From positions 34,827 to 98,826 of the forward strand of contig JAHBZV010000006.1 in the NCBI GenBank assembly GCA_019635275.1: a stretch of DNA of 64,000 nucleotides, given 5' to 3'. How positions within the stretch are numbered: the stretch's first letter is position 1; every line of letters begins with the position of its first letter. Positions 1-64,000 of this stretch are shown here, in pieces. The DNA comes from Burkholderiaceae bacterium (lineage in GTDB: Bacteria > Pseudomonadota > Gammaproteobacteria > Burkholderiales > Burkholderiaceae_E). Position numbers and translations under genes: made by a program. The notes below the pieces were generated by a model. The model did no database searches. It had not been told where the DNA came from and worked only from the letters and a program-made list of their open reading frames with translations.

Positions 1-611
1 ACCTCGGCTGGCTGCAGGCGGTGGCGCAGCGGTCGTCCGAAGACAACGTCGACGCGTCGCGGCTCACCGCGCAGGTCGTGCACCGGCTGAACACGCTGCC
101 GGTGCCCACCGTCGCGCTCGTGCACGGCGCGTGCTTCGGCGGCGGCACCGGGCTCGTCGCCGCCTGCGACGTGGCGATCGCGGCCGACAACGCGCAGTTC
201 TCGATCGCCGAGACGCGCTGGGGCCTGATGGCCGGCATCATCGTTCCGCAGCTCGCCGACGCGATCGGCGCGCGCCAGCTGCGACGCTACGCGCTGACCG
301 GCGAGCGATTCGACGCACACGAGGCGCGCCGGATCGGCCTGGTTCACGAGGTCGTGCCGCTGGCGTCGCTACGATCGGCCGGCGCGCGGGTCGTCGATCA
401 CCTGCTGCAGAACGCCCCGCAGGCGAACGCGCAGACCAAGGCGCTGGCGATCGAGTACGCGTGGGGCGACATGTCCGCGCAGGCGTTCGGCCGCCTCGTC
501 GCCCAGCACGCGCAGAAGCGCCAGTCGCCCGAGGCGGCCGAGGGGTTCGCGTCGTTTCGCGAGAAGCGCGCGGCCAGCTGGTACCCGGGTCCGGAGCCCG
601 AGGAGACCTGA
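1..611 (+). CDS. Enoyl-CoA hydratase/isomerase family protein, 5' end missing (methylglutaconyl-CoA hydratase-like)
   Basis: This crotonase-fold protein is cut by the window edge; the frame is open from base 3 and reads LGWLQAVAQRS, which resembles the region just after the first oxyanion-hole motif (GADLxWM type). The second oxyanion element is seen as HGACFGGGTGLVAACD, followed by IAETRWGLMAG, where the catalytic glutamate region lies. The family hydrates or isomerises 2-enoyl-CoA thioesters. The sequence around FGGGTGLVAACD and the RRIGLVHEVV segment recall methylglutaconyl-CoA hydratases of leucine degradation (LiuC), but the specific substrate is an inference. About 200 residues are visible, ending at TGA 609-611. 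The next gene starts 32 bases downstream on the same strand. Confidence 0.8.
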   Translation, partial: LGWLQAVAQRSSEDNVDASRLTAQVVHRLNTLPVPTVALVHGACFGGGTGLVAACDVAIAADNAQFSIAETRWGLMAGIIVPQLADAIGARQLRRYALTGERFDAHEARRIGLVHEVVPLASLRSAGARVVDHLLQNAPQANAQTKALAIEYAWGDMSAQAFGRLVAQHAQKRQSPEAAEGFASFREKRAASWYPGPEPEET

Positions 612-643
612 CCGATGGCCGCAGGACCGAGCGGCGCGCGGCG

Positions 644-1249
644 ATGAACGCCCAGGCACCCAACGCGAGCCTCCGGTTCTTCGACGAACAGTTCCGGCGG
701 CAGATCCGCGAGCACGAGTTCCGGCTCAACCCGTTCGAGCTGTCCGCGCTGCAGCACCTGCGCGGGCGGGTTCTCGACCTCGGCTGCGGGGTCGGCAACC
801 TGTCGGTCGAGGCGGCGCGGCGCGGATGTTCAGTCGTCGCGATGGACGCCTGCGACGTCGCCATCGACTCGCTGCGCGAGCGCGCGCGCGCCGAAGGGCT
901 CGACATCGAGGCGCGCGCGGTCGACCTGCAGCGCAGCGTGATCACTGGCGAGTTCGACGCGATCGCCTGCATCGGGCTGCTGATGTTCTTCGACTGCACG
1001 AGCGCGGCGCGGGTGCTGGCGAACCTGCAGGATCGCGTTCGCCCCGGCGGCGTCGCGATCGTGAACGTGCTGGTCGAGGGGACGACCTACCTCGACATGT
1101 TCGAGCCGTCCGGACACTGCCTGTTCGGTCGCACCGAGCTCGACGCGCGTTTCGCCGGCTGGCGGATCGTCGACTCGCGGATCGACGAGTTCGCTGCGCC
1201 GGGCGACCGGGTCAAGGTCTTCTCGACGGTGGTCGCCCTGAAGCCCTGA
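644..1249 (+). CDS. Class I SAM-dependent methyltransferase (TehB/UbiG-like)
   Basis: A 201-residue Rossmann-fold methyltransferase. The SAM-binding motif I reads VLDLGCGVGNLS at about residues 45-56, and an acidic residue follows in VVAMDACD (motif II). The IACIGLLMFFD stretch is the usual post-motif strand. The C-terminal part resembles small TehB-type or thiopurine-type methyltransferases, but no substrate can be read from the sequence. ATG 644 was chosen because it leads directly into the conserved N-terminal helix; longer in-frame extensions run back through the upstream hydratase in an unlikely frame. It follows the enoyl-CoA hydratase closely and may be co-transcribed with it. Confidence 0.75.
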   Translation: MNAQAPNASLRFFDEQFRRQIREHEFRLNPFELSALQHLRGRVLDLGCGVGNLSVEAARRGCSVVAMDACDVAIDSLRERARAEGLDIEARAVDLQRSVITGEFDAIACIGLLMFFDCTSAARVLANLQDRVRPGGVAIVNVLVEGTTYLDMFEPSGHCLFGRTELDARFAGWRIVDSRIDEFAAPGDRVKVFSTVVALKP

Positions 1250-1370
1250 CGCCGGCAATTCGCCTTGCGTTCGCGGGTCCGCACGCGTGGACGCCGAGCG
1301 GCCGCGAGCGCTTGTCGCGGCAACCGCGATGCGTCAGACTCCCGCAGCGCCTGCCGGGAGGGAAGCGACC

Positions 1371-2387
1371 ATGCAGACACTGGTCACCGGTGCCAACGGG
1401 CACCTCGGCTACAACCTGGTCGTCGCGTTGCGCGATGCCGGGCATCGGGTGCGCGCGGGGGTCAGGTCGCTGGGCGATCCGGCGAAGACCGCGCGCCTGA
1501 AGGCGCTCGGAGGGGTCGAGCTGGTCGAGGCCGAACTGCGGCGCCCGGACCAGTTGCGCGCGGCGATGGACGGCATCGACGTGGCGTTCCACGCCGCGGC
1601 GGTGTACGACTACGTCACGCCAGGGCGCGGGCAGGAGATCCTCGACGCGTCGGTCAGGGGCGCCGAAGCGGCGCTGCGCGCCGCCGCCGACGCGCGCGTG
1701 CGCAAGGTGGTGCTGACCTCGTCGGTCGTGACGCTCCCCTTCACCGCACCGGACGACCCGCCGTCCGACGAAAATGACTGGACCACGGACCTGCGCGTTC
1801 CGTACGTCCGGGCGAAGACCGAGGGTGAGCGGGTCGCCTGGCGAGTCGCGGGCGAACTCGGCCTGAACATGGTGACCGTGCTGCCGGGCGCGATCCTGGG
1901 ACCGGGTTTCGCGCGCAACACACCCAGCATCGACGCGATCGAGGCGATGTCGATGGGTGCGCTCCGGTTCGGCGCCCCCGACATGAACTTCCCGCTGGTC
2001 GACGTGCGCGACGTGGTCGCGGCACACCTTCTCGCGGCCGAGCAGGACTGCGAAGGGCGGTTCGCGGCGATCAACGACACGCAGCCGACCTTCCGGTCGA
2101 TGCTGGAGACGATGCACGCCATCGATCCGAAGATCCCGCTGCCGATGATGCAGATGCCGCGGTTCCTCGCGCGGGCGCTGCCGCTGTTCGACCGGCTGAA
2201 TCACGCGATGCTGGGCACGCCACAGAGCCTGTCGAGCGAGTTGGCGGCGTCGCTCCAGGGGAAGATCTGGAACGTCAGCAACCGCCGGGCGAAGGAACGT
2301 CTGGGCTGGCGGCAATCGATCACGATGGAACAGTCGCTGCGGGATACGCTCGAGACGATCCGCGCCAACAGGAACCGGCACGCCTGA
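1371..2387 (+). CDS. NAD(P)-dependent epimerase/dehydratase family protein (extended SDR)
   Basis: A 338-residue extended short-chain dehydrogenase. The N-terminus MQTLVTGANGHLG is the nucleotide-binding TGxxGxxG motif, and the catalytic pair is seen as YVRAK (YxxxK) at about residue 145, after the TSSVV strand that normally carries the catalytic Ser. The overall pattern (VAFHAAAVYDY, LPGAILGPG, FPLVDVRDV) resembles dihydroflavonol-4-reductase-like or HpnA-like oxidoreductases. Substrate unknown. ATG 1371 is preceded by a strong GGGAGGGAAG ribosome-binding site, which decides the start over an upstream in-frame ATG at 1287. No obvious partner gene flanks it. Confidence 0.8.
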   Translation: MQTLVTGANGHLGYNLVVALRDAGHRVRAGVRSLGDPAKTARLKALGGVELVEAELRRPDQLRAAMDGIDVAFHAAAVYDYVTPGRGQEILDASVRGAEAALRAAADARVRKVVLTSSVVTLPFTAPDDPPSDENDWTTDLRVPYVRAKTEGERVAWRVAGELGLNMVTVLPGAILGPGFARNTPSIDAIEAMSMGALRFGAPDMNFPLVDVRDVVAAHLLAAEQDCEGRFAAINDTQPTFRSMLETMHAIDPKIPLPMMQMPRFLARALPLFDRLNHAMLGTPQSLSSELAASLQGKIWNVSNRRAKERLGWRQSITMEQSLRDTLETIRANRNRHA

Positions 2388-2455
2388 AGGCGGCGCACCG
2401 ACAGGCACCTGCCTGCGCCTTGCGCTACCCTTGCATGTCCGCACGGGGGATGGGA

Positions 2456-2968
2456 ATGAAGCGTTTCGAGACTGCGATGGAATCGGTGCTGTTCCGCAGC
2501 CGCTGGCTGCTGGCGCCGTTCTTCTTCGGCCTGATCGTCGCGATCCTCGCGCTGCTGCTCAAGTTCGCCAAGGAACTGCTGTCGCTGGTCACGGGGCTGC
2601 TCGCGATGAACGGCAGCGAACTGATCGTCTCGATCCTGACCCTGGTCGACGCGGCGCTGATCGCGAGCCTGCTGTTGATCATCGCGTTCAGCGGCTACGA
2701 GAACTTCGTCTCGCGCATCGGCGTCGGCGAGCACGAGGACCGGCCGGCGTGGATGGGCAAGGTCGGCTTCGCCGACCTGAAGATCAAGGTGATGGGGGCG
2801 ATCGTCGCGATCTCGGCGGTCGAGCTGCTCAAGGGATTCATCAACGTCGATGACTACACCAACCAGGAACTCGCCTGGAAGGTCGGCATCCACGTCACGT
2901 TCGTCGTCTCCGGGGTGCTGTTCGCGATCACCGACCGGATCGCCGAGGGCAAGGGCGGCGGGCACTAG
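2456..2968 (+). CDS. UPF0114 / YqhA-like inner membrane protein
   Basis: A 170-residue predicted integral membrane protein of the UPF0114 (TIGR00645, E. coli YqhA) family. It starts MKRFETAMESVLFRSRW and has three to four hydrophobic segments: WLLAPFFFGLIVAI, the ILTLVDAALIASLLLIIAF stretch, VMGAIVAISAVELL, and a C-terminal segment near HVTFVVSGVLFAI. The family function is not established. ATG 2456 is preferred because a GGGGGA ribosome-binding site lies about six bases upstream; an ATG at 2450 is possible. It converges on the cbb operon, with a GC hairpin between the two stop codons. Confidence 0.85.
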   Translation: MKRFETAMESVLFRSRWLLAPFFFGLIVAILALLLKFAKELLSLVTGLLAMNGSELIVSILTLVDAALIASLLLIIAFSGYENFVSRIGVGEHEDRPAWMGKVGFADLKIKVMGAIVAISAVELLKGFINVDDYTNQELAWKVGIHVTFVVSGVLFAITDRIAEGKGGGH

Positions 2969-2975
2969 GACGCGG

Positions 2976-2995
2976 GCCCCGCGAGCGCGCGGGGC
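2976..2995. terminator. GC-rich hairpin between convergent genes
   Basis: GCCCCGCG (2976-2983) pairs perfectly with CGCGGGGC (2988-2995) around the loop AGCG. It lies between the stop of the UPF0114 gene (2968) and the stop of phosphoribulokinase (3004). No T-tract follows on either strand, so it is a possible bidirectional terminator or 3'-end stabiliser rather than a classical intrinsic terminator. Confidence 0.4.
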
Positions 2996-3003
2996 GCGTG
3001 GCC

Positions 3004-3879
3004 TCAGGCGAGCTGGGCGCGCCGGATCTCCATCAGGCGCAGGATCATCGGCGTGAGGATCAGCTGCATCGCCAGGTCCATCTTGCCGCCCGGCACCACG
3101 ATCGTGTTGGCGCGCGACATGAACGACTCGCCGATCATCGACAGCAGGTAGGGGAAGTCGATCCCTCGCGGGTTCCTGAAGCGGATCACCGTCATGCTCT
3201 CGCCCGCGGTCGGGATGTCGCGAGCGATGAACGGATTCGACGTGTCGACCACCGGCACGCGCTGGAAGTTGATGTCGGTCTCGCCGAACTGCGGGCAGAC
3301 GTAGTGGATGTAGTCGTGCATGCGGCGCAGGATCGTGTCGGCGACCGCTTCCTTCGAGTAGCCGCGTTCGCGCGTGTCGCGATGGATCTTCTGGATCCAC
3401 TCCAGGTTGATGATCGGAACGACGCCGATCTTCAGGTCGACGTGGCGCGCGAGGTCCACCTCGCCGGTCTTCACGCAGCCGTGCAGGCCCTCGTAGAACA
3501 GCAGGTCGGTGTCGACGGGCGTGTCGTACCACGGCGTGAAGGTGCCGGGCTCCTGCTTCCACGGGGCGGCCTCGGCGTCGTTGTGCAGGTACAGCCGCGT
3601 GCGGCAGCGGCCCTCCTTCGCGTACGCGCCGAACTGCTTCTCGAGCTCGGCCCACTCGTTGGCCTCCGGGCCGAAGTGGCTCATCGGCCGTCCCTCGCGG
3701 TCGGCCGCCGCGATCACTTCCTTCATCGCCTTGCGCTCGAAGCGGTGGAAGGCGTCGCCCTCGATCGTCGCGGCGGTGATGCCTTCGCGGCGGAAGATCG
3801 TGTCGAAGGTACGCTTGACCGTGCTCGTGCCGGCGCCGCTCGAGCCCGTGACGGCGATGATCGGGTGCTTTCTGGACAT
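3004..3879 (-). CDS. cbbP: Phosphoribulokinase
   Basis: Phosphoribulokinase phosphorylates ribulose 5-phosphate with ATP to make ribulose 1,5-bisphosphate, the RuBisCO substrate. The 291-residue length is that of bacterial octameric class I PRK. The P-loop variant GSSGAGTST is at about residues 12-20, followed by IEGDAFHRFER with the catalytic/substrate-binding Asp. FYEGLHGC and the HRDTRERGYS segment are characteristic of PRK. It is the last gene of cbbLSXFP, 25 bases after cbbF. The gene order (fixation enzyme, activase, FBPase, PRK) supports a compact autotrophy operon driven from upstream of cbbL. Confidence 0.97.
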   Translation of the reverse strand: MSRKHPIIAVTGSSGAGTSTVKRTFDTIFRREGITAATIEGDAFHRFERKAMKEVIAAADREGRPMSHFGPEANEWAELEKQFGAYAKEGRCRTRLYLHNDAEAAPWKQEPGTFTPWYDTPVDTDLLFYEGLHGCVKTGEVDLARHVDLKIGVVPIINLEWIQKIHRDTRERGYSKEAVADTILRRMHDYIHYVCPQFGETDINFQRVPVVDTSNPFIARDIPTAGESMTVIRFRNPRGIDFPYLLSMIGESFMSRANTIVVPGGKMDLAMQLILTPMILRLMEIRRAQLA

Positions 3880-3904
3880 GTCGGTACGACCCGCAGGGGA
3901 TGGA

Positions 3905-4942
3905 TCAGGCGCGCACGAACAGCGAGCGCGAGCCGAACAGCTGCCAGGACACGTTCTCGTTCGGGTCGTCGTGGTAGCGCACGATCAGTTCGACCTCCTG
4001 CCGTGAACCGACGATCATCGGTACCCGCTGGTGAAGCGTGTCGGGCACGACGTCGAGCAGGTGACGGGTGCCGGTGACCGCACCCGCGCCGGCCTGCTCC
4101 ATCAGGAACGCGACCGGCGCCGCCTCGTACATCAGCCGCAGCCTGCCGGGCTTGTACGGCGTCTTCGTGTCGCGCGGATACAGGAACACGCCGCCGCGGC
4201 TCAGGATCCGGTGCACTTCGGCGACCAGGCTCGCCACCCAGCGCATGTTGAAGTCCTTGCTGCGCGGACCGCTCTCGCCGGCCAGGCATTCCGAGACGTA
4301 GCGCTGCACCGGCTTCTCCCAGAAGCGCTGGTTCGACGCATTGATCGCGAACTCGCGCGTCTGCTCGGGCACCCGAATGCCGTCGCGCGTGAGCCGCCAG
4401 CGACCGTCGCGACGGTCGAGCGTGAATGCGGCGACGCCGCTGCCGCAGCTGAGCACCAGCACGCAGGCCGGGCCGTAGATCACGTAGCCCGCCGCCACCT
4501 GGCGGCGTCCCGGCTGCAGGAAGCCGGCCGCGCCGGGCGGGGTGCCGCGGAACGGGTGCGGCAGGATCGAGAAGATCGTGCCGACCGAGATGTTGGCGTC
4601 GATGTTCGACGACCCGTCGAGCGGATCGAAGACCACCAGGTACTCGCCCGTGTCGGCGTGCTCCTCGGAGATCGATGGCTCGTCGTGCTCCTCGCTGGCC
4701 CAGCCGGCGACGTGGCGGCAGCCGGCCAGCGCGCCGGCGATGCACTCGTCGGCGAACAGGTCGAGCTTGGTCTGCATCTCGCCCTGGCTGTTGGCGTGCT
4801 CGGTGTAGCCTTCGAGCCCGGCGAGCTGGCCGAGGGCGGCCGACTCGGCAATGCGGGCGCACGAGCGCGCCAGCGTCTCGATGGTCGCGGCCAGCGTCGG
4901 CGCCTGGGGCGCCAGCCAGTCGTGCAGGTCGATCGGTGTCAT
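3905..4942 (-). CDS. cbbF: Fructose-1,6-bisphosphatase class I
   Basis: A 345-residue class I FBPase that dephosphorylates fructose 1,6-bisphosphate (in some autotrophs also sedoheptulose 1,7-bisphosphate) in the regenerative arm of the Calvin cycle. The metal-binding motif [13 protein letters not shown] is at about residues 105-117, ASEEHDE supplies upstream acidic ligands, and RYVSECLAG and [15 protein letters not shown] follow. ATG overlaps the cbbX stop by four bases (ATGA, 4939-4942), which points to coupled translation. Whether this is the only FBPase of the organism cannot be judged here. Confidence 0.95.
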
Positions 4943-5985
4943 CGGGATCCCCCGGCGGACGAGCGGGCTCTCTCGCCGGACCCCGCGTCGGCAGTGATGG
5001 GCGCCGCAGGCGCGGCGAACACGCGGCTGGCGCGGATATCGGCCTCGGCGATCGTGCAGAGGTCGTCCAGCGACAGCTCGCGGTGGCGGTCGGCGAACAG
5101 GCGGCTGGCCTGGCGCAGCCGCGCGCGGTCCAGCGCGTTGCGCACGCTGCGCGCGTTGGCGAAGTGGGGCTGGGCGACGCGGCGCGCGAGGTACTGCGCG
5201 AACGCCTCGCGCGCGCCCTCGCCGAAGTGGTAGTTCTGCTGCGCCAGCATCCGTTCGGCGATTGCCAGCAACTCGCCCTCGGTGTAGTCGGGGAAGTCGA
5301 GGTGGTGCGCGATCCGCGAGCTCATCCCCGGATTGCTGCGGAAGAAGGTGTCCATCCGATCGGCGTAGCCGGCCAGGATCACGACCAGGTCGTCGCGCTG
5401 GTTCTCCATCACCTGCAGCAGGATCTCGATCGCTTCCTGGCCGTAGTCGCGCTCGTTCTCGGGCCGGTACAGGTAGTAGGCCTCGTCGATGAACAGCACG
5501 CCGCCCATCGCCTTCTTGAGCACTTCGCGCGTCTTGGGGGCGGTGTGGCCGATGTACTGCCCGACCAGGTCGTCGCGAGTCACGGCCACCAGGTGGCCCT
5601 TGCGCACGTAGCCGAGCCGGTGAAGGATCTGCGCCATCCGCATGGCCACCGTCGTCTTGCCGGTGCCGGGATTGCCGGTGAAGCTCATGTGCAGCGACGG
5701 CGACTGCGCGGCCAGCCCCAGGTTCAGGCGCAGCTTGTCGATGACCAGCAGTGCCGCGATGTCGCGAATGCGCTGCTTGACCGGCGCGAGCCCCACCAGG
5801 TCGCGATCGAGTTCGTCGAGCACGGCCTCGACCTGGCTGCTCGCCAGCACCTCGGCCACCGTGCGCGGAACCGGGGCGGCGTCCGCGGCCGCGGCCGAGG
5901 CGTCGCCCGGCGTCGCCTGCGAGGCCGTGGTCGGCTCGGCCGACGCGGGCGTGGTGCCGGGGATCCGGTAGAGCGGGGTGCTCAT
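4939..5985 (-). CDS. cbbX: CbbX, red-type RuBisCO activase (AAA+ ATPase)
   Basis: CbbX is a hexameric AAA+ remodelling ATPase that pulls the C-terminal tail of the red-type RuBisCO large subunit to release inhibitory sugar phosphates. The protein has Walker [10 protein letters not shown] and Walker [14 protein letters not shown], then a sensor region around [12 protein letters not shown] start it at ATG 5985 ([10 protein letters not shown]), giving 348 residues. The first 50 or so residues are an Ala/Thr/Pro-rich extension before the AAA+ core begins at about [15 protein letters not shown]. It sits 41 bases after cbbS, as in other form IC operons. Confidence 0.95.
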
Positions 5986-6026
5986 GGTCGGCTCGATCGC
6001 TGGCGGCCGGGCGCGTCGCGCGGCGC

Positions 6027-6461
6027 TCAGTAGCGCTCGTTTTCGGGCCGGTCGGTCGCGTAGGCGCGCAGCGCGTAACGCTGCGTGCGCCCGGCGATCT
6101 CGATGCGATCGAGCGCGAACCCTGGCTCGCTCTTCGGCCGGTTGACGATGAAGCTCATCGCGACCGACTCGACGCCCGCGGTCGAGTCGAACGCCAGCAT
6201 CCGGATGTAGTGGTTCGGGAAGGCCTTGCGGCAGCCTGCCAGTTCCATCATCACGCCGGCGGCGTCCTTCAGGTCGAACATCGGCTGGCCGTACATGTCC
6301 CAGTAGGTGTTGCGCGGATGCGGGTCGTCGGTGTACTCGACGCTCCACGCGTAGCCCTTGTTCAGCCCGTACTCGACCTGCATCGCGATTTCCGCGTCGG
6401 TGAGGTCGGGCAGGAAGCTGAACTGGCCCTGCGTCAGGCGGCCGGTGGGGTTGGTCATCAT
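6027..6461 (-). CDS. cbbS: RuBisCO small subunit, red-type (form IC)
   Basis: A 144-residue small subunit beginning [20 protein letters not shown], the typical red-type N-terminus. The conserved [21 protein letters not shown] block and the long C-terminal extension (roughly the last 30 residues, after SMSFIVNRP) identify the red lineage, in which this tail forms extra beta-hairpins in the holoenzyme. It caps the L8 core of RuBisCO. It lies 30 bases downstream of cbbL in the same operon. Confidence 0.97.
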
Positions 6462-6491
6462 GGTTCGGTGCTCCAGGGTGTCGTCGGTCGG

Positions 6492-8045
<1,554 letters not shown>

Positions 8046-8058
<13 letters not shown>

Positions 8059-8085
8059 TTCCTCGAACTTCAGTAATATCTGAAT
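8046..8085. promoter_or_regulatory. Candidate CbbR operator: 12-bp perfect inverted repeat
   Basis: ATTCAGATATTA (8046-8057) and TAATATCTGAAT (8074-8085) are perfect inverted copies separated by 16 bases. The left arm overlaps the proposed cbbR -10 box and the right arm includes the A and T of the cbbR ATG. LysR-type regulators bind interrupted dyads of this kind, so CbbR autorepression plus cbbL activation is the natural reading. Binding is inferred. Confidence 0.65.
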
Positions 8086-9025
8086 GAGCAACGTCACCTT
8101 CCGGCAGCTGAAGGTCTTCGCCGAGGTGGCACGCCACCTGAGCTTCGTCCGGGCCGCCGAGTCGATGCACCTGACGCCGCCGGCGGTCACGATGCAGGTG
8201 AAGGAGCTCGAGGAGCGGGTGGGGCTGCCGCTCTTCGAGCGCGAAGGCCGCAAGGTGTCGCTCACCACGGCCGGCGAGTACTTCCTCGTCTATGCCCGCC
8301 GCCTGATCGCCACGCTGAAGGAGGCCGACGACGCGATGGCGCGCTTCAAGCGCCTGGAGACCGGCCTGCTCACGATCGGCATGGTCAGCACCGCCAAGTA
8401 CTTCGTGCCGCACCTGCTCGCGCGCTTTCGCGAGCAGCATCCCGGTGTCGACGTGCGGCTGCGGGTGACGGCGAACCGCGAGCAGCTGGTGCGTCTGCTG
8501 CAGTCGAGCGAGGTCGATCTCGCGGTGATGGGGCGCCCGCCGAAGGAGGTCGCGGCGCGCGCCGAGCCGTTCGCCGCGCATCCGCTGGTCTTCGTCTGCC
8601 CGCCGGGTCACCCGCTGCTGCGCGTCGGCCATCCGCCGGTGCAGGCGCTCGCGCCGTACCCGTTCATCGTCCGCGAGCCCGACTCGGGCACGCGAAGCGT
8701 GATGGAGGGGTTCTTCAAGGCGCAACGCTTCGAGCCGCGGATCACGATGGAGATGTCGAGCAACGAGACGATCAAGCAGGCCGTGATCGCCGGGATGGGG
8801 ATCAGCTTCCTGTCGCTGCACACGATCGGGCTGGAGGTGCGCAGCGGCCTCATGCACGTGCTGGCGGTCGAGGGCACGCCGGTCATGCGAAGCTGGAACG
8901 TGGTGCACCTGCTGTCGAAGGTGCTCTCGCCCGCCGCCGAGGCGTTCCGCTATTTCATCATCGAGGCGGCGGAGGAGTTCCTCGTGGCGCACGATACGCC
9001 GCTGCTGAAGGACCTGACGAGCTGA
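8084..9025 (+). CDS. cbbR: CbbR, LysR-type regulator of the cbb operon
   Basis: A 313-residue LysR-family protein. The winged HTH occupies about residues 4-62 (RQLKVFAEVARHLSFVRAAE...PPAVTMQVKELEERVG), and a periplasmic-binding-like effector domain follows from about residue 90. It is divergent from cbbL, the classical CbbR position; known CbbRs activate cbb operons in response to metabolites such as RuBP or NADPH. ATG 8084 is the only start that keeps the conserved N-terminal HTH; there is no Shine-Dalgarno sequence before it, the predicted leader is only about 19 bases, and the ATG lies inside the palindrome. Confidence 0.93.
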   Translation: MSNVTFRQLKVFAEVARHLSFVRAAESMHLTPPAVTMQVKELEERVGLPLFEREGRKVSLTTAGEYFLVYARRLIATLKEADDAMARFKRLETGLLTIGMVSTAKYFVPHLLARFREQHPGVDVRLRVTANREQLVRLLQSSEVDLAVMGRPPKEVAARAEPFAAHPLVFVCPPGHPLLRVGHPPVQALAPYPFIVREPDSGTRSVMEGFFKAQRFEPRITMEMSSNETIKQAVIAGMGISFLSLHTIGLEVRSGLMHVLAVEGTPVMRSWNVVHLLSKVLSPAAEAFRYFIIEAAEEFLVAHDTPLLKDLTS

Positions 9026-9039
9026 ACGGGGGGAAACCG

Positions 9040-9582
9040 GTGAGCCTGCGCGAGCATTTCGGCCTGATGGCCCGCTACAACGAGTGGATGAACACGAAGG
9101 TCTACGACGCCGCCGCGAGGCTCGACGCGCAGGCGCTCGCGGCCGACCGCGGGGCGTTCTTCGGCTCGATCCTGGGCACGCTGAATCACCTCGCGGTCGG
9201 CGACATCACCTGGCTCAAGCGCTTCGCGACGCACCCGGCAGGCTTCGCTGCGCTCGACCCGGTGCGCCGGATGCCGACGCCGACGTCGCTCGACCAGCAG
9301 CTGGCGTCCGACCTCGGCGCGCTGCGCGTGCTGCGCCGCGAGCTCGACGCGGCGATCCTCGGCTGGGCCGAGGCGCTGACCGACGCCGACCTGGAGCATG
9401 TCCTGGAGTACGCCAACATGAGGGGCGTCGCGGCGCGCCGGCCGTTCTGGGGCCTGGTCGCGCACTTCTTCAACCACCAGACGCATCACCGCGGCCAGGC
9501 GAGCGCCTTGCTGCTGCAGGCCGGCCAGGACATCGGCGTGACCGACCTGGTGGTACTGGTCCCCGACGAAACGGCGACCTGA
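9040..9582 (+). CDS. DinB family putative metal-dependent protein
   Basis: A 180-residue four-helix-bundle protein of the DinB/YfiT superfamily. Candidate metal-ligand histidines are in LNHLAVGDITWLKRF at about residue 50 and in HFFNHQTHHRGQ at about residues 147-158, the expected spacing. The family includes thiol-dependent transferases and uncharacterised stress proteins; substrate unknown. GTG 9040 is preceded by GGGGGGAAA. It lies 14 bases after cbbR on the same strand and could be read from the same transcript, but no functional link to carbon fixation is known to me. Confidence 0.8.
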   Translation: MSLREHFGLMARYNEWMNTKVYDAAARLDAQALAADRGAFFGSILGTLNHLAVGDITWLKRFATHPAGFAALDPVRRMPTPTSLDQQLASDLGALRVLRRELDAAILGWAEALTDADLEHVLEYANMRGVAARRPFWGLVAHFFNHQTHHRGQASALLLQAGQDIGVTDLVVLVPDETAT

Positions 9583-9591
9583 GGCCTTGCG

Positions 9592-10245
9592 TCAGCCGAC
9601 GCGCCGGCGCATCCAGCCGAGGCCCGCCAGCCCGATCCCGAGCAGGGCCAGTGCAGCGGGTTCGGGTACGGCCGCACGGTCGGCGGTCATCTGGATGGAG
9701 TATCCGGTGGCGCCGCCGTGGTCCTCGCGCAGGATCTGCAGGTAGTGCGTCCCGCCGGCGAGCGACGCGAGGTCGATGCCGTACTCGCCGGGCGTGGAGC
9801 CGCCCGGAGCCATCGCGCCGAACAGGTAGGTACCGTTGAGCCAGACGTAGATGCCGTTGTCGACGCCGAGGTCGATGTGCACGTTGCTCAGCCCTGAACC
9901 CGCGTTGATCGCGTAGACGATCGCGGTTTCGGTGTTGACCGCCCAGGTCGCCGGGATGGCCTGCGGAGCGGCCGACCAGGTGCCGCCGCTGGGCGCCGCC
10001 GCGGTGAGCCAGGTGCCGAGGTTGGTCGCCGCGGAGAGGTCCGGCGCCGGGGCAACCGGCGGAATCGTCGGGTCGCCGCCGGCGACGTTGGCCAGCGGGA
10101 ATCCGGCGGCCGGGGCGAGGTCGCCGAGACCGGCGTTGTAGTAGCCCAGCGTCGATCCGTCGATGACGACGGCCGCCTGCGCGGCGCCACAGACGCCCAA
10201 CGCAAGGCCGGCGATGACGGTGGAGAGCGTGCGGGGAATGGTCAT
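9592..10245 (-). CDS. PEP-CTERM sorting domain-containing exported protein
   Basis: A 217-residue secreted protein. A signal peptide (residues 1-24, ending AQAA) leads into a Gly/Ala/Pro-rich beta-type domain (NGIYVWLNGTYLFGAM, HYLQILREDHGG). The C-terminus is a complete PEP-CTERM signal: VPEP, a hydrophobic helix ALALLGIGLAGLGW, then MRRRVG. In such systems exosortase (EpsH/XrtA) cleaves after PEP and the protein is delivered to the surface or exopolysaccharide. No exosortase gene is present in this window. ATG 10245 has a GAGGA ribosome-binding site. A -24/-12 promoter lies upstream. Confidence 0.9.
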   Translation of the reverse strand: MTIPRTLSTVIAGLALGVCGAAQAAVVIDGSTLGYYNAGLGDLAPAAGFPLANVAGGDPTIPPVAPAPDLSAATNLGTWLTAAAPSGGTWSAAPQAIPATWAVNTETAIVYAINAGSGLSNVHIDLGVDNGIYVWLNGTYLFGAMAPGGSTPGEYGIDLASLAGGTHYLQILREDHGGATGYSIQMTADRAAVPEPAALALLGIGLAGLGWMRRRVG

Positions 10246-10284
10246 GGGGTCCTCGGGGGCGATCGTGTGGTCTGCAAGTGTCGT

Positions 10285-10301
10285 AAGCAATATTTGCGCC
10301 A
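10285..10301 (-). promoter_or_regulatory. Sigma-54-type (-24/-12) promoter for the PEP-CTERM gene
   Basis: Read on the minus strand, bases 10301-10285 are TGGCGCAAATATTGCTT. This gives GG and GC separated by exactly ten bases and fits the RpoN consensus TGGCAC-N5-TTGCW with one mismatch. Predicted start of transcription is near 10275, about 30 bases before the ATG. RpoN control with the PrsK/PrsR pair is described for many PEP-CTERM genes; the activator is not in this window. Confidence 0.65.
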
Positions 10302-10491
10302 TTGGACGAAACTGATGTGGATCAACCACTTGCGATAGCCGTGCGGTCAGGGATGTAAAAATTTCCGACAGCGTCCCCTTCTGGCCGGGCTGCCCGGGAC
10401 AGGCTGGCGTTGCACCGGCTCCCCGGTGACAGGTTGCCGCGCCAGGGCTATCCTCGCGGCCTCGGCACGAGCGCGCAGGCAGGCAAGGCAG

Positions 10492-10734
10492 GTGAAGACC
10501 CGGGATCGATCGGCACGGCGGCACCACGCGGCGCGGCGCAAGGCGCGCGTCGAGCGCGTGCTCGCCCACCTGCTCGCGGGCCGGCAGGGGCGCCTGCGCT
10601 TGTGCGTGAAAGGCGTGCTCGCGGATACGCCGGCTCGCTGCTCGTGCTGGATGTGCGCCAATCCCCGCCGCATCTTCGGCGAAACGACGATCCAGGAGCG
10701 GCGCCTGTTCGCGACGACGGACGACGAGTCGTGA
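10492..10734 (+). CDS. Small conserved hypothetical protein with a CxCxxC cluster
   Basis: An 80-residue basic protein beginning (V)KTRDRSARRHHAARRK and ending with RCSCWMCANPRRIFGETTIQERRL. The NPRRxFGExTxQERR tail preceded by a Cys cluster is a motif I associate with a family of small hypothetical proteins in proteobacteria; function unknown. GTG 10492 follows a purine-rich AGGCAAGGCAGG stretch. An upstream in-frame ATG at 10426 would add poorly conserved Ala/Arg-rich residues. The three Cys could bind metal, but this is not shown. Confidence 0.65.
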   Translation: MKTRDRSARRHHAARRKARVERVLAHLLAGRQGRLRLCVKGVLADTPARCSCWMCANPRRIFGETTIQERRLFATTDDES

Positions 10735-10774
10735 CGGCCGGCCTCGCCACGCCGGTCCTGCGCGCGAGCGGCCG

Positions 10775-11188
10775 ATGAGCACGCCGGCGCGTTCGATCCG
10801 GGTGCGCGTGGACGAGGTGGAGTTCACCGCGATCCGCGCGCAGGGGGCCGGCGGCCAGAACGTGAACAAGGTTTCGAATGCGGCGCAGATCCGCTTCGTG
10901 ATCGCCGCCTCGTCGCTGCCCGCGCGGGTAAAGGAGCGCCTGATGGAGCTCGACGATCGACGGATCTCGGCCGACGGCGTCGTCGTCATCAAGGCGCAGA
11001 GGTTCCGCAGCCTCGAACGCAATCGCGAGGACGCGATCGCGCGCCTGCAGGCACTGGTCGATCTCGCTGCGCACCAGCCGCCGACGCGCGTCGCTACGCG
11101 CCCGAGCGCGGGCGCGCGCGCCAGGCGCACCGACGAGAAGGTCCGGCACGGCCAGGTCAAGGCGCTGCGACGTCGGGTCGTCGACTGA
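10775..11188 (+). CDS. arfB: Alternative ribosome-rescue factor (ArfB/YaeJ)
   Basis: A 137-residue peptidyl-tRNA hydrolase that frees stalled ribosomes. The release-factor motif GGQ is seen in IRAQGAGGQNVNKVSNA at about residues 24-34. The basic C-terminal tail (RPSAGARARRT...VRHGQVKALRRR) is the part that enters the empty mRNA channel. Length and architecture match YaeJ/ArfB of E. coli. It begins 40 bases after the small Cys protein. Confidence 0.93.
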   Translation: MSTPARSIRVRVDEVEFTAIRAQGAGGQNVNKVSNAAQIRFVIAASSLPARVKERLMELDDRRISADGVVVIKAQRFRSLERNREDAIARLQALVDLAAHQPPTRVATRPSAGARARRTDEKVRHGQVKALRRRVVD

Positions 11189-11277
11189 TTCTTCCGGCCG
11201 AGTGGCGCGGCGGGCAAAGACCCGCGACAATGGCGGTCAGGAAAGCATTCGCACAACCGGTACCGGGAGATCGCAGA

Positions 11278-11460
11278 TTGGCAAAACCGAACTACGCATT
11301 TGCAAAGAGGCAGCGCGAGCTCGCCAAGAAGCAGAAGAAAGAGGAGAAGCTCAAGCGCAAGGCCGAGCAGGGCACGCAGGGCGAGGCGCCCGACGAGCCT
11401 GAAGGCGCGGCGGACGACGTCGCGCAAGACCAGCCCAAGGGCGACCAGCCGTCCGCCTGA
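11278..11460 (+). CDS. Small highly charged conserved protein (AKPNYxFxKRQRELAKKQKK)
   Basis: A 60-residue protein starting with TTG 11278 (MAKPNYAFAKRQRELAKKQ). Its Lys/Glu-rich N-terminal half should be helical, and the C-terminal half is acidic (DEPEGAADDVAQDQ). Short proteins with this N-terminus are widespread in betaproteobacteria; function unknown. An upstream ATG (11230) is possible, but the conserved family start is at AKPNY and a GGGAG ribosome-binding site precedes TTG. Confidence 0.7.
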   Translation: MAKPNYAFAKRQRELAKKQKKEEKLKRKAEQGTQGEAPDEPEGAADDVAQDQPKGDQPSA

Positions 11461-11473
11461 AGCGTCGCGGCGC

Positions 11474-12640
11474 CTACAGCTTCGCGAGGCGCTCCAGCGC
11501 CAGCTTCAGCGTTTCGTCCGTCTTGGCGAAGCAGAACCGCACGACGCGGTTCTCGACCGGCGTCTCGTAGAACGCCGATAGCGGAATCGCAGCCACGCCG
11601 ATCTCCGACGTCAGCCACTTGGCGAAATCGTTCTCGCTCAGGTCGGAAATCGCGCTGTAGTCGACCACCTGGAAGTAGGTGCCCTCGCAGGGCATCAGCC
11701 TGAAGCGCGTGGCGGCGAGCCCGGCGCGGAAGAGGTCGCGCTTGCGCTGGTAGAACGCCGACAGGCCGCGCCACGGCGCCGGATCCTTCATGTACGTCGC
11801 CAGCCCGTGCTGCACCGGCGTGTTCACCGTGAACACGTTGAACTGGTGCACCTTGCGGAACTCGGCCGTCAGCGGCGCGGGGGCGGCGCAATAGCCGACC
11901 TTCCAGCCGGTCACGTGGAAGGTCTTGCCGAACGACGAGATCACGAACGAGCGCGAGGCCAGCAGCGGGTATCGGCTCACCGACTGGTGCGGCTCGCCAT
12001 CGTAGACCATGTGCTCGTAGACCTCGTCGGAGATGACGAACAGGTCGTGCGCGGCCACGATCGCCTCGAGCTCGCGCATGTCCGCGTCTCGCAGGATCGT
12101 CCCGCTCGGGTTGTGCGGCGAGTTGACCATGATCGCTCGCGTGCGCGGCGTCACTGCCGCGCGCACCGCAGCCCACGGCACGCGGAACTCGGCGTCCATC
12201 GAGACCGAGACGGCCTTGCCGCCGGCGAGCTCGATGTTCGGGATGTAGCTGTCGTAGCCGGGCTCGAGCACGATCACTTCGTCGCCCGGGCGGACGATCG
12301 CCAGCACCGCGGTGAAGATCGCCTGCGTCGCGCCGGCGGTGATCGTGATCTCGTGGTCCCAGTCGTAGCGGGCCTCGCACGTCGCGGCAATCTTCCCGGC
12401 GACCGCGCGGCGCAGCTCGGGCACGCCGGCCATTGGCGGGTACTGGTTCAGCCCTGCGCGCATGGCATCGGCCACGGCGTCGACCAGGCGTGGGTCGCAG
12501 TCGAAATCGGGGAAGCCCTGTCCCAGGTTGACCGCGTTCTTCTCGACGGCCAGTGCCGACATCACGGTGAAGATCGTCGTGCCCACCTTCGGCAGCTTGG
12601 TCTCGATCGGTGGCGGTGAGAAGCTCTGCGGGGCGTTCAT
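11474..12640 (-). CDS. PLP-dependent aminotransferase, class I/II (methionine aminotransferase-like)
   Basis: A 388-residue fold-type I aminotransferase. The PLP lysine is in SSFGKTFHVTGWKVGY at about residue 240, and the substrate-binding motifs NLGQGFPDF (residues about 43-51) and VNSPHNPSG are intact; the C-terminal Arg is in ENRVVRFCFAK. The strong GKTFHVTGWKVGYC pattern is close to YbdL/methionine aminotransferase and kynurenine aminotransferase groups. The exact amino acid is an inference. Monocistronic; its upstream neighbour is a PIN gene 27 bases away on the same strand. Confidence 0.85.
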   Translation of the reverse strand: MNAPQSFSPPPIETKLPKVGTTIFTVMSALAVEKNAVNLGQGFPDFDCDPRLVDAVADAMRAGLNQYPPMAGVPELRRAVAGKIAATCEARYDWDHEITITAGATQAIFTAVLAIVRPGDEVIVLEPGYDSYIPNIELAGGKAVSVSMDAEFRVPWAAVRAAVTPRTRAIMVNSPHNPSGTILRDADMRELEAIVAAHDLFVISDEVYEHMVYDGEPHQSVSRYPLLASRSFVISSFGKTFHVTGWKVGYCAAPAPLTAEFRKVHQFNVFTVNTPVQHGLATYMKDPAPWRGLSAFYQRKRDLFRAGLAATRFRLMPCEGTYFQVVDYSAISDLSENDFAKWLTSEIGVAAIPLSAFYETPVENRVVRFCFAKTDETLKLALERLAKL

Positions 12641-12666
12641 GGCGGCCTGGATCCTCCGATGGGCGA

Positions 12667-13116
12667 TTATAGGTTCGCCCTGGCGCCCGACAGGCCCGAC
12701 AGCGCGTCCTGCAGCGGCACCGCGTCAGGCCGGACGATCGACAGTCCGTGCGAGCGCGCGGCGCGCCGGGCCAGTGCGAGCAGGGCCTTGTCTTTGGTCA
12801 CCAGCCAGCGAGCGTGCCCGGCCACCGCCAGGTCGACGAACTTCTGGTCGTCGCGGTCGCGGCAGGCGAGCGCGCAGGCCGGCGCGCGCGCGCAGGGCTG
12901 CACCCAGCGGTCGTAGGTGGCTGCCGCCGCGACGCGGGCGGGCGGGTCCAGGCCGAACAGCGGCCGCGCGATGACGTCGAGCCACTCGGCCCGGGTCTCG
13001 TCGGTGCCCAGTACGAGCAGCGCGCCGTGCTCGACGCCGCGCACGATGGCGGTGACGCCGGGATCGCCGAAGACCAGCCAGTCGAGCCAGACGTTCGTGT
13101 CGAGCACCGCTTTCAT
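12667..13116 (-). CDS. PIN-domain protein, putative toxin component (TIGR00305-like)
   Basis: A 149-residue PIN-fold putative ribonuclease. The catalytic acidic residues are recognisable: VLDTNVWLDW (residues 4-13), ETRAEW at about 41, and CRDRDDQKFVDLAVAG at about 88-103, followed by WLVTKDK. The family is annotated as toxin-antitoxin toxins, but no small antitoxin gene precedes it: the sequence upstream is the divergent yaaA gene only 37 bases away. It may therefore be a solitary PIN protein. The start ATG 13116 is chosen by the MKAVLDTN N-terminus. Confidence 0.8.
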   Translation of the reverse strand: MKAVLDTNVWLDWLVFGDPGVTAIVRGVEHGALLVLGTDETRAEWLDVIARPLFGLDPPARVAAAATYDRWVQPCARAPACALACRDRDDQKFVDLAVAGHARWLVTKDKALLALARRAARSHGLSIVRPDAVPLQDALSGLSGARANL

Positions 13117-13153
13117 GACATGATCGCGGCCTTCACGCACCCGCCGGCTCCCG

Positions 13154-13924
13154 ATGCTGATCGTCCTCTCGCCCGCCAAGACGCTCGATTTCGAGACTCC
13201 ACCCCACGTCGACCATCACACCCAGCCGTCTTTCCTCGCCGAAGCGCGCCGGCTCGTCGACCGGTTGAAGGGGCTCGACGCCGCGCAACTGGCCTCGCTG
13301 ATGGCGATCAGCGACGCGCTGGCCGCGCTGAACGTGGCGCGCTACGCGCGCTGGAAGCGGCCGTTCACGCCGCGCAACGCGAAGCAGGCCGTGCTCGCGT
13401 TCGACGGCGACGTCTACGACGGTCTCGACGCTCGCCGGCTCGACGCTCGCCAGCTCGATTGGGCGCAGGCGCACCTGCGCATCCTGTCGGGGCTGTACGG
13501 GGTGCTCAGGCCGCTCGACCTGATGCAGCCGTACCGGCTCGAAATGGGTACGCGGCTGGCCAACGAACGCGGGCCCGATCTCTATGCGTTCTGGGGTGAT
13601 CGGATCGCCAGGTCGCTCGACGCCGAACTCGCCTCGCATCGGCACCCGGTGCTGGTGAACCTGGCGTCGGTCGAATACTTCAGCGCAGTGCCGCGCTCGG
13701 CGATCGGGCATCCGGTGATCCAGCCGGTGTTCCAGGAATCGCGCGGCGGAGGGTGGAAGGTGATCAGCTTTGCAGCCAAGCGCGCCCGCGGCCGGATGGC
13801 GCGCTTCGCGATCGAGCACCGCGTCGACGATCCGCGGCAGCTCGAGGCGTTCGACGAGGACGGCTATCGTTTCGCGCCGCACGCCTCGACGCACGAGACC
13901 TGGGTGTTCCGCCGCGCGGCCTGA
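13154..13924 (+). CDS. yaaA: Peroxide stress protein YaaA
   Basis: A 256-residue YaaA/DUF328 family protein. It opens with the signature MLIVLSPAKTLDFE and contains LSGLYGVLRPLDLMQPYRLEMG and LVNLASVEYFSAV, all conserved in the family. In E. coli YaaA lowers free iron during hydrogen peroxide stress and has DNA-binding activity. It is divergent from the PIN gene with 37 bases between starts. Confidence 0.93.
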   Translation: MLIVLSPAKTLDFETPPHVDHHTQPSFLAEARRLVDRLKGLDAAQLASLMAISDALAALNVARYARWKRPFTPRNAKQAVLAFDGDVYDGLDARRLDARQLDWAQAHLRILSGLYGVLRPLDLMQPYRLEMGTRLANERGPDLYAFWGDRIARSLDAELASHRHPVLVNLASVEYFSAVPRSAIGHPVIQPVFQESRGGGWKVISFAAKRARGRMARFAIEHRVDDPRQLEAFDEDGYRFAPHASTHETWVFRRAA

Positions 13925-13991
13925 GCGGCCTGAGCGACCTGAGCGGTCGCTGCACCCGACGCAGGCGCGAGGCGCCCGCAATGCTCGACGC

Positions 13992-14564
13992 TCACTGGGC
14001 GGGGTAGACGTCGACGCGGCGCGCCTCGCGGTCGTCACTGCCGCCGGTGGTCTCCTGCGGCTTGACCATCACGATGCGCTCGGCGGGAACGCCCGCGGCG
14101 AGCAACGCTTCGCGCGTGGCGACGGCACGATTGCGGGCGAGCAGCGCGTTGGCTGCCGCGTCGCCGTGCTTGTCGTGAAACCCCGAAATGCCGACCTTCG
14201 CCGAGGCATCGCTCTTGGCCCAGTCTGCGATCGCCGCCAGTTGCGCCGCGGCGTCGGCCGGCAGGTCGAACTTGCCGGTGTCGAAGTGGAAGCTCGCCAG
14301 CGCCGGAATCCCGGCGCCCGTCGCCAGGGCCGGGGCCACGTCGACTTCGGGCGCGGCGCCGGACCCGGTGGCGCCTGCCTGCGCGCTTGCATCGGCCTGC
14401 GCCGCGGTGCTCGCCGGCAGCGGCGCCTTCGCCGACGGGGTCGACCCGCCGCCCACCGCAGCCAGGATGCCGACCAGCAACGAAACCGCGACCGCGATCG
14501 TGACCGCGATGCCGAGGATCCAGGCCAGTAGCGCGTGGTGTTCGTTCTGTTGCTCGTCGTCCAT
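13992..14564 (-). CDS. OmpA-like peptidoglycan-binding protein with N-terminal membrane anchor
   Basis: A 190-residue protein with one membrane helix near the N-terminus (LLAWILGIAVTIAVAVSLLVGI, residues about 12-33), an Ala/Ser/Pro-rich linker, and a C-terminal OmpA-type domain. The FHFDTGKFDLP stretch corresponds to the usual YFD-x-nS motif, and GFHDKHGDAAANALLARNRAVATREAL to the GHTD...N..LS..RA..V motif, with the Thr-Asp replaced by His-Asp. It is likely an inner-membrane anchored cell-wall binding protein. ATG 14564. It is followed by nothing on its strand for 350 bases, because the neighbouring gene converges. Confidence 0.75.
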   Translation of the reverse strand: MDDEQQNEHHALLAWILGIAVTIAVAVSLLVGILAAVGGGSTPSAKAPLPASTAAQADASAQAGATGSGAAPEVDVAPALATGAGIPALASFHFDTGKFDLPADAAAQLAAIADWAKSDASAKVGISGFHDKHGDAAANALLARNRAVATREALLAAGVPAERIVMVKPQETTGGSDDREARRVDVYPAQ

Positions 14565-14610
14565 GACCGCCCCTGCAGGAAACCCGGAATTATAGCGGGG
14601 CGCCGCCGCC

Positions 14611-15633
14611 TCAGACGACGACGGGCTCGCGCTCGAGCTCGACGCCGAATCGCTGCCTGACCGATTCGCGGATCCGCTCGGCCAGCGCCAGGATCTGCGC
14701 GCCGCTCGCATGGCCGTGATTGACCAGCACCAGCGCGTGCTGCGCGTGCACGCCCGCGTCGCCTTCGCGGTGACCCTTCCAGCCGCAACGGTCGATCAAC
14801 CAGGCCGCCGAGAGCTTGGCGGTCGCCGGGGAGTCGCCCGGATGGATCGGCATGGCGGGATGCCCGGCGCACAGCCGCTCGGCAATCGCGCGATCGACGA
14901 TCGGGTTCTTGAAGAAGCTGCCGGCATTGCCGATCGAGGCCGGATCGGGCAGCTTGCGACGGCGGATCGCGCAGACCGCGTCGGCGACATCCCGCGCGCC
15001 CGGCGACGCGACCCCGAGCGTGCGCAGTTCGTCGCGCAGTTCGCCGTAGTCGAGCCGAAGGCGCGGCGCGCGAGACAACCTGAAGCGCACCACCGTGATC
15101 AGCCAGTGCGAGCCCTCGGGGTGCTTGAACACGCTGTCGCGATAGCCGAACGCGCAGTCGGCCGCGTCGAATCGCCGCGCGGTGCCGTCGTGCAGCGACA
15201 CCGCGTCGAGCGAATCGAAGCAGTCGCGGACCTCGACCCCGTAGGCGCCGACGTTCTGCACCGGGCTCGCGCCGACGCTGCCCGGGATCAGCGACAGGTT
15301 CTCCAGGCCGTTGAGCCCCTGGTCGATCGTCCAGCCGACGAAGGCGTGCCAGTTCTCCCCGGCGGCCGCCTCGACCCGCACGTCGTCGCCGGCCTCGTCG
15401 AGCAGGCGCCGTCCGGCGAGCATCACCCGCAGCACCGTTCCGGGAGGATCGCGCGTGAACAGCAGGTTGCTGCCGCCGCCGAGCACGAGCGCCGGCGGAT
15501 GCGCTCGAAGCAGCTCGAGCGCCGCCGGCAGGTCGGCCGCGTCGCGCAGCTCGAGCAGACGATCGGCGCGGGCCTCGACGCCGAAGGTGTTCAGCGCCTT
15601 CAGCGATGCCGCGCGACGCAGGGTGGGGGCCAT
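14611..15633 (-). CDS. murB: UDP-N-acetylenolpyruvoylglucosamine reductase
   Basis: MurB reduces UDP-GlcNAc-enolpyruvate to UDP-MurNAc in peptidoglycan precursor synthesis, using FAD and NADPH. The 340-residue length and the features NTFGVEARAD, LVLGGGSNLLF (FAD binding), SLIPGSVGASPVQNVGAYGVEV, YRDSVFK, and NAGSFFKNP identify a type I MurB; the Ser in NAGSFFKNP is the proton donor region. It ends 46 bases before the start of the OmpA-like gene and starts 13 bases after the scpA stop, so scpA-murB may be one transcript. Confidence 0.96.
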   Translation of the reverse strand: MAPTLRRAASLKALNTFGVEARADRLLELRDAADLPAALELLRAHPPALVLGGGSNLLFTRDPPGTVLRVMLAGRRLLDEAGDDVRVEAAAGENWHAFVGWTIDQGLNGLENLSLIPGSVGASPVQNVGAYGVEVRDCFDSLDAVSLHDGTARRFDAADCAFGYRDSVFKHPEGSHWLITVVRFRLSRAPRLRLDYGELRDELRTLGVASPGARDVADAVCAIRRRKLPDPASIGNAGSFFKNPIVDRAIAERLCAGHPAMPIHPGDSPATAKLSAAWLIDRCGWKGHREGDAGVHAQHALVLVNHGHASGAQILALAERIRESVRQRFGVELEREPVVV

Positions 15634-15646
15634 CGGGCCGCCGCCG

Positions 15647-16519
15647 TCAGCTCGGCTGGTACGCGAGCCGAACGTAGATCGGTGCGAACGCCTCGGCCTG
15701 GGTGATCTCGATCAGCGACTCGCGTGCCAGCTCGAGCAGGGCGATGAACGTGACGACCACGACCGGGATGCCGCGCTCGACCTCGAAGAGGTCCTCGAAC
15801 TCGGCGAAGCGACGGTCCTGCAGCTTGCGCAGCACGAAGGTCATGTATTCGCGCACCGACAGCTCCTCGCGGCTGATCCGGTGGTGCTGCGTGAGCCGGG
15901 CGCGGCGCAGGATGTCGGCCCACGCGCTCTGCAGATCGACCGGATGCACTTCCGGGAGCCGCGTGGTGATCGCCTGTTCGATCCAGACCTGCGCGCGCAG
16001 GAAGTCGCGCCCGAGCTGCGGGATCTCGTCGAGCCGCTGCGCGCCGAACTTGATGCGCTCGTATTCGATCAGCCTGCGGGCGAGCTCGGCGCGCGGGTCC
16101 TCGACTTCCTCGCCGCTGTCGGCCTTCTTCATCGGCAGCAGCATTCGCGACTTGATCGAGATCAGCAGCGCCGCCATCAGCAGGTACTCGGCCGCCAGCT
16201 CGAGGTTGCGGCTGCGGATCTCCTCGATGTACGCGAGGTACTGCCGCGTGACCTCGGCCATCGGGATGTCGAGGATGTTGAAGTTCTGGCGACGGATCAG
16301 GTAGAGCAGGACGTCCAGCGGCCCTTCGAAGGTCTCGAGGATGACCTCCAGCGCGTCGGGCGGGATGTACAGGTCCTGCGGCAGCTGGACCATCGGCTCA
16401 CCGTAGAGCCGCGCGACCACCTTCAGTTCGAGCTGCTCGGGCTCGGGACGGTGCACCTCGACGTCGGCGAGCGACGACGGCGCCTCGTCGAGCCCGGAAT
16501 CGGAAGGTGCGGCGTTCAA
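15647..16519 (-). CDS. scpA: Segregation and condensation protein A
   Basis: ScpA is the kleisin subunit of the bacterial condensin SMC-ScpAB. The family core begins LYGEPMVQLPQDLYIPPDALEVILETFEGPLDVLLYLIRRQ and shows EYLLMAALLISIKSRMLLP. I start it at TTG 16519 (NAAPSDSG...), giving 290 residues, because that codon overlaps the stop of the upstream DUF3460 gene as TTGA. An internal ATG at the MVQLPQ position would truncate conserved sequence. scpB is not in the window. Confidence 0.9.
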   Translation of the reverse strand: MNAAPSDSGLDEAPSSLADVEVHRPEPEQLELKVVARLYGEPMVQLPQDLYIPPDALEVILETFEGPLDVLLYLIRRQNFNILDIPMAEVTRQYLAYIEEIRSRNLELAAEYLLMAALLISIKSRMLLPMKKADSGEEVEDPRAELARRLIEYERIKFGAQRLDEIPQLGRDFLRAQVWIEQAITTRLPEVHPVDLQSAWADILRRARLTQHHRISREELSVREYMTFVLRKLQDRRFAEFEDLFEVERGIPVVVVTFIALLELARESLIEITQAEAFAPIYVRLAYQPS

Positions 16520-16704
16520 GTGAAGTCTTTCGGGTAGTAGACGTAGGCCTGCGGTGCGATGCGCGACTCGCGGTTGCGTCGCGCGGTGTCGGCGTCCTGC
16601 GGGCGGTCCCAGAGCAGCGCGCGCCCCTCGCGCTGCGACTGCTCGAGCCGGGGGTTCTTCTGCTTCAGTTCGGCCAGGAAACGGGTGATCTCGGACTGGT
16701 ACAT
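16516..16704 (-). CDS. DUF3460 family small protein
   Basis: A 62-residue protein (MYQSEITRFLAELKQKNPRLE...) ending YVYYPKDFT, the typical DUF3460 pattern: LxxLKxxxPxLExxQxxGRxLLWD, then PQAYVYY. It is a betaproteobacteria-enriched family of unknown function. Its TGA shares bases with the TTG start of scpA, so the two are probably co-translated, and in related genomes I recall the same neighbourhood. Confidence 0.85.
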   Translation of the reverse strand: MYQSEITRFLAELKQKNPRLEQSQREGRALLWDRPQDADTARRNRESRIAPQAYVYYPKDFT

Positions 16705-16795
16705 GGCAGCGCTCTCCAGTGCGCGATTCTAAGCGATCCGGGGCTGCCGCCGGCCTCGAATTCGACGATACTTGGGGCGACCCGAGGAGACCCCG

Positions 16796-17290
16796 ATGAA
16801 GCGCTCGATCCTGACCGGCTGGCTGTGCTCGATGCTCGCGCTGGTGGGCGCCTGCGACATGATCGCGCAGCGCGAACTGCGTCCTGGCCAGTCGACCGTC
16901 GAAGACGTTCGCAAGCTGATGGGCAAGCCCGGGATGATCTGGGAAGAAAGCGACGGAAGCCAGGTGTTCGAGTACGCGCGCGGCCCCGAAGGCTTCGAGA
17001 CCTGGATGGTCCAGATCGGCCCCGACGGGATCTATCGCGGGATGAAGAACGCCCTGGTCCCCGAGAACCTCGCGCGGGTGCAGCCCGGGATGACCCGTGA
17101 CGACCTGCGCCGCCTGCTGGGCAAGCCCGGTTCGGAAGAGTCGTTCCCGGCCAAGGGCGAGATCGTCTGGACCTGGCGGGTCAAGGGCGACGTCGCAGCC
17201 ACCGAGATGTTCCACGCGCACCTGGGCGCCGACGGGCGGGTGCTGCGCACCAGCCGCAGCCCCGACCCGAACCTGCTCAAGGGCGGCTAG
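16796..17290 (+). CDS. BamE/SmpA-like outer membrane lipoprotein with two repeat modules
   Basis: A 164-residue lipoprotein. The signal peptide ends in the lipobox LVGAC with Cys at residue 20. Two modules with the SmpA/OmlA signature follow: LRPGQSTVEDVRKLMGKPG at about residues 30-48 and VQPGMTRDDLRRLLGKPG at about 96-113. BamE itself has one such domain; this arrangement suggests a tandem domain protein rather than the core BAM subunit. ATG 16796 has a GAGGAGA ribosome-binding site eight bases upstream. No operon partner on this strand. Confidence 0.75.
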   Translation: MKRSILTGWLCSMLALVGACDMIAQRELRPGQSTVEDVRKLMGKPGMIWEESDGSQVFEYARGPEGFETWMVQIGPDGIYRGMKNALVPENLARVQPGMTRDDLRRLLGKPGSEESFPAKGEIVWTWRVKGDVAATEMFHAHLGADGRVLRTSRSPDPNLLKGG

Positions 17291-17299
17291 GGCTGCGCC

Positions 17300-18973
17300 T
17301 CACGACCCCTGGTCCGCCGAGACGGCGGTCAGCGCGGCGTCCAGTTCGTCGAACACCGAGCGCTCGCCGATCTCGTCGACGAATCCCGATCGACGCATCA
17401 GCGAAAGCGGCTGCTCGTTGGGTTCGGCGATCACCAGCCGGCCGCCGCGCCGCTGCAGCATCCGGTGCAGGCTGCGCAGCGCGTCGAGCCCCGTGGTGTC
17501 GAGGTTGATCACCTGGTGCAGCTCCAGCACGACGACGTCGGCCAGCGGCTGCGCCGGGTCCAGCAGCTGCTCGAGCCGGGTCACCGAGCCGAAGAACAGC
17601 GACCCGAAGATCCGGTAGGCTGCGACGCGCCGGCCCGAGGCGGTCGTCGCGTAGTCGGCGGGCAGCGAGATCGGCTCGACGCGCGTGAGCGTCGAGATGC
17701 GGCGGATGAAGAACAGGCTCGCCAGCACCAGGCCGGCCTGCACCGCGACCGTGATGTCGAACACCACGGTGAGCAGGAACGTCGCCAGCAGGATGGTCCG
17801 GTAGCTCAGCGAGAAATGCCGCAGCCGCGCGAACTCGCGCCAGTCGCCCATGTTCCATGCGACGAACAGCAGGATCGCCGCCAGCGAGGCCAGCGGAATG
17901 TCGTGCGCCAGCGGAGCCAGCGCGAGCACGATCGCCAGCAGCGTCGCCGAATGGACGATCCCGGCGATCGGCGTGCGCGCGCCCGAGCGCACGTTGGTGA
18001 CGGTGCGCGCGACCGTGCCGGTCGCCGCGATGCCGCCGAAGAACGGCGCGACGAAGTTGGCGATGCCCTGCGCCATCAGCTCCTGGTTCGGGTCGTGCCG
18101 GTCGTGAATCAGCCCGTCGGCGACGCGCGCGCACAGCAGCGACTCGATCGCGCCGAGCAGCGCGATCGACAGCGTCGGCATCGCGAGGTTCTGCGCGGTC
18201 TCCCAGTTGAACTCCGGCAGGCTGAACGCCGGAAGCCCCTGCGGGATGCCGCCGAAGCGGGTGCCGATGGTCTCGACCTGCAGCCCGGCCAGCGACACGG
18301 CCAGCGTGCCGAGCAGCAGCACGACGATCGTGCCCGGAACGCGCGCCATCCAGCGGCGCCAGCTCGCGTCGTTCGCGGCGTACGACTTCGGCCAGAACAC
18401 GACGATCGCCAGCGACGCCGCGCCGAGCGCGAGCGCGGTCGTGTTCAGGGTGTCCAGCGCGTGCCACAACGCGTCGACCTGCGAGAAGAAGTTGGCCGGC
18501 ATCTTCGCGATCGACAGGCCGAGGAAGTCCTTCACCTGCTGCAGCGCGATGATCACCGCAATGCCGTTGGTGAAGCCGATGACGATCGACACCGGGATGA
18601 AGCGGATCAGGTTGCCCAGCCGCAGGGCGCCCATCGCGAACATCAGCACGCCGGCCATGAAGGTCGAAATCAGCAGGCTCGCCACGCCGTAGCGCTCGAC
18701 GATCGCGTACAGCAGCACGACGAATGCGCCGGCCGGTCCGCCGATCTGCACCTTCGAGCCGCCGAAGGTGGCGATCAGGAACCCCGCGATGATCGCGGTG
18801 AAGATTCCCTGTTCGGGCTTGACGCCACTGGCGATGCCGAAGGCCATCGCCAGCGGGAGCGCGACCACGCCGACGGTGACGCCGGCGGCCGCGTCGGCGC
18901 GGAAGTCGTCCTTCGTGTATCCGCGCAGGCTGTCGGCGAGCCGCGGCCTGAACCGGAACTCGCCGAGGTTCAC
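17300..18973 (-). CDS. SulP family anion permease with STAS domain
   Basis: A 557-residue SLC26/SulP transporter. The N-terminal membrane domain begins near [21 protein letters not shown] and continues through the [18 protein letters not shown] motif typical of SulP. A cytoplasmic STAS domain occupies about residues 440-540 ([20 protein letters not shown]). Members carry sulfate, bicarbonate or organic anions; given the Calvin operon, bicarbonate is conceivable, but the sequence does not decide it. I start it at GTG 18973, which overlaps the metG stop as GTGA. Confidence 0.85.
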
Positions 18974-21111
18974 CGGACTTTCATGCCCGGTTGCGCGCCC
19001 TCGTCGACGTCGAGCAGGTACAGGCCGGAGGGCTGCGCGGCATCGTCGGCCGACGCCGACAGCACCATGCCCTCCGAGACGCCGAACTTCATCTTGCGCG
19101 GCGCGAGGTTGGCGACGACGACCGTCATGCGTCCGACCAGGCGCGCCGGATCGTAGGCCGACTTGATTCCCGAGAACACGTTGCGCGTGCGCCCCTCGCC
19201 GACGTCTAGCGTGAGTCGCAGCAGCTTGTCGGAGCCTTCGACCGCTTCGGCCGCGACGATGCGCGCGATGCGCAGGTCGACGCGGGCGAAGTCGTCGATC
19301 GAGATCGGGCTGCCTTCGCCGGCGCCCGTGGCTGCCGGCGCGGAGACTGCCGGGGTCTTGCCGGCCGCGGGCTTCGCCGCAGCGGTCGCCGCGGTGGCGG
19401 CTGCGGGCTCGGCTGGCGGCGGCTCGAACAGCGCATCGAACATCTTCGGATCGACGCGCGTCATCAGGTGCTCGTAGCGGCCGATCGCGCGCGCCCGCGA
19501 CGTGGTGCCGGGACGCAATGCGAGATCGTCCCAGCGCAGGTCGGGCGTGCCGAAGAGGGCCTCGACGCGGGCTGCCGTCGCCGGCAGGATCGGCTTGAGG
19601 AGGATCGTCAGCCGGTGGAACGCGAGCAGGCAGCGCGAGCACACCTCGTGCAACTCGCCGCGGCGCGCCGGGTCCTTGGCGAGTTCCCACGGCTTGTGCG
19701 AGTCGAAATACTGGTTGACCTCGTCGGCGTAACCCATGATCAGCCGGATCGCGCGACCGAATTCGCGCCCCTCGTAGGCCGCGGCCACTTCGACCTCGAG
19801 CCCGGCGACGCGGCGCGCCTGCGGATCGGCCGGGTCGGCGGCGAGCGCAGCCAGCTTGCCCTCGAAGAACCGGTGCACGAAGGTCGCCGCGCGGCTGGCG
19901 ATGTTGACGTACTTGCCGACCAGGTCGCTGTTCACCCGCGCGACGAAGTCGTCAGGGTTGAAGTCGACGTCCTCGACCCGCGCATTGAGCTTGGCCGCGA
20001 TGTAGTAGCGCAGCCACTCGGGATTCATCCCGATCTCGAGGTAGCGCAGCGGCGAGATCCCGGTGCCGCGGCTCTTGCTCATCTTCTCGCCGCTGACCGT
20101 GATGAAGCCGTGCACGTTGACGCGATCGGGCGTCTTGTGCCCGCCGAACTTCAGCGTCGCCGGCCAGAACAGCACGTGGAAGTAGATGATGTCCTTGCCG
20201 ATGAAGTGCACCTGCTCGGTGGCGGGGTCCGCCAGCAGCGCGTCGAAGTCGATGCCGCGCTTCGCGCAGTGCGCCTTCAGCGACGCCAGGTAGCCGATCG
20301 GCGCGTCGAGCCAGACGTAGAAGTACTTGCCCGGCGCGTCGGGAATCTCGATGCCGAAGTACGGCGCGTCGCGCGAGATGTCCCAGTCGGCGAGCGAGCC
20401 GCCTTCCTCGCCGACGCCGAGCCACTCCTGTGCCTTCGCCAGCACCTCGGGTTGCAGTCGCGGCTCGCCGTGCCGGTCGGTGCCGCTGGTCCACTCGCGC
20501 AGGAACGCCTGGCAGCGCGGGTCGGACAGGCGGAAGAAGTAGTGGTCGGACGAGCGCAATTCGGGCTGCGCGCCCGAGAGCGCCGAGTACGGGTTCTTCA
20601 GCTCGGTCGGCGAGTAGACCGATCCGCACACTTCGCAGGAATCGCCGTACTGGTCCTTCGCGCCGCAACTCGGGCACTCGCCCTTGATGTAGCGGTCGGG
20701 CAGGAACATCCCCTTGACCGGGTCGAAGAACTGCTCGATCCGGCGCACGTCGATCAGGCCGTTGGCCTTCAGTCCGCGGTAGATCGACTGCGACAGTTCG
20801 GTGTTCTCCGGCGAGTCGGTGCTGTGCCAGTGATCGAAGCTGATCTGGAAGCCGTCGAGGTAGGCCTTGCGGCCGGCGGCGATGCGCGCGACGAAGGCCT
20901 GCGGGCTCAGGCCCTCCTTTTCGGCCGCGATCATGATCGGCGCGCCGTGCGCGTCGTCGGCGCCGACGAAGTGCACCGTGTGCCCGCGCATCCGCTGAAA
21001 GCGCACCCAGATGTCGGCCTGGATGTACTCCATGATGTGGCCGATGTGGAACGGGCCGTTCGCGTACGGCAGCGCGGTCGTCACGAAGAGCGTGCGGGCG
21101 GGGGCGGTCAT
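18970..21111 (-). CDS. metG: Methionyl-tRNA synthetase with C-terminal tRNA-binding domain
   Basis: Charges tRNA-Met. The class I signatures are HIGH at residues 22-25 and KMSKS in [12 protein letters not shown] four-cysteine zinc knuckle is seen in [19 protein letters not shown] Pro/Ala-rich linker leads to a C-terminal EMAP-II/Trbp111-like domain ([14 protein letters not shown]...SGIKSAYDP) that gives dimerisation and tRNA binding. 713 residues, normal for the dimeric type. It is divergent from the apbC gene and its stop overlaps the start of the SulP gene. Confidence 0.97.
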
Positions 21112-21255
21112 GGCTTGGCGCAGGAGAGGGACAATTCCGCGTAAACCCGTCAGTCTAGCAGGGGGCCTGACGCCGTCCGGGGTATCGGCCAGGCGGCCGC
21201 CCGGCTTCGATTAGACTTGCCGTCTTTGCAGGTTCATCCCATCCAGAGTGCAGCC

Positions 21256-22344
21256 ATGAGCGTGACCGTCGAGCAGGTGAACGAGGCCCTGAAGGGCATC
21301 GTCGATCCCAACACCCAGAAAGACCTCGTCGCGAGCCGCGAGGCGCGCAACGTCCGGGTCGAGGGGGGCGAGGTCGCGGTCGACGTAGAACTCGGCTATC
21401 CGGCGCGCAGCCAGATCGAGCCGATCCGTCGCGAGGTCGTCGCAGCGCTGCGCGCGCTGCCGGGCGTCACCAACGTGTCGGCCAACGTCTACCAGAAGAT
21501 CGTCGCGCACTCGGTGCAGCGCGGGGTGAAGACGCTGCCGGGCGTCAAGAACATCATCGCCGTCGCGTCCGGCAAGGGCGGCGTCGGCAAGAGCACGACC
21601 GCGGCCAACCTGGCGCTGGCGCTGGCCGCCGAGGGCGCCAGCGTCGGCATGCTCGACGCCGACATCTACGGGCCGTCGCAGCCGACGATGCTCGGCATCA
21701 CCGGCCGCCCCGAGTCGCGCGACGGCAAGACGCTCGAGCCGATGGAAGGCCACGGCATCCAGGCCAGCTCGATCGGCTTCATGATCGACCTCGACACGCC
21801 GATGGTCTGGCGCGGCCCGATGGTCACGCAGGCGCTCGAGCAGCTGCTGCGCGACACGAACTGGCGCGACCTCGATTACCTGGTCATCGACATGCCGCCG
21901 GGAACCGGCGACATCCACCTGACGCTCGCGCAGAAGATCCCGGTGACCGGCGCGGTCATCGTGACCACGCCGCAGGACATCGCGCTGCTCGACGCACGCA
22001 AGGGCCTGAAGATGTTCGAGAAGGTCGGCGTTCCCATCCTGGGCATCGTCGAGAACATGGCGATGCACGTGTGCTCGAACTGCGGGCACGTCGAGCACAT
22101 CTTCGGCCAGGGCGGCGGCGAGCGGATGTCGAAGGAGTACGACGTCGAGTACCTGGGCGGGTTGCCGCTCGACATCAAGATCCGCGAGCAGGCCGACTCG
22201 GGCAAGCCGACGGTCGTCGCCGATCCCGATGGCCCGGTCGCCGCAATCTACCGGCAGATCGCGCGCCGCGTCGCGGTGAAGATCGCCGAGAAGGCCCGCG
22301 ACATGAGCCTGAAGATCCCGTCGATCGTCGTGCAGAACACCTGA
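21256..22344 (+). CDS. apbC: Iron-sulfur cluster carrier protein ApbC/Mrp
   Basis: A 362-residue Mrp/NBP35-type P-loop ATPase that transfers Fe-S clusters to apoproteins. The N-terminal MIP18/DUF59 domain (residues about 5-85) is followed by the deviant Walker A GKGGVGKSTTAANLAL at about 108-123. The C-terminal Cys pair CSNCGH is the cluster-binding site. ATG 21256 begins MSVTVEQVNEALKGIVDPN, the family start. It is upstream of an Fe-S molybdoenzyme gene, separated by about 430 bases with a terminator. Confidence 0.95.
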   Translation: MSVTVEQVNEALKGIVDPNTQKDLVASREARNVRVEGGEVAVDVELGYPARSQIEPIRREVVAALRALPGVTNVSANVYQKIVAHSVQRGVKTLPGVKNIIAVASGKGGVGKSTTAANLALALAAEGASVGMLDADIYGPSQPTMLGITGRPESRDGKTLEPMEGHGIQASSIGFMIDLDTPMVWRGPMVTQALEQLLRDTNWRDLDYLVIDMPPGTGDIHLTLAQKIPVTGAVIVTTPQDIALLDARKGLKMFEKVGVPILGIVENMAMHVCSNCGHVEHIFGQGGGERMSKEYDVEYLGGLPLDIKIREQADSGKPTVVADPDGPVAAIYRQIARRVAVKIAEKARDMSLKIPSIVVQNT

Positions 22345-22421
22345 TCGGGGCCGGGGCGCCGATGACCCTTCCCTGGCCCGGGAGATTTGCTTTCCGTCGT
22401 CGGGGGGCGTAGGGTCGTAGG

Positions 22422-22523
22422 TGTTTACCCCTAGTCGCGCAGGCGCGGACGGCTCAGGGGCGTCACCGTTGTCTCCGCCTCGCCGAGCGAAGGAAGCCCA
22501 AATCCCGACGCTCGGTTTTTTTT
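22422..22523 (+). ncRNA. Candidate small RNA or leader RNA of about 100 bases
   Basis: A promoter-like TTGCTT-N17-TAGGGT would start transcription near 22422, and a hairpin with T8 ends at 22523. The segment has no good ORF with a ribosome-binding site. It does not match any riboswitch or 6S RNA that I can recognise by eye. It may be a free small RNA or the leader of the downstream molybdoenzyme transcript. Confidence 0.3.
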
Positions 22524-22538
22524 CGTGCTCCCCGAGCG
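22483..22538 (+). terminator. Intrinsic terminator with a competing downstream arm
   Basis: CCGAGCG (22483-22489) pairs with CGCTCGG (22509-22515), immediately followed by T8 (22516-22523). A second copy of CCGAGCG lies at 22532-22538 and can pair with the same middle arm. The first pairing is a terminator for apbC or a short RNA; the second would disrupt it. Confidence 0.6.
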
Positions 22539-22671
22539 TGACTCATCCGTATGGCCCCGGCTGCGCGCCGTCTGCACGCTCACGCGCCGCGCAGTTGCGG
22601 GTGCCTCTCCCGCGCCTCCCGCGCCGCCCCGCTCGGACGGCGCGCCTATGTTCGCGTTTGCCGAAAAGATG

Positions 22672-22689
22672 TATGTCCGATCGCACATA
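22672..22689. promoter_or_regulatory. Palindromic candidate operator upstream of the oxidoreductase
   Basis: TATGTCCGATCGCACATA is an 18-base palindrome with only one mismatched pair. It lies 87 bases before the oxidoreductase ATG. The cognate regulator is not identifiable from the sequence. It does not have the Mo-box spacing seen upstream of modA. Confidence 0.4.
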
Positions 22690-22775
22690 TCGCGCCCGCC
22701 GGCCGGCAATTCTAGAATTCCAGTACCCGAATACTGAATTACGTCCCGGTGCCGCGGCGCCTCGACGAGCGCGCG

Positions 22776-25514
22776 ATGACGACAGCGACCGAAGCGAAGT
22801 GGATCCCGACCTACTGCTACAACTGCGTGGCCGGCCCGGACATGCTGACCGTGAAGGTCGAGGACGGGGTGGCGACCGAGGTGGCCCCGAACTTCTGCGG
22901 CAAGGGAATCCATCCGGGTGACGGCAAGCCTTGCGTCAAGGCCTACGGGCTGATCCAGAAGACCTACTCGCCGCATCGCGTGCTCACGCCGATGCGGCGG
23001 ACCAATCCGCGCAAGGGCATCGACGAGGATCCGCGGTTCGAGCCGATTACCTGGGACGAGGCGCTCGACCTGGTCGCGGCGAAGCTGCGCGAGATCAGGG
23101 CCCGGGGGCTCGTCGACGAGGCGGGACTGCCGCGCGTGGCGGCCAGCTTCGGCCACGGCGGCACGCCGGCCAACTACATGGGAACCTTTCCGGCGTTCCT
23201 GTCTGCCTGGGGGCCGATCGACTTCAGCTTCGGCTCGGGGCAGGGCGTCAAGTGTGTGCACTCCGAGCACCTGTACGGCGAGTACTGGCATCGCGCGTTC
23301 ACCGTCGCTGCCGACACGCCCTACACCGAGTACAACGTCGCCTTCGGCGCGAACGTCGAGGTGACCGGCGGCGTGGCGGCCGTCGCGCGCCATGCCGACG
23401 CGCGGGTGCGCGGCGTCAAGCGCGTCTTCGTCGAACCGCACCTGTCGGTCACTGCCGCAGTCTCGGCGGAGTGGATCCCGATCAAGCCGAAGACCGACGC
23501 AGCCTTCATGTTCGCGATGATCCGCACGATGCTGCACGAGCGGCCGCGCGATCATCTCGATCTCGCGTTCCTGCGCGACCGCACCGCGTCGCCGTACCTG
23601 GTGGGCCCGAACGGCTATTACCTGCGCGACACGGCAAGCGGAAAGCCGCTTCTCTGGGACACACGCCGCGGGGCCGCCGTGCCCTTCGACACCCCCGGCG
23701 CCGTGCCGGCGCTGGAGGGGAATTTCACGGTCGAATCTGCCTGGGAGCAGGGACCCGACGAAGACCGGTGGGTGCATCGCGAGGTCGTCGCGCAGCCCTC
23801 GTACGCGAAGCTGGTCGCGCACGTCGCGCCGTACTCGCCCGAGTGGGCCGAGTCGATCTGCGACGTGCCCGCGGCGCGCATCCGGCGCGTCGCCAACGAG
23901 TTCGTCGACCACGCGCGGGTCGGCGAGACCATCGAGATCGACGGCCAGCGGCTGCCTTTCCGGCCGGTGTCGGTGACGCTGGGCAAGACGGTCAACAACG
24001 GTTGGGGCGCGTTCGACTGCTGCTGGGCGCGCACCGTGCTGGCGGTGCTCGTCGGCGCGCTCGAAGTGCCCGGGGGCACGCTCGGCACGACGATCCGCAT
24101 CAACCGCCCGCACGAAGACCGCCACCGCAGCGTCCAGCCCGGCGATGACGGCTTCATGGTGCACGGCCTGAACCCGACGGACCCGAAGCGCTGGATGCGC
24201 AAGCCTACGGGTCGCAACGCGCACCGCACGCTTGTGCCGCTGGTTGGCAACGGCCCGTGGAGCCAGGCGCTCGGCCCGACGCACCTGGCCTGGATGTGGC
24301 AGGAGCAGGCGCCCGAGAGCCTGATGAACCCGGCGTTCCCGGAACTGTGGATCACGTTCCGCACGAATCCGGCGATCTCGTTCTGGGACACGCGTGGGCT
24401 GTCGAAGACGATGGCGCGCTTCCCGTTCATGGTCTCGTTCGCCTACACGATCGACGAGACCAACTGGATGGCCGACATCCTGCTGCCCGAGGCGACCGAT
24501 CTCGAGAGCCTGCAACTGATCCGCCTGGGGCGCACCAAGTTCGTCGAGCAGTACTGGGAGCACGAGGGATTCATCCTGCGCCAGCCTGCGGTCGAGCCGC
24601 GCGGCGACGCTCGCGACTTCACCTGGATCTCCACCGAGCTCGCGCGCCGTACGGGCCTGCTCGGCGAGTACAACGCCGCGATCAATCGCGGCGCCGGCGG
24701 CGTGCCGCTGCGCGGCCAGGGCTTCGACTTCTCGCTCGATCCATCCAGGGTTCATTCGGTCGAGGAGATCTGGGACGCCGCGTGCCGCGCGGCGACCGCG
24801 GGCATCACCGGCGGGCGCGAAGTCCGCGACCTCGCATGGTTCAAGGAGAACGGCTTCTACAGCCAGCGCTACTCGCAGCGCGGCTGGTACCTGTATCCGA
24901 CGCTGGCCGAACAGAACCTGCGCTTCGAGTTGCCGTACCAGGAGCGCCTCACGCGCTCGGGCCGCGAGCTCGAGCGCCGGCTGCACGAGCAGGGCATCCA
25001 CTGGTGGGACGACCAGCTGACCGAATACCAGTTCCTGCCGGCCTGGCACGACCTGCCGGGCCGCTGGGAGCGCGCGCTCGCCAGGCAGGGCGCGAAGCCC
25101 GACGAGTTCCCGTTCTGGCTGCTCACCACCAAGAGCATGCAGTTCCACGCCAGCGGCAACGCGTCGATCCAGTTGATGGACGAGGTCTCGCGCAACGTGC
25201 GCGGGCATCGCGGGGTCGTCGTCAACACCGCCACGGCGGCGCGTCTCGGCATCGGGGAGGGCGACCTGGTGGAAGTCGTGTCGACCGTGAGCACCACGCG
25301 CGGTCCGGCGATCGTCAACCAGGGCATCCGGCCCGATACGCTGCTGATCGTCGGCCAGTTCGATCACTGGGCGACTCCCTATGCGAAGGACCTGCAGGCG
25401 CCGAGCCTGAACACGGTGGCGCCGATGTCGCTGGAACTGACCGACGCCACGGGGTCGGGGTCGGACCTCGTCCGCGTAGCCTTGCGCCGCGTTGCGCGGA
25501 GCGGCCGGCGGTGA
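22776..25514 (+). CDS. Large molybdopterin (bis-MGD) oxidoreductase, DMSO reductase superfamily, substrate unknown
   Basis: A 912-residue catalytic subunit. Near the N-terminus, C14-x2-C17 is followed by Pro21 where the usual third cluster Cys (CxxCxxxC) would be; C41 and C53 (GKPCVKAYG) remain as possible ligands. A likely Mo-ligand Cys is C160 in GVKCVHSEHLYGE. The C-terminal dinucleotide-binding domain is seen from about FPFWLLTTKSMQFHASGNASIQLMDE. No signal peptide or Tat motif is visible, so it is probably cytoplasmic. From memory it resembles PadB-like (phenylacetyl-CoA:acceptor) or related uncharacterised oxidoreductases, with formate dehydrogenase a weaker option. No electron-transfer subunit gene is adjacent. 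It overlaps fdhD by four bases. Confidence 0.75.
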   Translation: MTTATEAKWIPTYCYNCVAGPDMLTVKVEDGVATEVAPNFCGKGIHPGDGKPCVKAYGLIQKTYSPHRVLTPMRRTNPRKGIDEDPRFEPITWDEALDLVAAKLREIRARGLVDEAGLPRVAASFGHGGTPANYMGTFPAFLSAWGPIDFSFGSGQGVKCVHSEHLYGEYWHRAFTVAADTPYTEYNVAFGANVEVTGGVAAVARHADARVRGVKRVFVEPHLSVTAAVSAEWIPIKPKTDAAFMFAMIRTMLHERPRDHLDLAFLRDRTASPYLVGPNGYYLRDTASGKPLLWDTRRGAAVPFDTPGAVPALEGNFTVESAWEQGPDEDRWVHREVVAQPSYAKLVAHVAPYSPEWAESICDVPAARIRRVANEFVDHARVGETIEIDGQRLPFRPVSVTLGKTVNNGWGAFDCCWARTVLAVLVGALEVPGGTLGTTIRINRPHEDRHRSVQPGDDGFMVHGLNPTDPKRWMRKPTGRNAHRTLVPLVGNGPWSQALGPTHLAWMWQEQAPESLMNPAFPELWITFRTNPAISFWDTRGLSKTMARFPFMVSFAYTIDETNWMADILLPEATDLESLQLIRLGRTKFVEQYWEHEGFILRQPAVEPRGDARDFTWISTELARRTGLLGEYNAAINRGAGGVPLRGQGFDFSLDPSRVHSVEEIWDAACRAATAGITGGREVRDLAWFKENGFYSQRYSQRGWYLYPTLAEQNLRFELPYQERLTRSGRELERRLHEQGIHWWDDQLTEYQFLPAWHDLPGRWERALARQGAKPDEFPFWLLTTKSMQFHASGNASIQLMDEVSRNVRGHRGVVVNTATAARLGIGEGDLVEVVSTVSTTRGPAIVNQGIRPDTLLIVGQFDHWATPYAKDLQAPSLNTVAPMSLELTDATGSGSDLVRVALRRVARSGRR

Positions 25515-26425
25515 CGCCGCTGCACCGGCGGCACGGCGTGCAGGCGATCGTCGGCCAGCGCATCGACGGCGAGTCGGTCGTCGAGGACGCCTGCTGGGTC
25601 GCCGAAGAGCGGCCGCTGACGATCGACGTCGAGGGCGTCGGCGCCTACACGCTGATGTGGACGCCGACTGCGCCGATGGAACTCCCGTGCGGCTTCACGC
25701 CGGCCGACGGCGTGCTCACCGGGAACGACGTGCTCGACGGGGACGAGGTGGCAGAGGCGCTCGCGTTGGCCGCCGGCTTCGCGTTCACCGAGGGCCTGCT
25801 CGCGAGCGTCGACGACATCCGCGGGCTGTCGATCTGTCCGCGCGATTCCGAGGTGGTGCGCTTGACGCTCGCGGACCCGGGTCGTGCGCAGGTGCGACGT
25901 CGCAATGTCGTCATCGGCTCGTCGTGCGGCATCTGCGGCGGCCGCGAGCGGATCGACGACGTCACGCGAGGCATCCGGCTCGTCGACGACTCGCTGCGGC
26001 TGGACTCGACGCGGCTCGAGACCATCATGGCGACGCTGCGCCGCCGCCAGGCTGTCTGGCTCGCGACCGGCGGTACCCATGCCGCGGCGATCTTCGACGG
26101 CGGCGGCCGCATCCTCGCCCTGTTCGAGGACCTGGGACGACACAATGCGCTCGACAAGGCGATCGGGCATTGCCTGCTCTCGCGCGCGCCGCTCGCCGGG
26201 TGCGGCGCGGCGCTGACGAGCCGGGTCACCCTCGAGATGGCCACCAAGGCAGCCCGCGCGGGCCTCGAGTTGGTCGCGGCGGTGTCCGCGGCCTCGACGC
26301 TGGCGATCGAGGTCGCCGACCGGTTCGGCGTGACCTTGTGCGGCTTCGTCCGCAACGGCCGCGCGACCGCGTTCTCGCACGGCCACCGCCTGCAGGTCGA
26401 TTCGGCGCGCGCTTGCGGCGCCTGA
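25511..26425 (+). CDS. fdhD: FdhD, sulfurtransferase for formate dehydrogenase-type molybdoenzymes
   Basis: FdhD carries sulfur from a cysteine desulfurase to the bis-MGD molybdenum cofactor before insertion in the enzyme. The essential Cys pair is in SSCGICGG at about residues 138-144, followed by the family motifs LATGGTHAAAIFD and FEDLGRHNALDKAIG, and SRVTLEMATKAARAG. 304 residues. The GTG start overlaps the oxidoreductase stop (GTGA), which strongly ties it to that enzyme. The length is somewhat larger than E. coli FdhD (277), mostly through the N-terminal segment. Confidence 0.93.
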   Translation: MTPLHRRHGVQAIVGQRIDGESVVEDACWVAEERPLTIDVEGVGAYTLMWTPTAPMELPCGFTPADGVLTGNDVLDGDEVAEALALAAGFAFTEGLLASVDDIRGLSICPRDSEVVRLTLADPGRAQVRRRNVVIGSSCGICGGRERIDDVTRGIRLVDDSLRLDSTRLETIMATLRRRQAVWLATGGTHAAAIFDGGGRILALFEDLGRHNALDKAIGHCLLSRAPLAGCGAALTSRVTLEMATKAARAGLELVAAVSAASTLAIEVADRFGVTLCGFVRNGRATAFSHGHRLQVDSARACGA

Positions 26426-26489
26426 GACGGGTCGCCGCGCCGCGTGCGCAGGCCTCGTCGCGGGCAGCGCCTGTGCTGCCCGCGATAAA

Positions 26490-26722
26490 GCGGATCTCGC
26501 TCGCGACGCACGAGAGGCCAAGCCGCTGTTGCGCACGACGCTCGCACCAATGGCGCGACGCGGCGACCTTCACCAGGTGGTCAAGGACCTGTACTACCCG
26601 CTGGAGACGATCGCCCGACTCGCTGCGATCGTGCGCGAGCTCGCCGAGCGCGACGGCGGCACGGTCGCCGCCGCCGGCTTCTGCGACGCGACCGGGCTCG
26701 GCCGCAAGCGCGCCATCGCACG
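26490..26722 (+). pseudogene. selB: C-terminal fragment of selenocysteine elongation factor SelB
   Basis: In one frame this stretch reads ADLARDAREAKPLLRTTLAPMARRGDLHQVVKDLYY (shown as ADLARDAREAKPLL then RRGDLHQVVKDLYYP), then ARLAAIVRELAERDGG and FCDATGLGRKRAI. This is the pattern of the last winged-helix domains of SelB, where GRKRAI is normally followed by QxLEFFDRxG. Here the similarity stops abruptly after GRKRAI at about 26720, and nothing of the GTPase domains lies upstream. It appears to be a decayed selB remnant next to fdhD, truncated at both ends; an ATG-like start exists but a functional product is unlikely. Confidence 0.7.
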
Positions 26723-26727
26723 ACCGA

Positions 26728-27549
26728 CTAGCTGGCCACCGCGAGGATCACGTCCGGAGCCTTGACCAGCGCGACGGCGCGCACCCCGGGGGCGAGCGCC
26801 AGCTCGGCGACGCTCGCCTCGGTCACGATTGCCACGATCTGCACGCCGCTGTCGATGTCGAGCGTCACCTCGGCGTTCACCGCGCCGGGCCTCACCGCAC
26901 GAACGGTGCCGTGCAGCTGATTGCGCGTCGACAGCTTCGCCTGTCCGATGTCGGTGGCCAGCACCACGTTGGCGGCCTGGATCAGCGCGACGGCAGGCTG
27001 CTGGATTCGCAGCCCCAGCGCATCGACGCTCTCGCGGGTGACGATCGCCACCAGGCGCGTGCCGCCGGCCAGGGTCAACTCGACTTCGTCGTTGACGGCG
27101 CCCGAGCGCATTGCGGTCACGGTTCCGATGAACTGGTTGCGCGCGGTGGACTTCAGCTTCAGCACGTCCAGGACCGAGAATGGCTGCGACAGGTCGAACG
27201 CCTGGTCGGTGAGGAGGGTCACGAAGCGCTGGTGCACGGCGTCGATCTGTGCGTAGCGATCGAGCAGGCGCATGCCGTGCTCGGTGAGCCGCGTCGAACC
27301 GCCGCCACGACCGCCGGTGCTGCGCTCGACCAGGTCTTCGCCGGCGACGCGGTTCATCGCGTCGATCGCATCCCAGGCCGCCTTGTAGCTCATCCCGAAG
27401 GCCTTGGCCGCCTGCGTGATCGAGCCCTGCTCGGCCACGGCGCGAAGCAACGCCATGCGGCCGTGCCCGCCCAGGCTCTCACCGTCTGCGGTGATCCACA
27501 GCGAACCCCTGGCTTCGAGCCGCGGGTTCCTGCTTCGTTTGCGTGCCAT
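26728..27549 (-). CDS. modE: ModE, molybdate-responsive transcriptional regulator
   Basis: A 273-residue regulator. The N-terminal winged helix (about residues 20-90: GRMALLRAVAEQGSITQAAKAFGMSYKAAWDAIDAMN) is the ModE/LysR-type HTH. Two Mop/TOBE domains follow: STARNQFIGTVTAMRSGAVNDEVEL at about 135 and STRNQLHGTVRAVRPGAVNAEVTL at about 205. These bind molybdate or tungstate and switch DNA binding. ATG 27549 (MARKRSRNPRLE) is preferred to a longer in-frame start. It is last in modABC-E, 86 bases after modC, and should act on the palindrome in front of modA. Confidence 0.93.
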   Translation of the reverse strand: MARKRSRNPRLEARGSLWITADGESLGGHGRMALLRAVAEQGSITQAAKAFGMSYKAAWDAIDAMNRVAGEDLVERSTGGRGGGSTRLTEHGMRLLDRYAQIDAVHQRFVTLLTDQAFDLSQPFSVLDVLKLKSTARNQFIGTVTAMRSGAVNDEVELTLAGGTRLVAIVTRESVDALGLRIQQPAVALIQAANVVLATDIGQAKLSTRNQLHGTVRAVRPGAVNAEVTLDIDSGVQIVAIVTEASVAELALAPGVRAVALVKAPDVILAVAS

Positions 27550-27635
27550 CGACCTGGAATTCCGATCCGCCCGTCCCGGGAGCGCCGGGGAAGCATACCG
27601 GGAGTTCGTCGTAGTCTCCACAGTGTTCCAGGCTG

Positions 27636-28331
27636 TCAGGCATGGCACAGCTGCGGCATTGCGGCGTCCTCGACCACGCGTCCCTGGTGCAGATGGAGTA
27701 ACTCGGCGTCCAGGGCCCGCACGTCGTCGAGGTCGTGCGTGATCAGCAGCAGCGGCAGGTCGATCTGGCGCTGGAGTTCGACCAGCTCGCTGCGCAGCCG
27801 CTCGCGCAGCCCCATGTCCAGCGCGGCGAACGGCTCGTCGAGCAGTAGCGCGGACGGCTCGTTGACGAGCGCGCGTGCCAGCGCGGTGCGCTGCCGCTGC
27901 CCGCCCGAGAGCTGGTGCGGGTGGTGGTCGGCGACGGCCTCGAGGTGGAATGCTGCGATCCAGCGCGCGACGGCCTCGTCGGTGCTCGCGCGGCCCGGGT
28001 TGATCCAGCCTTTGCGACGCCCGAACGCGATGTTCTGGCGCACGGTCAGGTGCGGGAACAGTGCGTAGTCCTGGAACAGGTAGCCCAGTCGTCGTTCCTG
28101 TGGCGACATCCGCACGCCGCGGTTGGTGTCGTGAAGCACACGGCCGGCCACGCGGACATGCGCGACGTCGGGCGCGACGATGCCCGCGATCATCTTCAGC
28201 GTCAGCGTCTTGCCGGCGCCCGATGGGCCGAACAGCACGAGGCGCCGGGCGTCGCTGGCGAAGCGTACGTCGAGCTCGAAGCTCGCACCTCGATGTCGAA
28301 GCAGCTTGCGCAGCGCAACGTCCCAGATCAT
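27636..28331 (-). CDS. modC: ModC, molybdate ABC transporter ATPase, short form lacking the Mop domain
   Basis: A 231-residue ABC ATPase. Walker A is FGPSGAGKTLTLK, the Q-loop is LFQDYALFPHLTV, the signature is LSGGQRQR, and Walker B is ALLLDEPFAALD, with the H-loop in LLLITHDLDD. Typical ModC is about 350 residues and carries a C-terminal TOBE/Mop regulatory domain; here the protein ends shortly after the nucleotide-binding domain. It pairs with ModB, whose stop lies ten bases upstream of the modC start. Confidence 0.92.
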   Translation of the reverse strand: MIWDVALRKLLRHRGASFELDVRFASDARRLVLFGPSGAGKTLTLKMIAGIVAPDVAHVRVAGRVLHDTNRGVRMSPQERRLGYLFQDYALFPHLTVRQNIAFGRRKGWINPGRASTDEAVARWIAAFHLEAVADHHPHQLSGGQRQRTALARALVNEPSALLLDEPFAALDMGLRERLRSELVELQRQIDLPLLLITHDLDDVRALDAELLHLHQGRVVEDAAMPQLCHA

Positions 28332-28341
28332 GGTGATTGCC

Positions 28342-29016
28342 TCATGTCCGCGCCGCCACGCGCCCTGGCACCAACCGGCCGGCGCTCAGCAGTACGGCGA
28401 TGCAGGTGATCGAGGTGACGGCGACCAGGAAGTTCGCGGCGTCGTCCTGGCCGGCCTGGACCGCCTCGTAGACGGCAATCGACAGCGTCTGCGTCTTCCC
28501 CGCGATGCTGCCGGCCACCATCAGCGTGGCCCCGAACTCGCCGAGCGCGCGCGCGAACGACAACAGCAGGCCGGCCAGGATGCCGCGCCAGGCCAGCGGC
28601 AGCGAGACGCGGAAGAACAAGCCGGCCTCGCCGATGCCCAGCGCGCGTGCCGCGTCCTCGAACTGAGGATCCACCTGCTCGAACGCCGCCCGGGCCGCCT
28701 TGAACACCAGCGGGAAGGACACGACCGTCGCGGCAATGACCGCCGCCTGCCAGGTGAAGATCAGCCGGATGCCGAAGTGCTCGAGCAGCCATGCCCCGAT
28801 CGGGCCGTGGCTGCCGATGACCACCAGCAGGTAGTAGCCCAGCACCGTCGGCGGCATCACCATCGGCAGCGTGAGCGCCGCATCGAGCAGGTCTCGCCCG
28901 GGAAAGCGCGCGTGCGCCATCGCGTAGCCGATGCCGACGCCCAGCAGCAGGTTGATCGCTGTAGCCCACCCCGCGACCTTCAGCGTCAGCAGCAGCGCGA
29001 TCCAGGCACCGTCCAT
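28342..29016 (-). CDS. modB: ModB, molybdate ABC transporter permease
   Basis: A 224-residue inner-membrane permease with about five hydrophobic segments, starting WIALLLTLKVAGWATAINLLLG. The EAA-type loop that contacts ModC is seen in DAARALGIGEAGLFFRVSLPLAWRGILAG. It forms the transport channel for molybdate with ModC and ModA. Gap to modA is 18 bases. Confidence 0.94.
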   Translation of the reverse strand: MDGAWIALLLTLKVAGWATAINLLLGVGIGYAMAHARFPGRDLLDAALTLPMVMPPTVLGYYLLVVIGSHGPIGAWLLEHFGIRLIFTWQAAVIAATVVSFPLVFKAARAAFEQVDPQFEDAARALGIGEAGLFFRVSLPLAWRGILAGLLLSFARALGEFGATLMVAGSIAGKTQTLSIAVYEAVQAGQDDAANFLVAVTSITCIAVLLSAGRLVPGRVAART

Positions 29017-29034
29017 CTCGGCCGCGCCGGGCGA

Positions 29035-29790
29035 TCAGGGCTTGCCGAATCCGTACCGGGCCAGCACTGCCTGCGCCGCCGGGCTCGTGAGGAACTCGAC
29101 GAAGTGCTGCGCCATGGCCGCGTTCGGCGCCGCCGCCAGCGGCGCAACCGGATATAGGATCGGCCGCGTGGTCGGCACCGTCAGCGCGACCTTGACTTTG
29201 TCGGGCATCAATGCAGCGTCGGTTGCATAGACGAAGCCGGCGTCGACCTCCGCGCGCGCGACGTATTCGAGCGCCTGGCGAACGTTGTTCGCACCGATCA
29301 TCTTCGGTTCGATCGCGCCCCACAGGTTGGCGGATTCGAGCACGCTCTTCGTGTAGCGGCCGACCGGCACACTCGCCGGCAGGCCGATGGCGATGCGCGC
29401 GTAGCCGGCGTCGGCCAGGTCGGCCACGGCCCACGGTGACTTCGCGGCATGGGCCGGAACGATCACCACCAGCGTATTCGAGACGAAGTCGCGCCGCTGC
29501 GAAGCCTGCACCAGGCCCTGCTTCTGGGCCTGATCCATAGTCTCCTGGTCGGCGCTGGCGAACACGTCGGCCGGCGCGCCCTTCGCGATCTGCTGCAGCA
29601 GGGCGCCCGAGGCGCCGAAGTTCAACTGCACCTTCGTACCGGGGTTTGCCGTCTCGAACAGCGGCGCCAGTTCGCGGAAGGCATTGGTCAGGCTGGCCGC
29701 GGCGGACACCGTCAGGTCGGCCGCGAAGGCGGTCAGCGGCAGGGCCGATGCGAACAGGACTGTGAGTGCCCGGTGGAACCTGGTCGCCAT
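29035..29790 (-). CDS. modA: ModA, periplasmic molybdate-binding protein
   Basis: A 251-residue solute-binding protein with a signal peptide (residues 1-23, ending AFA). VSAAASLTNAFRELAPLFE at about residues 29-46 is the oxyanion-binding ModA signature, and NFGASGALLQQIAKGAPADVFASAD follows. First gene of modABC-modE, with a GGAGGG ribosome-binding site and a Mo-box 42 bases upstream. Confidence 0.94.
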   Translation of the reverse strand: MATRFHRALTVLFASALPLTAFAADLTVSAAASLTNAFRELAPLFETANPGTKVQLNFGASGALLQQIAKGAPADVFASADQETMDQAQKQGLVQASQRRDFVSNTLVVIVPAHAAKSPWAVADLADAGYARIAIGLPASVPVGRYTKSVLESANLWGAIEPKMIGANNVRQALEYVARAEVDAGFVYATDAALMPDKVKVALTVPTTRPILYPVAPLAAAPNAAMAQHFVEFLTSPAAQAVLARYGFGKP

Positions 29791-29831
29791 GACGAATTGC
29801 CCTCCAGAGGGTTGGCCGGTGTGTGACGCTT

Positions 29832-29855
29832 GGTTATATTAAATCATATATAACG
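29832..29855 (-). promoter_or_regulatory. Mo-box (ModE operator) upstream of modA
   Basis: GGTTATAT (29832-29839) and ATATAACG (29848-29855) are inverted half-sites separated by eight bases, the same half-site type and spacing as the E. coli modA operator. On the minus strand TCGACA (29863-29858) serves as a -35 element, so the operator sits over the spacer and -10 region of the modA promoter. ModE-molybdate repression is the expected consequence. Confidence 0.8.
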
Positions 29856-29972
29856 ATTGTCGAGGCGTCGCCACCCGGGAGCGATCAGGCGATCAAGCAA
29901 AGACGACGTCCGCTCCGAACCGCGGAGGAAAGCGCAATACAGACGTATATATATCGAGCGCGGACCGCGCTG

Positions 29973-31070
29973 CTACCGATACCAGGGCAGCGTGCGCCTG
30001 AGCGAGACGATCTCGCCGGACCCCTGCGCCGAGTAGCCGGCCAGCTGCGCGACCTGTTCGCGCCAGCGGGTCGACGCCAGCAGCGAGACGATCGCGTCCG
30101 CAGCCGGCGTCTCGAGCGTCTCGCGCTCGCAGACCAGGAAGTAGTCCTCGACGATGAGCGGGACGAAGTCGATGCTCTTGCCGGTGGCGGCCGCCTGGAT
30201 GCCGAAGCCCGCGTCGGCGGCGCCGGAGGCGACCGCCGCCGCGACGGCGAGGTGGTTCGATTCCTCGTGGTTGAAGCCGCGGATCGACGCCGGCTCGATC
30301 CGGTGGCGCGCGAGCAGTTCCTCGAGCAGCGCGCGCGTTCCGGTGGTGGGCGCGCGATTGACGAATCGCAGCCGTGGCAGGTCTTCGATGCCGCGCACGC
30401 CGAGCGGATTGCCCTGCGCCACGAACAGGCCCTGCGTGCGGTGCGCGACGCGGATCAGTTTCTCGCGCCCGAGCCGCAGCAGCGGCCCGAACGCGCGATG
30501 CACCTTCGAGCCGCGTTGTGCAAGCTCGGGCCGCGACAGCGGCAGGTGGATGCCCGCGAACGCGCAGTGCCCCTGGCGCAGCTGCCGGAGCGCCTCGAGG
30601 CTGCCCTCGTAGCGCAGGTCGAGCAGCAGCTCGCGCTCGGTCTGGCACAGGCGCTTCAGAAGCGGCAACGACAGGTCGTGGCTGGCCACGCAGTCGGTGA
30701 TCTGCACCGCATCGTTGAACGCGATCGACAGCTCGCGGCCGATCTCGGTGGCCAGGTTCTCGACCTGCGGCGCGAGCCGCGCCCGGATCCGCGTCTCGGC
30801 CCACAGCAGCTTCTCGGCGAACTCGGTCAGGCGCGCCGCGCGGCCCTTGTCCCAGTGGACCGGCGCGCGGTCGAGCCGCGTCTCCTGCTCCTTCAGGTAG
30901 CCCCACAGGTGGCGGTACGAGAAGCCGAGCTTGCGGGCGGCCGCCGCGATCGAGCCTTCGTGCCGGATCGCGCCGAGCACCTCGAAGAACGGATTGCGCA
31001 GGTGCCCCCCGCCCGAAGCCGAGAGCGCGTACTGCATTTCGATGGCGATGATGCCGGATGACTTATGCAT
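29973..31070 (-). CDS. ModE-like HTH fused to a substrate-binding-protein domain (one-component regulator)
   Basis: A 365-residue protein. The N-terminus (about residues 25-95: RNPFFEVLGAIRHEGSIAAAARKLGFSYRHLWGYLKEQE) is a ModE/LysR-type winged helix. From about residue 110 on it becomes a type 2 periplasmic-binding-protein fold without signal peptide (GRELSIAFNDAVQITDCVA... NHLAVAAAVASGAADAGFGIQAAA), like the PBP-domain family PF12727. Such proteins are thought to sense molybdate, tungstate or related ligands in the cytoplasm. ATG 31070 has no clear ribosome-binding site; ATG 31037 (MQYALSASGGG) is an alternative. It is divergent from a ModA-like binding protein gene and probably controls it. 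Confidence 0.8.
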   Translation of the reverse strand: MHKSSGIIAIEMQYALSASGGGHLRNPFFEVLGAIRHEGSIAAAARKLGFSYRHLWGYLKEQETRLDRAPVHWDKGRAARLTEFAEKLLWAETRIRARLAPQVENLATEIGRELSIAFNDAVQITDCVASHDLSLPLLKRLCQTERELLLDLRYEGSLEALRQLRQGHCAFAGIHLPLSRPELAQRGSKVHRAFGPLLRLGREKLIRVAHRTQGLFVAQGNPLGVRGIEDLPRLRFVNRAPTTGTRALLEELLARHRIEPASIRGFNHEESNHLAVAAAVASGAADAGFGIQAAATGKSIDFVPLIVEDYFLVCERETLETPAADAIVSLLASTRWREQVAQLAGYSAQGSGEIVSLRRTLPWYR

Positions 31071-31181
31071 GGCGCGTCATATCGATTCGGGGGGCCGGGC
31101 CGCCTATTCTCCCAGATCGCGCAACAGGATCGGGCCGGCGCCGGGCCGGCTGCACCGCGCGCCTTCCGAGGAAGTGCCCCG

Positions 31182-32006
31182 ATGATGCCCCCACGTTCCT
31201 TCGCTGCGCGCCGACTGCTCGCCGTCCTTGCGCTGGCCGCGACGCCCGTCGTCGCGCCGGCGCCCGCGGCCGCGCAGACCGCACGCCTGCACGCCGCCGG
31301 CAGCCTGCGCGCCGCGCTCGACGAGATCGCGCGCGAATTCGAGCGGCGCGAGCAGGTGCGCATCGAGGCGGTCTATGGCGCCTCGGGCCTGCTGCGCGAC
31401 CGGATCGCGAAGGGCGAAGCCGCCGAGGTGTTCGCATCGGCGAACATGGCGCATCCGGCCTCGCTCGCTGCCGCGGGCAAGGCGATGCCGCCGCTACCCT
31501 TCACGCGCAACGTGTTGTGCGCGCTCACGCGCCCCGACGTCGGCGTGCGGACCGGCAACCTGCTCGAACGCATGCTCGACCCGGGCGTGCGCCTGGGGAC
31601 CTCGACGCCGAAGGCCGACCCGTCCGGTGACTACGCGTTCGAGCTGTTCGCCAGAGCCGAAGCGCTGCGCCCCGGGGCGCGCCAGGCGCTGGAGGCGAAG
31701 GCGCTGAAGCTCACCGGCGGCCCCGACTCGCCGCCACCGCCGCCCGACCGCAGCGTCTACGGCGACCTGGTCGCGCGCAAGCAGGCCGACATCTTCCTCA
31801 CCTATTGCACCAACGCGCTGCTGGCGCGCCGCGACTTCCCCGATCTCGTCTCCGTCGCGATCCCGGCGGAACTGTCGGTCGGCGCACTCTACGGGCTGAC
31901 CGTGCTGCGCGGCGCGCCCGAGCCGGCGTGGCGCTTCGCATGGTTTATCCTGTCCGACGATGGGCAGGCGATTCTCACCCGGCACGGATTCGGTTCGCTG
32001 CGTTGA
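31182..32006 (+). CDS. ModA-like molybdate/tungstate-family solute-binding protein
   Basis: A 274-residue exported protein. The signal peptide (RRLLAVLALAATPVVAPAPAAAQ) is followed by RLHAAGSLRAALDEIAREFERRE, the ModA oxyanion motif, and YGASGLLRDRIAKGEAAEVFASAN. It is clearly of the ModA family but distinct from the modA gene 2 kb away. ATG 31182 has an AGGAAG ribosome-binding site. It heads an operon with a second binding protein, a FecCD permease and an ATPase and is divergent from the HTH-PBP regulator. Ligand (molybdate, tungstate or another oxyanion) is inferred. Confidence 0.85.
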   Translation: MMPPRSFAARRLLAVLALAATPVVAPAPAAAQTARLHAAGSLRAALDEIAREFERREQVRIEAVYGASGLLRDRIAKGEAAEVFASANMAHPASLAAAGKAMPPLPFTRNVLCALTRPDVGVRTGNLLERMLDPGVRLGTSTPKADPSGDYAFELFARAEALRPGARQALEAKALKLTGGPDSPPPPPDRSVYGDLVARKQADIFLTYCTNALLARRDFPDLVSVAIPAELSVGALYGLTVLRGAPEPAWRFAWFILSDDGQAILTRHGFGSLR

Positions 32007-33096
32007 CGCTGCCGGGGCGCCCGACGCCGGGCTTCGGCTCCGTGCGCGCCCGGTCGCCGTCGCCGCTCCCGCGCGTCGGCGCAGCCTGCACGCCGCGGGC
32101 GCCGCGGTCCTGGCGGCGGCCGCACCGGGGCTGTCGAGCGCGCAGGCCGCGTTCGTCGACGACGCGGGGCGCCGCGTGCCGATCGGCGCCTCCGTGCGGC
32201 GCGTCTTCCCGGCCGGGGCGCCGGCGTCGGTCTTCCTGTATTGCCTGGCCCCCGATCGGCTGCTCGGCTGGACGCGCGCGCTGCGCGCCGACGAGGCTGC
32301 GTTCCTGCTGCCCGAGGTCGCTGCGCTGCCCGAGCTCGGGCGGCTGACGGGACGAGGGTCGACGGCGGCGCTCGAATCGGTGCTCGCGATGCGCGCCGAG
32401 CTGATCGTCGACGTCGGGGCGGTCGCACCGACCTATTCCTCGCTGGCCGACCAGGTGCAGCGGCAAACAGGCGTTCCGTACCTGCTGCTCGACGGCGCAT
32501 TCGAGCGTACCGAGTCGACGCTGCGCCGACTGGGCAGCGCCCTGGGCCTGACGGCACGCGCGGAGAGCCTCGCGCGCGGCACGCGGGCGATCCTCGACGC
32601 CGCGGCAGAGTTGCGCGCCGGCCTGGCCGAGGGCGATCGGCCGCGGGTGCTGTTCGCGCGCGGCCCGACGGGGCTCGTCACGTCGGCCGGCCTGAACGCC
32701 GAGGTGCTCGACCAGGTCGGTGCGATCAACGTCGCGCGCGTCGATGCGCCGAACCTCGCGCTGGTCTCGCTCGAGCAGGTGAGTGCCTGGCGCCCCGACT
32801 GGATCCTCGCCAGCGACCCGTCCTTCGTCGCGCAGCTCGACCGCCACCCCGTCTGGTCCAGGTTGCCCGCCGTCCGTGCGAGGCGCGTGCTGCTGATTCC
32901 GCGCGTGCCGTTCGGCTGGTTCGACGCGCCGCCGGCGCTGAATCGCCTGATCGGCATCGAGTGGTTGTCCGCGGTCTTTCATCCGCGGCGCGTGCATGAC
33001 CGACTCGACGAGCGCCTCGCGGCGACCTTCGAGTGGCTCTATCACCGGCGCCCGTCGATCGGCCAGATGCGCGCCCTGCTCGCCACGACGCGGTGA
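31960..33096 (+). CDS. TroA/BtuF-type periplasmic binding protein for a FecCD transporter
   Basis: A 378-residue cluster A-type binding protein. After a Tat-like leader (RRRSLHAAGAAVLAAAAPGLSSAQA) it reads FVDDAGRRVPIGASVRRVFPAG, the usual start of the BtuF/FhuD fold, then ALRADEAAFLLPEV and the two-lobe pattern with a long helix. ATG 31960 is the first start codon in the frame and lies inside the preceding gene by 47 bases; no ATG, GTG or TTG exists in frame before the signal sequence, so this start is accepted with some doubt. It overlaps the permease gene at its stop (GTGA). Substrate not known. Confidence 0.7.
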   Translation: MGRRFSPGTDSVRCVDAAGAPDAGLRLRARPVAVAAPARRRSLHAAGAAVLAAAAPGLSSAQAAFVDDAGRRVPIGASVRRVFPAGAPASVFLYCLAPDRLLGWTRALRADEAAFLLPEVAALPELGRLTGRGSTAALESVLAMRAELIVDVGAVAPTYSSLADQVQRQTGVPYLLLDGAFERTESTLRRLGSALGLTARAESLARGTRAILDAAAELRAGLAEGDRPRVLFARGPTGLVTSAGLNAEVLDQVGAINVARVDAPNLALVSLEQVSAWRPDWILASDPSFVAQLDRHPVWSRLPAVRARRVLLIPRVPFGWFDAPPALNRLIGIEWLSAVFHPRRVHDRLDERLAATFEWLYHRRPSIGQMRALLATTR

Positions 33097-34118
33097 GACG
33101 CGCGTTCGGCTCGTCGCGTGATGGCCAGGCACTGGCGTGGCCGTGGGTGGTCGGTGCGCTCGCGCTCGCGCTCGCCGCGTCCGCGTTGTATGCGCTCGGC
33201 AGCGGGCGATTCCATCTTCCGCTCGGCGACGTGTTGCGGATTCTGTCCGGCGCGCAGGACGTGCCCGCGACCGCCGAGACCGTGCTGTGGCAGATCCGCG
33301 GCCCGCGCGTGCTCGCGGCGATCGTGGTGGGCGCGGCGCTCGCGGCCTCGGGCGTGGCGCTGCAGTCGGTGTTCCGCAACCCGCTCGCCGCGCCCGACCT
33401 GCTCGGCGTGTCGGCGGGCGCCGCGCTCGGGGCGGTGCTCGGCATCTTCCTCGGATGGAGCGTGTTCGCGATCCAGGCCTCGGCGTTCGCCGGCGGGCTC
33501 GCCGCGGTGGCGATCGTCTACGCGGTGGGCACCGTGCTGCCGCTTCGCGATCGCACGCTGAGCCTCGTGCTGGCCGGCATCGCGATCGGCAGCATGCTCG
33601 GCGCGTTGATCGCGCTGGTGAAGACGCTGGCCGATCCCTACACGCAGCTTCCGGCGATCACGTTCTGGCTGCTCGGCAGCTTTGCGTCGATCACCGTCGT
33701 CGATCTCGCACTGCTCTCGGGGCTGGCGCTGCTCGGCCTGGTTCCGCTCGCGCTGATGCGCTGGCGCGCCGACGCGCTGGCGCTCTCCGACGACGAAGTG
33801 CACGCGCTGGGGGTGCGGCTGCCGGTGGTGCGGCTCGCGCTGGTCTGCGGCGCGACGCTCGCCACCAGCGGCACGGTGGCTGCGGCGGGGATCATCGGCT
33901 GGATCGGCCTCGTGGTGCCGCACGCGGCGCGGCTGATGGTGGGCGCCTCGTTCCCGCGGGTGCTGCCGGTGGCGATGCTGCTCGGCGCGCTGCTGATGCT
34001 CGTGATCGACACGCTCGGCCGCAGCATCGCGCAGTCCGAGGTGCCCCCGGGCGTGCTCACCGCGCTGGTGGGCGCGCCGGTGCTGTTCGCACTGATGCTC
34101 AGGCGCTCCGATGGCTGA
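33093..34118 (+). CDS. FecCD-type ABC transporter permease
   Basis: A 341-residue permease with around ten membrane helices. The family signature is visible as LWQIRGPRVLAAIVVGAALAASGVALQSVFRNPLAAPDLLGVSAGAALGAV (read as RGPRVLAA, GVALQSVFRNPLAAPDLLG), and ending with VPHAARLMVG and GEVPPGVLTALVGAP-like text (SEVPPGVLTALVGAPVLFA). Such type II importers move iron-siderophores, vitamin B12, heme, and in H. influenzae MolBC also molybdate/tungstate. GTG 33093 overlaps the stop of the binding-protein gene. The ATPase gene overlaps it by eight bases. Confidence 0.92.
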   Translation: MRRAFGSSRDGQALAWPWVVGALALALAASALYALGSGRFHLPLGDVLRILSGAQDVPATAETVLWQIRGPRVLAAIVVGAALAASGVALQSVFRNPLAAPDLLGVSAGAALGAVLGIFLGWSVFAIQASAFAGGLAAVAIVYAVGTVLPLRDRTLSLVLAGIAIGSMLGALIALVKTLADPYTQLPAITFWLLGSFASITVVDLALLSGLALLGLVPLALMRWRADALALSDDEVHALGVRLPVVRLALVCGATLATSGTVAAAGIIGWIGLVVPHAARLMVGASFPRVLPVAMLLGALLMLVIDTLGRSIAQSEVPPGVLTALVGAPVLFALMLRRSDG

Positions 34119-34911
34119 ACTGCTGTGCGCGCGGGCGCTGTCGTTCGGCTACGACCGGCGGGCGCTGACCGCGCCGATCGACCTCACGCTGCACGCGGGG
34201 GAGATCGTGGTGGTGCTCGGCCCGAACGGGTCGGGCAAGAGCACGCTGTTCCGCACGCTGTTGGGCACCGTGGCGCCGCTTTCCGGGACGGTCCGCTGGG
34301 GCGAGCGCGAGCTCGGTCAGCTCGGCCCGCGCGAGCTCGCGGCGCGCGTCGCCTGGGTGCCGCAGCAGCCCGGCGCCGCGTTCGAGTTCAGCGTCGAGCA
34401 GTACGTGATGCTGGGCCGGCTCGGCCGGCTCCCGACGGGCGCCGCGCCCGGCCGCGTCGACCGCGAGGCCGTTGGGCGCGCGATCGAGCGGCTCGGGCTC
34501 GAGCGCTTCCGCGGCCGGATGCTCTCGAGGATGTCGGGCGGCGAACGCCAGCTGGCCGCGATCGCGCGCGCGCTTGCGCAGCAGGCCTCGACACTGCTGC
34601 TCGACGAGCCGACCGCGAGCCTGGACTTCGGCAACCAGGGCAGGGTGCTCGACACGCTGCGCGGCCTCGCCGCGGACGGGCTGGGCATCGCCTACGCGAC
34701 GCACGATCCGAATCATGCGCTGCGCGCGGGCACGAATGCGCTGGTCTACCTGCCCGACGGCACGACCGCGTTCGGACCGGTCTCGGGACTCATCGAGCCG
34801 TCGGTGCTCACGCGCGTCTACGGGGTCGAGGTCGAGCTTGCGCGCACGGCGGGTGGGCGGCCGGTCTTCGCGCTGGCCGCCGCGACCTCGCCACGCGACG
34901 CCGGCGGCTGA
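34111..34911 (+). CDS. ABC transporter ATPase of the FecCD-type importer
   Basis: A 266-residue ATPase with Walker A LGPNGSGKSTLFRTLLG (about residues 37-53), Q-loop VPQQPGAAFEFSVEQYVMLGRLGRL, signature MSGGERQLAAIARALAQ, Walker B LLLDEPTASLDFGNQ and H-loop YATHDPNHAL. The FSVEQYVMLGRLGR segment is of the FepC/BtuD/MolC group. It is last in the four-gene operon and its start overlaps the permease stop by eight bases. The three-copy 20-bp repeat begins over its stop codon. Confidence 0.92.
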   Translation: MAELLCARALSFGYDRRALTAPIDLTLHAGEIVVVLGPNGSGKSTLFRTLLGTVAPLSGTVRWGERELGQLGPRELAARVAWVPQQPGAAFEFSVEQYVMLGRLGRLPTGAAPGRVDREAVGRAIERLGLERFRGRMLSRMSGGERQLAAIARALAQQASTLLLDEPTASLDFGNQGRVLDTLRGLAADGLGIAYATHDPNHALRAGTNALVYLPDGTTAFGPVSGLIEPSVLTRVYGVEVELARTAGGRPVFALAAATSPRDAGG

Positions 34912-34959
34912 CTCGCGGTGCCGGCGGCTGACGCGCGGCGCCGGGTACCGACTCGCGGC
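34900..34959. repeat. Three tandem 20-bp imperfect repeats
   Basis: Units start at 34900, 34920 and 34940 and share the frame GCCGG...GACTCGCGG; the second differs from the first at two positions and the third is more divergent in its middle. The first unit carries the TGA stop of the ATPase gene. The repeat fills the space between two convergent operons. Confidence 0.8.
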
Positions 34960-34968
34960 GCCGATCGT

Positions 34969-35961
34969 TCAGCCCGCGACGAGGCAGGCTTCCTCGTCCT
35001 GCGGCGCCTTCTTCTGCATGAGCTCGACCCCGTTCTTCACCGACACGATCTCGGCCAGGATCGCCACGGCGATTTCGGCCGGCGTGCGGCTGCCGATGTG
35101 CAGCCCGATCGGGCCGTGCAACCGCGCGATCTCGTCGGCCGACAGTTCGAACATCGCGAGCCGCTCGCGCCGCTTCGCGGTGTTCTTGCGCGAGCCGAGC
35201 GCGCCGACGTAGAACGCCGGCGACTTCAGCGCCTCGATCAGCGCCAGGTCGTCGAGCTTCGGGTCGTGCGTGAGCGCGACGACCGCGGTGTTGGCGTCGG
35301 GCTTGAAGGCCGCGATCGCGTCGTCGGGCATGCCGGGCAGCCAGGTGACCTGCGGCAGTTCGAGCGTCGTGTAGTACTCCTCGCGCGGATCGCAGACGAA
35401 GACCTGGAAGTCGAGCGCCTTGGCCATCTCCGCCAGCACGCGCGAGAGCTGCCCGGCGCCGATCATCAGCAGCCGGTAGCGCGGTCCGAACACCGTTCGG
35501 GACGTCTTGCCGTCGAACTGGAACCATTCGCCGCGCTGCGCGGGCGCGAGCGCGGCGCGCCCAGTTTCCAGGTCGAGCGTACGCGCGACGAGCTCGTGGC
35601 GCGACGTGCGTTCGAGCACCTCGTCGATCCAGCCCGCGTCGGTCACCGGCTCCTGCAGCAGGCGCAGCGTGCCGCCGCAGGGCAGCCCGAATCGCGCGGC
35701 TTCCTCCTTGGCGACGCCGTAGACGACGAGCGAGGGTTTCGCGACGCGCTCGCCGGTCTGCACCCGCTTGATCAGGTCGTCTTCGACGCAGCCGCCCGAC
35801 ACCGAGCCGACCACCAGCCCGTCATCGCGCAGCGCGAGCAGCGCACCGGGGGGCCGGGGCGCCGAGCCCCAGGTCTCGAGCACGGTGACGAGCCAGACGC
35901 GGCGCCCGGCGGCGAACCAGTCGCGCGCATGTTCGAGGACTTCACGATCGAGGCTGTCCAT
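34969..35961 (-). CDS. XdhC/CoxF family molybdenum-cofactor maturation protein
   Basis: A 330-residue XdhC-type protein that binds and sulfurates Moco for insertion into xanthine-oxidase-family enzymes. The N-terminal XdhC_CoxI domain shows RRVWLVTVLETWGSAPRPPGALLALRDDG and SGGCVEDD, and PCGGTLRLL contains the conserved Cys. The C-terminal Rossmann domain starts LLMIGAGQLSRVLAEMAKAL at about residue 180 and shows ALGSRKN and HGPIGLHIGSRTPAEIAVAI. It is the last gene of the cox operon, ten bases after coxG, occupying the coxF/coxI position. Confidence 0.9.
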   Translation of the reverse strand: MDSLDREVLEHARDWFAAGRRVWLVTVLETWGSAPRPPGALLALRDDGLVVGSVSGGCVEDDLIKRVQTGERVAKPSLVVYGVAKEEAARFGLPCGGTLRLLQEPVTDAGWIDEVLERTSRHELVARTLDLETGRAALAPAQRGEWFQFDGKTSRTVFGPRYRLLMIGAGQLSRVLAEMAKALDFQVFVCDPREEYYTTLELPQVTWLPGMPDDAIAAFKPDANTAVVALTHDPKLDDLALIEALKSPAFYVGALGSRKNTAKRRERLAMFELSADEIARLHGPIGLHIGSRTPAEIAVAILAEIVSVKNGVELMQKKAPQDEEACLVAG

Positions 35962-35971
35962 TCGGTGCTCC

Positions 35972-36550
35972 TCAACGCAACAGGTAGGTGATCAGTGCGA
36001 CGGCGATCAGCGCGACGACGATCCAGAGCAGCCAGCGCGTGCCGCCGCCCGGGGCAGCCGGCATCGGCGCGGCGGTCGGCGCCGTGATCGCCGCCTCGGC
36101 CTTCTCGGCCGCGGGCGCGAGCCGGGATTCGAACGCGGCGAAGAAATCGTCGGCAATCTTGCTGGCGGCGCCCTCGATCAGCCGCGAGCCGACCTGCGCC
36201 AGTTTACCGCCGACCTGCGCCTTCGCGGCATAGGAAAGGCGGGTGCCGGCGCCCTCGGGCGCGAGCTTCACGTCGGCCGAACCCTTTCCGAATCCCGCGA
36301 CGCCGCCCTGGCCGTCGAAGGCGATGGTGTACGACGACGGCGGCACGATGTTCTCCAGCTTCAGCCGCCCCTTGAACCGCGCGTTCACCGGTCCGATCCG
36401 CATCGCCATCGTCGCGAGGTACTCGTCGTCGGCGACGCGCTCGAGCGTCTCGCAGCCGGCGATGCAGGCCTTCAGCGTGTCGGGGTCGTTCAGCGCGGCC
36501 CAGGTGGCTTCAGGGGCCGCGGCGATCAGGCGTTCGCCTTGCAGGTTCAT
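35972..36550 (-). CDS. coxG: CoxG, SRPBCC protein with C-terminal membrane anchor
   Basis: A 192-residue protein. The CoxG/SRPBCC domain (residues 1-145) begins MNLQGERLIAAAPEATWAALNDPDTLKACI. An Ala/Pro linker leads to a membrane helix (about residues 171-190). In Oligotropha-type systems CoxG recruits CO dehydrogenase to the membrane. The ATG overlaps the coxE stop (ATGA). In form II operons its partner enzyme is not well defined. Confidence 0.9.
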   Translation of the reverse strand: MNLQGERLIAAAPEATWAALNDPDTLKACIAGCETLERVADDEYLATMAMRIGPVNARFKGRLKLENIVPPSSYTIAFDGQGGVAGFGKGSADVKLAPEGAGTRLSYAAKAQVGGKLAQVGSRLIEGAASKIADDFFAAFESRLAPAAEKAEAAITAPTAAPMPAAPGGGTRWLLWIVVALIAVALITYLLR

Positions 36551-37752
36551 CTCGGATTCTCCGTGCGGTGGGTTCGCATGTCGGGTCGCTCGGGAGGCTT
36601 GCGAAGCGCATGCGCGAGGTCGGCGAGGCTGGCCAGGTTGTGCATCGGCAGCATCCGGTCGACGTGCGGCAGCAGCGCGCGCACGCCGGCCGCCCGCGGC
36701 GAGAACCCCTCGTAGCGCAGCAGCGGGTTGAGCCAGACCAGTTCGTGCGAAAAGCGCGCCAACCGCGCTGCCTCGGTCGACAGCGACCCGTGCTCGTCGC
36801 GGTCGAGCCCGTCGGTGACCAGCAGCAGCGCCGCATTGCCGGTGAGCATGCGACGCGCCCAGCGGCGGTTGAACTCGGCCAGGTTCGACGCGATGCGGGT
36901 GCCGCCGCGCCAGTCCTGCACCAGCGCGTCGGCGCGCTCGATCGCCACGTCGGGATCGCGGTGGCGCAGGCAGCGCGTGATGTCGGTGAGCCGAGTGCCG
37001 AAGACCATCGTGTGAACGCGGTGATGGTGCTGCGTGAGGCCGTACGCGTAGTGCAGGAACGCGCGCGCGTAGCGGTCCATCGAGCCCGAGATGTCGATCA
37101 TGATCACCAGCGGCGGCGGCCGCAGGCGCGGTGCCGAGCGCGGCAGGTCGATCGTGTCGGGCGAGCGCGCCAGGCGGCGCAGCGCGCGCCGCACGTCGAT
37201 GCGCCCGCGCGGCGATGCCGCCAGCCGGCGGGTGCGAAGCGGGCGCACCGGCAGCGGCACCGTCTCTGCCAGGCGGCGCGCGATCGCGAACTCGCGCGCC
37301 GACATGCTCTCGAAATCGGCGCGCTGCAGCCGCTCACGCTCCGAGAAGCTGACCACCGCGTCGATCGTCTGCTTGTCCTCCTCGTTGGGCGGCGCCTCGG
37401 GCGGCGGCGTCGTGGCGGGCGGCGACAGCGCTTCCTCGACTCGGCGCGGCCGCTGCGGTGGCTTGACCGCGCCCGGTCGGCCGGCGATCTTCGGCAGCAG
37501 CAGATACATCAGCCGCTCGAGCAGCTTCGGGTCGCGCCAGAACGCGGCGAACGCCGCGTCGAACACCGGCTGCTGCTCGTGCCGGCTCAGCATCACTGCG
37601 GTCAGCGCCGCGTGCACGTCGTCGCGGCGGTCGAGCCCCACGAGCTCCACCGCGTTGATCGCAGCCAGGATGCGATCGGGGCCCACGGGAAGGCCGGCCG
37701 CGCGCAGCACCCGCGCGAAGTGAACGATGTTGTCGGCGACGCGTCCGCTCAC
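36547..37752 (-). CDS. coxE: CoxE, VWA-domain protein
   Basis: A 401-residue protein with a C-terminal von Willebrand factor A-like domain. The MIDAS-type motif is VIMIDISGSM at about residues 220-229, with TDITRCL and LVTDGLDR supplying the other MIDAS positions. CoxE works with the AAA+ protein CoxD in maturing the Mo active site of CO dehydrogenase in Oligotropha. The GTG start at 37752 overlaps the coxD stop. A longer open frame exists upstream, but it is antisense-like noise inside coxD. Confidence 0.88.
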   Translation of the reverse strand: MSGRVADNIVHFARVLRAAGLPVGPDRILAAINAVELVGLDRRDDVHAALTAVMLSRHEQQPVFDAAFAAFWRDPKLLERLMYLLLPKIAGRPGAVKPPQRPRRVEEALSPPATTPPPEAPPNEEDKQTIDAVVSFSERERLQRADFESMSAREFAIARRLAETVPLPVRPLRTRRLAASPRGRIDVRRALRRLARSPDTIDLPRSAPRLRPPPLVIMIDISGSMDRYARAFLHYAYGLTQHHHRVHTMVFGTRLTDITRCLRHRDPDVAIERADALVQDWRGGTRIASNLAEFNRRWARRMLTGNAALLLVTDGLDRDEHGSLSTEAARLARFSHELVWLNPLLRYEGFSPRAAGVRALLPHVDRMLPMHNLASLADLAHALRKPPERPDMRTHRTENPR

Positions 37753-38660
37753 GAATGCCGTTCCAGGATGCCCTCGGCCTGCAGCTCGTCGAGGATCGAC
37801 TTGGCGGCGCCGCCATCCATCTGGGCGATGTCGTCCTGGTACTTGAGCAGCACGCCCAGCGTGTCGGAGACCGATTGCGGATCGAGCGACATCGCGTCGA
37901 GCGCGAGCAGCGCGTTGGCCCAGTCGATGGTCTCGGCGACGCCGGGCGCCTTGAACAGGTCGAGGCGGCGGGCGCGCTGCACGAAGGCCACTACCTGCGT
38001 CGCCAGCCGTTCGCCGGCGCCGGGCGCCTTGCGCCGGATGATGTCGAGCTCGCGCGCCGAATCCGGATAGTCGACCCACGCGTACAGGCAGCGGCGCTTG
38101 AGCGCGTCGTGGATCTCTCGGGTGCGGTTCGACGTGAGGATCACGATCGGCGGATGCTCGGCGCGGATCGTGCCGAGCTCGGGCACCGACAGCTGCGACT
38201 CGGCGAGCACCTCGAGGAGGAACGCCTCGAATGGCTCGTCGGCCCGATCGAGCTCGTCGATCAGCAGCACCGGCGACTTCGGCTGCGTGAGCGCCTGCAG
38301 CAGCGGACGCGCGATCAGCATTTCGCGCGAATACAGCCCGGCGACGAGCTTCTCGCGGCTCGCCTCGTGGCCGGCCTCGGCGATGCGGATCTCGAGCATC
38401 TGCCGCGCGACGTTCCACTCGTAGGCCGCCGACGCGATGTCCAGCCCCTCGTAGCACTGAAGCCGGATCAGCGGCGTGTCGAGCGCGCGCGCGAGCACCT
38501 TGGCCAGCTCGGTCTTGCCGACACCGGCCTCGCCCTCGAGCAGCAACGGTCGCCCGAGGTTCAGCGCCAGGAACACCGCGGTGGCCAGCGGCCGGCTCGC
38601 CAGGTAGTTCTCGCGCGCGAGGATCTCGAGGGTCTCGTCGACGTTGGCGGGGCGTGGCAT
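37749..38660 (-). CDS. coxD: CoxD, MoxR-type AAA+ ATPase
   Basis: A 303-residue AAA+ ATPase with Walker A LLEGEAGVGKTELAK at about residues 40-54, Walker B VLLIDELDRAD, sensor I VILTSNRTREIHDALKRRCLYAW, and the C-terminal lid. MoxR members with a VWA partner act as chaperones; CoxD is required for the CuSMo site of form I CODH. Here the enzyme is form II and has no Cu ligand, so its role may be a more general Moco-site maturation. It starts 96 bases after coxM. Confidence 0.9.
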   Translation of the reverse strand: MPRPANVDETLEILARENYLASRPLATAVFLALNLGRPLLLEGEAGVGKTELAKVLARALDTPLIRLQCYEGLDIASAAYEWNVARQMLEIRIAEAGHEASREKLVAGLYSREMLIARPLLQALTQPKSPVLLIDELDRADEPFEAFLLEVLAESQLSVPELGTIRAEHPPIVILTSNRTREIHDALKRRCLYAWVDYPDSARELDIIRRKAPGAGERLATQVVAFVQRARRLDLFKAPGVAETIDWANALLALDAMSLDPQSVSDTLGVLLKYQDDIAQMDGGAAKSILDELQAEGILERHS

Positions 38661-38756
38661 GAAGGCGGCTCGCTGGGCGCTGGAGGGGAGAATTGCATGG
38701 GAGAGGGCTGCGCGCGGGGCCGATGGCGCGCGCGCAGCCCGGGGCCGAAGGCTCGA

Positions 38757-39551
38757 TCAGCCGGCCAGTGCCTTCTCGACGGCGCGCCGCGCCATCACCG
38801 TGACCATCGCGGCACGGTATTCGGCCGAAGCATGCAGGTCGCTGTTGTAGCCCGCCGGATCGAGGCGGATGCCCGCGATCGCGTCGGGCCGGAAGTCGCG
38901 CGACAGTGCCTGCTCCATCTGCGGAACGCGGAACACGTGCGAGCGCGCGCCGGTGACGGCGACGCGCACGCCCGAGGCGCCCTGGCTCACGAAGACGCCG
39001 ACCAGCGCGAAGCGCGAAGCGGGTTGCTTGAACTTCACGTAGGCCGCGCGCTGCGGGATCGGGAAGCTGACCGAGACGATCAGTTCGCCGGGCTGCAGCG
39101 CGGTCGTGAACAGGTCCTTGAAGAAGTCGTCGGCGGCGATCGACCTGCGGTCGGTCTGCACCGTGGCGCCCAGCCCCAGCACGCCGGCCGGATAGTCGGC
39201 CGCCGGGTCGGAGTTGGCGATCGACCCGCCCAGCGTGCCCATGTTGCGCACCATCTGGTCGCCGATGCCGCCCGCGAGGTCGGCGAGCGCAGGGATCGCC
39301 GCGCGCACGTCGGCCGAGCGGGCCACCTCGGAGTGGCGGGTCATTGCGCCGATCTTCACCGACGATCCGTCGCGGCTGATGCCGCGCAGTCCGTCGATGC
39401 CCCCGAGGTCGACCAGGGTGCTCGCCGACGAAAGCCGCAACTTCATCGACTGCACCAGGCTCTGCCCACCGGCGAGGAAGCGCGCGTCGCCGGTTGCCGC
39501 GCCCACCGCCTTGGCGACGCTGTCGGGACGCTGGTATTCGAATGCGTACAT
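38757..39551 (-). CDS. coxM: CoxM, FAD-binding subunit of a molybdenum hydroxylase
   Basis: A 264-residue flavoprotein subunit. The FAD-binding motifs AGGQSL (residues about 28-33) and TLGGSIANSDPAADYP (about 110-125) are intact. It accepts electrons from the Fe-S subunit. ATG 39551 begins MYAFEYQRPDSV. It is the third gene of coxSLM, 14 bases after coxL. Confidence 0.93.
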   Translation of the reverse strand: MYAFEYQRPDSVAKAVGAATGDARFLAGGQSLVQSMKLRLSSASTLVDLGGIDGLRGISRDGSSVKIGAMTRHSEVARSADVRAAIPALADLAGGIGDQMVRNMGTLGGSIANSDPAADYPAGVLGLGATVQTDRRSIAADDFFKDLFTTALQPGELIVSVSFPIPQRAAYVKFKQPASRFALVGVFVSQGASGVRVAVTGARSHVFRVPQMEQALSRDFRPDAIAGIRLDPAGYNSDLHASAEYRAAMVTVMARRAVEKALAG

Positions 39552-39565
39552 GAGTGTCTCCTCGA

Positions 39566-41923
<2,358 letters not shown>

Positions 41924-41941
41924 GGTCGTGTCTCCCCCGGG

Positions 41942-42406
41942 TCAGCCTTGCGCCGCGACCTGCTCGATCGCGCGCACGATGTTGTGGTAGCCGGTGCAGC
42001 GGCAGATGTTGCCCTCGAGCCCTTCGCGGATCTGCGCCTCGGTGGCCTTGGGGTTGTCCTGCAGCAGCTGGATCGCCGACATCACCATGCCCGGCGTGCA
42101 GAAGCCGCACTGCAGCGCGTGGCACTCGTTGAACGCCTTCTGCATCGGGTGCAGTTCGCCGCCCGCCGAGAGGCCCTCGATCGTCGTGATCGTCGCGCCG
42201 TCGGCCTGCACCGCCAGCATCGAGCACGCCTTCACCGCGCGGCCGTTCATGTGGATCGTGCAGGCGCCGCATTGCGCGGTGTCGCAGCCCACGTGGGTGC
42301 CGGTCAGCTGAAGGTTTTCGCGGATGAACTGCACCAGCAGGGTTCGGGCGTCGATCGTCGCCGTCACCTGCTTGCCGTTCACCGTCATCGTCACGGTACG
42401 GTCCAT
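41942..42406 (-). CDS. coxS: CoxS, [2Fe-2S] subunit of a molybdenum hydroxylase
   Basis: A 154-residue small subunit with two [2Fe-2S] clusters. The plant-type motif is [21 protein letters not shown] at about residues 42-62 (shown in part: CDTAQCGAC), and the second is CGFCTPGM followed by CRCTGYHNI at about 100-140. ATG 42406 has a strong AGGAGGC ribosome-binding site. First gene of the operon coxSLM-coxDEG-xdhC. Confidence 0.94.
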
Positions 42407-42550
42407 GAATCGCCTCCTGGGTTCGACTTTCTTGTTGCCGCTTGCGGCGGCGCGCTGATTCAAGTCGTGATGATGCCACCTTCCTGACGACGCCGAAGCG
42501 TTGTCGCGTCGCCATCGGGGCTGCGGCGTGCCGAGCCGGCGCGGCGGCCT

Positions 42551-42571
42551 GGATGCTGCGTCGCAGCATCC
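42551..42571. promoter_or_regulatory. Perfect 21-bp palindrome upstream of dcd
   Basis: GGATGCTGCG (42551-42560), a single T, then CGCAGCATCC (42562-42571). It lies 24 bases before a -10-like TAGAAT (42595-42600) and 72 bases before the dcd start; coxS starts 145 bases away on the other strand. It can act as an operator, or as a hairpin of seven base pairs with a seven-base loop. Confidence 0.45.
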
Positions 42572-42642
42572 GCAGACCGAGCCGGCGCTCGGGCTAGAAT
42601 GCCGCGACTTTCGGCGCGCGGTGCGCCGCTTCCGGACACGCG

Positions 42643-43206
42643 ATGAGCATCAAATCCGACCGCTGGATCCGCCGCATGGCGACGCAAGGCATGATCGAGC
42701 CCTACGAGGCAGGACAGGTGCGCGAGGTCGACGGCAAGCGCATCGTGTCGTACGGCACGTCGAGCTACGGCTACGACCTGCGCTGCGCCGACGAGTTCAA
42801 GATCTTCACGAACATCAACTCGACGATCGTCGACCCGAAGAATTTCGACGAGAAGTCGTTCGTCGACTTCAAGGGCCCGGTGTGCATCATCCCGCCGAAC
42901 TCGTTCGCGCTGGCGCGCACCGTCGAGTACTTCCGGATCCCGCGCAGCGTGCTAACCGTGTGCCTGGGCAAGTCGACCTACGCGCGCTGCGGCATCATCG
43001 TCAATGTGACGCCGCTCGAGCCCGAGTGGGAAGGGCACGTCACGCTCGAGTTCTCGAACACCACGCCGCTGCCGGCCAAGATCTATGCGGGCGAGGGCTG
43101 CGCGCAGGTCATCTTCCTCGAGTCCGACGAGGTCTGCGAGACCTCGTACCGCGACCGCGGCGGCAAGTACCAGGGCCAGACCGGGGTCACGCTGCCGCGC
43201 ACCTGA
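42643..43206 (+). CDS. dcd: dCTP deaminase
   Basis: Converts dCTP to dUTP, the main route to dTMP in many proteobacteria. The 187-residue length is standard. The conserved motifs [10 protein letters not shown] at about residues 37-46, the [31 protein letters not shown] block (core: [11 protein letters not shown]), and [10 protein letters not shown] are intact. ATG 42643 follows a TAGAAT -10-like element at 42595. Confidence 0.96.
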
Positions 43207-43241
43207 CCGGCCGCGCCGAGCCGGGCGCGCGGAGGGCGCGG

Positions 43242-43270
43242 TTGCGTGCGCTGCACAAAGCGGCTATATT
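43242..43270 (+). promoter_or_regulatory. Promoter in front of the leuA leader ORF
   Basis: TTGCGT (43242-43247) and TATATT (43265-43270) are 17 bases apart, a good sigma-70 pair. Expected transcription start is about 43277, one base before the leader ATG at 43278. Confidence 0.55.
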
Positions 43271-43277
43271 TTTTTCC

Positions 43278-43391
43278 ATGGCTACCCGCTTCGGCCTCGA
43301 ATCCACGCTTTCCCTGACGACCCGCTCCCGGTCGTTCGGCGGCCTGCACCTGCTTGCGGTGCTGGGTCCGCTACTGCGCCCCGCGCGCTGA
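43278..43391 (+). CDS. Leucine-rich leader peptide upstream of leuA
   Basis: A 37-codon ORF: M A T R F G L E S ... then GGLHLLAVLGPLLRPAR. Nine of 37 codons are for Leu, with seven among the last 15, and they include CTT twice and CTA once, codons that should be rare in such GC-rich DNA. It lies 78 bases upstream of leuA. Leucine attenuation by a Leu-rich leader peptide is known for leu operons in other bacteria; this is the same arrangement, but I cannot identify an unambiguous terminator/antiterminator in the remaining leader. The ATG coincides with the predicted transcription start, so it would be leaderless or nearly so. Confidence 0.5.
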   Translation: MATRFGLESTLSLTTRSRSFGGLHLLAVLGPLLRPAR

Positions 43392-43469
43392 CACCCCCTT
43401 TCCCCCTACTACCGTCGCAGTCCCCTTTGCCTCCCGCCACGAGCGGGCCGGCACCCCAGGAGCATTCAG

Positions 43470-45017
43470 ATGGCCGACAAGCTGATCATTTTCGACACCA
43501 CCTTGCGCGATGGCGAGCAAAGCCCCGGCGCGTCGATGACCCGCGAGGAGAAGCTGCGCATCGCCAAGCAACTGGAGAAGCTGCGGGTCGACGTGATCGA
43601 GGCCGGATTCGCCGCATCGTCCAACGGCGACTTCGAAGCGGTGCGCGCGATCGCCGACGCGATCAAGGATTCCACCGTCTGCTCGCTCGCGCGCGCCAAC
43701 GACCGCGACATCTCGCGGGCGGCCGAGGCGCTGAAGGGCGCGAAGTCGATGCGCATCCACACCTTCATGGCGACCTCGGCGCTGCACATGGAGAAGAAGC
43801 TGCGGATGACGCCCGAGCAGGTCTACGAGCAGGTGAAGCTGGCGGTGCGCTTCGCACGCAAGTTCACCGACAACGTCGAGTTCTCGCCCGAGGACGCCAG
43901 CCGCTCGGACCCGGATTTCCTGTGCCGGGTGCTCGAGGCGGCGATCGCCGAAGGCGCGACGACGATCAACATCCCCGACACGGTCGGCTACGCCGTGCCG
44001 GAGCTGTTCGGCAACCAGCTTCGCAGTCTGCGCGAGCGGATCCCGAACTCGAGCAAGGCGATCTGGTCGGTCCATTGCCACAACGACCTCGGCATGGCGG
44101 TGGCCAATTCGCTGGCGGCCGTCAAGATCGGCGGCGCGCGCCAGGTCGAGTGCACGGTCAACGGGCTGGGCGAGCGGGCCGGCAACACGTCGCTCGAGGA
44201 GATCGTGATGGCGCTGAAGACCCGTCGCGACTACTTCGACCTCGAGGTCGGGGTCGACACGACGCAGATCGTGCCGGCGTCGAAGCTCGTCTCCAGCATC
44301 ACCGGCTTTCCGGTGCAGCCGAACAAGGCCGTGGTCGGCGCCAACGCGTTCGCGCACGCCTCGGGCATCCACCAGGACGGCGTGCTCAAGCAGCGCGACA
44401 CCTACGAGATCATGCGCGCCGAAGACGTGGGCTGGACCGCCAACAAGATCGTGCTCGGCAAGCTGTCGGGCCGCAACGCGTTCAAGCAGCGACTGCAGGA
44501 GTTGGGCATCGAGCTCGACTCCGAGCAGGAGGTCAACGCCGCGTTCCAGCGCTTCAAGGACCTCGCCGACCGCAAGGCAGAGATCTTCGACGAGGACATC
44601 CATGCGCTGGTGTCCGACCAGGCGGTGCACCACGAGGCCGACGAGCACTACCAGTTCGTCTCGATGGCGCAGGCCTCGGAAACCGGCGAGCGCCCGCACG
44701 CGCGGGTGACGATGACGGTGGACGGCAACGAGCAGACGAGCGAGTCCGAGGGCAACGGGCCGGTCGACGCGACCTTCAAGGCAATCGAGGCGAAGGTGGG
44801 CAGCGGCGCCGAACTGATGCTGTTCTCGGTCAACGCGATCACCACCGGCACCGAGTCGCAGGGGGAGGTCACCGTGCGGCTGGCCAAGTCGGGGCGCATC
44901 GTCAACGGCGTCGGCGCCGATCCGGACATCGTCGTCGCGTCGGCGAAGGCCTACCTCAATGCGCTGAACAAGCTGCATTCGAAGTCCGATCGCGTCAATC
45001 CGCAGGCGGGTGTCTGA
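43470..45017 (+). CDS. leuA: 2-isopropylmalate synthase
   Basis: Condenses acetyl-CoA with 2-ketoisovalerate, the first committed step of leucine synthesis. The catalytic motif [16 protein letters not shown] is at residues 7-22; the metal ligands are in [15 protein letters not shown] (HxH), and [15 protein letters not shown] follows. The C-terminal regulatory domain, about residues 390-515, binds leucine. 515 residues, standard type. The stop and the next ATG share one base (TGATG at 45015-45019). Confidence 0.96.
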
Positions 45018-46318
45018 TGGCCGAGCGTGGGCGTAGAAGCTTCGCCGGCGCGATCGGCGCCTCGGCCCTGCTCTCGACGCTGCCGGCGGCCCCGGCGCGC
45101 GCGCAGGCCTCGGGCGAGCCGATCCGGCTCGCGGTCATCGAGGGGTTCTCGGGGCCGTTCGCCAATGCCGGCGACTCGGTCTGGCGCAACCTGCTGTTCG
45201 CGGTCGATCGCGTGAATGCGCGCGGCGGCGTGCGCATCGGCGGCAGGCAACGGCCGCTGCAGCTCGATCGGCTCGACAGCCAGGGCCAGGTCGAAGAGGC
45301 GATCGCGATGCTGCGCAAGGCGACCGACCAGCGCACGCCGTTCGTCTTGCAGGGGAACAGCTCGGCCGTCGCTGCGGCGCTGCTCGACGCGGTGTCCACG
45401 CACAACGACCGCGAGCCGGGCAACCGGGTGCTGTACCTGAACTATTCGGCGGTCGACCCGGCGCTCACCAACGAGCGCTGCAGCTTCTGGCACTTCCGGT
45501 TCGACGCACACGCCGGCATGCGGATGGCCGCGCTCGTCGATGCGCTGGCGCAGAACCGGCGCGTCCGCCGCGTCTACCTGCTGAACCAGGACTACAGCTT
45601 CGGCAGGCAGGTGGCCAGCCTGGCGCGGCAGATGATCGGCGCGAAGCGCCCCGACGTCGAGATCGTCGGCGACGAGCTCCACCCGCTCGGGCGGATCAAG
45701 GACTTCGTCCCCTATGCGGCCAAGATCAAGGCGTCGGGCGCCGACACGGTGGTCACCGGCAACTGGGGCAACGACCTGACTTTCCTGGTGCGCGCGGCGC
45801 GCGAGGTGGGCCTGGTGGCGGACTTCTACACCTTCTACGGGAACGGGCTGGGCGCGCCCGCGGCGATCGGCGAGGCCGGCGTGGGGCGGGTGCGGGCGGT
45901 TGCCGAGTGGCATCCCAACGCCGGCGCGCTGGACGCGGAGCGCATCTACCTCGACTTCCGCAGGCGCCTGCGCGACCCGCGCGAGGATTACTTCAACATG
46001 CGCCACGTGGTCATGATCGAGTTGCTGGCGGCCGCGATCGAGGCCGCCGGCACGACCGAGGCTGCCGCCGTGGCGCGCGCGCTCGAGGGACGCACCCACC
46101 GGGCGCCCCCGTACACCGCCACGATGCGCGCCGCCGACCACCAGTTGCTGACACCGTTGTATGTCTCGGTCATGGAGCGGGCGGGGCCCGCAGCCGGCCC
46201 GGGGGCCCCGAAGTACGACCTGGAGGGCAGCGGGCTGGGCTTTCGTACCGAGCTGTTCGTCGACCTCCGGGAGGCGACCCGGCCCCAGTCCTGCAAGATG
46301 CGGCGGCCGGCGAGCTGA
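45017..46318 (+). CDS. Periplasmic branched-chain amino acid-type binding protein (LivK family)
   Basis: A 433-residue type 1 periplasmic binding protein. A Tat-like signal (RGRRSFAGAIGASALLSTLPAAPARAQA) precedes IRLAVIEGFSGPFANAGDSVWRNLLFAVDRVNARGGV, the ANF/LivJ-type start, and QDYSFGRQVASLARQMI. Ligand unknown. There is no permease or ATPase gene nearby, so it may be an orphan receptor. Its ATG overlaps the leuA stop, implying co-expression with leucine synthesis. Confidence 0.82.
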   Translation: MAERGRRSFAGAIGASALLSTLPAAPARAQASGEPIRLAVIEGFSGPFANAGDSVWRNLLFAVDRVNARGGVRIGGRQRPLQLDRLDSQGQVEEAIAMLRKATDQRTPFVLQGNSSAVAAALLDAVSTHNDREPGNRVLYLNYSAVDPALTNERCSFWHFRFDAHAGMRMAALVDALAQNRRVRRVYLLNQDYSFGRQVASLARQMIGAKRPDVEIVGDELHPLGRIKDFVPYAAKIKASGADTVVTGNWGNDLTFLVRAAREVGLVADFYTFYGNGLGAPAAIGEAGVGRVRAVAEWHPNAGALDAERIYLDFRRRLRDPREDYFNMRHVVMIELLAAAIEAAGTTEAAAVARALEGRTHRAPPYTATMRAADHQLLTPLYVSVMERAGPAAGPGAPKYDLEGSGLGFRTELFVDLREATRPQSCKMRRPAS

Positions 46319-46330
46319 GGCCGTTCCGGT

Positions 46331-46336
46331 TATAAT
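46331..46336 (+). promoter_or_regulatory. Candidate -10 element for rpsO
   Basis: A perfect TATAAT at 46331-46336 in the 120-base gap before rpsO. No convincing -35 element lies 16-18 bases upstream. The transcript would have a leader of about 95 bases, room for the known S15 autoregulation, although no S15-binding structure was identified by eye. Confidence 0.45.
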
Positions 46337-46438
46337 CGAACGTTTTCGCGCCCGGCTTTCGTTGTGGGCGGGCGCGGACAGGCACGGCATCGCAACCCGG
46401 CGATGCCGCAAGTGGATGTCTCTTCACAGGGGAAACTC

Positions 46439-46708
46439 ATGGCTGTCGCCAACATCGACAAGGCGAAGATCGTCGCCGACTACCAGCGCGGCGCGAAAGA
46501 CACCGGCTCGCCCGAGGTCCAGGTCGCGCTGCTCACCGCTCGCATCGTCGAGCTGACCGATCACTTCAAGACCCACGCGAAGGACCACCATTCGCGCCGC
46601 GGCCTGCTGAAGATGGTCAGCCGCCGCCGCAAGCTGCTCGACTACCTGAAGGGTACGAACCCTTCGAGTTACAAGGCGCTGATCGAGCGACTCGGTCTGC
46701 GCGGTTGA
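46439..46708 (+). CDS. rpsO: 30S ribosomal protein S15
   Basis: An 89-residue S15 that binds 16S rRNA in the central domain. Features: [50 protein letters not shown] (core [17 protein letters not shown]). ATG 46439 begins [12 protein letters not shown]. Followed by an intrinsic terminator and pnp, the common rpsO-pnp pairing. Confidence 0.97.
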
Positions 46709-46721
46709 CAGAACGGACCCG

Positions 46722-46755
46722 AAACCCGCAAGCGAACCTTGCGGGTTTCTTGTTT
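46722..46755 (+). terminator. Intrinsic terminator between rpsO and pnp
   Basis: AAACCCGCAAG (46722-46732) and CTTGCGGGTTT (46738-46748) form a perfect 11-bp stem with the loop CGAAC, followed by CTTGTTTT. A clear Rho-independent terminator after rpsO; read-through into pnp is possible, as in E. coli. Confidence 0.85.
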
Positions 46756-46820
46756 TGGACTGCTGACAGGCGAACCGCGCCGCCGGACTGATCGCGCGGG
46801 CAATGTTGAAAGGAATCGAA

Positions 46821-48944
46821 GTGTTCGAAATCGCAAAGAAAACCTTCCAGTGGGGGGGCAACACCGTCACCATCGAGACCGGCGAGATCGCGCGCCAGGC
46901 GTCGGGGTCGGTCGTCGTGAACATGGACGACACCGTGGTGCTGGCCACCGTGGTCGCCGCGCGCAGCGCGAAGCCCGGCCAGGACTTCTTCCCGCTCACC
47001 GTCGACTACGTCGAGAAGTTCTATGCCGCCGGGCGCATTCCCGGCGGTTTCTTCAAGCGCGAAGGCCGTCCGACCGAGCGCGAGATCCTGATCTGCCGGC
47101 TGATCGACCGACCGATCCGCCCGCTGTTCCCCGAGGGCTTCTACAACGAGGTCCAGGTCATCGTTCAGGTGATGTCCAGCAATCCGGAAGTCGACAGCGA
47201 CATCCCGGCGATGCTGGGCGCCTCGGCGGCGCTGGCGCTGTCGGGCATCCCGTTCGACGGCCCGATCGGCGCGGCGCGCGTCGGCTACATCGACGGCCAG
47301 TACGTGCTGAACCCCAGCGCCACCCAGATGGACAGCTCGAAGCTCGACCTGGTCGTGGCCGGCACCGACGCCGCCGTGCTGATGGTCGAGTCGGAAGCGC
47401 ACGAGCTGCCCGAGGACGTGATGCTCGGCGCCGTGGTCTACGGTCACGAGCAGATGCAGACCGCGATCAAGGCGATCGACGAGCTCGTCGAGATGGCGGG
47501 CAAGCCCGCGTGGGACTGGACCCCGACGCCGAAGAACGAGGGGCTGATCGCCCGCGTCAACGAGCTGGCCGAGGCCGACATGCGGGCGGCCTACGCGCTG
47601 CGCAACAAGCAGCAGCGCATGGCGCGCATCGGCGAGATCGAAAAGGCGACCATCGCGAAGATCGTCGAGGACGCGGCCACGCACGGCCATCCGCCGCCCG
47701 ACGCCAACGATCTGGGCAACATGCTGTTCGACCTGCAGTACCGCATCGTGCGCAGCCAGATCCTGGCCGGCGAGGCGCGCATCGACGGCCGCGACACGCG
47801 CACCGTGAGGCCGATCGCGATCCGCACCAGCGTGATGCCGCGCGCGCACGGCTCGGCGCTGTTCACGCGCGGCGAGACGCAGGCGATCGTCGTCGCCACG
47901 CTGGGCACTTCGCGCGACGAGCAGATCATCGACGCGATCACCGGCGAGTACCGCGAGCGCTTCATGTTCAACTACAACATGCCGCCGTTCGCCACCGGTG
48001 AAACCGGCCGCTTCGGCTCGCCGAAGCGCCGCGAAGTGGGTCACGGCAACCTCGCCAAGCGGGCGATCCGCCCGCTGCTGCCGGGCGCCGAGGAGTTCGC
48101 GTACTCGCTGCGCGTCGTCTCCGAGATCACCGAGTCGAACGGCTCGTCGTCGATGGCCTCGGTCTGCGGCGGATGCCTGGCGCTGATGGACGCCGGCGTG
48201 CCGGTGAAGGCGCACGTCGCGGGCGTCGCGATGGGGCTCATCAAGGAAGGCGGCCGCTTCGCGGTGCTCACCGACATCCTGGGCGACGAGGACCACCTCG
48301 GCGACATGGACTTCAAGGTGGCCGGCACGACCGCCGGCATCACCGCGCTGCAGATGGACATCAAGATCCAGGGCATCACGAAGGAGATCATGCAGGTCGC
48401 GCTCGCACAGGCGCGCGAGGGCCGCATGCACATCCTCGGGCTGATGCAGCAGGCGATCGGCGGGGCCCGCGAGGAGCTCTCCGACTTCGCGCCGCGCATG
48501 TACACGATGAAGATCAACCCCGAGCGCATCCGCGACGTCATCGGCAAGGGCGGCGCAACCATCCGCCAGATCACCGAGACCACCGGCACGCAGATCGACA
48601 TCCAGGACGACGGTTCGATCACGATCGCTGCGGTCGACGGCGCCGCCGCCAAGCGCGCGCAGAAGATCATCGAGGACCTGACCGCCGAGGTCGAGATCGG
48701 ACGGATCTACGAGGGCACCGTCCTGAAGATCCTCGACTTCGGCGCGATCGTGCAGGTGATGCCGGGCCGCGACGGGCTGCTGCACGTCTCGCAGATCGCC
48801 AACGAGCGCGTCAACCAGGTCTCCGACTACGTGAAGGAAGGCCAGGTCGTGCGCGTCAAGGTGATCGAGGCCGACGACAAGGGGCGCCTGCGCCTGTCGA
48901 TGAAGGCCGTGACGCCCGAAGAGGCCGCCCAGTCGGCGAGCTGA
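46821..48944 (+). CDS. pnp: Polyribonucleotide nucleotidyltransferase (PNPase)
   Basis: A phosphorolytic 3'-5' exoribonuclease of the degradosome. Two RNase PH domains (residues about 10-220 and 310-540) carry [11 protein letters not shown] and [31 protein letters not shown]-type motifs (core [14 protein letters not shown]), followed by KH ([15 protein letters not shown]) and S1 ([12 protein letters not shown]...[11 protein letters not shown]) domains. I choose GTG 46821 ([13 protein letters not shown]), because AAGGA lies seven bases upstream and the length (707 residues) fits; ATG 46803 would add six residues. Confidence 0.95.
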
Positions 48945-48981
48945 TCGACGTAGCGGCCGGAGCATCCGGCCGGCCTGCAGA

Positions 48982-49008
48982 AAGCCCGCCTCGGCGGGCT
49001 TTTTTCTT
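48982..49008 (+). terminator. Intrinsic terminator after pnp
   Basis: AAGCCCGCC (48982-48990) and GGCGGGCTT (48993-49001) form a strong GC stem (inner pairs probably open to give a loop), followed by a run of T (TTTTTTCTT). It ends the rpsO-pnp transcript and lies next to the 3' end of the convergent Nudix-MBL gene. Confidence 0.9.
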
Positions 49009-49028
49009 GCTCGCCCGGGCCTGTGAAG

Positions 49029-50684
49029 TCAGGCCGGCTTCCAGCGCGACGATCGATCGTCCAGCGTCGCGCGTCGCTCGTCGCGCAGCTTGAGCAGGTG
49101 CGCGGTGAGCGAGCGCCTGGCGACCGGGTGCAGCAGCGGGTCGACGTCGTCGTAGGCGAGCACCACCAGCTCGTCGAGCGTGCCGCCGCCCAGGCGGTCG
49201 AGCGCGTCGACGACCTTCGCTTCGCGCGCCATGCGGTGCGCGATCAGCCGCGCGATCTCGGTTTTCGCGCGTGCGATCACGTGACCGTGCGCGGGCAGGA
49301 TGAACTCGAACGGCTCCGCGGCCAGCCTCTGCAGCGATGCGACGTAGGCGCGCATGTCGCCGTCCGGCGGGTCGACGACCGTCGTCGAACCGTTGAGGAT
49401 GTGGTCGCCGGAAAACAGCAGCCCGTCCTCCTCGAGCAGCAGGCAGACGTGGTGCTCGGCATGGCCGGGCGTGTGCAGCGCCCGGAGCGTCGAGTCGCCG
49501 ACTTTCAGGCGTGCACCGTCCTCGAGGGTCTCGTCGGGGCGGAAGGTCCAGGCCGGATTGAAGTGCGGTCCGCTCGGCCGGCCGACGATGCGCGCGCCGG
49601 TGAGCCGCTGCAGGGGCGCCGCGCCGGGTGCGTGATCTGGGTGTGCGTGCGTGCAGACGATCGTCTTCAGGCCGTCGCCGACGAAAGCGGCGATCCGGTC
49701 GATGTGCTCGGCGTCGTCCGGGCCCGGATCGACGACCAGCCAGTCGCCCGGCGTGCCGACGATGTACGTATTGGTGCCGGGGCCGGTCATCCGGCCCGGG
49801 TTCGGCGCAGTCAGTCGATGGACGTGCCGCAGCAGCGGCACGACGCGCTCGGACTGCCAGTCCAGCGAGTGATGGAGGCCTCCATCCGGAGTGACCAGCT
49901 CGAGTTCGCCGAACGGCAGTTCCTCCTCGCTGAAGCGCTCGATGCGCCCGCGAAGCCAGCCCCCGCGAGGGCAGGACACGCTGACGCGCGATTGGCCGCT
50001 CGCGTGCGCCAGCACCTCGTCGACGCTGCCGAAGCGCGTGAGCCGGCGAAGCGTGCGAATCGTCGGGAAGATGATGTTGAAGCGGCCTTCCTCGTGGCGC
50101 GCCAGGCCTTCGGCCGGCGTCACCCAGGTCGGCTCGAATTGCTCGCCTTCGTCGGCAACCGGCTGTTGATGCGCAGGCATGCGCGCGACGAAGAATCGCA
50201 CGTCGAATCGCTTCGGGAGGTCGCGATCGGTGATCCAGTGGCTGAACCAGTGCACCTCGTCCAGCGCCAGGCGCAACTCGTGCGCGGCAACCTGGGCGAA
50301 CAGGTCCGCGTTCCGGCTGCGGTCCAGGCTCCGCGCGATCTGCGCGAGCGCGGTGCCATCGGCACGGCCGCGCGCGAGAAGGATGCCCAGCTCCTCGAAG
50401 GCCTCGCGCACGGCTGCGGTCGCGAAAGACAGGATCTCGTCGTCCTGGTCGGGGCGGGCGAGCGCGAGTTCGCGGGCCAGCGGCGACGCGTCGCGCGCGT
50501 CCAGGGTGCCGCCGGGGAAGACGTAGGCGCCGGGGGCAAAGCTCGCGCTGTTCGAGCGCCGCGTCATCAGTACCTGCGGCCCGTCGCCGGAATCGCGCAG
50601 CAGCAGGATCGTTGCCGCGGGCCGCGCGGCCACGGGTTCCTGCCAGGGGTGGAGGCGCTTCTCGGGTCGGACGGTTGCCGTCAT
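49029..50684 (-). CDS. Nudix hydrolase fused to a metallo-beta-lactamase-fold hydrolase
   Basis: A 551-residue two-domain protein. The N-terminal half (residues about 20-230) is Nudix: GGTLDARD, then after an insertion REAFEELGILLA, the split Nudix box of RDxxxR/NUDT19-like CoA or nucleotide hydrolases. The C-terminal half (about 290-540) is an MBL domain: TNTYIVGTPGDWLVVDPGPDD, then the metal motif THAHPDHAPG, TPGHAEHHVCLLLEEDGLLFSGDH. The MBL half resembles LACTB2/glyoxalase II-type proteins. It follows two beta-oxidation genes in the same direction (22 bases), so acyl-CoA or CoA turnover is a reasonable inference. Confidence 0.85.
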   Translation of the reverse strand: MTATVRPEKRLHPWQEPVAARPAATILLLRDSGDGPQVLMTRRSNSASFAPGAYVFPGGTLDARDASPLARELALARPDQDDEILSFATAAVREAFEELGILLARGRADGTALAQIARSLDRSRNADLFAQVAAHELRLALDEVHWFSHWITDRDLPKRFDVRFFVARMPAHQQPVADEGEQFEPTWVTPAEGLARHEEGRFNIIFPTIRTLRRLTRFGSVDEVLAHASGQSRVSVSCPRGGWLRGRIERFSEEELPFGELELVTPDGGLHHSLDWQSERVVPLLRHVHRLTAPNPGRMTGPGTNTYIVGTPGDWLVVDPGPDDAEHIDRIAAFVGDGLKTIVCTHAHPDHAPGAAPLQRLTGARIVGRPSGPHFNPAWTFRPDETLEDGARLKVGDSTLRALHTPGHAEHHVCLLLEEDGLLFSGDHILNGSTTVVDPPDGDMRAYVASLQRLAAEPFEFILPAHGHVIARAKTEIARLIAHRMAREAKVVDALDRLGGGTLDELVVLAYDDVDPLLHPVARRSLTAHLLKLRDERRATLDDRSSRWKPA

Positions 50685-50706
50685 CGTCGCGGCCTTGCGG
50701 GCGTGC

Positions 50707-51513
50707 TCAGCTAGGCACGCCGTGGCGTCCTGCGCCGGCGACGAAGCGCGCCGCGCCCGCGGTGGCCTCGTCGTCCTCGAGCGTGCGCATGCCCAGCGCG
50801 AATTCGTTGGCGAGCGCCTCGTCGATCGTCAGGCCGAATTGCTCGTAGGCCGAGCGCCGGTCATTGCGCAGGCATGCCTGCGGCAGGGCGGCCAGCTCGT
50901 GTGCGAGCGCGATCGCGGCGGCGCGAGACGTGCCGTCGGCCACCACGCGGTTGGCCAGGCCGATCCGCAGCGCCTCGTTCGCGGAGACCGCGCGACCCGT
51001 CAGGATCAGGTCGAGCGCGTGCGACAGGCCGATCAGGCGCGGCAGGCGCACCGTGCCGCCGTCGATCATAGGCACGCCGAAGCGCCTGCAGAACACGCCC
51101 AGCGTGGCCGACTCCTCGACGATCCTCAGGTCGCACCACAAGGCGAGCTCGAGGCCGCCGGCTACCGCATATCCGGAGATCGCAGCGATGACGGGCTTCG
51201 AGAGCAGCATGCGGCTGGGCCCCATCGGACCGTCGCCATCCGGCTCGAGCCGATTGCGGCGCGCCCCGCCCGCCAGCGCCTTCAGGTCTGCCCCGGCGCA
51301 GAAGTGGCCATGGGCGCCATGGAACACGGCGACGCTGCGCGACGGGTCGGCGTCGAACTGCGCGAACGCGGCCGCCAGCGCTTCGGCGGTGGGGCGATCG
51401 ACGGCGTTGCGCGCCTCGGGGCGCGACAGCGTCACGATGCTCACCGGACCGTCGTGCTCGACCGTGACCGGGCGACGGTCGTCGTCCCGAGAGAGGGTTC
51501 CGGACGTGGTCAT
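50707..51513 (-). CDS. Enoyl-CoA hydratase/isomerase family protein
   Basis: A 268-residue crotonase-fold protein. The oxyanion-hole strands are HFCAGADLKALAGG at about residues 68-81 and SGYAVAGGLELALWCDLRI at about 110-128. FGVPMIDGGTVRLPRLIG replaces the usual glutamate-containing FGxPExxLG loop: where a hydratase has Glu, this protein has Met-Ile-Asp. This pattern is common in isomerase or side-chain enzymes, so a simple hydratase role is uncertain. It lies between the FadJ-like gene (14 bases) and the Nudix-MBL gene (22 bases). Confidence 0.85.
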   Translation of the reverse strand: MTTSGTLSRDDDRRPVTVEHDGPVSIVTLSRPEARNAVDRPTAEALAAAFAQFDADPSRSVAVFHGAHGHFCAGADLKALAGGARRNRLEPDGDGPMGPSRMLLSKPVIAAISGYAVAGGLELALWCDLRIVEESATLGVFCRRFGVPMIDGGTVRLPRLIGLSHALDLILTGRAVSANEALRIGLANRVVADGTSRAAAIALAHELAALPQACLRNDRRSAYEQFGLTIDEALANEFALGMRTLEDDEATAGAARFVAGAGRHGVPS

Positions 51514-51527
51514 GGAAAGCCTCCTGG

Positions 51528-53858
51528 CTAAAGGGGCGTGCCTCGCTCGGCGTGCTCGAGCAACGACGTCGGCGGCGCGAAGCGCTCGCCGTAACGCTGC
51601 GCGAGTTCCCGGGCGCGAGCCACGAAGGCGCGCACGCCGACGTGGTTGACGAACTGGACGGTGCCACCGGTCCAGGCTGGAAATCCCCAGCCGAAGATCG
51701 CGCCGATGTTCGCGTCGCGCGTCGACTCCAGCACGCCCTCCTCGATGCAGCGCACCGTCTCGATCGCCTGCGCGTAGAGCATCCGGTCCTTCACGTCCTC
51801 GAACGGGATCGCGCGCCCGCCGCGCTCGAACACCTTGAGGCCGGACCACAGCGACTTCTCGCCGTCTTGCGGGTAATCGTAGAAGCCGCCGCCGTAGGCC
51901 CGGCCCATGCGCTTGAAGCCGTGAGCCATCTTCTCGAGCACATACACGGCCGACTCCGGCACCCTGCGGCTCTTGACCTTGTGCGCGTGCCGGTGGCCGT
52001 GCACGGCGTCGCTGGCCTTCGCGTGGCGGTGGTCATGATCGTGTCCGTGCGCGTGCCCTTGCGCGTGCTGGTGCCCGTGCTCGTGCTCGTGCTCGTGTGC
52101 ATGCGCATGCCCATGGACATGTTCATGTCCGTGCGTATGTCCGTGGCCATGCTCATGCTCGTGCTGCTCACGCTCCAGGTCGGCCAGTTCCTGGTGAAGC
52201 ACGTCGTCGGCGAGCTTCAGCGAGACTTCGTCGAGCACCGCCAGCGGCCCGACGGGCATCCCGATCTGCCATCCGGCGTTCTCGACCATCGCCGCGGGAA
52301 CGCCTTCGCCCACCAGCGCCATCCCCTCGTTGACGAAGGTGCCGAAGACCCGGCTCGTGTAGAAGCCACGCGAATCGTTGACGACGATGGGCGTCTTGCC
52401 GATCTGCAATACGAAGTCGTATGCCTTCGCCAGCGTATCGGCCGACGTCTTCCTGCCCTTGATGATCTCCACCAGCTGCATGCGGTCCACCGGGGAGAAG
52501 AAGTGCAGTCCGATGAATTGCTCGGGGCGCGCCGAGGCCTGGGCCAACCCGGTGATCGGCAGCGTCGACGTGTTCGACGCGACGATCGTATCGCCGCCCA
52601 CGACCGCTTCGGCTTCCTGCGTGACCCGCGCCTTCAGTTCGCGATTCTCGAACACCGCCTCGATCACCAGGTCGCAATTCGACAGGAGGGCGGCGTCGGC
52701 GGTCGGCGTGATCGCCGCCAGGACCTTGTCGGCGTCGGCGGCCGACATGCGCCCCTTCTCGACGCGCTTGGCGAGCAACCGAGCCGAGTACGCCTTGCCC
52801 TGCTCGGCCCTGGCGAGATCGACGTCCTTCAGCACGCATGGAACGCCCCGGCTGGCGCACGCCCACGCGATGCCCGCGCCCATCATCCCTGCGCCCAGGA
52901 TGCCGACGCGGGTGGCGCGCCAGCGCGGCGGATCGGCAGGCCGGCTCTTGCCGGCCTTCACCTCGTTGAGCTGGAAGAACAGGGTGCCGATCATGTTCCT
53001 GGCCACCTGCCCGGTGACGAGCCGCGTCATGTAGCGCGACTCGATACGCATCGCGGTGTCGAAGTCGACCTGCGCGCCTTCCACGGCAGCCGCGAGAATC
53101 GCCTCGGGCGCGGGATAGTTCCCGCGTGTCTGTTGCTGGAGGATCGCGGGCGCAATCGGCAGCATTCCCGCGACGGCCGGACTCGCTGGCGTGCCGCCCG
53201 GAATGCGGTGTTTCGGGTCGTCCCAGGGCTGCTGCGGGTGGGGGTGCGCGTCGATCCAGGCCCGGGCGCGCGTGAGCAGGTCGTCCCGATCGCGCGCCAA
53301 TCCGTCGATGAGGCTCATCTCGAGCGCCTTCGCAGGCGCGACGCGGCGTCCCTCGCTCAGGTAGGGGAGTGCATGCTGCAGTCCGATCAGGCGCACGGTC
53401 TTCACGACGCCGCCGGCGCCGGGCAGCAACCCCAGCGTCACCTCTGGGAAGCCGATCTCGATCGACGGGTCGTCGATGCACAGCCTTGCGTGGCAGGACA
53501 GCGCGAGCTCGAGTCCGCCGCCAAGCGCACTGCCGTTGATGGCGGCGACGACCGGCCTGCCGAGCTTCTCGATCCGTCGCAGGCACGCCTTCATGGCTTC
53601 CAGCTCGTGGAAGAACGTCGCGGCATCCTCGGGTCGAACCGCTATCAGGGCGCGCAGGTCGCCGCCCGCGAAGAAGGTTCGCTTGGCCGAGGTGAAGATG
53701 ACGCCACGGATCTGCTCCCGTTCCCCCTCCAACCGAACGACGATCGCGCGAAGGTCGGCCTGGAACGCGGCATTCATCGTATTGACCGGCTGGTCGGGGG
53801 CATCGAGAAGCAGTGTCACGACGCCATGGGCGTCCTTCTCGTAGCGGATGCTGGACAT
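51528..53858 (-). CDS. FadJ-like multifunctional beta-oxidation protein with a histidine-rich insert
   Basis: A 776-residue fusion. The enoyl-CoA hydratase domain (residues 1-190) has NGSALGGGLELALSCHARLC and GFPEVTLGLLPGAGG with both catalytic Glu. The 3-hydroxyacyl-CoA dehydrogenase NAD site GILGAGMMGAGIAWACASRG is at about 318-337, and FSPVDRMQLVEIIKG follows. Residues about 565-627 are an inserted run with about 27 His (alternating EH, GH, AH), located in a loop of the first C-terminal 3HCDH domain, between KLADDVLHQELADLERE and KSRRVPESAVYVLEKM. The flanking domain text resumes normally. First gene of a three-gene minus-strand operon. Confidence 0.93.
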   Translation of the reverse strand: MSSIRYEKDAHGVVTLLLDAPDQPVNTMNAAFQADLRAIVVRLEGEREQIRGVIFTSAKRTFFAGGDLRALIAVRPEDAATFFHELEAMKACLRRIEKLGRPVVAAINGSALGGGLELALSCHARLCIDDPSIEIGFPEVTLGLLPGAGGVVKTVRLIGLQHALPYLSEGRRVAPAKALEMSLIDGLARDRDDLLTRARAWIDAHPHPQQPWDDPKHRIPGGTPASPAVAGMLPIAPAILQQQTRGNYPAPEAILAAAVEGAQVDFDTAMRIESRYMTRLVTGQVARNMIGTLFFQLNEVKAGKSRPADPPRWRATRVGILGAGMMGAGIAWACASRGVPCVLKDVDLARAEQGKAYSARLLAKRVEKGRMSAADADKVLAAITPTADAALLSNCDLVIEAVFENRELKARVTQEAEAVVGGDTIVASNTSTLPITGLAQASARPEQFIGLHFFSPVDRMQLVEIIKGRKTSADTLAKAYDFVLQIGKTPIVVNDSRGFYTSRVFGTFVNEGMALVGEGVPAAMVENAGWQIGMPVGPLAVLDEVSLKLADDVLHQELADLEREQHEHEHGHGHTHGHEHVHGHAHAHEHEHEHGHQHAQGHAHGHDHDHRHAKASDAVHGHRHAHKVKSRRVPESAVYVLEKMAHGFKRMGRAYGGGFYDYPQDGEKSLWSGLKVFERGGRAIPFEDVKDRMLYAQAIETVRCIEEGVLESTRDANIGAIFGWGFPAWTGGTVQFVNHVGVRAFVARARELAQRYGERFAPPTSLLEHAERGTPL
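51979..52166 (-). repeat. Histidine-rich low-complexity coding segment inside the FadJ-like gene
   Basis: About 188 bases of alternating CAC/CAT and GAG/GGC/GCC codons, giving HEHEHGHGHTHGHEHVHG-type text. The coding strand uses both CAC and CAT in mixed order, so it is not a pure DNA repeat and has probably been kept by selection on the protein. The reading frame is open through it. Confidence 0.9.
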
Positions 53859-53979
53859 GCGAACTCCGGGCGGGGCTGGAATGATCGGAAGCGTCCAATC
53901 ATAAACCGTCGCAGGCAGCGTCCGTCCGCCGCCGGAGGGTGGCCGCCCGACGCGGGGTAGCCGATGCGTTCAGGAGGCC

Positions 53980-56970
53980 TCAGATCGGCAGCGTGAGCCG
54001 CTGCGAGGCGTCGCGAGCGCCGATCGCGCTGCCCAGGATGATGTCGGCGGTCTCCTGGTCGCGGATCAGCGTCACCGCGTTGGGAACCGCGAGCAGTCGC
54101 TCTCGATCGAGCGGTCGGCAGACTCCATAGCCCTGCGCATAGTCCACCTGGAGCTCGATGAGCGACTTGACGATGCCGGCGTTCTCGGCCCATTCGGCCA
54201 CGCAGCCCATCCCGAGCTCGTGTGCCAGGTCGACCACTGCGCGCGTGATCGCGAAATTCGCCCGATTCAGGTTGACGTCGCGGATGAAGTTACCGTCGAT
54301 CTTGACCAGGTCGCCGGGAAGCTCCTTCAGGTAACTGAAGGAGGTGTAACCCGCGCCGAAGTCGTCCAGCGCGACCATCGCGCCAAACGACTTGACCCGA
54401 TCGACGAACCGCCGAGTCGTGTTCAGATCGTAAAGGGCGACGCTCTCCGTGATCTCGAAGCAGATCTTCCTCGTCGACTCCGGATGCGAGCGGATCAGCG
54501 CGATCGTGTCCTGAAGGAACTTCTCGTCGTTCAGCGAGGCGCCGCTCAGGTTCAGCGTGCAGAAGTCGACGTTGTCGCGGTGGGCAGGTTGGGAGTCGAG
54601 CCATTCGAGCGTGCTGCGGAGCACCCAACGGTCGATCTGCGTCATCAATCCGTTGCGTTCAGCAGCCGGAATGAAGCGGGCGGGCGGCAGCACCTGCCCG
54701 CTGTTGTCGCGCATCCGGATCAACACCTCGTAGCAGAGGCTCGACTCGGGGTTGCGCAAGGAGACGATCGGCTGCAATTGCGTGAAGAAATTCTCGATCG
54801 GCAGGCGTTCCTTCATTCCTGCCACGAGCTTGATCTCGTCGAGGTAGTTCAGCAACTCCGTGCTGCTCGAGTCGTAGGAGATGACGGTCGCGCCCCCGGA
54901 GGCTTTGGCCTCGGAGCACGCGCGGTCACTGGCGGTCAGGGCGTCGGCAGGGCGCATGTTGTCGAGCACGCGGATCAGGCCGATGCTCGCCGTTACGTTG
55001 AACGCCTTGTCCTGGTATTGATACGCGCGGTCGCTCAGGTCGACGCGAAGCTTCTCGCAGAGCGTCTTCGCCGACTCGAGCGAGGGGCCGTCGATGATGA
55101 CCACGAACTCGTCGCCGCCGACCCGTGCGGCGACGTGCGGCGGCCTGATCACTTCGCGCATTCGCGTCGCCATCTGGCGCAGGATCTGGTCTCCGGCAGC
55201 GTGCCCGAACAGGTCGTTGACCAGCTTGAAGCGGTCGAGGTCGACGTAAGCCAGGCACACCGGGCGGTTGACTGCCGATCCGATGGCCTTCTGCAGATGG
55301 ATCTCGAAGCCGCGACGGTTCAGCAGGCCGGTCAGGGAGTCGTGGTCGACGAGGAACTTGAGTTGCCCTTCGGCTTCCTTGCGTGCGGTGATCTCCTCGA
55401 TCCACCCCTCGTACCGCTCGACCTTCCGAACCGCACGCACATGGAACCAGCGCCGTTTGCCGTCCGGGCGTTCGATCGCGAGTTCTGTATCCATCATCCG
55501 GTCGCTCGAGGTCAGCTCCTTGACGGCCTTCAGTGCCTCGAGATTCGTCAGTTCGACCCAGTTCAGTCCGATCTTCGAGTTGCGGCGCCCGTTGCCCGGG
55601 AACATCTCGGCAAAGGTCGGGTTGTGTTCGATGAGAGTCCCGTCGTGCTTCATCGAGAAGATGCCGACGGGCATCGCGTTGTAGTTCTCGCGGAACCTTT
55701 GCAGGGCGGTGACGGCACTGTGCTGGGCGGAGATTCGGGCTTCTCTCTCGTGTTGAAGTTTCGCAGCGAGGGCGATTCCCGAGAGGACGGCAGCGGATAT
55801 CGCAGCGACTTGGCTATTCATCACCTTGGTCAGAGAGCCTGGGTAGCCAAGAGCGTTGACTATTTCTCCGAACATCCCTAGCCCGGTTACAAACCAGGAG
55901 AGCGCGTACCAGATCGCAACTGGCGAGGCGTCCTTTCGAAGGATCTGGGCGAGGAAAAGGAAGATGGTGACCGTCGTGACAACACCCAGCACCCATATGA
56001 GGACAATGCTTGCGTGCGCGGGCGCCAGAAGAGTCAGACCGGCCGCTAGGAGATACGTGACGTAGAGGCAGGGAAGCAAGAAGGAGCTGCGGGCCCCCTG
56101 AATTTGCTGCCCGAACAACTCCTGAAAGAGAGCGACAGTCAATACCAAGTGAAGTAGGAGGGTGAGATTCTTTACGACTGGAACGAACCGTGCGTCGAGC
56201 ACCCAGCCAATCCACTTGAGGTCCCAGCCGAAGTTGAATCCGGCGATGCGAAGGCTGGTGACTAGGAGCGCTGCGAGCAGAAAGAACGTCTTGTCGCGGT
56301 TCAACAGCGAAACGATGGCGCCGAAGACCGCCAGACCAAGCATGCCCCCGAAGAGCAGTCCCCCGAGTCTGTCGGAGGCAATCAGGTGTGGCGCAAGGGA
56401 AGAGCCTGGCTGCAAGACAACTTGTGGCTTGACGACTGATTCTCCACGCAGTCGTCCAACAATTTGCACTCGGCCGTTCGTCGCATGAAGGCCTTCGAAG
56501 GCAATTCCGCTGCGTGTCTCTGTAACGGTTAGCTTGGCGATTGCGAGAGTGTTGGCACTATCCGCAGGGATGCCGACTTGCCAGAACTCCGGATTCTTGC
56601 CGCGGAGCTGCCGCAATTCGATGGAAAGGTCGGACAGGGTCGGATCAACTTCAGCAGTGAGAGAAATCCAGAAGGACCCTTCCGGCGTCAGGCCCCGACT
56701 GGGCGCTATGCCGTCCGCCTCGGAGAAGAAACGATTGGTTGCCTCCTCAACTGGAATTCCGGGATCGGGGTCAGGGAGGTAGCTCAGCGATACAGTGCCG
56801 TCAGGTTCATCGGTGATGCTCTGGGAGACTAGCAGCCCGGCTGACACGAATCCCAGAATGATCGCTATGGAGGCCGCAAACGTCTTCATCAGATGAAGAA
56901 GTTGCGACGCGCCTCCAACTGCATGCGAGAACGAATGTCCTCGCAGGCCTAGCGCCCGAGCGATCGACAT
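53980..56970 (-). CDS. Membrane 7TMR-DISM-type sensor with PAS, GGDEF and EAL domains
   Basis: A 996-residue cyclic-di-GMP signalling protein. A signal/anchor helix (residues about 25-48) is followed by a periplasmic domain to about residue 190, then about seven hydrophobic helices (roughly 195-390), a PAS domain (about 430-540, NAMPVGIFSMKHDGTLIEHNPTFAEMF), a GGDEF domain with intact GGDEF at about residue 616, and an EAL domain with YEVLIR at about 746 and DDFGAGYTSFSYLKELPGDLVKID. Both catalytic motifs appear competent, EAL as EVL. ATG 56970 (MSIARALG) has AAGGGAG upstream; a TTG at 57000 is also possible. The N-terminal third is lower in GC than the rest. Confidence 0.88.
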   Translation of the reverse strand: MSIARALGLRGHSFSHAVGGASQLLHLMKTFAASIAIILGFVSAGLLVSQSITDEPDGTVSLSYLPDPDPGIPVEEATNRFFSEADGIAPSRGLTPEGSFWISLTAEVDPTLSDLSIELRQLRGKNPEFWQVGIPADSANTLAIAKLTVTETRSGIAFEGLHATNGRVQIVGRLRGESVVKPQVVLQPGSSLAPHLIASDRLGGLLFGGMLGLAVFGAIVSLLNRDKTFFLLAALLVTSLRIAGFNFGWDLKWIGWVLDARFVPVVKNLTLLLHLVLTVALFQELFGQQIQGARSSFLLPCLYVTYLLAAGLTLLAPAHASIVLIWVLGVVTTVTIFLFLAQILRKDASPVAIWYALSWFVTGLGMFGEIVNALGYPGSLTKVMNSQVAAISAAVLSGIALAAKLQHEREARISAQHSAVTALQRFRENYNAMPVGIFSMKHDGTLIEHNPTFAEMFPGNGRRNSKIGLNWVELTNLEALKAVKELTSSDRMMDTELAIERPDGKRRWFHVRAVRKVERYEGWIEEITARKEAEGQLKFLVDHDSLTGLLNRRGFEIHLQKAIGSAVNRPVCLAYVDLDRFKLVNDLFGHAAGDQILRQMATRMREVIRPPHVAARVGGDEFVVIIDGPSLESAKTLCEKLRVDLSDRAYQYQDKAFNVTASIGLIRVLDNMRPADALTASDRACSEAKASGGATVISYDSSSTELLNYLDEIKLVAGMKERLPIENFFTQLQPIVSLRNPESSLCYEVLIRMRDNSGQVLPPARFIPAAERNGLMTQIDRWVLRSTLEWLDSQPAHRDNVDFCTLNLSGASLNDEKFLQDTIALIRSHPESTRKICFEITESVALYDLNTTRRFVDRVKSFGAMVALDDFGAGYTSFSYLKELPGDLVKIDGNFIRDVNLNRANFAITRAVVDLAHELGMGCVAEWAENAGIVKSLIELQVDYAQGYGVCRPLDRERLLAVPNAVTLIRDQETADIILGSAIGARDASQRLTLPI

Positions 56971-57066
56971 GACCTTTTGTACTCCCTTGCCTTCTGGCAA
57001 GGATTGGATGAACCAGCCTGCTGCTGGGTCGAGCGCCGACGAAAGGCAGAATGAGCGGCGTCAATG

Positions 57067-57094
57067 GGTCGCGTTGCATTTTTGCAACGCGACC
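57067..57094. terminator. Perfect 12-bp hairpin between the acyltransferase and the GGDEF-EAL gene
   Basis: GGTCGCGTTGCA (57067-57078) and TGCAACGCGACC (57083-57094) form a perfect stem with a TTTT loop. It lies 46 bases past the acyltransferase stop (on its strand) and 97 bases ahead of the GGDEF-EAL start. On the minus strand no T-run follows it (CATTGAC), while on the plus strand TTTCTC follows. It may end or stabilise the acyltransferase mRNA. Confidence 0.5.
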
Positions 57095-57140
57095 TTTCTC
57101 AAGGCAGGCTCCGCATGCGCCCGTGCGACTTCTTCATCCC

Positions 57141-57944
57141 CTAGATCACGGGCACATCAAACGTCACGCCGAACGCGCGATTGGCCGATGTGCCTTTTCG
57201 CCGCGTCGAGCGGCTATTTGCCCAAGCACCGCTCACGGAGTCGAAGATTCGAATGTCTTCGTGGATCTGATTGCACATGAAGTCGTAAAGCGGGTGATCC
57301 GTCTCACGCCATCGCTGTTCAGCCGTTCGTACATTGAACGCGAGGAGTCGCGCGGGGATGCCCATTGATGAGGGAAGTGTCACCATGCCGCCATTGGGAA
57401 AGACTTCCTCGAACTGCAGGTTGATGTAATCGCGATCACGGGGAGGGATGCCAGTAACCATGATCCACTCAATCTGAGTCGCGAGGCAGTACCTATACAA
57501 AGCCTTGAATAGCGCAAGTTTCACTTGAACGCCGAGTCTCCCGCCGACCACGCCCAGCCGCGAGACGTGCGCGATGCTTTTGCCTTGGTACTTCTGTGGC
57601 AACAGCAATTCCCGCTCGAATTCTGTCTGGCCGTGGATGTTCGAGTGGATTCGCAACGTGCCAACTGGTGCGAGGGTTTCCTTTGATTCGGCGAGAAGGA
57701 TGATGCTATCGCGATCACCGTCCTCCGACTCGGCACTTCGGAGCGTGCGAGCCAGCGAAGGAAGCCGCTTCGCATAGGCGGTTGTGCGCACGTTGACCGC
57801 CCGGGCCAGCTGGTCATTGGTCCGAACAAGCCGGATCGTGAAAGGGAGTAACACGGGGCGGGGGCGCTGATTAACGGGCCGAATCGAGATCTCGCTGAAC
57901 GATTCCGACGCGTCTTGGACGTCTGTAATGGGTGTTCTTCGCAT
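57141..57944 (-). CDS. FeeM/LuxI-like acyltransferase (N-acyl amino acid synthase fold)
   Basis: A 267-residue protein of the GNAT-like FeeM/PEP-CTERM-associated acyltransferase group. The recognisable run is IRLVRTNDQLARAVNVRTTAYAKRLP at about residues 37-62, then VGTLRIHSN, ESKETLAPVG upstream, a VSRLGVVGG...VKLALFKALYRYC stretch, DYINLQFEEVFP, and RWRETDHPLYDFM near the C-terminus. The family joins a fatty acyl group (from acyl-ACP) to an amino acid or similar acceptor, and is related in fold to LuxI autoinducer synthases. Product unknown. The gene lies in low-GC DNA between two signalling proteins and is divergent from the hybrid kinase. Confidence 0.78.
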   Translation of the reverse strand: MRRTPITDVQDASESFSEISIRPVNQRPRPVLLPFTIRLVRTNDQLARAVNVRTTAYAKRLPSLARTLRSAESEDGDRDSIILLAESKETLAPVGTLRIHSNIHGQTEFERELLLPQKYQGKSIAHVSRLGVVGGRLGVQVKLALFKALYRYCLATQIEWIMVTGIPPRDRDYINLQFEEVFPNGGMVTLPSSMGIPARLLAFNVRTAEQRWRETDHPLYDFMCNQIHEDIRIFDSVSGAWANSRSTRRKGTSANRAFGVTFDVPVI

Positions 57945-58249
57945 TGAGCAACCTTAGCCGTTCGGCCTATAGACAACTGCCCGCTCTCTCAAGTCTGATT
58001 CTGATGGCTGAGGGGGGGCGAGTAAAGCTTAGCGGCAGGCGGGAATGCTCTCTGTGCGCCTCGCTTGGCAAGCACGTGCCCGTCATGAGTCAGGTTAGAG
58101 ACAGACCCTCAGGCTAGGTTGCCGGAACTATATTGCAGGCGCTCTGCGGGGGCTGAGGCGAATGGGTGCGGCGCAATGCCTGGCTGCAGAGATTAGCGTG
58201 AGGCGAAGTCATGGCGCGACGTCGGCGCATCGTTCAGAAAGGATGACGA
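57945..58249. other. Intergenic region of 305 bases between divergent genes
   Basis: It separates the acyltransferase (minus) from the hybrid kinase (plus). On the minus strand TTGAGA (57992-57987) and TATAGG (57971-57966) are 15 bases apart, a weak promoter for the acyltransferase. An AAAGGA ribosome-binding site (58236-58241) precedes the kinase start. I see no further coding sequence, and no strong plus-strand promoter. Confidence 0.4.
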
Positions 58250-60205
58250 TTGATCGGACTCCCGAAACGGTTCGACGCGACCGATGTCGAGCATGAGTTT
58301 CTTGCACAGTATCGGGCGTCGGGCCTGCGATTCGTGCGCTTGGCCCTGTTGCTTGGCGCCGGCCTGGCCGTGGTCTTCTTTGTCCTTGTGCTCTCGGTCA
58401 AGGACGACGAGTTCCCGACGAACCCGCGCCAAGCGCTCAGGTTGGGGCTCTTTCTCATGATGACTTGTACGGCGATCTTGGTCGCATGGCGACCGGGTTG
58501 GGTCGTCAATCATTATGAGTTAGTCGTGGGAGGTGTCGTCTTAGCGTCATGTTTGGCGATTGGCGCCATGAGTCTTCTGCCCGCGGACGCCGAAGAACCA
58601 AGATCAGGCAGGTGGACTGTGGCAATGAGCCTCACCTGTTGGCTTGCGTATGGATTCACCCGCCTGCCAGCGCGAGTCGCCGCTGCCGCGTGCATCTTGG
58701 GCTCGACAGCCATTCTTATAAGCGCTCAAGTTTACAGTGACGACTATGTCCGCGCCTTGTTCGTCTACTTGCTGATGGCGAACCTCATCGGCTGGATCAT
58801 GTCCGTCGAGATCGAGCGGCGCGAGAGGGCACTCTTCTGGAGCTCGAGGCAACTTGCCGCGGCGACGCGGGCGCTCGAGGAGATGGCCCGCAATGCCGCG
58901 GACGCTGATTCGGCCAAGACGCGGGTGTTGGCTGCGGTCAGCCACGATCTCCGCCAGCCGCTGGCGAGTCTCGCGCTCTACGCACAATTGTTGCGTGCGC
59001 GCAACGACGTCCTCGGGCCGGCCGGCCTCTCCGGCACGGTCGACCGGCTCGACGCGTGCGTGTCCGCGCTCAGTGGAAACCTCGATCGGCTGTCCGAACT
59101 CGGCGGCTTGCGCGATCGCGGCGCGCCTGTTTCCGTGACGACGATCGACCTCGGCGGCGTGCTCGACCGCCTCGAGAGCGTGTACTCGGCCGAGGCCTCG
59201 CGGCGCGGAGCCCGGCTGGTCGTTCGTCGGCCGCGCCCGGGTCGGCAGTTCGCGGTGAGCAACGAGAACCGGCTCTGGGACGTGCTGTCCAACCTCACCG
59301 GCAATGCGCTGAAGTTCTCCTCTCCGGATCGTGGCGCGTGGGTGCTGATCCGCGTTCGTCGGTCCGGCACCGGCCTCGTGGTCGAGGTGCGTGACAACGG
59401 AATCGGAATTGCCGCGGCCGATCAGCGCCGGGTCTTCGACGAGTATTTCCAGGTGGCCAATCACGCCCGCAATCCCGAGCATGGTCATGGACTCGGCCTT
59501 TCGATCGTTCGCGAGGCCGTCTCGCGAATGCCGGGCCACTCGCTCGAGCTGCGATCGCGGCTCGGGCAAGGGACTCGATTCGCGCTGACGATGCCGGCAG
59601 CGGCCCCCGTCGGTACGTTCGGCACCCCCGGCGGCGAGGCATCGCCACTCGAGGCGTACGCGGGCGCCCCATCACGCGACGTCGAGGCCCGCGCGGCCGA
59701 GCAACGCTGCGAGATGCCGGTGGCCCGATACGCAGCTGGCGTCCCTCACGACCGTGAAGTCGAGGAGCAGCGGGCTCCCGAACGGGTCGGCGCCGCGCCG
59801 CTCGACGAGCCCCTGGCCGGCGCTTATGTCCTGTTCATCGAGGACGACGACTCGATGCGCGACGCGCTCGGCCAGGTGCTCCGGCAATGGGGCGTCCTGG
59901 TCGACGCCGTCTCGAGCGGCGAGGAGGCGCTCGAGACCGCGGCCCAGGCGGAACGCTCGTTCGACGCGATCGTGTCCGACTTCAGGCTGCCGGGTACCTG
60001 GGACGGACTGCGCCTGATCGACGAGCTCCGCCGCCTCGAAGGAAGGCGAACGCCGGCGATCCTGCTGTCGGGCGAGTTCCGCGTCGAGGCCCTGCGGGAC
60101 GGCGCGCCCGACGACGTTCACGTGATGGCCAAGCCGCCTCAGCTGGCTCGTCTGCGCGAGTTGTTGACCGTTTTTGCCGAGGGATCCGGCGCAGTCCGGG
60201 CCTGA
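58250..60205 (+). CDS. Hybrid sensor histidine kinase/response regulator
   Basis: A 651-residue membrane kinase. About six hydrophobic segments (residues about 25-185) form an N-terminal integral-membrane sensor. The H-box is [21 protein letters not shown] with phospho-acceptor His232; the ATPase domain has [10 protein letters not shown] (N box), DNGIGIA (G1) and [10 protein letters not shown] (G2). After an Ala/Glu-rich linker (about 460-520) a receiver domain has FIEDDDS, phospho-acceptor Asp577 in IVSDFRLPG and Lys in HVMAKPPQ. The SHDLRQPL motif places it in a kinase group common in betaproteobacteria. TTG 58250 is chosen for its AAAGGA site. The sensor half is lower in GC than the kinase half. 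Confidence 0.9.
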
Positions 60206-60227
60206 GGCGTCGCGCGCCGTCGCGCGC

Positions 60228-61433
<1,206 letters not shown>

Positions 61434-61507
61434 GGTGGGGCTCCCGGGGAGATTCAAGGCAATTCTATTATGCTGCGCGAAACCGAGGCACTTCGTGGAG
61501 CAGGACC

Positions 61508-62659
61508 ATGATCGAGCGCACGCTGTTTTCCGAAGACCACCGCATGTTCCGCGATGCGGTCAGGCGCTTCATGGAGCAGGAGGTCGTCCCGCACCACGAC
61601 CGCTGGGAGGAGCAGGGGTTCGTCGACCGCGAGGTCTGGCAGAAGGCGGGCGCGAACGGCCTGCTCTGCGCCACGATGCCGGAGGCCTATGGCGGGGCAG
61701 GGGCCGACAAACTGTATTCGATCGTGGTGATGGAGGAGACGGCGCGGGTGAACGCGACCGGCCTGGGGTTCGGCCTGCACTCCGAGATCGTGGCCCCGTA
61801 CATCCTTCACTACGGATCCGAGGAGCAGAAGCGGCGATTCCTGCCGAAGATGGCCAGCGGCGAGGCGATCGGGGCGATCGCGATGAGCGAGCCTGCGGCC
61901 GGGTCCGACCTCCAGGGCGTGAAGACCACCGCCACCCGCAACGGCGACGTCTACGTTCTCAACGGCTCGAAGACGTTCATCACCAACGGCTGGCACGCCG
62001 ACGTGGTGATCGTGGTCGCCAAGACGAATCCGAAGGCGGGCGCGAAGGGCACGAGCCTGCTCCTGGTCGAGCGGGGCATGAAGGGGTTCGAGAAGGGCAA
62101 GCGCCTGAAGAAGGTGGGCATGAAGGCGCAGGACACGTCGGAACTCTTCTTCGACAACGTCGAGGTGCCGGCGACGAACCTGCTGGGCAACGAGAACGAG
62201 GGCTTCGCCTACCTGATGCAGGAGCTGCCCTGGGAGCGCCTGCAGATCGCGATCGGCGCCGTCGAGAACGCGCAGGCGGCGATCGACTGGACCACTGACT
62301 ACGTGAAGGAACGCAAGGTGTTCGGCACGACGGTGTCGTCGTTCCAGAACACGCGCTTCAAGCTGGCCGAGCTCCAGACCGAGGTGCAGATCGCGCGCGT
62401 GTTCGTCGACAAGTGCATCGAGCTGCTGATGGCCGGCCAGCTGGACACCGCCACGGCGTCGATGGCGAAGTACTGGTGCTCGGACCTGCAGTGCAAGGTC
62501 ATCGACGAGTGCGTGCAACTGCACGGTGGCTACGGCTACATGTGGGAGTACCCGATCGCGCGCGCATTCGCCGACGCGCGGGTGCAGCGGATCTACGGCG
62601 GCACCAACGAGATCATGAAGGAAGTGATCACGCGCGCGATGGGCCTCGGCGCCCGCTGA
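61508..62659 (+). CDS. Acyl-CoA dehydrogenase
   Basis: A 383-residue FAD-dependent dehydrogenase for the first beta-oxidation step. [19 protein letters not shown] is the FAD/substrate motif at about residues 122-140. The C-terminal region has [36 protein letters not shown], with Glu as likely catalytic base in YGGTNEI. The chain-length preference is not readable. ATG 61508. Confidence 0.95.
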
Positions 62660-62666
62660 AGACGAA

Positions 62667-62690
62667 GAGGGCCGCCCGAAGGCGGCCCTC
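62667..62690. terminator. GC-rich hairpin between the acyl-CoA dehydrogenase and the LivK-like gene
   Basis: GAGGGCCGCC (62667-62676) and GGCGGCCCTC (62681-62690) form a perfect 10-bp stem with loop CGAA, eight bases past the dehydrogenase stop and between convergent genes. Only TGTTCG follows, so it is a weak intrinsic terminator at best. Confidence 0.5.
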
Positions 62691-62749
62691 TGTTCGAACC
62701 GGGCCGCCCGAGGGCCGCCCAGTTCGGCGGGGCTGCGCGCCCCGGGCGT

Positions 62750-63913
62750 TCAGTCGCCCTTGAAGTAGTCCGAGACGACCTTCCAGCGGCCGTCCTGGAT
62801 CTGCGAGAGCCGCGACAGGTTGTTGCCCAGGCGCTTCTTCGGCCCGAAGGTCATCTCGGCGCTGCCGAAGATGTCGGTCGGGATGGTCATCGTGTCCATC
62901 GCCTTGATGAACGAGTCGGTGGTCAGGTTGGGGCCCGCCTTGGTGGCGGCGCGAATGAACGCGTCCACCGCCAGGTAGCCGTAGACCGAGAACACGGTCG
63001 GATCCTCGTTGAACTTGGTCTTGTACTTGTTCGCCCAGAAGCGGATCGGCTGCGAGCTCTCGTCGAGGTACGGTTGCTGCACCGTCATGGTCGCGTACAG
63101 GCCGTCCATGGCCTTGCCGCCAAGCTTGTGGATCAGGTCGGTGTACGACGCGCTCGAGCCGAGGAAGACCGGGTTGAAGCCGGTCTTGCGCGACTCGCCG
63201 ATGACGCCGATCGTTTCGCGGATGATGGTGCCCAGCACCACCATGTCGCACCCGGCGGACTTCATGCGGGCGACCTGCGAGGAGAAGTCGGTCGCGCCGC
63301 GCTTGTACGAAGTCTTCTCGGCGAGCTGCATGCCGATCGTCTTCAGCCCGGCTTCGGCGCCGCGCAGCACCTCGAGCCCGAACTCGTCGTCCTGGTAGAC
63401 CGAGCAGACCTTCTTCGCGCCCTTTTCCTTGGCCAGCTTCGGCGCCGCGTGGCGAATCTGGTCGTAGTAGGTGGCCGCGAACGAGTACTTCAGGCGGTGG
63501 AACGGCTCGTACATCTCGCGAGCGGCAGTGATCGGGAAGAAGTTGATGACGTTCTTCTCGAACTGGATCGGCATCGCAGCCATGTTCTGCGCCGTGCCGA
63601 TGTGCGCCACCATCGCGAAGATCTTGTCCTGGTTGACCAGCTTCTGGGCCGCCAGCACGGCGCGGCGCGGGTCGTAACCGGAGTCCTCGACGATCAGCCG
63701 GAGCTTGCGGCCATTGATGCCGCCCTGTTCGTTGACCTCGTCGACGCGCAGCATCATCCCGAGGCGATCCTGCTTGCCGAAGCCGGCGAGCGGGCCCGAA
63801 AGGTCCTGGATCGAGCCGATGACGATCTCGTCCTTCGTGACGCCCTGGCTCTGGGCGAACGCCAACGGTGCGCTCAGGGCGAGCGCCAGTGCAACAGCGG
63901 TGCGTTTCATCAT
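62750..63913 (-). CDS. Branched-chain amino acid-type ABC transporter substrate-binding protein
   Basis: A 387-residue periplasmic protein with a clear signal peptide (MMKRTAVALALALSAPLAFAQ). The mature part begins VTKDEIVIGSIQDLSGPLAGFGKQDRLGMMLRVDEVNEQGGINGRKLRLIVEDSGYDPRRAV, a LivK/HAAT pattern (core SIQDLSGPLAGFG). ATG 63913 is chosen because AAGGAG (63925-63920) lies six bases before it. The ligand may be amino acid, urea, amide or aromatic acid; near acyl-CoA genes a carboxylate is possible. It lies 44 bases downstream of a gene that runs past the window end. Confidence 0.9.
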   Translation of the reverse strand: MMKRTAVALALALSAPLAFAQSQGVTKDEIVIGSIQDLSGPLAGFGKQDRLGMMLRVDEVNEQGGINGRKLRLIVEDSGYDPRRAVLAAQKLVNQDKIFAMVAHIGTAQNMAAMPIQFEKNVINFFPITAAREMYEPFHRLKYSFAATYYDQIRHAAPKLAKEKGAKKVCSVYQDDEFGLEVLRGAEAGLKTIGMQLAEKTSYKRGATDFSSQVARMKSAGCDMVVLGTIIRETIGVIGESRKTGFNPVFLGSSASYTDLIHKLGGKAMDGLYATMTVQQPYLDESSQPIRFWANKYKTKFNEDPTVFSVYGYLAVDAFIRAATKAGPNLTTDSFIKAMDTMTIPTDIFGSAEMTFGPKKRLGNNLSRLSQIQDGRWKVVSDYFKGD

Positions 63914-63957
63914 TTGCATCTCCTTTCCACCAGACACGGATTCGGGTCCTGCGACCG

Positions 63958-64000
63958 TCAGCCTCCCTTGTACATCGAATCGATGAGCTCGGCGTATTTC
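63958..64000 (-). CDS. C-terminus of a gene extending beyond the window (possibly acyl-CoA ligase)
   Basis: Only 13 residues are visible, KYAELIDSMYKGG followed by TGA. Endings of this kind (KYAxLIDAxYxG) occur in AMP-dependent fatty acid-CoA ligases found inside LivK-type operons, but this short piece does not prove it. Same strand and 44 bases upstream of the LivK-like gene, so probably the same operon. Confidence 0.4.
   Translation of the reverse strand, partial: KYAELIDSMYKGG

Follow-up and report, generated by a model that had tools for sequence, protein, structure and literature searches.

The His-rich proteins Hpn and Hpn-2 of Helicobacter are among the known systems closest to the protein reported here. 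They are lineage-restricted and bind nickel, and Hpn, in the account given in PMC4671568, sequesters this metal. A survey of low-complexity regions in prokaryotes reports that such regions of cobalt- and nickel-binding proteins are enriched in His and Asp (PMC6821194). Closer to fatty acid oxidation, an enoyl-CoA hydratase homologue of Legionella, Lpg1596, is described as binding Ni-NTA, a property attributed there to surface His residues (PMC12211046). Our literature search, conducted mostly outside subscription journals, found no recognized description of His-rich FadB-type proteins or their remnants.

In this study, we analyzed a stretch of 64,000 nucleotides (the window) from the genome of a Burkholderiaceae bacterium, and compared one of its genes across 74 genomes, the window genome included, of a single Burkholderiales family (coded f1). 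The gene and its unusual feature are as follows.

51528..53858, minus strand: gene for a FadB/FadJ-type multifunctional enzyme of 776 amino acids with a His-rich loop (open reading frame, Pfam, NCBIfam and structure match)
51981..52163, minus strand: His-rich tract, residues 566-626, with 27 His in 61 residues, in frame

The initial annotation had placed a His-rich insert at 51979-52166, which is real and was located correctly to about a codon. Outside the tract, only 12 of 715 residues (1.7%) are His, and the binomial tail probability for the tract is about 1e-31. An open reading frame on the plus strand (51552..53960) overlaps the same bases and was taken for a mirror frame of a high-GC gene. 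A general fondness for His tracts in the window genome was rejected, since a search of this genome with the tract returned only its own gene and one frame at E=0.97 that was taken for spurious.

The protein has the Pfam domain order ECH, 3HCDH_N and 3HCDH, and its parts map to the minus strand as follows.

53253..53828, minus strand: enoyl-CoA hydratase domain, residues 11-202, with Glu117 and Glu139 present (Pfam, alignment)
52374..52907, minus strand: NAD-binding 3HCDH_N domain, residues 318-495, with Gly322/Gly324/Gly327, His452 and Glu464 present (Pfam, alignment)
52176..52367, minus strand: first part of the 3HCDH C-terminal domain, residues 498-561, a unit retained in shortened relatives (Pfam)
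52152..52220, minus strand: helix entering the tract, residues 547-569, with Asp551 and His555 (model, alignment)
51918..51956, minus strand: helix after the tract, residues 635-647, containing YVLEKMAHG (model, alignment)
51531..51959, minus strand: rest of the C-terminal region, residues 634-776 (structure prediction)

Since the catalytic residues E117, E139, G322/G324/G327, H452 and E464 are invariant in a 41-row alignment, the window gene product is probably an active enzyme. All seven are also present, by alignment, in each of the 27 distinct full-length f1 proteins, and Glu139 and His452 align, by our own count of the offset, with Glu141 and His462, the residues mutated in Mycobacterium tuberculosis structures. 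The protein had been called FadJ-like, and FadJ is indeed its best NCBIfam model, but the score of 527 bits is under the cut-off of 869 and the closest solved relative is M. tuberculosis FadB. Because this cut-off is not reached, we place the protein in the FadB/FadJ family in the wide sense, outside the FadB and FadJ equivalogs.

The Pfam match to the first 3HCDH C-terminal domain ends at residue 561 (profile position 66 of 97), just before the tract. In an AlphaFold2 model built with 41 sequences (mean pLDDT 88.4, pTM 0.84), residues 571-624 form the only listed segment with pLDDT below 50 and are flanked by the two helices listed above. The break in the domain match and the model agree with the placement first proposed, in a loop of the first 3-hydroxyacyl-CoA dehydrogenase C-terminal domain, and the tract is predicted to be a disordered loop. 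Folded alone, residues 496-776 of the window protein gave a pLDDT of 83.6 and a pTM of 0.78, and the best fold matches of this C-terminal part were to the M. tuberculosis trifunctional enzyme.

A full-length gene was identified in 28 of the 74 f1 genomes (E <= 1e-180). In 25 of these 28 genes a His-rich tract occupies the same loop, with 11-63 His where it is whole; two tracts are incomplete, in G005 (broken frame, 18 His) and in G084 (contig end). Three full-length genes, all from genus g16, have 45-49 amino acids at the loop with a single His and intact catalytic residues, and a fourth g16 genome has 13 His there; on this comparison the tract is dispensable in g16. The initial annotation had proposed that homologues be aligned to see whether the insert is conserved in position and His content. 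Its position is conserved in f1, but length and composition vary, trimmed tracts having 21-201 residues and 10-81 His, i.e., an approximately tenfold spread in length, which speaks in part against the proposal by the criterion that the initial annotation set.

Outside f1, the linker is 25-33 amino acids long with 0-3 His in 65 full-length homologues from Acinetobacter, Undibacterium, Herbaspirillum, Chitinimonas and others, with near-identical sequences among them; these were drawn from the best 80 of 304 loci confirmed by a contig scan, and from two genome matches. In a sample of 300 genomes of the order, 33 genomes outside f1 matched a shortened-type query (E <= 1e-6), 31 of them with frames of at least 685 amino acids and two at contig ends, one of which (G130) was read and has no tract. 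In a class sample of 369 genomes, 50 outside f1 matched (two of them also in the order sample), with 49 frames of at least 638 amino acids and one near a contig end. As far as these samples extend, the tract-bearing gene is restricted to f1.

The loci that share the linker come from records titled, for example, Burkholderiaceae bacterium and Lautropia sp. SCN 69-89. One further record, titled Actinomycetes bacterium (L030, JAKOVA010000283.1), encodes a protein 94% identical to that of the window; its contig was probably mislabelled or binned wrongly. Two frames (L043 / L209) make up the FadB-type gene of isolate FR_11 (G005), a split that we took for a sequencing error in the assembly because each part is well conserved.

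A query with the C-terminal region minus the tract matched 70 of 74 f1 genomes, and all 47 of good quality (E <= 1e-10), part of these matches being distant ordinary FadJ-type genes. Sorting of the 74 genomes gave 28 with a full-length gene, 34 with a shortened one, one with a partial one of unclear type (G083) and 11 with no match or only distant ordinary genes. Among the 34 shortened genes, 29 are uncut by contig ends. The other five (G016, G018, G024, G073, G081) are cut and were counted as shortened because no full-length gene was found in their genomes; a second piece is visible for G018 only.

Neither the GxGxxG motif of the NAD domain nor the catalytic-His motif occurs in any of the 29 uncut shortened proteins. 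Both hydratase Glu motifs are missing from 28 of these proteins and present in L206. As a control, the GxGxxG, catalytic-His and two hydratase Glu motifs hit 26, 26, 24 and 20 of 27 full-length proteins, which makes the two hydratase motifs the less sensitive ones; L013, missed by the first two motifs, has the residues by alignment. Pfam searches with ten shortened proteins found the hydratase domain kept and the NAD domain gone in L206, a hydratase remnant in L191, an NAD-domain remnant in L205 and, below the cut-off, in L176, and the C-terminal domain alone in L175, L179, L184, L189, L192 and L197.

All 29 uncut shortened proteins carry a His tract. In 27 of them it lies in the linker (26-82 His), and in the two from g11 it is N-terminal, with 26-29 His upstream and only 2 His in the linker. 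These two g11 genes (L185 1475-2117, L192 1459-2077) are also shorter at the C-terminal end. In the helix entering the tract, Asp551 and His555 are shared by all 29 shortened proteins and by all 24 full-length f1 proteins with a tract that were aligned; no homologue among the 65 from outside f1 has them, 25 being unaligned at these places. In the helix after the tract, Tyr639 and Gly647 are retained by the 53 tract-bearing f1 proteins aligned, and the three distinct g16 proteins without a tract have other residues there. We considered a metal site formed by the two helices (Asp551/His555 with Glu642/His646) and dropped it, since His646 is the commonest residue at its place outside f1 too (41 of 65).

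The cores of shortened genes have dN/dS of 0.08-0.41 (28 pairs covering 20 of 29 genes, with dS saturated in some), and full-length genes have 0.05-0.15 (15 pairs). By this measure, the shortened genes tested are under purifying selection. The tract seems useful without the enzyme, because the shortened proteins keep it, lose the active-site motifs and, where tested, appear constrained. Our main finding, as judged from gene comparison, is that in relatives the tract outlives the enzyme.

Comparison of 44 loci, 41 of them from f1, indicated that most share one genomic setting, which in the window has the following neighbors.

46803..48944, plus strand: pnp (polynucleotide phosphorylase), the syntenic anchor, found in 33 of 44 loci
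49029..50684, minus strand: NUDIX, metallo-beta-lactamase-fold (MBL) and winged-helix fusion protein; its cluster was found in 32 of 44 loci
50707..51513, minus strand: enoyl-CoA hydratase/crotonase (PRK08259 type), downstream (domain searches)
53980..57000, minus strand: 7TMR-DISM/GGDEF/EAL protein, upstream; its cluster was found in 26 of 44 loci
57141-57944, minus strand: gene upstream of GGDEF/EAL for a protein of 267 amino acids that matched no Pfam family; its cluster was found in 14 of 44 loci

The pnp gene lies within approximately 5 kb in 33 of 41 f1 loci, 22 of them with a shortened gene and 11 with a full-length one; the three loci from outside f1 do not have it there. Among the eight f1 loci where it was not seen, five (L184, L186, L195, L205, L207) run into a contig end shortly past the MBL gene, the fetched flank of L041 ends at a similar place, and L183 and L190 show 3.5-4.4 kb past the MBL gene with no pnp. 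Seven g2 loci (L196-L198, L200, L202-L204) keep pnp, with no MBL/NUDIX or GGDEF/EAL cluster member found. The two g12 genomes can be read beside pnp, and this stretch yielded no FadB-type gene or remnant. No metal-homeostasis gene is among the conserved neighbors that we identified. Spread on plasmids was rejected, since a search with one shortened protein matched four plasmid records and none of them covered 80% of that protein.

How often the gene was shortened depends on the tree consulted. In a tree of the C-terminal part, all 29 shortened proteins fall on one side of one branch (96/91), and trees in which the shortened genes of g1 or g3 group with full-length genes of the same genus are rejected by an AU test (p 0.006 and 0.011). 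In a pnp tree, shortened genomes stand beside full-length genera; four changes are needed, and firm branches force at least two. The conflict could reflect long branches, gene exchange or shared change after loss of catalysis, and because of it the independent retentions may come down to one. Since the trees disagree, and long branches make both unsure, we claim retention without the enzyme and give no count of events; multiple independent truncations are not claimed.

A tract-only query in f1 returned CDF transporters, CobW/HypB-type GTPases, UreE and GTP cyclohydrolase I (Pfam), along with FadB remnants and some other or doubtful frames. Against ten tracts from CDF, HypB-type, UreE and GTP cyclohydrolase proteins of f1, the FadB-type tracts have 42% versus 43.5% His and 16.5-17.8% versus 18.5% Asp plus Glu, a likeness that is partly built in because similarity to this tract is how the ten were found. 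Of 53 FadB-type tracts, 21 contain Cys, and every one of these 21 has C-x(0-2)-H at least once. A CGH motif was seen in FadB-type tracts (L012, L016, L020 as GPGCGH, L026, L035) and in UreE tails (L125, L127, L139), and one GTP cyclohydrolase I (L138, from G087) has a His-rich N-terminal extension. The suggestion in the initial annotation that the tract binds a metal is thus matched in composition by HypB-, UreE- and CDF-type tracts; binding itself is what we infer. We find the metal hypothesis plausible and on firmer ground than when it was first proposed.

Nickel-enzyme maturation is unlikely in the window organism because, in its genome (86.8% complete), matches to urease and NiFe hydrogenase are under the cut-off (21.2 versus 23 bits and 21.6 versus 25.8 bits, respectively). 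The twelve g1 genomes with a full-length gene have no urease over the cut-off, and their NiFe-hydrogenase matches are absent or below it save in G005 and G006, where they cover profile positions 2-67 only and were taken for complex I. Urease is over the cut-off in 41 of 74 f1 genomes. Given these results for the twelve g1 genomes, maturation of nickel enzymes was set aside as the main purpose. By elimination, zinc is perhaps the candidate metal.

We consider it probable that the tract is a selected, flexible, metal-binding arm of a FadB-type enzyme that, in many relatives, was kept as a metal buffer after loss of the enzyme. Several roles other than metal binding would also suit a tract that is predicted to be disordered, of low complexity and charged, namely pH buffering, condensate formation, or a protein-interaction tail on a dimeric scaffold; the C-terminal domain is a dimerization domain in this enzyme class. 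However, the Cys residues placed close before His in 21 of 53 tracts and the metal-protein-like composition fit a metal better, and we regard these other roles as unlikely.

The tract may also have grown as a GNN-CAY hexanucleotide repeat, by slippage in a tolerant loop, and have been kept as harmless. As first noted, both His codons are used (CAC 19 times and CAT 9 times in the 92-residue window linker), and the tract DNA today is no clean repeat. The accompanying statement that it is not a pure DNA repeat holds in that sense, but Tandem Repeats Finder detects diverged 6/12/18/30-base arrays with 75-82% matches, so hexamer expansion is a likely origin of the tract. The tenfold length variation, the in-frame indels by which close relatives differ in the linker, and the loss from three g16 genes would all suit neutral growth.

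The linker codons argue otherwise. In 12 non-independent pairs, aligned at codon level by nucleotide match and with the tract flanks included, His columns changed to another residue in 43 of 365 cases versus 211 of 692 for non-His columns, while His/His columns differed between CAC and CAT in 83 of 322. Second-position heterozygosity in the tract is 0.24 in the His phase versus 0.67 in alternate codons, with the phase chosen by His. Thus, His changes less than its neighbors though its synonymous site varies. In addition, all 29 uncut shortened proteins keep a tract with the active sites gone, and in g11 the tract is N-terminal while the linker is poor in His. In 21 of 24 tracts, third-position GC falls below that of the gene body, which could reflect looser constraint or codon choice, or avoidance of exact repeats. 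The repeat signal and the in-frame indels suggest that the tract grew by repeat expansion with selection keeping His. Purely neutral expansion is disfavored already by retention without the enzyme, and we think it quite improbable. The initial view that the tract is maintained is well supported by its conserved position in f1, by His being held while neighbors change and by its survival after enzyme loss.

A third possibility, close to the proposal in the initial annotation of a link between fatty acid oxidation and metal status, is that the arm senses a metal and tunes the hydratase and dehydrogenase. The intact catalytic residues of the window protein and the location of the arm within the dehydrogenase C-terminal domain would accommodate such regulation. 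This link is weakened by the arm being retained where dehydrogenase motifs are lost, as in all 29 uncut shortened proteins, and lost from three g16 genes with intact catalytic residues, and we rate it as very doubtful. Service as a metallochaperone for the adjacent MBL-fold/NUDIX protein is similarly improbable: metallo-beta-lactamase-fold enzymes usually need zinc or another metal, and the cluster is found in 32 of 44 loci, but the His-rich gene persists in seven g2 and two g11 loci where no member of this cluster was found.

Under the metal-arm reading, the arm would have entered the first dehydrogenase C-terminal domain in a loop that joins two helices. In the window organism, where the catalytic residues are still present, the protein would probably be enzyme and metal buffer together. 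Elsewhere in f1, the NAD domain and usually the hydratase domain are gone from the gene, with the C-terminal scaffold and a His arm kept, and the shortened proteins may store or buffer a metal in the cytoplasm, zinc being the likeliest and cobalt, copper or nickel also possible. Against this reading stand the g16 losses (three of four full-length genes), the lack of such a gene beside pnp in the two g12 genomes, the length spread, the lack of metal-homeostasis genes among the identified neighbors, the built-in part of the compositional likeness, the single-branch tree and the lower third-position GC.

In its wider form, the proposal is that a beta-oxidation enzyme at a single locus is being turned, across f1, into a metal-buffering protein of a new kind: the arm came first, the catalytic domains were then discarded in many genera, and the scaffold and arm were kept and often enlarged, the window protein being an intermediate that is still an enzyme. 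To this history we give an even chance. It would lay out stages of enzyme repurposing within one family, i.e., enzyme with arm, hydratase with arm and no NAD domain, decayed domains with arm, and scaffold with arm. A further prediction is a family of His-rich proteins not yet described, part of which may carry the annotation 3-hydroxyacyl-CoA dehydrogenase despite a missing active site. If metal binding is true, this family adds a metal store or buffer that is not derived from a metal protein.

Among known systems, FadB of M. tuberculosis, the alpha chain of the trifunctional enzyme (4b3h, 7o1m), is the best sequence match (residues 3-551 and 634-767) and has catalytic residues that correspond to those of the window protein; it differs in having 18 residues between the aligned parts, too few for such a tract. 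Lpg1596, as described in PMC12211046, differs in having 2.38% His and no His runs, and was found there as a purification contaminant. The HypB-type GTPases, UreE and CDF transporters of f1 share with the FadB-type proteins a like composition and alternating X-His tracts found by the same query; these are metal-handling families, and none is a fatty acid enzyme. With Hpn-like storage proteins the shared trait is a His-rich tract that selection appears to retain. Hpn and Hpn-2 are portrayed in PMC4671568 as small paralogous proteins tied to urease and hydrogenase, whereas here the tract, itself of low complexity, is borne by a descendant of FadB, either a beta-oxidation enzyme or its remnant.
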